Source of the DNA: Candidatus Hodarchaeaceae archaeon
GTDB lineage: Archaea > Hadarchaeota > Hadarchaeia > Hadarchaeales > Hadarchaeaceae
Assembly (NCBI GenBank): GCA_030018135.1
Contig: JASEGJ010000020.1
Span: 375 to 20,112 of the forward strand
Length of the DNA stretch: 19,738 nucleotides
Direction: 5' to 3'
In this document: positions 1 through 19,738 of the stretch, piece by piece
How the letters are laid out: each line of letters begins with the position of its first letter
How positions within the stretch are numbered: the stretch's first letter is position 1
Made by a program: the position numbers and the translations under genes
The notes under the pieces: model-generated
The model's input: only the letters and a program-made list of their open reading frames with translations
Told to the model about the DNA's origin: nothing
Databases searched by the model: none

Positions 1-110
1 GCATTTGATTCCTCGACCGAGGAGTCATAGTGTTGCGCGGTCGACCGGCACCTGCGCAAGATTAGCTTTGACCATCAAGGCTTTTTAATTTTGCACACTC
101 CTATACCCCT

Positions 111-139
111 ATACCGATTATTTAAATATCTATCGGTAT
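111..139. promoter_or_regulatory. TATA box inside an 8-bp inverted repeat
   Basis: ATACCGAT (111-118) and ATCGGTAT (132-139) are perfect inverted arms. The 13-nt AT-rich centre contains TTTAAATA, a good archaeal TATA box. A repressor dimer bound to the arms would cover the promoter. Rightward, the box sits 26 nt before an ATG at 151. Leftward, it would drive something extending off the window. Neither direction has a convincing gene, so the target is unknown. Confidence 0.45.
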
Positions 140-279
140 TTAGGTTTCCGATGCAACTACGGTTCCTCTTCCTCCCTCGAAGACCTCCTCGCAGTCCGGG
201 CAGACGCCCAGCCGCAATCGTAGCAGCGGAGCAGCTGCCCCTCAGGGAACCCCCACCCGCGGGCGGAGCACTCGGGCAT
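140..279 (-). pseudogene. Frameshifted small zinc-ribbon protein
   Basis: From an ATG at 279 the minus strand reads MPECSARGW, then RCYDCGW. It then leaves frame and ends after an Arg/Ser/Glu-rich tail at 157. In the next frame the sequence continues VCPDCEEVFEGG and stops at 140. One extra G in the GGG run (plus-strand C at 207-209) would join the halves into a protein of about 46 residues with MPEC, CYDC and CPDC Cys clusters, as in small archaeal zinc ribbons. A TATA box lies 26 nt before the expected transcript start, 10 nt ahead of this ATG, which supports a real gene. It may be a decayed gene, or an intact gene with a homopolymer error in the assembly. The partner and function are unknown. 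Confidence 0.38.
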
Positions 280-311
280 GTCCTTCCCACCTCCGCATCT
301 CGTTTCTCCCC

Positions 312-319
312 TATAAATC
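312..319 (-). promoter_or_regulatory. TATA box for the zinc-ribbon frame
   Basis: On the minus strand the sequence ATTTATAG gives an archaeal TATA box whose centre is about 26 nt upstream of position 289. That would leave a leader of about 10 nt before the ATG at 279. Confidence 0.35.
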
Positions 320-606
320 GCCTCCGCCAAAAGCCCGGGCGGAAGTGGGCTCATTGCGATCGAAGTCCGGTAAGGGGGAGCTCATGGATGGGGCGGGGTT
401 GTGGCAAACGTGGGGGGTCCACAGATTCAATCGATCTTCGGCTCCACCGGAGTTCCCTAACCTTAAGCTAGGATCAAGCCAACTGCGAGGAAAAGCCCTT
501 AAAATCCCCTTTTTTTCGAGAAGCAGCGGGTCGACGGGTCGCCGCACCCTAACTTGGGCTTAGGATTGGCGATTACATCCCCCTCGAGTGCGCAAATTTC
601 GACAAG

Positions 607-613
607 TTTAATA
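607..613 (+). promoter_or_regulatory. TATA box of the wHTH gene at 642
   Basis: TTTAATA is centred at 610, predicting transcription from about 636, a few bases before the GTG start at 642. The transcript would be nearly leaderless. Confidence 0.45.
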
Positions 614-641
614 GCAGGGCATGTCCTAAACTCGGCTGGGG

Positions 642-947
642 GTGAAATTTACGGCTCTAGAGGACGTCGCGCAGTTGGTCGCGCCGAGGAGGCCGGACGT
701 CGCGCTGCGCATCATGCGCTGCTTCCAGGGCAGGGAGAGCTTGACACGCGAGGATATAATCCGCGAAACTGGGTTGGGCCAAAAGACGTTCGAGTATTAC
801 CTCACCAAGCTCAGGCGTTTTAGGCTCGTTCAGGGGTTCAAGGCGAGGGATGGCTACCGCTATTACATCAGCGTCGACGGCTTCCACTCTCGCATCGACA
901 CCCTATTCGTCGACCCGATGCGCACGCTGAGGGGCAAGGGTACTTGA
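642..947 (+). CDS. Winged-helix DNA-binding protein
   Basis: This 101-residue protein looks like a small archaeal winged-helix regulator. Residues about 28-62 form the helix-turn-helix: LTREDIIRETGLGQKTFEYY leads into a positively charged recognition helix (TKLRRFRLV). The stretch GFKARDGYRYYISVDGF has the look of the beta wing. No ligand-binding or dimerisation domain is visible. The GTG at 642 is the only reasonable start, because an in-frame TAA lies at 627, and a TATA box about 32 nt upstream fits it. The gene ends 6 bp from the end of the convergent regulator, so the two may influence each other through antisense transcription. The target is not known. Confidence 0.72.
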   Translation: MKFTALEDVAQLVAPRRPDVALRIMRCFQGRESLTREDIIRETGLGQKTFEYYLTKLRRFRLVQGFKARDGYRYYISVDGFHSRIDTLFVDPMRTLRGKGT

Positions 948-953
948 GCGGTT

Positions 954-1451
954 TCATTTGATGGATTCTAGGATCTCCTTTATCCTCGTCAGGAGCCCTT
1001 CGGCCTGCTCCCTGACGGCCGGATTTTTCTCGATCGAAAGCCTCAGCTCGCGCTCGTAAGGTGCCAAGCGCTTGGACACCGCGGCGCGGTCGATCCCGCC
1101 CGGTTCGCGCCCCTTGATCTTTTTTTCGTAGACCTCCTCAATCTTCGCCCCCACCTCGGACAGCCGCACGGTATCGATGAAATGAGCTAAAATCTCCGCC
1201 GCCCTCTCGCCGAGCTCCGTGAGCTTCACCTGCTTGACGCGCCCCCTCCTTTCGAAGCTGACCAACCCGCGCTTTTTTAAATTGGAAAGCACCTTCAGGG
1301 TGTGGGCGTAGGTGCTATCTATCTCCTTGGCTATCATGGACACATATATCGGTTCATTCGTCTCCTTTAGCAATAAGAGGCTTTTTACGGGCTTTTCTTG
1401 CAAAAATAAGATCTCAGGTTGATTTATTTTTATTATATTTATCACCTCCAA
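954..1451 (-). CDS. Winged-helix transcriptional regulator, MarR/ArsR-like
   Basis: This protein has about 165 residues. The N-terminal 80 residues form a winged helix: VSMIAKEIDSTYAHTLKVLS, then NLKKRGLVSF, then the wing ERRGRVKQVKLTELG. The pattern (antecedent helix, recognition helix, then 'GLV' and 'LTELG') is typical of archaeal MarR/ArsR-type repressors. The C-terminal half is helical and charged and probably dimerises. The start is uncertain: TTG at 1451 or GTG at 1445, both close to the transcript start predicted from the TATA box at 1473-1480, so translation may be leaderless. It is divergent from the aminotransferase and permease genes, and the shared spacer holds paired palindromes. 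It is therefore the obvious candidate regulator of that unit and of itself; this is inference. Confidence 0.75.
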   Translation of the reverse strand: MEVINIIKINQPEILFLQEKPVKSLLLLKETNEPIYVSMIAKEIDSTYAHTLKVLSNLKKRGLVSFERRGRVKQVKLTELGERAAEILAHFIDTVRLSEVGAKIEEVYEKKIKGREPGGIDRAAVSKRLAPYERELRLSIEKNPAVREQAEGLLTRIKEILESIK

Positions 1452-1472
1452 AAATGTAAGAGGTACGGAGAT

Positions 1473-1480
1473 ACTTAAAT
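1473..1480 (-). promoter_or_regulatory. TATA box of the divergent regulator
   Basis: Read on the minus strand, ATTTAAGT lies about 26 nt before the TTG at 1451, which predicts a leaderless or almost leaderless message. Confidence 0.45.
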
Positions 1481-1529
1481 CTATCTATGATTACTACATA
1501 ATCGACATAATAAAAACTTAATAGTTATT

Positions 1530-1571
1530 ATTCAAGTATATATTCACTTCATTTGAATATATTCAAGTGAA
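1530..1571. promoter_or_regulatory. Operator-like repeats over the aminotransferase promoter
   Basis: The sequence ATTCAAGT occurs at 1530-1537 and again at 1561-1568, 31 bp apart, which is close to three helical turns and places both on one DNA face. TTGAATATATTCAA (1553-1566) is a perfect 14-bp palindrome. TTCACTT (1543-1549) and AAGTGAA (1565-1571) form further inverted arms. The AATATAT core of the palindrome is itself a usable TATA box, with transcription expected near 1586. A dimeric repressor here would block that promoter. The divergent winged-helix protein is the likely binder. Confidence 0.5.
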
Positions 1572-1585
1572 CTTTAAAGGAAAAA

Positions 1586-1633
1586 ATGCGAATGTTTGAG
1601 GTTGGGGGCATCATCGGTGAAAAGGCTAAATAG
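1586..1633 (+). CDS. Leader reading frame 1, 15 codons
   Basis: ATG at 1586 opens MRMFEVGGIIGEKAK and ends with TAG at 1631. The start coincides with the transcript start predicted from the AT-rich palindrome (TATA centre near 1559), so it could be translated leaderless. It is the first of two short frames before the aminotransferase. There is no obvious run of a regulatory amino acid. It may be chance, or a leader peptide that affects downstream translation. Confidence 0.25.
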   Translation: MRMFEVGGIIGEKAK

Positions 1634-1644
1634 CCGGAGGGGAA

Positions 1645-1692
1645 ATGCCGAAGAGGTGTTTGAATAAGTTGGAGGTGCTGAAATGGTCGTGA
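1645..1692 (+). CDS. Leader reading frame 2, overlaps the aminotransferase start
   Basis: ATG at 1645 follows GGAGGGG (1637-1643) and reads MPKRCLNKLEVLKWS. Its TGA at 1690-1692 lies just inside the aminotransferase gene, whose ATG is at 1683. That overlap would allow translational coupling by re-initiation. The SD-to-ATG spacing is very short, which weakens the case. Confidence 0.27.
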   Translation: MPKRCLNKLEVLKWS

Positions 1693-3038
1693 GTGCCGAT
1701 ATGAAGGAGCCGAAAGTCGTGGTGCCGCCGCCGGGCCCGAGGGCCAAGGCGTTCATCGAGCGGGATCATGCGGTGACCTCCCCGTCGCTGACCAGGACGG
1801 CGCCGCTCGTGGGCGTCGAGGCGCGGGGCGTGTGGGTGAAGGATATAGATGGGAACGTGTTTTTGGACCTCAGCTCAGGCATAGCTGTCACGAACGTGGG
1901 GCATTGCCATCCTAAGGTGGTGGAGGCGATAAAGCGCCAGATCGAGCTGGCGATCCACATCAACAGCTGCGACTTCTACACCCTGCCTCAGGTCGAGCTG
2001 ATCGAGCGGTTGTTCGAGGTGACGCCGGGCAAGTTCAAGAAGCGGGCGTTCCTCGGGAACTCGGGCACGGAGGCCGTCGAGGCGGCGTTGAAGATCGCCC
2101 AGTGGCACACCCGCAACTACTACGTCATAGCCTTCATCGGCGGCTTCCACGGGCGGACGATGGGGTCGCTGCAGCTGACCACGACGGGCGTGGAGGCGAG
2201 GCGCCACTTCAAGGGCATGATGCAGGGCGTGTTCCACGTGCCGTACGCGTACTGCTACCGCTGCGCCTTCAAGCAGGAGTACCCCGACTGCGGGCTCTGG
2301 TGCGTGAGCTACATCGAGGACATCGTGTTCAGGAAGCTCTGCCCTCCCGGCGACGTCGCGTGCATGATAGTCGAGCCCATCCAAGGCGCGGGCGGCTACG
2401 TGGTGCCGCCGGACGAGTATCTACCCGCGCTGGCGAGGCTGTGCAGGGAAAACGGCATAATCCTCGTCATCGATGAGGTGCAGTCCGGCTTCTGCCGCAC
2501 GGGCAAGTGGTTCGCCTGCGAGCACTGGGGAGTCGAGCCCGACATCGTCACCCTGTCCAAGGCGATTGCAGCTGGCCTGCCGTGCGGAGCCGCGATAGCG
2601 CGGGCGGAACTCATGGACTGGGAGCCGGGGGCGCACGAGAACACGCTGGGCGGCAACCCTGTCGTCTGCGCCGCTGCGCTCGCGGTGCTCGACGTGCTGA
2701 AATCCGAGAGGCTGGCGGACAACGCCGCGAGGGTCGGCGGCCACATGCTCGAGCGATTCCGGGAGATGGCGGAGGAGCACGAGCTCATCGGGGATGTCCG
2801 GGGCAGGGGATTGATGATCGGCGTCGAGCTCGTGAAGGACAGGAGGACGAAGGAACCAGCGCGGAAGGAGCGCAACGAGTTGCTCACGAAGGCGTTCAAG
2901 CGCGGTCTGATATTGTTGGGGGGGGCCGGAGCGTCGTCGCTGAGGCTCGCCCCCCCGCTTGTGCTCACGAAGGAGCAGGCCGACGTCGGGCTGAGGATAT
3001 TCGAGGAGGCGCTGGGCGAGGTCGAAAAAGGCAAATAA
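1683..3038 (+). CDS. Class III PLP aminotransferase or racemase
   Basis: This 451-residue fold-type I PLP enzyme belongs to the class III (omega) aminotransferases. Visible signatures are GNSGTEA (125-131, phosphate cup), GGFHGRT (153-159), EPIQGAGG (231-238), IDEVQSGF (263-270, Asp264 to the pyridine nitrogen) and the Schiff-base lysine in TLSKAIAAGLP (Lys293). Archaeal members of this length are annotated as 4-aminobutyrate or ornithine aminotransferases. Some characterised Thermococcales relatives are amino-acid racemases, so the substrate is open. Residues 191-207 carry four cysteines (CYRC and CGLWC), which could bind a metal. GGAGGTG ends 5 nt before the ATG, which fixes the start. A permease gene follows after 35 nt, suggesting a metabolic and transport unit. 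Confidence 0.88.
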   Translation: MVVSADMKEPKVVVPPPGPRAKAFIERDHAVTSPSLTRTAPLVGVEARGVWVKDIDGNVFLDLSSGIAVTNVGHCHPKVVEAIKRQIELAIHINSCDFYTLPQVELIERLFEVTPGKFKKRAFLGNSGTEAVEAALKIAQWHTRNYYVIAFIGGFHGRTMGSLQLTTTGVEARRHFKGMMQGVFHVPYAYCYRCAFKQEYPDCGLWCVSYIEDIVFRKLCPPGDVACMIVEPIQGAGGYVVPPDEYLPALARLCRENGIILVIDEVQSGFCRTGKWFACEHWGVEPDIVTLSKAIAAGLPCGAAIARAELMDWEPGAHENTLGGNPVVCAAALAVLDVLKSERLADNAARVGGHMLERFREMAEEHELIGDVRGRGLMIGVELVKDRRTKEPARKERNELLTKAFKRGLILLGGAGASSLRLAPPLVLTKEQADVGLRIFEEALGEVEKGK

Positions 3039-3073
3039 GCTGGGGCGGCGAGTAATCTGGCTGGGAGGGGGCA

Positions 3074-4024
3074 ACGTTAGGGAGCTACCTGAATGCGGCA
3101 ATTCCATCGTTAGTCCTACTCGTTGCGGGGATCGCGGCCCAGCGCATCCGACTCCTAAGGCCCACGTTCCGTCTTCTCAACGTGGCGGTGCTCTGGGCGA
3201 TCCTCCCGATAGTAGTTTTCGTCTCGATAGCCCGCTACAGCCTTCGGGATATCTACGGCTTCAACAACGCCATCGTGCTGGCGCTCATCGGTCTGGGCTC
3301 ATGCTTCGTGTTGGGCGTGGTCGTGGCGAGCCTGATGCGGTTGGACAGGAGGATGAGCGTGGCGGTGGTCCTCAACGCGGCCTTCATGAACGTCACGTAC
3401 CTCGGCCTCCCCATGGTCTACGCCTTGACCGGACTTGAGGGCTTGGGCCCCGCAAGCTTATATGCGCTGGCGATAGGGGTCCCGCACCTGATATTCGGCG
3501 TGGCGCTCGGGGGGTCGGCGACGAAAAAGCACGTCGACTTCCGCTCGATAATCGAGAACGTGGTGACCTTCCCCGCCGCGTTCGCCCTGATCGTAGCGCT
3601 GCTCTTCGTGGGATTTAAGGCCCCGCTGCCTGTTTGGATGCTTAACACGTTTGACGTCTACCTCGCCAAGCCGTTCTTCGCCCTGATGCTCCTGCTCATA
3701 GGCTACCAGATACCGCTGGTCGACCCGCGCAGGTACGCATCGCCCCTCGCCACGATCGGCACCATCAGGTTTCTGGTGTGCCCGCTGGTGACGTATCTTT
3801 GCGTGGGGCTGTTGGAGTTAAACATAGCGACCGATATCTCACCGAAACCCGCCCTGATCCAGGCGACGATGCCGCCGGCGGTCTTCAACATGATACTAGC
3901 CCATAACTTCAAGCTCGACCTCAAGCTCTACGGGGCAATCGTGTTCTACCTGACCTTCGTGTCGATCTTTCTGGCGCTCCCCCTGATGATGTATCTTGCG
4001 GGCTTTTATGTAAGCATTATATGA
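3074..4024 (+). CDS. AEC-family permease with apparent ACG start
   Basis: This hydrophobic protein of about 316 residues has roughly ten membrane helices and matches the auxin efflux carrier (AEC) family, which exports organic acids or other small anions. The first standard start codon in frame is GTG at 3182. However, the same frame is open back to 3056 and encodes SYLNAAIPSLVLLVAG followed by RIRLLRP, a typical AEC first helix that a real protein should have. GGAGG (3064-3068) sits 5 nt before an in-frame ACG at 3074, exactly where an ATG would be expected. So either ACG is used, or an ATG was changed to ACG, or the base is an error. Later motifs include the helix pair around FMNVTYLGLPMVYAL. 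The gene is probably co-transcribed with the aminotransferase. Confidence 0.75.
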   Translation, partial: TLGSYLNAAIPSLVLLVAGIAAQRIRLLRPTFRLLNVAVLWAILPIVVFVSIARYSLRDIYGFNNAIVLALIGLGSCFVLGVVVASLMRLDRRMSVAVVLNAAFMNVTYLGLPMVYALTGLEGLGPASLYALAIGVPHLIFGVALGGSATKKHVDFRSIIENVVTFPAAFALIVALLFVGFKAPLPVWMLNTFDVYLAKPFFALMLLLIGYQIPLVDPRRYASPLATIGTIRFLVCPLVTYLCVGLLELNIATDISPKPALIQATMPPAVFNMILAHNFKLDLKLYGAIVFYLTFVSIFLALPLMMYLAGFYVSII

Positions 4025-4043
4025 AGTTATACGGGAGAGTTTC

Positions 4044-4399
4044 GTGAACAAAACGATAGCGATATTGTTGGCACTTTCCCTTCCATATTTACTGTATGCC
4101 ATCGGCTTTGCCCTGCCTTACGGCTTTACAGGATTTACAATTGTGGTGATTATTCCCTACCTTTCTGGAATGGTTGTGAATGGCTGCGTAAGGAGGTTAA
4201 TCAGATGGGCGTTTCTGATTTCAAATATCTTGGCGCTCCCCGTGTGGATGTTTTTATGGTACTACCGGCTGTTCCCTGCCTACGTTGGCCCCCGCCGTGG
4301 GAACGGCCGATATGGCCAATACTACTTTCTTTAGTTATTCCCTATTCTCTTGGCTCTTTATCCACTTCGATGGTGTTCAGGCTAGGGCGGATGAAATAA
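4044..4399 (+). pseudogene. Small membrane protein split by a frameshift
   Basis: The gene opens with GTG at 4044 after GGGAGAG and encodes three hydrophobic helices (about residues 4-24, 29-50 and 57-75). The frame ends at 4334 with a hydrophilic tail (RRGNGRYGQ). Reading one base earlier after the run of five C at 4289-4293 continues with WERPIWPILLSLVIPYSLG and a fourth helix to the TAA at 4397-4399. The joined product would be about 118 residues with four helices. A missing C in the run, or programmed -1 slippage, would explain this. It follows the permease by 19 nt, so it may be a partner subunit. I do not recognise the family. Confidence 0.5.
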
Positions 4400-4462
4400 C
4401 TGAGAAGTTGGCGCTTGAGCTATCGGTCTTTGCTTTGATTCCGCCGGGTTTGGGTTTGGGCT

Positions 4463-4472
4463 AAAAATTTAA
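4463..4472 (+). promoter_or_regulatory. Strong TATA-like box in the long spacer
   Basis: AAAAATTTAA fits an archaeal TATA box. Transcription would begin near 4495, inside the first 19-bp repeat and before ATGs at 4503 and 4522. Confidence 0.35.
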
Positions 4473-4489
4473 GGCACCGACCAAGTTCC

Positions 4490-4527
4490 AACTTTGTCAC
4501 ATATGGATAACTTTGTCACATATGGAT
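4490..4527 (+). repeat. Two perfect 19-bp tandem copies
   Basis: AACTTTGTCACATATGGAT occurs at 4490-4508 and 4509-4527 without mismatch. A third, diverged partial copy seems to follow (AAGTTCGTCGCGATGCAT, 4528-4545). Each copy contains ATGGAT, so each offers a start codon. The first start gives MDNFVTYG and stops; the second opens a 55-codon frame. Confidence 0.75.
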
Positions 4528-4689
4528 AAGTTCGTCGCGATGCATATACGTCGCGCCGCGTCCTTGGATGGGTTCCTCCATGAACTTTTAGCCGAAATTT
4601 TGCACATATCGATTTTAACATTCGAGCGCACGGCCGTGTATGCCTGTCGATCGACGCTGGACCTCGACCCCGAACTCGCTCAGCTCTGA
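4522..4689 (+). CDS. Possible 55-residue small protein
   Basis: The ATG in the second 19-bp repeat opens a 55-codon frame beginning MDKFVAMHIRRAASLDGF. It has a plausible amphipathic helix (LHELLAEILHISILTF) and ends at TGA 4687-4689. It has no recognised family and no clear SD, but it lies behind a good TATA box. It could equally be a gene remnant or chance. Confidence 0.22.
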   Translation: MDKFVAMHIRRAASLDGFLHELLAEILHISILTFERTAVYACRSTLDLDPELAQL

Positions 4690-4771
4690 ACCCCTGAAGC
4701 CTTCATGAGCTTCTGAGTTCGTGCGAGCAACGCTCACCAGCGAGGAGTTCGCGATTTTTTCGAATTTCGAG

Positions 4772-4787
4772 TCAACACCCCTGTTGA
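4772..4787. repeat. 16-nt hairpin repeat, copy 1
   Basis: TCAACACCCCTGTTGA is a perfect 6-bp stem (TCAACA/TGTTGA) with a CCCC loop. Identical copies are at 4908 and 4965. Confidence 0.85.
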
Positions 4788-4907
4788 TGGCCTAAGAAGC
4801 GATCCCAATTTTTTCGGCTTTGGTGGATAGCGTTTGAGTCGTCTCGAAATATCTTGTTTGTCCGTTTTGTCGACCATCAAACTAACCTGAATAACGGGCC
4901 GGGTTCG

Positions 4908-4923
4908 TCAACACCCCTGTTGA
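4908..4923. repeat. 16-nt hairpin repeat, copy 2
   Basis: Identical to copy 1 over all 16 bases, and preceded by TTCG where copy 1 has CGAG. It runs into TTTTTT on the plus strand, so this copy looks like an intrinsic-style terminator for rightward transcription. Confidence 0.85.
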
Positions 4924-4964
4924 TTTTTTGATTATCTGCGCATGTATCGCTCTTCATTTTCAAA

Positions 4965-4980
4965 TCAACACCCCTGTTGA
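4965..4980. repeat. 16-nt hairpin repeat, copy 3
   Basis: Identical to the other two copies. It is 57 bp from copy 2 (start to start) and 37 bp beyond the glyS stop codon, so it would form a hairpin at the 3' end of the glyS message. Confidence 0.85.
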
Positions 4981-5017
4981 CGGGTGGCTCCACCGTGGGG
5001 TGCGGTCGAACCACGGC

Positions 5018-6556
5018 TCATGGGCGCTCGGACTTGGACTTGACCGCCTCTCCGGCCATTTCGAAGGGCATCTCGCCCGACAGCAGGGAGCGCAGCAGTC
5101 GCGGGAGCTCCTTGATCTCCGCCCGCACCTGCTTCGCGGTGTCGCGGTCCCTAATCGTCGCGGTCTCGTCCTCGAGCGTCCGGTGGTCGATGGTGACGCA
5201 GTAGGGCGTGCCGACCTCATCGGCGCGCGCGTACCTTCGACCGATCGAGCCGGATTCATCGTACTCCGCCATGAAGCCCTCCCGCCTCAAACCCTCGTAC
5301 ACCACCTCGGCTTTCTCCGGCAAGCCGTCGCGGTTGAGGAGGGGGAATACGCCCACCTCGATCGGGGCCATGTCCTTTTTCAGCCTGAGGTACGCGCGGC
5401 CCCTCTCCTGGGCGAAGGCATGCTCCAGCAGGCAATAAAGCGGTCGATCGATTCCGTAGGACGGCTCCACCACGTGGCATATAACCTTTCGCTTTTTATC
5501 CGCGGAGAACACGGCGAGGTCCTCCCCGCTGGCTTCGGCGTGGCGGGTTAAATCGTAGTCCGTGCGGTAGGCGAGCCCGGCCACCTCGACCCAACCGAAT
5601 CGCTCGGTTAAAACCTCGGCATCCCATGTTTCGGCGGAATAGTGGGCCCGCTGCCCCGGGGTCTGCTGCCTGAACCGGACCGCCCCCTTCGGGATGCCTA
5701 TGTCGCCCAAGAAGCGTTTCGTGAGCGCGATGTAGTACGCCATCAGCTCGTTGCATACCAGCTTCCCATCTACTGCCTGCTCGGCGGTCACCTCGTTCAA
5801 CCGCTCCCTGCCCTTTTCTTGGTCGACCGCGAGCCACAGCCTAAACTTTTCGCCCGCGACATCGGAAAATTTCGGGTGATGGGGATCCTCCGGGTCGAAG
5901 AAAACCTCGGCCTCTGCCATCGTGAACTCCCTAAGCCTGATGATGCCCTGCCTGGGCGAGATCTCGTTCCGGTAGCCCCGCCCTATTTGCACCGCCCCGA
6001 ACGGCAGCCGCCCGCGCGCGTGGCGCTGGAGCCGCTTGAAATCGATGAAAATCCCCTGCGCGGTCTCCGGCCGCAGGTAGCCGACCCTCTGGGTCCCCGG
6101 CCCGATCGTCGTGCGGAATATCGCGTTGAAGTCGAAAACATGGCCCAGCTCGCCGTTGCAGTCGGGACATCGCACCCCATGTTTCTTCATGAACTGCTCC
6201 ATTTCCCCCTTCGACATCCCCTCGACATCCCTGCCCGTAACCTCGCGCACGACATCCGCGACCCTGAACGCGGCCCCGCATTTTTGGCACTCGGTCATTG
6301 CATCGACGAAATGGTTCACGTGCCCGCTCGCCTTCAGGACCTCCTCGGGCGTGACCGCAGGCGAATCCACCTCGAAAAACCCCTCCCCGAGCACGTAGTA
6401 CTCGCGCCACTTCTGGATTATCTTGTTTTTCAGGAGCGAGCCGAGCGGCCCGAAGTCGTAGAAGCCGCTCACGCCGCCATATATCTCGAAGGACGGCCAG
6501 ATGAAGCCCCGGCGGAGGGCGATGTCCATGACCTTCTCGTGCCTGCTTTGTTTCAC
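5018..6556 (-). CDS. glyS: Glycyl-tRNA synthetase, archaeal/eukaryotic type
   Basis: This cytosolic class II synthetase (512 residues) charges tRNA-Gly. It is the alpha2 type found in archaea and eukaryotes. Motif 1 lies in YGGVSGFYDFGPLGS (26-40). CQKC (90-93) and CPDC (130-133) form a zinc-binding insertion. LRPETAQG (161-168) and RNEISPRQG (196-204, motif 2) contact ATP and glycine, and PSYGIDRPL (365-373) leads into motif 3. The anticodon-binding domain runs from about 398 to 495. The length is a little short of many relatives because the C terminus is compact. The GTG start at 6556 is about 29 nt from the centre of a palindromic TATA box. Its coding strand continues from the amidohydrolase and CBS genes, but it seems to have its own promoter. 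Confidence 0.95.
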   Translation of the reverse strand: MKQSRHEKVMDIALRRGFIWPSFEIYGGVSGFYDFGPLGSLLKNKIIQKWREYYVLGEGFFEVDSPAVTPEEVLKASGHVNHFVDAMTECQKCGAAFRVADVVREVTGRDVEGMSKGEMEQFMKKHGVRCPDCNGELGHVFDFNAIFRTTIGPGTQRVGYLRPETAQGIFIDFKRLQRHARGRLPFGAVQIGRGYRNEISPRQGIIRLREFTMAEAEVFFDPEDPHHPKFSDVAGEKFRLWLAVDQEKGRERLNEVTAEQAVDGKLVCNELMAYYIALTKRFLGDIGIPKGAVRFRQQTPGQRAHYSAETWDAEVLTERFGWVEVAGLAYRTDYDLTRHAEASGEDLAVFSADKKRKVICHVVEPSYGIDRPLYCLLEHAFAQERGRAYLRLKKDMAPIEVGVFPLLNRDGLPEKAEVVYEGLRREGFMAEYDESGSIGRRYARADEVGTPYCVTIDHRTLEDETATIRDRDTAKQVRAEIKELPRLLRSLLSGEMPFEMAGEAVKSKSERP

Positions 6557-6578
6557 CCGCTCACCGCAATTGTTGAAC

Positions 6579-6590
6579 GGTTTTAAAACC
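6579..6590 (-). promoter_or_regulatory. Palindromic TATA box of glyS
   Basis: GGTTTTAAAACC is a perfect 12-bp palindrome centred about 29 nt upstream of the glyS GTG, so glyS is probably transcribed separately with a leader of only a few bases. Confidence 0.5.
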
Positions 6591-6618
6591 CTAAAAAACT
6601 ACTTCTTCGCGAAACCAG

Positions 6619-7455
6619 CTACGAGACCAAAGCTTGGAGCAGGTCGACATCCCGCACTATTCCGATGAGCCTACCGTCGGCCGATGTAACCGGGGTCTGC
6701 TCTATCTTGTGCTGTTTCATTAGCTCGGCGCACCTGCTCACGGGCGTCCGCTTGGTGATGGTGACCAGCTCCTTCGCCATCACTTCCCGCACAAGCTTAT
6801 CCGGGACCTTAAGCTTTCTCTTCGTGATGTAGATCCGATCCTCGCTGTCCCAAGTCCAGCTGTCGCCCTCGGTGCGTCCGGCCATTTGGCTCATCTTCGA
6901 CTCCGTTTCCACATCGCTTATGTTGACGATGTCGGAATCGTCGATGATCCCTACCAAGCTGCCCTTCTCATCTATCACCGGCAAGGCTCGGAAGTTGGAA
7001 AGCGTCATTATCTCCATCGCTGCCCTGAGCGGCGTTCCGTCCCACACGGCGATGACATGGGGGCGCATGTGATCAGAGGCCGGCTTTTCTATGTTCATCG
7101 CTGCGATCGCGCGGTAGACGATGTCCCTGACGGTTATGATTCCGACGAGCCTGCCATCCTTCAGCACCGGAAGCCTCCTGACATGGGAGGCCAGCAGGCG
7201 CTTCGCCGCTTCCTCGAGTGAATCATCTGGGGTGACCGTCGCGACATCTCGATCGACCAGCATCGCCAGCTGATCCTCGTCTGGGTGCTCGAACAGCTTC
7301 CGCAGGGTCACCATCCCCACGAGTTCACCCGTACCTTGCTTCACGACCGGCACGGCGCTTGCGCCGAGCTTTCTGAGCAGTTCAAGCGCCTCCGCCCTAG
7401 TGCCGGGAACCTCTACCCACTTGACCTCTTTCGTCATCACATCTTTGACCTGCAT
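6619..7455 (-). CDS. Protein with four CBS domains
   Basis: The protein has about 278 residues and is almost wholly made of four CBS motifs (roughly 1-55, 60-115, 118-180 and 220-278). Each shows the usual pattern: V.DVMT at the start, then a helix, then LPV..DGRLVGIIT-type ends (DGRLVGIITVRDIV, KGSLVGIIDDSDIV, DGRLIGIVRDVDLL). CBS pairs bind adenosine nucleotides or SAM and act as energy or metabolite sensors. There is no enzyme or DNA-binding domain here, so it would act through a partner. A linker rich in charged residues (about 185-220) separates domains 3 and 4. ATG at 7455 has a better-spaced GGGG in front of it than the upstream GTG at 7467. The amidohydrolase lies 69 nt upstream on the same strand. 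Confidence 0.85.
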   Translation of the reverse strand: MQVKDVMTKEVKWVEVPGTRAEALELLRKLGASAVPVVKQGTGELVGMVTLRKLFEHPDEDQLAMLVDRDVATVTPDDSLEEAAKRLLASHVRRLPVLKDGRLVGIITVRDIVYRAIAAMNIEKPASDHMRPHVIAVWDGTPLRAAMEIMTLSNFRALPVIDEKGSLVGIIDDSDIVNISDVETESKMSQMAGRTEGDSWTWDSEDRIYITKRKLKVPDKLVREVMAKELVTITKRTPVSRCAELMKQHKIEQTPVTSADGRLIGIVRDVDLLQALVS

Positions 7456-7524
7456 ATTTTTCCCCACTCCCCGCTGTATAGGTAACTACTCAAAGAACCC
7501 CGAAAATTTCTTTCACGCCCCAGC

Positions 7525-8658
7525 TTATAAAATTTTGCCGTCCATGTAGATGGCCCTGATATTGTCCGCCCGGGCCCTGTTGACCAAGCCAGCATGCACG
7601 TCGGTCAAATTGGTGAGATTGTGCCGCCTCGAGAGAACCAAGAATGTCGCGCGCCCGCCCTCTTGGATCGGTCCCCACGGGAGGTCAAAGAGGGCAAGTG
7701 GCTCGATCGTCGCCGCGCGGAGGAGCCCGCGCGCTTCCTCGCTTCCCACTTCACTGCTATCGCGGCGAATGCAAGCCCAGGCGAAGGCGAGTTCGTCGAA
7801 CATGTTCGGTTGGCAGGCTGTGACATTATCGGTGCCCAAGCAAAACTTGGTGCCGGCGTCCAGCGCGAGGCGCAGGGGAGGGGTGCCGACGCTCAGCACG
7901 CTGTTCGCCCGAGGACAGAATACCACGGGCACGTCAGCTCTATGCAGTGCCATGAAATCGTCCTCCGTCGCCCACGTGGCGTGTACCACGAACGAGGGGC
8001 GTAGCTCCAGAGCGCGCTGAATTTCGCCCTTGCCCTTGTCCCGAATTGAAGCTCTCTGAGCCTCGGCCATCTCTGCGACGTGAACGGCGAGAATTTTGTT
8101 TGTGGCCAAAGTTCGATCGACGATATCTCTGAGCACGGTCGGCTCAAATGCATCTAGGGATGGCAACCCGACCCCATCCGAAACCCTCAAAAGGTCGCTC
8201 AATTCGGCGGGCACCGATGGACGCCCCAAGATAATTGATATAACGGGAGGGCTGGATGCCGCGCGCAATAGTTTCACCCCCGCGACTCCGCCCTCACGAA
8301 AATCGCAATGCGCGAGCGTGCCCGTGCGCAGCATGTCCCGAAGCGTCGAGCGTATCGCGGCAATTATCTCCTTCTCGGTCCGAGAACCCAACTCGCGAAA
8401 CTTCAAGCCTCCCGGCCCGACCACCTCGGGCTGCGTTTTGCCGAGGTACATCTCCTTGGCGACGGAATCAGCGAGATGCGTGTGTGCGTTGACGAAGGGC
8501 GGCAGAACATACCCATGTTTTAAGTCGACCGCATGCGTCGAAGGCATCCCCTCCCCTATCTCCTCGATGATGCCGTCGCGGACCGTCAGGTAACCATGCA
8601 CTGTCTCTAGATCCTCTCCCTCGAGCACGACCGCGTTGTAAAATGTTTGCTTTGCCAT
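7525..8658 (-). CDS. Amidohydrolase, COG0402-like deaminase family
   Basis: This 377-residue member of the amidohydrolase superfamily has a TIM barrel with a single metal. All expected ligands are present: HTH (His59, His61), HVAE (His193 with Glu196), VVHATW (His226) and LGTDN (Asp277). HVAE and the final SRRHNLTN-type beta strand resemble the cytosine, guanine or S-adenosylhomocysteine deaminase and chlorohydrolase group, so hydrolytic deamination of a heterocycle is likely; the substrate cannot be told. The frame is open much further upstream (to 8793), but that would overlap the divergent tsr3. ATG at 8658 has AGGGGA before it and a TATA box 26 nt upstream. It heads a same-strand series with the CBS protein. 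Confidence 0.85.
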   Translation of the reverse strand: MAKQTFYNAVVLEGEDLETVHGYLTVRDGIIEEIGEGMPSTHAVDLKHGYVLPPFVNAHTHLADSVAKEMYLGKTQPEVVGPGGLKFRELGSRTEKEIIAAIRSTLRDMLRTGTLAHCDFREGGVAGVKLLRAASSPPVISIILGRPSVPAELSDLLRVSDGVGLPSLDAFEPTVLRDIVDRTLATNKILAVHVAEMAEAQRASIRDKGKGEIQRALELRPSFVVHATWATEDDFMALHRADVPVVFCPRANSVLSVGTPPLRLALDAGTKFCLGTDNVTACQPNMFDELAFAWACIRRDSSEVGSEEARGLLRAATIEPLALFDLPWGPIQEGGRATFLVLSRRHNLTNLTDVHAGLVNRARADNIRAIYMDGKIL

Positions 8659-8679
8659 CGAATCCCCTATTCCTACTAT

Positions 8680-8689
8680 TGACTTAAAT
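8680..8689. promoter_or_regulatory. Bidirectional TATA box between amidohydrolase and tsr3
   Basis: ACTTAAATT serves both strands: leftward it is about 26 nt from the amidohydrolase ATG at 8658, rightward about 32 nt from the tsr3 ATG at 8717. The 58-bp spacer has no better box, so both genes probably share one element read in opposite directions. Confidence 0.5.
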
Positions 8690-8716
8690 TCTATCGGACA
8701 AATTAGGTTTGAAAAC

Positions 8717-9265
8717 ATGCGCCTCGTCGTATACAATGCGAGGGAGTGCGATCCGAAGAGGTGTACCGCGATACGCCTGTATCGGGCTGGCAAAATTCAA
8801 ATGGTTTATCATCCACGAGACTTGCCGTTCGGCGCGATATTGCTCGACCCATTCGCACAAAAGGCACTTTCCAGGGAAGATGCCGATCAAGCGGAAGCGC
8901 GGGGGCTGGCGGCGCTGGACTGCTCGTGGAAAAAAATCGAGCAAATCTCCCGGCTCCAAAGGGGGATGGTGTCGAGGAGCCTGCCGTACTTGGTCGCGGC
9001 AAATCCAACGTACTACGGGCGACCGACCACGTTGAGCACCGCCGAAGCGTTCGCGGCCGCGTTGTTCATTTTGGGCGATCAAACTCGGGCGAGGGAGATT
9101 TTGCACATGTTTAAATGGGGGCACACCTTCCTTGAGCTAAATCATGAGTTGCTCGAGGCGTATGCGAGCGCCAAGGACAGTGCAGAGGTTATTGCCAATC
9201 AGCAAAAATTCATGCCGGATCACACGTGCGAGCAGCGGCAAAGCCGAAAAAAAAGAAAAACTTAA
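8717..9265 (+). CDS. tsr3: Tsr3, rRNA aminocarboxypropyltransferase
   Basis: The product (182 residues, formerly DUF367) transfers the aminocarboxypropyl group of SAM to a modified pseudouridine of small-subunit rRNA. This is known for yeast Tsr3, and archaeal homologues share the fold. Diagnostic stretches are ARECDPKRCTAIRL (8-21), the LLDPFAQKALS segment (42-52), LDCSW (67-71), LPYLVAANPTYYGRP (88-102), LSTAEAFAAAL and KWGHTFLELNHELLEAY. The C-terminal tail is basic (RQSRKKRKT), fitting RNA contact. ATG at 8717 is near the shared TATA box. Sec61 beta follows after 34 nt. The kinase AK6/Fap7, another small-subunit maturation factor, lies close by on the other strand. Confidence 0.94.
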   Translation: MRLVVYNARECDPKRCTAIRLYRAGKIQMVYHPRDLPFGAILLDPFAQKALSREDADQAEARGLAALDCSWKKIEQISRLQRGMVSRSLPYLVAANPTYYGRPTTLSTAEAFAAALFILGDQTRAREILHMFKWGHTFLELNHELLEAYASAKDSAEVIANQQKFMPDHTCEQRQSRKKRKT

Positions 9266-9299
9266 ACCATCTCCAATGCAATAAAATTTAGGTACTTTG

Positions 9300-9473
9300 A
9301 TGCGCAGGCGGGACGAGGCGATGCCCCCCACTGGGGCTGGCTTGATGCGCTATTTCAAGGAGGAAACTCGCGGCCCCAAGATATCCCCCAAAATCGTGAT
9401 ATACTTCACAATCGCCGTCATCATCTTCGAAATCCTCATGCGCCCCTACGGCATGGCGCTGTTGGGTTTTTGA
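9300..9473 (+). CDS. Protein translocase subunit Sec61 beta (SecG in archaeal naming)
   Basis: This 57-residue protein is the small third subunit of the archaeal SecYE-beta translocon. It has the family's layout: a short basic start (MRRRDEAMPP), the conserved TGAGLMRYFKEETRGPKISP segment (residues 11-30), and one C-terminal membrane helix (KIVIYFTIAVIIFEILM) followed by RPYGMALLGF. The ATG at 9300 is chosen because it gives the usual length; an internal ATG at 9321 is a weaker choice. AAACTTAAACC at the end of tsr3 (about 9258-9268) would serve as its TATA box, with a leader of about 11 nt. It ends 9 bp from the convergent htpX. Confidence 0.93.
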   Translation: MRRRDEAMPPTGAGLMRYFKEETRGPKISPKIVIYFTIAVIIFEILMRPYGMALLGF

Positions 9474-9482
9474 ACCATATAT

Positions 9483-10361
9483 CTAAAAACGTCCCGTCGC
9501 CGCCATTTCCTCTAGCCGCTGAATTCTTTTTTCGGTCAGCGGGTGAGTCGAAAATATTTCCACAATGCTGGCACCGCGGAACGGGTTCACGATGAACATG
9601 TGGGACGTCGCGGGGTTGCCTCCCTGCATCGGTTTGCTCCTCGCCGCCGACTCCAATGCCCTGAGCGCGCCGGCCAAGGCAAGAGGCTTTCTGGAGATGC
9701 TGGCCCCCTCCGCATCAGCCCCGTACTCGCGCGTCCTCGAGACCGAGAGCCTTATCAGGGTCGCGGCAATCGGCACCAAAATTAACGCGAGCAACGCCAA
9801 AATCGCGGTCCCAGCGCCGCCCCTATCCCTCCTGCCGCCGCCCATGAAAATTCCAAGCCGCCCGATCAAAGCCAGCCAAGCGATTGCCCCAGCTATCATC
9901 GCGGCCATGGTGCTTATCAGCATGTCGCGATTCTTTATGTGAGCCATCTCGTGCCCCAGCACGCCCTCAAGCTGTTCCTTGTCGAGAAGCTTCATCGCGC
10001 CGTTCGTCACCGCGACGACAGCGTTGGACGGATTCCTGCCGGTCGCGAACGCGTTCGGGACATCCGTCGGTATCACCGCAACCTTCGGCTTCGGCAGCCT
10101 AGCGTTTGCCGCCAGTCGCCCGACCATCTCGTGCAGCTCCGGCTCCTCCGCCTCGCTCACCACCTTGGCCTTGTAGAGCCTTAGAACCCACTTATCGGCG
10201 TACCAGTAGACGGTGATGTTCATCACCATGGCGATGATGAAAGCAAAGGTTATGGCGTAGGTCCATGGAATGCCGGTGAAAAAGCTGACGATTGCGCCTA
10301 TCGCCAGCAGAAGGCCCGTTAGCGCACTTATCAGCACCAATGTTCTCGCGCCACCTGCCAC
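9483..10361 (-). CDS. htpX: HtpX-type membrane zinc metalloprotease
   Basis: This 292-residue M48B protease is bound to the membrane and degrades damaged or misfolded membrane proteins. Two N-terminal helices (about 8-28 and 34-54) come first, then the catalytic HEMAH (137-141, two zinc ligands plus Glu138). Two more helices (about 150-172 and 185-205) precede REYGAD (211-216), whose glutamate is the third ligand. STHPLTEKRIQRL (271-283) is the conserved C-terminal segment. No residue is missing. The GTG at 10361 lies 32 nt after the AK6 stop on the same strand. A TTTTAAGG element at about 10394-10401 could give it its own promoter. Confidence 0.93.
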   Translation of the reverse strand: MAGGARTLVLISALTGLLLAIGAIVSFFTGIPWTYAITFAFIIAMVMNITVYWYADKWVLRLYKAKVVSEAEEPELHEMVGRLAANARLPKPKVAVIPTDVPNAFATGRNPSNAVVAVTNGAMKLLDKEQLEGVLGHEMAHIKNRDMLISTMAAMIAGAIAWLALIGRLGIFMGGGRRDRGGAGTAILALLALILVPIAATLIRLSVSRTREYGADAEGASISRKPLALAGALRALESAARSKPMQGGNPATSHMFIVNPFRGASIVEIFSTHPLTEKRIQRLEEMAATGRF

Positions 10362-10393
10362 ACGATCACTCGATTGAAATTATGCACCAAACC

Positions 10394-10978
10394 TTAAAAG
10401 ACTTCCCCAGGATTCAAAGTGGGCACATGCTTTCCGTAGAATTCCTCGAGCCAATCGACCTTCCCGGGCCGAAGCGAAACTTTGCCCGCCAGTGCGTCCA
10501 GAAAAAGTTTTACCGACGACGAGGTCCTCATCTTGGTCGCGTCGATCTCATAAACCTTATCCATGCCGTGCGCTTGGACCGCCTCCCAGAGGATTATGCT
10601 CAGTGCCTCTGCCTCGACGTTGTCGCGCAACTTAGCCGCCGAGTATTTGCGCGCCCGGAGCCTGCGCTTGAGAACCTTGGGTCTAGTCCTGAGGACGACC
10701 ACGTGGGTGAGGCGCCTCGAGGGCATCAGGTGCGCCAATAACCCCTCAACCACGATTGGATCTCTCGAGCCCTCGACGATGCGCGCAAACTCCTTTCGCA
10801 CCTTGGGCAGGTCGGCTATCAACGTGCCGTCGACATCGTGCTCGTAAAATTTTTTTCTGCGGATCAGTGCATTCAGGTCGACCACCCTCGCGCCGAGCTT
10901 TTTGGCGAGCGCGCGGGCGAATGTGGATTTTCCGGTACCAGGGGTGCCGCTGACCGCGATTACGGTCCGTGTAGTCAT
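10394..10978 (-). CDS. Adenylate kinase-like AK6/Fap7 family NTPase
   Basis: The product (194 residues) is a small P-loop kinase. The Walker A is GTPGTGKS (11-18). RARKYSAAKLRDNVEAEAL (108-126) carries the R-x-x-K-Y-x-x-x-K-x-x-DN-x-x-AE signature of the Fap7/AK6 group. In yeast Fap7 helps mature the small ribosomal subunit with ribosomal protein uS11, and archaeal homologues bind uS11 too. Adenylate kinase activity is also reported for the family. The start is ATG 10978, only 9 nt after the purA stop, so it is in an operon with purA. Because purA feeds AMP synthesis, the nucleotide role fits the neighbourhood as well as ribosome assembly does. Confidence 0.9.
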   Translation of the reverse strand: MTTRTVIAVSGTPGTGKSTFARALAKKLGARVVDLNALIRRKKFYEHDVDGTLIADLPKVRKEFARIVEGSRDPIVVEGLLAHLMPSRRLTHVVVLRTRPKVLKRRLRARKYSAAKLRDNVEAEALSIILWEAVQAHGMDKVYEIDATKMRTSSSVKLFLDALAGKVSLRPGKVDWLEEFYGKHVPTLNPGEVF

Positions 10979-10987
10979 ATCACGGCC

Positions 10988-12010
10988 TCAGAGTTTCTCG
11001 GTGCGCAGGTCTATTGCATCTTCTATGTTTTCGCCGGTCGAGATCAACGTGACCGGCACGCCGAGTTCTTCTTCTATGCGCTCGACGAAGGCCCGCGCGT
11101 CCGGTGGGAGTTGTGAAAAACTGCGCATGCCCGAGCAACCCTTGAAAAGCCGGTCCAAACACGTTATCACGATCTGGGTAGCTCCGTTTATCATCGCGGC
11201 GCGCTTCGCCAGTTCGAAATCGAACGTGCCTATCCGCCGCCTCCGTCCGGTGACTGTCCCGTACTCGACGATGCCAAGCTCCTCGGCTTCCTCGGGGGGC
11301 ATCTCGGTCGCAAACGGCCCGGCGCCAACTCTACTGACGTATGCCTTGAAGACGAGCATGACCTCTTCGATCCTCGTGGGACCAACGCCGACATCCGCCG
11401 CTAGGGTGCTCGCCGAGGTATCCTTGCTCGTCACGTATGGATAAGTGCCGTGGACCAAAGAGAGGCCGAAGCCCTGCGAGCCCTCGATCAGCACGAGTTC
11501 GTCTCGATGCAGGGCGTCGTCCACCTCCCGTGGCACGTCCGCTAGGAAGCGCCGCAACGTTGGGATATCATCAGCTAACTTTGCGACGCGACTCACCCGC
11601 GCAACGTTGGCTGGCCCGCAACCGGTGCCGGTCGAGCCTATCTTCCCCTTGAGGTGCTCGGATGTGCGATCCTGCTCGATGTGCTGCGCCTCGATCACCG
11701 CACACCTGCGGTCGATGCCCAGCCGATCGCCGACGCCTGTTTCCTCGATTTCCTCCAGGACGACCTCGGGGTTGACGAGCACCCCCGGCCCTATCAGCAT
11801 TCGCGCGCCCTCGTGGACAAATCCGGACGGCACTTGGCGCAGGCCGAATTTTTTGCCGCGGAAGATCACCGTGTGGCCCGCATTCGGCCCGACGCCCGCT
11901 CGCGCCACTATCTTCGGCCTATCGTGCAGCGCCAGATATGCAACTATCTTGCCCTTGCCCTCATCACCGAACTGTCCGCCAGCAACGATCACCGCCGGCA
12001 CATTTACCAC
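10988..12010 (-). CDS. purA: Adenylosuccinate synthetase, short archaeal form
   Basis: This enzyme joins IMP and aspartate using GTP, the first step from IMP to AMP. Of its 340 residues, [10 protein letters not shown] (12-21) is the P-loop-like GTP site with the catalytic Asp16. GPNAGHT (41-47) holds the catalytic His46, [10 protein letters not shown] (125-134) binds IMP phosphate, and [10 protein letters not shown] and [11 protein letters not shown] follow. Bacterial and eukaryotic enzymes are about 430 residues; the roughly 340-residue version is usual in thermophilic archaea, so this is not a truncation. The start is GTG 12010, close to the transcript start expected from the TATA box at 12038-12046. 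It heads the purA-AK6(-htpX) unit. Confidence 0.95.
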
Positions 12011-12037
12011 CCCTGCGAGTTATCCCGCATCTGACGA

Positions 12038-12046
12038 CCATTAAAT
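12038..12046 (-). promoter_or_regulatory. TATA box of purA
   Basis: On the minus strand CATTTAATG is centred about 32 nt before the GTG at 12010, predicting a leader of only about 6 nt. Confidence 0.42.
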
Positions 12047-12110
12047 GAAGACGAATGGAATTAATAAGCGCTTTCCCAACCACATCGAAACAAAACAAAA
12101 AGCAGGTAAT

Positions 12111-12132
12111 TTTGGATTAAATTTGGATTTAG
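12111..12132. repeat. Tandem 11-mer before the histone promoter
   Basis: TTTGGATTAAA (12111-12121) is followed directly by TTTGGATTTAG (12122-12132), two copies with two mismatches, about 23 bp upstream of the histone TATA box. One per helical turn is a spacing compatible with an activator or repressor site. Confidence 0.4.
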
Positions 12133-12148
12133 AGGTCATTTTTTTGCA

Positions 12149-12178
12149 GAAAGGTTTAAATATAACACCTTAAAAGGT
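12149..12178 (+). promoter_or_regulatory. Histone promoter with AAGGT/ACCTT arms
   Basis: A purine-rich BRE-like stretch (GAAAGG) precedes the TATA box TTTAAATAT (12155-12163). Transcription is expected near 12185, leaving a leader of about 40 nt that carries GGAGGCG before the ATG. AAGGT (12151-12155), ACCTT (12167-12171) and AAGGT (12174-12178) make interlocking inverted arms over and just after the box, a plausible operator. Confidence 0.5.
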
Positions 12179-12223
12179 AAATTTGCCCTTGAGGAGGTCT
12201 GGGCTGTCTTGGGAGGCGAATAA

Positions 12224-12430
12224 ATGGTAGAATTACCTGTAGCTGCTGTAGATCGTATCATCCGAAAGTCTGGAGCTAAGCGCGTTAGCGAAGGCGCAGC
12301 CGCCGCTCTGGCAGATGTGCTGGAGGAGCGCGCCATTGCGATAGCCAGCGAGGCGGCGAAGCTGGCGGAGCACGCGGGACGAAGGACCGTTCGAGATGTT
12401 GACATCCGGCTAGCAGCAAAGCGGATTTAA
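12224..12430 (+). CDS. Archaeal histone
   Basis: This 68-residue protein is a single histone fold that wraps DNA as dimers and longer chains. It reads ELPVAAVDRIIRKSGAKRVSEG (helix 1 and loop 1), then the long central helix AAAALADVLEERAIAIASEAAKLAEHAG, then loop 2 with RRTVRDVDIRLAAKRI (helix 3). RRTVRDVDIRLA holds the Arg-Thr pair and Arg-Asp clamp typical of the family, and the RVS of loop 1 contacts DNA. There are no N-terminal tails. The start is supported by GGAGGCG ending 7 nt before the ATG. It heads a plus-strand run with the TBP-like gene 29 nt on. Confidence 0.95.
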   Translation: MVELPVAAVDRIIRKSGAKRVSEGAAAALADVLEERAIAIASEAAKLAEHAGRRTVRDVDIRLAAKRI

Positions 12431-12459
12431 AATCGCTGACAAATTAAATTGGGATCTAC

Positions 12460-12777
12460 GTGAGCGAGGAAAAGGCGCGCGTCATCCACATGCCGCGCCT
12501 CTACAACGTTTTCGACATGCCGAAGATCAAGGCGATTCGCGCCACGACCATGCTGCGCTCGAAGGTGAGCCTCGCGGAGGTTCTAAAGCTCGTCCCGAAT
12601 GCGCGGGAGATAAAGACCGCTGACAAGGATATAGTAAAATTTGAACTGCGGCGCAGTGTATACCTCTTGCTTTTCCCATCCGGCTACATCGAGGTGCATG
12701 CGCCTAGCGAGGACGAAATGCGCGAGGTGCTGCTTGCTTTCAGGGATAAATTGTTTGAACACGGGCTGATCAAGTAA
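12460..12777 (+). CDS. Single-repeat TBP-like protein
   Basis: This 105-residue protein resembles one half of a TATA-binding protein. KIKAIRATTMLRSKVSLAEV (22-41) matches the strand and first helix of a TBP repeat. VLKLVPNA (41-48) matches the family's L-x-x-x-PNA/S turn. VYLLLFPSGYIEVHAPSEDE (67-86) matches ALLIFSSGKLVVTGAKS-type strands, and a long C-terminal helix ends EHGLIK, like the KYGLLEE end of archaeal TBP. Normal TBPs carry two such repeats in about 180-190 residues. Phe72 corresponds to one DNA-intercalating Phe; the usual FPG Phe is lacking. A homodimer could rebuild a saddle. The fold assignment is my reading by eye; other alpha/beta folds are possible. GTG at 12460 fits a box (ATTTAAAATC, 12425-12434) overlapping the histone stop codon. 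Confidence 0.6.
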   Translation: MSEEKARVIHMPRLYNVFDMPKIKAIRATTMLRSKVSLAEVLKLVPNAREIKTADKDIVKFELRRSVYLLLFPSGYIEVHAPSEDEMREVLLAFRDKLFEHGLIK

Positions 12778-12789
12778 TTGGGTAGAATC

Positions 12790-13737
12790 ATGCAAAAGTT
12801 GTCCAATGGCGCGAAGATAGCTGTTAAAATATGCATGGGCGTCAAGCCGCGCGAGAGAGTGCTCGTCGTCACAGACCCCGCCAGGCTCCGGGTAGCCGAA
12901 GCTTTAGTTAAGGCCGCCCAAGATGCCGAGGCGGAGGCCGTGCTGATGTGCATGCGGGCCCGCACCAGGCACGGCGAGGAGCCACCAAAACCCGTTGAAA
13001 GGGCGATGGTCGCGAGCGACGTGGTCCTGGCGCCGACCACGTATTCGCTCACCCACACGCAGGCGCGCCTTCGAGCCTGCAGGGCCGGTACAAGGGTTGC
13101 TACGATGCCAATGATTACGGAGCGGATGATGTGCCGGGGGGCCATGCTGGCCGATTACGATGAGGTCAGCAGATTGACGCGCAAGGTTGCGGCCCTCCTG
13201 ACCAAGTCGTCTGAGGTAGAGGTCAACACACCAGCCGGGACGGACTTGTACTTGGATATCACCGGGAGGAAGGCGCATGCCGACACCGGCATCTTCCACA
13301 GGCCGGGCGACTTCGGCAACCTACCGGCCGGCGAGGCGTTCATAGCGCCCCTCGAAGGCAAGGGCGAGGGCAGGATCGTCGTCGATGGTTCAATGGTCGA
13401 CACCCTGTGGGCAAGGACCGAGATAGCGGTGAAGAAGGGGCGCGCGACCGAGATATCCGGTGAGCCCGCTAGAAGGCTGAAGAAAATGCTTGAGAAAGTC
13501 GGGCCGAGGGCCTACAACTTGGCGGAGTTTGGCATCGGCACGAATCCCACAGCTCGGCTCATCGGCAACGTGCTCGAGGACGAGAAGGTGCTCGGCACTT
13601 GCCACATAGCCTTCGGCGATAACTCGACCTTTGGTGGCAGGATTCGGGCGGGAATTCATGTTGACGGCATTCTGATGAAACCGACGATCAAGTTTGACGG
13701 AAATACGGTGGTGAAAGAGGGGCGACTCAAAGTCTAG
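12790..13737 (+). CDS. M29-type aminopeptidase
   Basis: This 315-residue putative leucyl aminopeptidase belongs to the metal-dependent M29 (AmpS, aminopeptidase T) group and would trim N-terminal residues from peptides in the cytoplasm. The whole ligand set of the family can be placed: Glu182 (GEAFIAPLEG), Glu246 (AEFGIGTNP), His272 (GTCHIAFGDN), and His290 with Asp292 (GIHVDGI). It is shorter than bacterial M29 enzymes (about 410 residues), as is common for archaeal relatives. ATG at 12790 gives MQKLSNGAKIAVKICMGVKP, the usual start; a TTG at 12778 abutting the upstream stop is less likely. It follows the TBP-like gene by 12 nt, so the two are probably co-transcribed. Confidence 0.88.
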   Translation: MQKLSNGAKIAVKICMGVKPRERVLVVTDPARLRVAEALVKAAQDAEAEAVLMCMRARTRHGEEPPKPVERAMVASDVVLAPTTYSLTHTQARLRACRAGTRVATMPMITERMMCRGAMLADYDEVSRLTRKVAALLTKSSEVEVNTPAGTDLYLDITGRKAHADTGIFHRPGDFGNLPAGEAFIAPLEGKGEGRIVVDGSMVDTLWARTEIAVKKGRATEISGEPARRLKKMLEKVGPRAYNLAEFGIGTNPTARLIGNVLEDEKVLGTCHIAFGDNSTFGGRIRAGIHVDGILMKPTIKFDGNTVVKEGRLKV

Positions 13738-13771
13738 CTTTTTCGCCGTTCCTGCCGTAAATGACAGAGCC

Positions 13772-15583
13772 CTACTCTACCGTTACGCTTTTCGCGAGAT
13801 GTCTCGGCTTATCCGGGTCGAAGCCGCGCTCGACACCGATGTAGTAGGCCAGCAACTGCAGCGGCGAGATATACGTGAGCGGTGTCAAAAGTTCATGAGT
13901 TACAGGTATGGAAATGAGCTCGTTCACGTGCCTTTTTATCTCTTCGTCATTGTCTGCCGCGATGGCTATCACCGTCGCCCCCCGTGCCTTGACTTCCTCG
14001 ACGTTGCCGAGCATGCGACCGCGGGCGGAGCCTGGCACCACTGCGGCGATCACAGGTATGCCGTGTTCGATGAGCGCGAGCGGCCCGTGCTTGAGCTCAC
14101 CGGCTGGGCAAGCCTCCGAGTGGATATACGCAATTTCCTTCAGCTTCAGCGCCCCCTCCATCACAATTGGATAACCTATGCCCCGGCCGATGAAATAGAT
14201 ATTTTTTGCATCCTTGTAGCGCTTTGCGAGTTCCTCGATTTGTTTTTCGGTCCTCTCAAATACGGCATCTATTGTATTCGGGGTTTCCTGAAGCTGAGCG
14301 ACCAATTCATCAAACTTGACCTTGGAGATGCACTTCCTCATTTTCGCCAAGTTAAACGCGAGCAGCAGCAGGTACGCCACTTGGGCGGCGAATGTCTTGG
14401 TCGCGGCCACGCCGATTTCCGGCCCCGCATAAGTATGGCAGACGAGTTCGCTTTCCCGGGTAACCGAGCTTCCCACGACGTTTGTCAAACACGCTACCCT
14501 CGCGCCCCCCGCCTTCGCCACCCTGACCGCCTTTAAGGTGTCAGCGGTTTCGCCCGACTGCGTGATCGCGAGGACGACCGTTCCGCCGTCGACCATGCAG
14601 CTCTCCTGAAATTCCGACGATATCACGACTTCCGCAGATACGTCCGCCAGCTTAGCGAGTGCATACTTTCCGACGAGCGCGGCGTGGTGGGAGGTGCCGC
14701 ATGCCACGATGTAGATGCGTTTCGCATCCAGCAACATCTTGCATAGTTGAGCGAGCTCATCGGCGGAGACGCGTAAGGTCTCCCTTATCGCCTCGGGTTG
14801 CTCGTGTATCTCCTTGAGCATGAAGTGCGGGTAGCCGTGCTTCTCCGCCATCTCGGCGGTCCAAGCGACCCTCAACGGCTTCTTTTCAATAGCTTTGCCA
14901 GAATCAGTGTATTTCACGAGCGCTCGTATCGGGGTAATCACCGCCATCTCGCCGTCCTCTAAGATTATAACGCGTTTGGTATACGGAAGCACCGCAGGTA
15001 TGTCTGAGGCTATAAACATCTCGCCGCTCCCCAAACCCAAGATCAGGGGGCTCTCCTTTCTGACCGCGATGAGCTTGTCGGGCTCGCTGACGCTGACGAT
15101 GCCCAACGCGTAGCTACCCTTGAGGCGACCGACCGCCTTCCTCACCGCCCCCTCAAAGCCGTTGCCCTGCTTCATGAAATAACTGACCAAATTTGGCACG
15201 ACTTCGGTATCCGTATCCGAGGAAAAGCTATAGCCATTATCCCGCAGGAATTGGCGGAGCTCTTCATAGTTCTCAATTATGCCGTTGTGCACGACCGCTA
15301 CCTTACCTGAGTTGTCGACATGCGGGTGTGCATTCCTTTTGGACGGCTCGCCGTGGGTGGCCCAGCGCGAATGCCCCACCCCCACATTGCCCGGAAGGCT
15401 GTCGAGCTTTAATTCGCGATGAACATCCTCAATTTTTCCACGACCTTTCTTTACGTATAATTTGCCCTTGTGGATAGTTGCCTCGCCGACCGAGTCGTAC
15501 CCACGGTATTCGAGGCGCCTAAGCGCGTCAAGTAGGAGCGGCGCCGCATCACGTTTGCCGATGTAGCCAACGATTCCGCACAA
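13772..15583 (-). CDS. glmS: Glutamine-fructose-6-phosphate aminotransferase, TTG start
   Basis: GlmS makes glucosamine 6-phosphate from fructose 6-phosphate and glutamine, the entry to amino-sugar synthesis. I start it at TTG 15583, giving 603 residues beginning MCGIVGYIG: the catalytic cysteine must become residue 1 after Met removal, so longer starts (to 15649) would inactivate it. The glutaminase domain (about 1-235) shows YRGYDSVG, HSRWATHGEPS and HNGIIENYEELR. Two SIS sugar isomerase domains follow, with VACGTSHHAALVGKY, ITQSGETADTL and FIGRGIGYPIVMEGALKLKE. The conserved C terminus DPDKPRHLAKSVTVE is intact. YDSVG replaces the usual YDSAG. A TATA box at 15621-15630 gives a leader of about 17 nt. 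Confidence 0.95.
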   Translation of the reverse strand: MCGIVGYIGKRDAAPLLLDALRRLEYRGYDSVGEATIHKGKLYVKKGRGKIEDVHRELKLDSLPGNVGVGHSRWATHGEPSKRNAHPHVDNSGKVAVVHNGIIENYEELRQFLRDNGYSFSSDTDTEVVPNLVSYFMKQGNGFEGAVRKAVGRLKGSYALGIVSVSEPDKLIAVRKESPLILGLGSGEMFIASDIPAVLPYTKRVIILEDGEMAVITPIRALVKYTDSGKAIEKKPLRVAWTAEMAEKHGYPHFMLKEIHEQPEAIRETLRVSADELAQLCKMLLDAKRIYIVACGTSHHAALVGKYALAKLADVSAEVVISSEFQESCMVDGGTVVLAITQSGETADTLKAVRVAKAGGARVACLTNVVGSSVTRESELVCHTYAGPEIGVAATKTFAAQVAYLLLLAFNLAKMRKCISKVKFDELVAQLQETPNTIDAVFERTEKQIEELAKRYKDAKNIYFIGRGIGYPIVMEGALKLKEIAYIHSEACPAGELKHGPLALIEHGIPVIAAVVPGSARGRMLGNVEEVKARGATVIAIAADNDEEIKRHVNELISIPVTHELLTPLTYISPLQLLAYYIGVERGFDPDKPRHLAKSVTVE

Positions 15584-15620
15584 TTCAAGTCCCCCATCTT
15601 CTGCTCTCATCTCTTCTGAA

Positions 15621-15630
15621 GCATTTAAGC
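15621..15630 (-). promoter_or_regulatory. TATA box of glmS
   Basis: Minus-strand GCTTAAATGC is centred about 42 nt before the TTG start, so transcription starts near 15600, and GGGGG in the leader sits 8 nt before the start. This independently supports the TTG start. Confidence 0.45.
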
Positions 15631-15725
15631 AATTTTTGAGGGGAAACACCGAAAGCGATCTCCAAGCCGCCCAAAAATTGTCCGATCCCGTTGAGATTTG
15701 CCGGGATGCGTTGAGTTACATGCAA

Positions 15726-17621
15726 CTATCGTGCGCCCCCTAGCCTTTTCAGCTCCCGCTTCAGCAACTCGTGCACCAACTTACCGTCAGCCCTCCCCCG
15801 CGCCCTTGCCATGGCGATCCCCATCAGGGGTTTAAGCGCCTTCTCACCTCGCTCCTCGATGAGCTTTGGGTTTGACTTGACAACTCCGGAAACGAGCTTG
15901 AGCACCTCGGCCTTCGTCATCACCTCTAAACCCAACTCTTTGACCGCCACCCTAACGCTAGCCCCCTTCGCGACCTGCCTTAGGATTTCTGGAATCGCCT
16001 CTTTGGCGAGCTTGCCCTTTGAAATGAACTGGAAAATTTCGTCGAGTGCCGCCTCCTGAATCCTTTCTACAGCCAAGCCCTCTCGCCTCAAGCTAACCAA
16101 AGTTTCCTCGATGGTTGATGCGACCAAGGTCGGCTCCACCCTGTACTTTTTGACCAACCTCTCAAACAGCTCGACGTGCTCCGACAAGCTGATTCGGCGA
16201 GCAAGCTCCTCGCTCAGCCCATAATCGCGAACGAACCGGCTGCGCTTTTGCTCGGGCAGCTCGGGCAACCGCTCCTTCATCCTCCTCAACCTGTCCTCGG
16301 TGATGGGAATAGGTGGGATGTCCGTTTCGACGTACATGCGCGCAGCTCCGGGCAGCGGGCGCATGAACTCCGTGTTGCCATCCGGCAGGGCCCTTCGCGT
16401 CTCCTCCGGGACGCCGAGCAGGGCTTGATTGGCCCTATCCACCACCGCGCTCAACGCGGCCTCAGCCCTTTCCCCGATATCTGCGACGAAGACGACGGCA
16501 TCCTGCGGGGATGCCTTGATGGCGCTCCGCAGTTTGCTGACCTCTTCAGCCGATATGCCGTGGGCGGGCAACTCATCAGTATGAAATATCCCGCCGACCC
16601 CGCCGTATGCCCTCGCTTGATCCGCGAGTTCAGTCCCAAACCTTCGGCCGGGCTGCAACTCCTTGCCGACCAGGCCAACGAACTTCGGCAGCCTGACGGC
16701 GAGCACGATGCTGCCAGCTTTGATGGCATCGCGGATTACTCGGGAGTTTGTATTTGAAAAAATTTCTTTGACCTCGATGAACCCCTTCTCTACCTCCGCC
16801 GCCCCGCGCCTCTTGAGCTCATCGCGGATCTCCAAAAGCGCGATCTGCCGTCGAACCTCGCGCTCGATGACCGTCGATATCAAAGCCAGCTCCTGAACCC
16901 CCTTTATCTCCTGCCGCGCGCCGCCGGCTATGGAGATGTTTATATCCTGCCTGATCGTGCCTATACCCCGCCTAACCTTGCCCGTGGCGCGTAGGAGCTG
17001 CCCGATATGGAGGGCGACCTTGGCCGGTGTGTAGGGATCTGAAAAGTCAGGCCCGGTCGCGATCTCCACAAGCGGTATCCCCAACCTATCCAAACGGTAA
17101 TCGATGAACCCAGCATCCTCCCCCATCTTTCTGGCTGCATCCTCCTCTAGGCATATCGTCGGAATTCGTGCTCGCCCCTCCTCGGTCTCCACGTAGCCAT
17201 CCGTTGCTACGAGAATCGTCCGCTGGAAGCCGCATGTATTACTGCCGTCGATAACTGTCTTACGCATCACGTGTGCCTCATCGACCGGTTTAGCGTTTAG
17301 AAGCAAGGCGATTTCTAGAGCGATATCTAACGCTTCCTCGTTTACTAAGTGAGGGGGCTCCTCGTCCAGCTCAACCAAGCAGATGGTGTCCGGATAGACC
17401 TGATAGTTGAACCCCTTGCCCTTGATCGCCTCCGCCAAGGCGGCGCGGTCCATCTCGCCCAGCTCGCTCTGCGTCGGCCTCAGCCTCCGCTTCACCCCGA
17501 TGGGGGGCCCATCATCGCGCAGGATCGAAGGGCAATTACAAAACAGCTTATGGGTGTCCAGCTCTTGATGGATTTCAAGGCCCACCTTCAGTCCCAATTT
17601 TTTGTACATATCCTCTTTCAT
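15726..17621 (-). CDS. gatE: Glu-tRNA(Gln) amidotransferase subunit E
   Basis: GatE is the kinase and amidotransferase subunit of the archaea-only GatDE enzyme, which turns Glu-tRNA-Gln into Gln-tRNA-Gln. Of its 631 residues, LGLKVGLEIHQELDTHKLFC (9-28) is the signature start. SNTCGFQRTILVATDG and LEEDAARK (about 130-160) lie in the GatB-like catalytic cradle, and GIGTIRQDINISIAGG follows. An AspRS-like insertion (GAD type, about 290-400) distinguishes GatE from GatB. The C-terminal YqeY-like tail (about 490-630) binds the tRNA. ATG 17621 has GGGGGAG just before it; ATG 17609 is an alternative. gatD lies 116 nt upstream on the same strand, and glmS 142 nt downstream. Confidence 0.96.
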   Translation of the reverse strand: MKEDMYKKLGLKVGLEIHQELDTHKLFCNCPSILRDDGPPIGVKRRLRPTQSELGEMDRAALAEAIKGKGFNYQVYPDTICLVELDEEPPHLVNEEALDIALEIALLLNAKPVDEAHVMRKTVIDGSNTCGFQRTILVATDGYVETEEGRARIPTICLEEDAARKMGEDAGFIDYRLDRLGIPLVEIATGPDFSDPYTPAKVALHIGQLLRATGKVRRGIGTIRQDINISIAGGARQEIKGVQELALISTVIEREVRRQIALLEIRDELKRRGAAEVEKGFIEVKEIFSNTNSRVIRDAIKAGSIVLAVRLPKFVGLVGKELQPGRRFGTELADQARAYGGVGGIFHTDELPAHGISAEEVSKLRSAIKASPQDAVVFVADIGERAEAALSAVVDRANQALLGVPEETRRALPDGNTEFMRPLPGAARMYVETDIPPIPITEDRLRRMKERLPELPEQKRSRFVRDYGLSEELARRISLSEHVELFERLVKKYRVEPTLVASTIEETLVSLRREGLAVERIQEAALDEIFQFISKGKLAKEAIPEILRQVAKGASVRVAVKELGLEVMTKAEVLKLVSGVVKSNPKLIEERGEKALKPLMGIAMARARGRADGKLVHELLKRELKRLGGAR

Positions 17622-17737
17622 TTTCTCCCCCTACTTTAGAAGTGAACTCGTTCAAAACATCACTCGGAAGACATTCCGCCTAGTCTTTTCGGTAGTTTGG
17701 AACATCTAACTTCGGCAGGTCCCACGCAGAAACCTCC

Positions 17738-19075
17738 TTATGGAGTTAGGGCGAAAGTCGGCTTCAGAAAGACGTCCGGCCTAGACCGGGGGGTAATCTC
17801 TCCGGCCAAGTTCTCCTGCATGAGCTCAGAAACTTCCTCTAAGTCCTTGGTCTTGCCGAGCGACCACATCAGCTTCGCCCAGGCAACTTCGGGCAACATG
17901 TCCCCCCCGGGGATTACCCCGAGCCGGAGGAGATCCCGGCCCGTCGAGTATACCTTCATGTCGACACGCCCCCAGAGGCACTGCGAGGTCATCACCACAG
18001 GCACCCCCCTACTCACAGCGAGCTTGATCCCATCGAACAAGGACTCCGGAACATGCCCTAACCCAGTTCCCTCAAGCACAATGCCCTTGTCCCCAGCTTT
18101 AAGCACGCCCCTGATGACGCTTGAAGGCATCCCCGGCGTGACCTTCAGAAGGGCCACTCTCGGCTCGAATTTCCCCTCCACCTTCACCCTGCCCTTTGGC
18201 TTCCTGCGGTTGTAATCTTCGCGGAACAGCTTCAGCTCGGTACCCCGAACCATCCCAAGCGGGATGTCGTTGATGGTTTGAAAGGTATCGCGCCTGCTCG
18301 TGTGACACTTTCTAACCTTGGTGCCCCGGTGGATGAGGCAAAAGTCATCTTCGGTAGAGCCGTGCATCACGACGCAAACCTCAGCGATGTCGGACTTGCC
18401 CGCGACGGCGACGGCGCCGATTAAGTTCAGCGCCGCATCGCTGCTGGGCCTATCGGAGGAGCGCTGCGACCCGACCAATACGACCGGTCTAAACAGGTCC
18501 TTGAGCATGAAGCTCAGCGCGGCCGCGGTGTAGCCCATGGTATCCGTGCCGTGCGCGACTACGACCCCATCGGCGCCAGCGTTCAACTCCCTAGCTATGG
18601 CCCTGCCGATCCTCACCCAAAGCTGCGGGGTCATGTTTTCGCTGAATACGTTGCAAACTTCCACGACTTTGATGTTTGCCAAATTCGCCAGCTCCGGCAC
18701 GGCGCTGTAGATCTCTTGGGCGGTGAAAGCTGGATAAACGGCCCCGGTCCTGTAGTCGACGCGGCATGCAACCGTACCGCCAGTTCCCATGATCGTGACA
18801 TCCGGCTTCGCCGGATCGCGTTTTATTTCGAGCGGCGGCAAACCTAGCCTCGGCATTTTTCCCCCCTCAACTTTGCTGATTTTTACTCCTTTAGATATCC
18901 TGATCCCGACGTTGTAGCCGCTCGCCAACTTTACGACGAAATGATTTGGGTCGCCCAGCTCGGTTCGGGGCATCAAAATTCCCTCGTAAACCCTGCCCGC
19001 CTTCTCGATTTTTACGCGGTCCCCAACTTCGATCGAGAGCGATTTCAACAGCTTCAAGGCTTTACCTCTGTACAT
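17738..19075 (-). CDS. gatD: Glu-tRNA(Gln) amidotransferase subunit D
   Basis: GatD is the glutaminase partner of GatE and frees ammonia from glutamine (or asparagine). It is an L-asparaginase-like enzyme of 445 residues with an N-terminal GatD-only domain (1-90) that docks on GatE. Catalytic residues are all visible: the threonine of GTGGTVA (97-103), HGTDT (175-179, Thr177-Asp178) and Lys254 in GTKVRKCHTSRRDTF. GSQRSSDRPSSDAALN (202-217) is the conserved asparaginase stretch. ATG 19075 is about 37 nt from the TATA box at 19108. It forms the gatD-gatE unit; the two genes are sometimes separated in other archaea. Confidence 0.96.
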   Translation of the reverse strand: MYRGKALKLLKSLSIEVGDRVKIEKAGRVYEGILMPRTELGDPNHFVVKLASGYNVGIRISKGVKISKVEGGKMPRLGLPPLEIKRDPAKPDVTIMGTGGTVACRVDYRTGAVYPAFTAQEIYSAVPELANLANIKVVEVCNVFSENMTPQLWVRIGRAIARELNAGADGVVVAHGTDTMGYTAAALSFMLKDLFRPVVLVGSQRSSDRPSSDAALNLIGAVAVAGKSDIAEVCVVMHGSTEDDFCLIHRGTKVRKCHTSRRDTFQTINDIPLGMVRGTELKLFREDYNRRKPKGRVKVEGKFEPRVALLKVTPGMPSSVIRGVLKAGDKGIVLEGTGLGHVPESLFDGIKLAVSRGVPVVMTSQCLWGRVDMKVYSTGRDLLRLGVIPGGDMLPEVAWAKLMWSLGKTKDLEEVSELMQENLAGEITPRSRPDVFLKPTFALTP

Positions 19076-19107
19076 CCAAGCGCCTATCTGGAACTCGTGT
19101 GCGCATG

Positions 19108-19115
19108 CTTAAATC
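19108..19115. promoter_or_regulatory. Bidirectional TATA box between gatD and the CARF-like gene
   Basis: CTTAAATC is close to TATA consensus on both strands. Leftward it is about 37 nt from the gatD ATG; rightward it predicts transcription from about 19138, inside the small leader frame before the CARF-like gene. Confidence 0.42.
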
Positions 19116-19131
19116 AATAACCCCTGCAATA

Positions 19132-19173
19132 ATGGCTTGGAAAATGCTTATGACCCTCAACCACCGATGTTAA
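19132..19173 (+). CDS. Leader reading frame before the CARF-like gene
   Basis: ATG at 19132 reads MAWKMLMTLNHRC and stops at TAA 19171-19173, 13 nt before the next ATG. If transcription starts near 19138, the in-frame ATGs at 19144 or 19150 would be used instead. AGAGGGG between the frames gives the downstream gene its own SD. It may be chance. Confidence 0.22.
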   Translation: MAWKMLMTLNHRC

Positions 19174-19186
19174 GAGGGGTTGGAAG

Positions 19187-19654
19187 ATGAAGATCCTTAT
19201 CCAGGGCTTGGGAGAGGTGCCTATACCTATCGAGCTCGCACTCAAGAAGGAGAAACCAGATGTCACTTACATCCTGTGCAACAAATACCAGATGAAAAAT
19301 GTCGCCAAATCCGCGGGGTATAAAAAATCATCCAGTGCCGTAATCGAGGAAGTGGCAAAGAAGACGGGCACAAAAGTCGTGTTTCAGTTGTGCGATATTT
19401 TTAGTCTCCAATCCGTCAGCGATGCAATCGGGCAGGTAATAAAGCAGGTCAAGCCAAATGACGAAGTTGTCATAAACTACACGGGGGGCGCGGCCAGCGT
19501 GAAATTGCTCCTCGGCGCCACGGCGGTCGTCCTGTCGAGATTTTTATCCATTAAGATCATCTACGCGTTAAGGCTCGACGATGGCAAGGAAGTTGTTCGC
19601 GACCAGACGGAGGAGCTGCAGGAAATCTTCAAACAGCTCTACGAGTTCTTTTAG
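19187..19654 (+). CDS. CARF-like Rossmann-fold protein
   Basis: This 155-residue protein begins with a Rossmann strand and turn (MKILIQGLG). A middle stretch of alternating strands and helices follows, then DEVVINYTGGAASVKLLLGA (92-111). An acidic residue, hydrophobic strand and N-x-TGG turn followed by a helix is the ligand-binding pattern of CARF domains, which sense cyclic oligoadenylates in type III CRISPR defence. Related folds occur in HFX_2341-type regulators. No HEPN, wHTH or nuclease domain follows, so this would be a solo CARF protein: a cyclic-nucleotide sensor, a ring nuclease or an unrelated ligand sensor. The TGG core is clear, but I cannot verify the family. ATG 19187 follows AGAGGGGTTGGAAG. 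It is divergent from gatD. Confidence 0.55.
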   Translation: MKILIQGLGEVPIPIELALKKEKPDVTYILCNKYQMKNVAKSAGYKKSSSAVIEEVAKKTGTKVVFQLCDIFSLQSVSDAIGQVIKQVKPNDEVVINYTGGAASVKLLLGATAVVLSRFLSIKIIYALRLDDGKEVVRDQTEELQEIFKQLYEFF

Positions 19655-19719
19655 CTTCCTTTGGCCGCGTTGACCGTGACGGGATTCAATTCCTTAAACG
19701 GTTTTCCTCAGGATTATTG

Positions 19720-19727
19720 ATTTAAAC
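19720..19727 (+). promoter_or_regulatory. TATA-like box at the right edge
   Basis: ATTTAAAC lies near the end of the window. If real, it would start a transcript just beyond the right edge. Confidence 0.3.
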
Positions 19728-19738
19728 AACCAAGCCCC

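Follow-up and report, generated by a model that had tools for sequence, protein, structure and literature searches.

A stand-alone protein with the predicted fold of one TBP repeat is encoded behind a histone gene in a lineage of archaea

Directly behind a histone gene, the stretch of archaeal DNA analysed here (19,738 nucleotides from a Candidatus Hodarchaeaceae archaeon; the window) encodes a protein, termed TBPL, that is predicted with high confidence to fold as a single repeat of the TATA-binding protein (TBP) and is maintained by selection as a gene of its own. We propose, with a probability of about one half, that TBPL is a lineage-specific accessory protein of monopartite TBP fold, in which a repurposed sheet face, a basic loop and a conserved N-terminal motif would contact nucleic acid and/or a partner in chromatin or transcription. 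TBP is thought to descend from a duplicated single-domain ancestor, and a selected stand-alone repeat beside a working TBP offers a test case for the capacities of one repeat alone. Moreover, its tight linkage to a histone gene gives a direct way into asking whether the protein acts on chromatin. Single TBP-domain proteins that stand alone have reportedly been found in archaea before, by Brindefalk et al. (2013); TBPL would be a divergent variant of them behind a histone gene.

The preliminary description of the window had placed an open reading frame between a histone and an aminopeptidase gene, and the same coordinates and neighbours were recovered (PF00808 and PF02073; Table 1). This frame is a real gene and not a chance product, since 17 genomes carry it with pairwise dN/dS values of about 0.03–0.11, as calculated from pairs whose dS was neither tiny nor saturated. 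The carriers, found in a search of 394 archaeal relatives, belong to one small-genome lineage, 16 of them to one family and the seventeenth to a sister family within the same order. TBPL is intact in every carrier, and an alignment of 16 of the 17 copies contains 24 invariant columns, with 49–68% identity to the window copy; the gene is thus under purifying selection. Distances between TBPL sequences follow those between PurA sequences (r = 0.90), as would be expected under vertical inheritance. Relatives were found neither in the viral contigs nor in the plasmids that were searched. A GatE tree used to weigh gain against loss of TBPL was poorly resolved and required 3–4 changes.

Table 1. Features of the TBPL locus; positions refer to the window, codons to TBPL
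Feature	Codons	Position	Strand	Remarks
Adenylosuccinate synthetase gene purA		10988..12010	-	Divergent neighbour beyond the histone gene, upstream of TBPL
TTTAAATATA, TATA-like element		12155..12164	+	Spotted by eye, upstream of the histone gene
Archaeal histone, 68 aa		12224..12430	+	PF00808, 2.2e-14; 29 bp upstream of TBPL
TBPL, stand-alone protein with predicted TBP-repeat fold		12460..12777	+	105 aa, GTG start
N-terminal motif MPRLYNVFDxPK	11-22	12490..12525	+	Outside the TBP fold; alignment
Strand S1	26-31	12535..12552	+	AlphaFold; invariant R27
Basic loop, strand S2, hairpin turn	47-66	12598..12657	+	AlphaFold
Strands S3-S4, YLLLFPxxYxExH	68-80	12661..12699	+	Alignment and AlphaFold
C-terminal helix H2, RE.L.AFRDELFK	84-100	12709..12759	+	Alignment and AlphaFold
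M29-type metallopeptidase		about 12790-13737	+	PF02073, 3.8e-15; downstream of TBPL

The assignment to the TBP fold comes mainly from structure prediction. AlphaFold returned the β-α-β4-α layout of one TBP repeat both for the window protein (pLDDT 83) and for the most distant family member (pLDDT 88), the two models resting on one shared alignment of 16 sequences. Among solved structures, the first 37 Foldseek matches to the model were TBP entries (best E 7e-4). Superposition of both models on Pyrococcus TBP (1pcz) with VIA-align yielded Z values of 11.9 and 12.0 and an rmsd of 2.0–2.2 over 80 residues, with residues 24–104 of the 105 aligning to one repeat. A non-TBP fold matching better, which had been named beforehand as grounds for rejecting the assignment, did not emerge: the best one was the phosphomannomutase (PMM) C-terminal domain (Z 8.4 and 8.2), and folds of the PMM/PGM or adaptin-appendage type reached 7.5–8.4 compared with 11.9 for TBP, to which TBPL is thus nearer. 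The earlier proposal of a stand-alone single repeat of half the normal size is in accord with these models, in which 105 residues form one repeat and TBPs are the top structural matches.

At the sequence level, support for homology with TBP is real but weak. PF00352 is the sole Pfam family that matches TBPL at E < 0.01; it covers positions 2–84 of 85 (E = 0.0011), yet the score of 19.3 bits lies below the curated cut-off of 22.9 bits, hence Pfam does not call the family, which is probably annotated as 'hypothetical'. A PF00352 match of any kind was obtained for 4 of 16 members, NCBIfam and PHROGs gave nothing useful, and searches of the PDB with phmmer and with the family profile found no TBP by sequence. 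Alignment by hhalign to the lineage's own TBPs was uninformative, as these are too similar, whereas a broader set of archaeal TBP repeats gave a signal over 82–84 columns. The global profile–profile score was 24.4, compared with a mean of 3.5 for shuffled profiles (s.d. 2.5, maximum 12.5, n = 150). The local alignment reached a probability of 18%, and 1 of 150 shuffles equalled its score; homology therefore leans mainly on the predicted structure.

Compared with one repeat of canonical TBP, TBPL has its strands and helices in the same order, shares about 22% identity across 80 residues and retains the LLLF sequence in S3. It differs in having one repeat instead of two, in lacking EPEQFPG, in its changed DNA- and TFB-contact positions and in an additional N-terminal motif that TBP does not possess. 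Residues of the two proteins were matched by hand over secondary-structure elements, and the equivalences are accordingly putative. On this basis L70 and F72 match TBP S3 residues, while the S1 Asn and Val of TBP correspond to A/S25 and to R27, which would thus occupy the place of a DNA-contacting Val. The S4 residues Lys, Val and Thr are replaced by Y76 and E78 (both invariant) and H80 (14/16), and the S2 Arg by Lys or Glu across the family. No aligned member carries an aromatic residue at codons 52–58, at and around the position of the FPG Phe, and the absence of an FPG segment noted earlier for the window protein extends to all 16. Codons 47–66 correspond to the segment that bears EPEQFPG and the stirrup in TBP; here a basic KTSNK-type loop stands in place of the acidic stirrup (EPEQ) found in archaeal TBP, with a net charge for the segment of +1.8 in the window protein and +3.0 to +6.8 in its relatives, and S2 and S3 are joined by a tight R-G turn. 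Taken together, most TBP DNA-contact positions and the TFB-contacting stirrup appear, from the alignment, to be replaced by conserved, largely basic residues. The pI of the TBPL core (9.6–10.5) is on its own weak evidence for nucleic-acid binding, because the two-repeat TBP of the same genome is likewise basic (9.47).

Within strands S3–S4, Y68, L69, L70, F72, P73, Y76 and E78 are invariant. Two motifs singled out in the preliminary description are kept in part. In LLLFPSG, the LLLFP portion persists (L71 is Phe in one member) but the following SG is not conserved; in the PNA turn, P46 is kept almost throughout, whereas N47 and A48 vary. The N-terminal motif is conserved to the same degree as the core, with P12, F18 and P21 invariant and M11, R13 and Y15 present in 15 of 16 sequences, and may bind a partner.

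The same histone gene directly precedes TBPL in all 17 carrier genomes, at a distance of 20–48 bp in the 16 copies for which the gap was measured. The M29 gene follows in most carriers, with the exception of G005 and G022; in G003 the contig ends before this point. The purA neighbour is conserved wherever the contig extends that far. In G007 and G012, which belong to the same family as the carriers, M29 lies directly behind the histone gene without TBPL, and in a third such relative, G001, TBPL is gone and M29 contains an insertion. The histone cluster therefore does not require TBPL, although linkage is strict where TBPL exists, and the association may be passive. The chromatin or transcription role that had been suggested from gene placement thus has conserved gene order as its one basis and is tempered by these three relatives. 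The apparent lack of the gene in G016, G020 and G021 carries no information, because these assemblies lack the orthologous histone locus (best histones 47–51%). Histone and TBPL are probably co-transcribed and would likely be co-expressed, with the TATA-like element upstream of the histone gene as a possible shared promoter. In the disrupted locus of G001 (L071:1740-2400), a piece of the M29 start follows the histone gene in the place of TBPL and is separated from M29 by about 600 bp of unrelated sequence.

A search of the same genome for a normal TBP, as had been recommended, identified an ordinary two-repeat protein (G000:C1:26858-27373). We therefore do not regard TBPL as the sole general factor. 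In our preferred reading, an accessory protein, TBPL would represent one TBP repeat (S1-H1-S1′-S2-S3-S4-H2) selected as a separate gene behind the histone gene. TATA DNA is most likely not bound in the canonical manner; because the sheet face is conserved but altered, a different ligand is favoured. The contact surface would be formed by R27, K60, E62, L70, F72, Y76, E78 and H80, putatively on the concave side, and extended by the basic S1′-S2 loop and the MPRLYNVFDxP motif. Through these elements TBPL might engage nucleic acid and/or one protein partner in chromatin or transcription. A more specific version, in which TBPL defines a class of histone-linked chromatin or transcription factors, perhaps homodimeric, that bind DNA or histone–DNA via the charged concave face without recognizing TATA, appears unlikely to us.

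The main rival to the accessory role is that of a plain protein–protein adaptor of TBP-like/helix-grip fold, comparable to adaptin appendages, CPSF73 or PMM C-terminal domains; such a protein would be unconnected with transcription, and its position behind the histone gene would be historical. PMM/PGM, the β2-adaptin appendage and a U7 snRNP subunit indeed match TBPL at Z 7–8.4, sequence similarity to TBP is marginal, and the histone–M29 pair occurs without TBPL. Nearly all TBPs, however, outrank the non-TBP folds by 2–3 Z units and share 20–28% identity with TBPL, as opposed to 8–18% for nearly all non-TBP rows (PGM of T. kodakarensis, 25%). Given also that no other Pfam family competes with PF00352, we regard an adaptor as rather unlikely. 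Decay of a TBP gene would fit the half length of TBPL and its lack in some relatives, and the preliminary description had mentioned a relic; purifying selection across the family, evident from the invariant columns, the intact copies and the low dN/dS, contradicts this explanation and leaves it with hardly any probability. The decaying remnant was thus ruled out as a candidate.

Two other models, a homodimer that binds TATA DNA and a trap for TFB, are less likely than the accessory reading. As a true half-TBP, TBPL would dimerize through strand S1 into a saddle, bend promoters in the manner of TBP and serve as a paralogous general factor. The predicted TBP-repeat fold, the invariant L70 and the invariant F72, equivalent to one intercalating Phe, agree with this model, and single-repeat TBPs of full signature in other archaea make a homodimeric TBP plausible in general. 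Nevertheless, the FPG Phe, S1 Asn/Val, S4 Val/Thr and S2 Arg are exchanged family-wide for A/S, R, E, H and K or E, the genome also encodes a normal TBP, and true half-TBPs score far higher on PF00352. The earlier suggestion of a general factor hence finds no support, the DNA-contact signature being mostly lost, and we judge this model improbable. Slightly less credible still is a dominant-negative half-TBP that down-tunes transcription as a decoy for TFB or another TBP partner. Such a function would suit the fold, the conserved surface and possible co-expression with the histone. The acidic EPEQ stirrup of TBP is the TFB contact, though, and its replacement by basic KTSNK-type residues, together with the tight turn between S2 and S3, speaks against TFB sequestration as previously suggested.

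TBPL resembles the stand-alone single TBP-domain proteins of archaea in that the whole protein is one TBP domain. Such proteins with the full EPEQFPG / LLLF.NGK / CTGAK signature are encoded at L118:1183-1479 and L119:1284-1556, and further ones at L152, L157-L160, L162, L186 and L187. Their open frames span about 88–119 codons, and presumably they dimerize. One half-TBP gene is the only TBP found in several archaeal genomes, such as G055 (97% complete, 3 contigs), and G172 encodes three proteins of full signature. These true half-TBPs reach about 107–109 bits on PF00352, compared with 19.3 for TBPL, and HMM matches between the two are weak (best E 0.007). Stand-alone TBP-like proteins of about 95 residues occur in several archaeal families (L172-L177, L183); they score 20–25 bits on PF00352 and 96.7% with hhalign against TBP. 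Like TBPL they form one separate TBP-like domain, but they carry an N-terminal Cys, which TBPL lacks, and retain an F.(S/N)GKI turn. Profile comparison by hhalign detected no relationship between this group and TBPL (about 1%). By sequence, TBPL is not confidently alignable to either set and would be a divergent variant of single TBP-domain proteins. TBP-like folds are also present as single copies with other tasks in the N-domain of RNase HIII (DUF3378), the DNA-glycosylase N-domain, the adaptin appendage and CPSF73; these are domains of larger proteins, whereas TBPL stands alone.

Two further observations concern TBP genes elsewhere among the relatives. Five genomes of one genus, g5 (G010, G014, G016, G018 and G021), each contain several two-repeat TBP genes, whereas most relatives have one. 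A protein of 217 residues encoded at L184:1291-1944 carries an apparent lipoprotein signal (LLAGC) ahead of two TBP-like repeats (PF00352, 6.4e-19); other TBP matches exist in that genome, and this product is possibly a cell-surface protein of TBP fold.

Follow-up and report, generated by a model that had tools for sequence, protein, structure and literature searches.

Within the window (the whole stretch of 19,738 nucleotides analysed here), a gene for a small standalone CARF-domain protein lies divergently to gatD; the features of the locus are collected in Table 1. CARF stands for CRISPR-associated Rossmann fold, the sensor fold through which an alarm molecule is detected in CRISPR immunity. 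The ORF runs from an ATG start to a TAG stop and encodes 155 aa, its translation including EVVINYTGGAASVKLLLG. The helix of residues 103–116 starts directly past this motif, as a preliminary description of the DNA had noted when it pointed to an INYTGG segment followed by a helix. The gatD gene also adjoins the orthologues of the CARF gene in two related genomes (G005 and G009). The protein of the G005 orthologue is 86% identical to that of the window, and 8% of the nonsynonymous sites differ between the two genes as against 78% of the synonymous sites (pN 0.08, pS 0.78). Therefore, the ORF is coding and is under strong purifying selection. No effector domain was found in the ORF or in the AlphaFold2 model: the CARF domain alone takes up the 155 aa, and the protein stops at residue 155, past the last helix of that domain.

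Table 1. Features of the gatD–CARF region, with positions in the window
Feature	Position	Strand	Evidence
gatD	17738..19075	-	Pfam GatD_N + Asparaginase; synteny
Intergenic region, 111 bp, between divergent gatD and CARF gene	19076..19186	.	Sequence reading
TATA-like CTTAAATC, candidate element only	19108-19115	+	Sequence reading
Standalone CARF-domain protein gene (P0001), 155 aa	19187..19654	+	PDLC01794 profile, AlphaFold2 model, fold matches, purifying selection vs G005 orthologue
Motif I loop past strand 1, residues 7-12, G-L-G-E-V-P	19205..19222	+	Alignment, column counts
Residues 69-73, C-D-I-F-S, past strand 3	19391..19405	+	Alignment, column counts
Motif II, residues 97-103, N-Y-T-G-G-A-A	19475..19495	+	Alignment, column counts
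Helix 103-116, invariant G110, near-invariant L107 and L109	19493..19534	+	Alignment, AlphaFold2 model

Profile and fold comparisons identify a CARF1-type protein

The protein was matched by the PADLOC profile PDLC01794 ('CARF1--CARF') with an E-value of 2.2e-40 and 136 bits, over residues 1–152 of 155 and profile positions 2–145 of 168, with no further domains, and the same profile matched all 26 aligned relatives. Weaker PADLOC matches were obtained with many Csx1, Csm6 and Can profiles. In Pfam, the best match was HFX_2341_N (PF19810; E 1.8e-5, 25.6 bits), which is below the gathering score of 30 bits, and two further matches were weaker than this; NCBIfam gave a weak match to the CARF model TIGR02710 among others. 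No significant CARF match was obtained with HMMER against PDB sequences, the CARF domain being seen only by profile and fold comparison.

An AlphaFold2 model of the monomer, built with the 26-member alignment as input, reached a mean pLDDT of 94.8 and a pTM of 0.89. When Foldseek was run with this model, all matches listed (the top 50) were CARF proteins, the best with an E-value of 1.6e-7. Likewise, all 50 entries listed by VIA-align were CARF proteins (best Z 15.8, rmsd 2.0, 122 residues); those listed were led by Can2, Csm6 and Card1 (Z 14–16), with ring nucleases at Z 11–13. These results, resting on profile and model, indicate that the 155-aa protein is a genuine single-domain CARF protein of the CARF1 type. 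The earlier assignment as a solo CARF-like protein is thus confirmed, and an unrelated Rossmann protein as best structural match, which would have spoken against it, did not appear among the fold matches listed.

The pocket loops are conserved and the motif II lysine is replaced

The usual form of CARF motif II is [ND]-x-T-G/S-G-T-K, in which the lysine contacts cyclic oligoadenylate (cOA). Pocket columns were counted over the 26 aligned relatives; motif II is gapless there, and the alignment was made by sequence and not by coordinates. Residues L8, G9, P12, C69, F72, S76, N97, G101, G110 and Y126 are invariant. Within motif I, Glu or Phe prevails at position 10 and Val, Ile or His at position 11 (E and V in the window protein). 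Residues 69–73 have the family form C-D/N-x-F-D and are probably the base-recognition loop of the CARF pocket. In motif II, G101 is followed by A, S, T or G at position 102, and position 103 is Ala (20 relatives) or Gln (6) in 26 of 26, never Lys or Arg. More distant archaeal CARFs behave differently: of the 16 in which the motif could be read, 15 have the lysine, as GTK. The preliminary description had held the lack of a conserved pocket against a CARF assignment. The pocket loops are in fact conserved; what is replaced, without exception, is the lysine that usually binds cOA. Judging from CARF crystal structures, helix 103–116 is probably the dimer-interface helix; its invariant G110 is consistent with this role, the model itself being that of a monomer.

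Cas10 is not detected in CARF-bearing genomes

Matches to the CARF family were found in 16 of the 22 genomes of the GTDB family to which the window belongs, in 1–6 copies or remnants each. Copies that are not intact are included in these counts: G018 and G020 hold fragments, G011 has one that is split, and an extra one in G009 carries a frameshift. A search with the family profile added no genome to those already found with the single sequence. Cas10 was then sought with three models, which detected Cas10 in known genomes used as control rows. No cOA-synthesising Cas10 was detected in the window's genome, and the count over all CARF-bearing genomes of the family was 0/16. The only genome of the family with Cas10 was G007 (1/22), which is without a solo CARF. 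All of these are draft MAGs of 56–93% completeness, in which the absence of Cas10 from a single genome is weak evidence, but its joint absence from 16 genomes is not. The claim that no CRISPR locus lies near the gene held, and extends to a lack of detectable Cas10 in this genome and its CARF-bearing relatives. Only one type III locus came to light in the family; it lies in G007 (L050:1423-11489) and encodes a divergent Cas10 of 867 aa and a CARF9-HEPN Csx1.

In 372 other archaeal genomes, Cas10 (counted as frames of at least 500 aa) was found in 45 of 79 CARF-positive genomes versus 20 of 293 CARF-negative ones (odds ratio 18, p 3e-21). Since these outside matches to the CARF profile are mostly weaker and lie in longer proteins, they were taken as relatives and not as members of the family.

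Cas1 was found in 7 of the 22 genomes. The CRISPR loci of G009 and G012, both CARF-bearing, were examined and resemble type I (Cas3c/5c/8c/7c and Cas7b/Cas3b, respectively). The only Cas1 in view in the window's genome is a C-terminal fragment of 111 aa with unrelated genes beside it (L051:9838-10173, on contig G000:C40), apparently left over from a CRISPR locus.

Paralogues occupy fixed housekeeping addresses

The CARF genes recur in a small number of contexts, with neighbours of which several were confirmed by Pfam and others recognised by eye: gatD with PEPCK or an aminotransferase; threonine synthase with an HD hydrolase; thiI with TBP and a hexapeptide protein; ABCE1 with pantothenate/CoA genes; and a MinD-like gene with a DUF835 sensor. 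A maximum-likelihood tree groups the copies by address (ABCE1 100/100, minD 100/99, thiI 98/95, thrC 84/77), and those linked to gatD/PEPCK fall into a single clade together with one relocated paralogue. At least five paralogous CARF lineages can be told apart, each of which keeps to one fixed housekeeping address, and tree and synteny together look like the outcome of old duplications after which the copies descended vertically. The gene is dispensable, because it is missing from some genomes, and fragmented or frameshifted copies occur in G018, G020, G011 and, as the third copy, in G009.

Several arrangements were observed at single loci. The frameshifted copy of G009 stands second in a tandem, next to the gatD-linked copy (L060:9537-10493, contig G009:C13), and two intact copies stand in tandem in G002 (L059:2508-3450). 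At gatD/PEPCK-type addresses in G018 (L047:1618-1752) and G020 (L048:7179-7310), only the last 44 or so CARF codons are left, as a decaying remnant. In the ABCE1-linked group, a conserved protein of 82–107 aa is encoded directly upstream on the same strand (L074:9969-10292, L076:8478-8732, L045:8742-8996, L073:9298-9546); its gene overlaps the CARF gene in two cases, and it has no Pfam match (checked for L074). This protein is a candidate partner of the CARF protein. In the threonine synthase group, a conserved protein of about 190–230 aa is encoded divergently to the CARF gene (L063:6063-6635, L064:8741-9424, L065:9624-10226, L062:1906-2478); it has no Pfam match (checked for L063) and may have a C-terminal winged helix.

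A proposed CARF sensor uncoupled from type III CRISPR

We propose, with a probability of about 60%, that these proteins are a solo CARF family passed on vertically in a single family-level archaeal group and uncoupled from type III CRISPR, acting as dimeric sensors of a ligand that is probably a nucleotide, and probably not canonical cOA, through a partner. The proposal builds on the CARF fold seen by profile and model, the missing effector, the replaced lysine, the undetected Cas10, the fixed addresses and the purifying selection. The protein would homodimerise through the helix past the TGG motif, and a small ligand, probably a nucleotide, would occupy a pocket that spans the dimer axis. We infer nucleotide binding because the N-Y-T-G-G and C-D-x-F-D loops are retained. 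As the protein has neither an effector nor a DNA-binding domain, signalling would occur in trans, the ligand-bound or free state being passed on by contact with a separate partner.

A cOA bound in the canonical manner is probably not the ligand, since none of the copies retains the lysine and Cas10 went undetected, and the loss of the residue that usually grips the alarm molecule makes a different cellular job probable. A non-CRISPR job had been suggested for this gene from its place in a housekeeping region; the distribution makes it plausible, with Cas10 undetected in CARF-bearing genomes and the housekeeping addresses conserved. Cyclic di-AMP is a candidate ligand because the window's genome has a gene for diadenylate cyclase (PF02457, present in 16 of the 22 genomes). 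The same idea was raised by the authors of a study of HFX_2341, a related archaeal regulator that is CRISPR-independent (PMC11434293). However, the cyclase is also present in the CARF-less genomes G003, G007, G008, G013 and G019, so no specific link between the two follows. With the SMODS model for CBASS-type cyclic nucleotide synthases, nothing was matched in the window's genome. Five other genomes had weak matches, among them frames of about 470 aa that may be CCA-adding enzymes.

Alternatively, the protein may still bind cOA, as a sponge or sensor for transient type III systems of mobile elements or viruses. Although the CARF scaffold and the pocket loops are conserved and one member of the GTDB family, G007, does have a type III system with a CARF9-HEPN protein, that same genome is without the solo CARF, the cOA-contacting lysine is lost from every copy, and the copies sit at chromosomal housekeeping addresses. 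IMG/VR gave no viral relative, in a scan that depends on conserved peptides and can overlook remote relatives, and a viral origin of the gene was rejected on this result. We consider the sponge or sensor unlikely.

The protein could also be a Crn1-like ring nuclease that degrades cOA, either as a safeguard or against cOA of invading elements; the preliminary description had pointed out that single-domain CARF proteins include ring nucleases. It has the size and the single CARF domain of a ring nuclease, and its fold matches include Sis0455 (7z55, Z 12.6), Sis0811 (7pq3, Z 12.2) and Sso2081 (7ygl, Z 11.4). Crn1, however, is marked by Gly-Thr-Ser in motif I, Gly-Arg-Lys in motif II and a helical insert or lid (PMC10018336). 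In the 26 relatives, motif I keeps its G9 throughout, but Thr and Ser are not conserved at positions 10 and 11, and Gly-Arg-Lys is absent from all 26; no C-terminal helical insert is seen among the secondary-structure elements of the AlphaFold2 model. Moreover, Cas10 went undetected in the 16 CARF-bearing genomes, and the nearest fold matches listed are the effector CARFs Can2, Csm6 and Card1 and not Crn1. On motifs and genome content, a ring nuclease was therefore rejected as the leading reading and seems very unlikely.

An equally poor case can be made for the view that the protein is left over from an ancestral type III system, has no function now and is drifting to loss. The remnants and frameshifted copies in G018, G020, G011 and G009, and the genomes that miss the gene, would fit such a decay, but the strong purifying selection, the synteny conserved across genera and the repeated duplication and retention argue for use, and relatives at the order or phylum level with Cas10-like matches (G023, G024, G027) have no solo CARF. 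Least probable of all is a Rossmann-like enzyme with no sensing role, such as a nucleotide phosphodiesterase or a dehydrogenase: Cys69 and Asp70 are conserved and could be catalytic, but the sequence matches to short-chain dehydrogenases are weak and partial (residues 50–101) and none appears among the fold matches listed, all of which are CARF, so that a dehydrogenase-like protein was rejected.

CARF domains are taken as a signature of cOA defence signalling, and defence-finding tools label them accordingly. A vertically inherited CARF family of several paralogues, present where Cas10 goes undetected and invariably devoid of the lysine that grips cOA, shows that this label can mislead. Going beyond the sensor proposed above, it is conceivable, though we hold it only tentatively, that a CARF sensor family of at least five paralogues was freed from CRISPR and re-tuned to another cellular messenger in one archaeal lineage. 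If true, this would be a CARF-based signalling network without cOA and without a defence role. The solo CARFs also offer compact single-domain proteins for testing other CARF ligands.

Comparison with known systems

Of the CARF proteins compared, Crn1 (Sso2081, Sis0455) resembles the solo CARF in its fold (Z 11.4–12.6) and its single effector-less domain, but the solo CARF lacks the GTS of motif I, the Arg-Lys of motif II and the helical lid, and no type III system was found in its genome. The closest matches to the CARF core among those listed, Can2, Card1 and Csm6 (Z 14–16), differ in that the solo CARF has no nuclease domain and its motif II lysine is replaced. From type III CRISPR ancillary proteins in general, it is set apart by having no Cas10 co-occurrence (0/16 genomes) and no fused effector. 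RtcR, whose CARF domain binds tRNA fragments, provides a case of a CARF with a non-cOA ligand (PMC7790460); it is a bacterial sigma-54 activator, whereas the solo CARF is archaeal. Another precedent is HFX_2341 (Crr), a vertically inherited, CRISPR-independent regulator of haloarchaea (PMC11434293). Its N-terminal domain (PF19810) gave the best, sub-threshold Pfam match, and the two have in common vertical inheritance and presence without CRISPR; in contrast, the solo CARF is without the C-terminal wHTH DNA-binding domain, and the PF19810 proteins of G034 and G072 keep GGTK. With the single-domain CARF1--CARF proteins of PDLC01794, the solo CARF shares a near-full-length profile match and a lone CARF domain.
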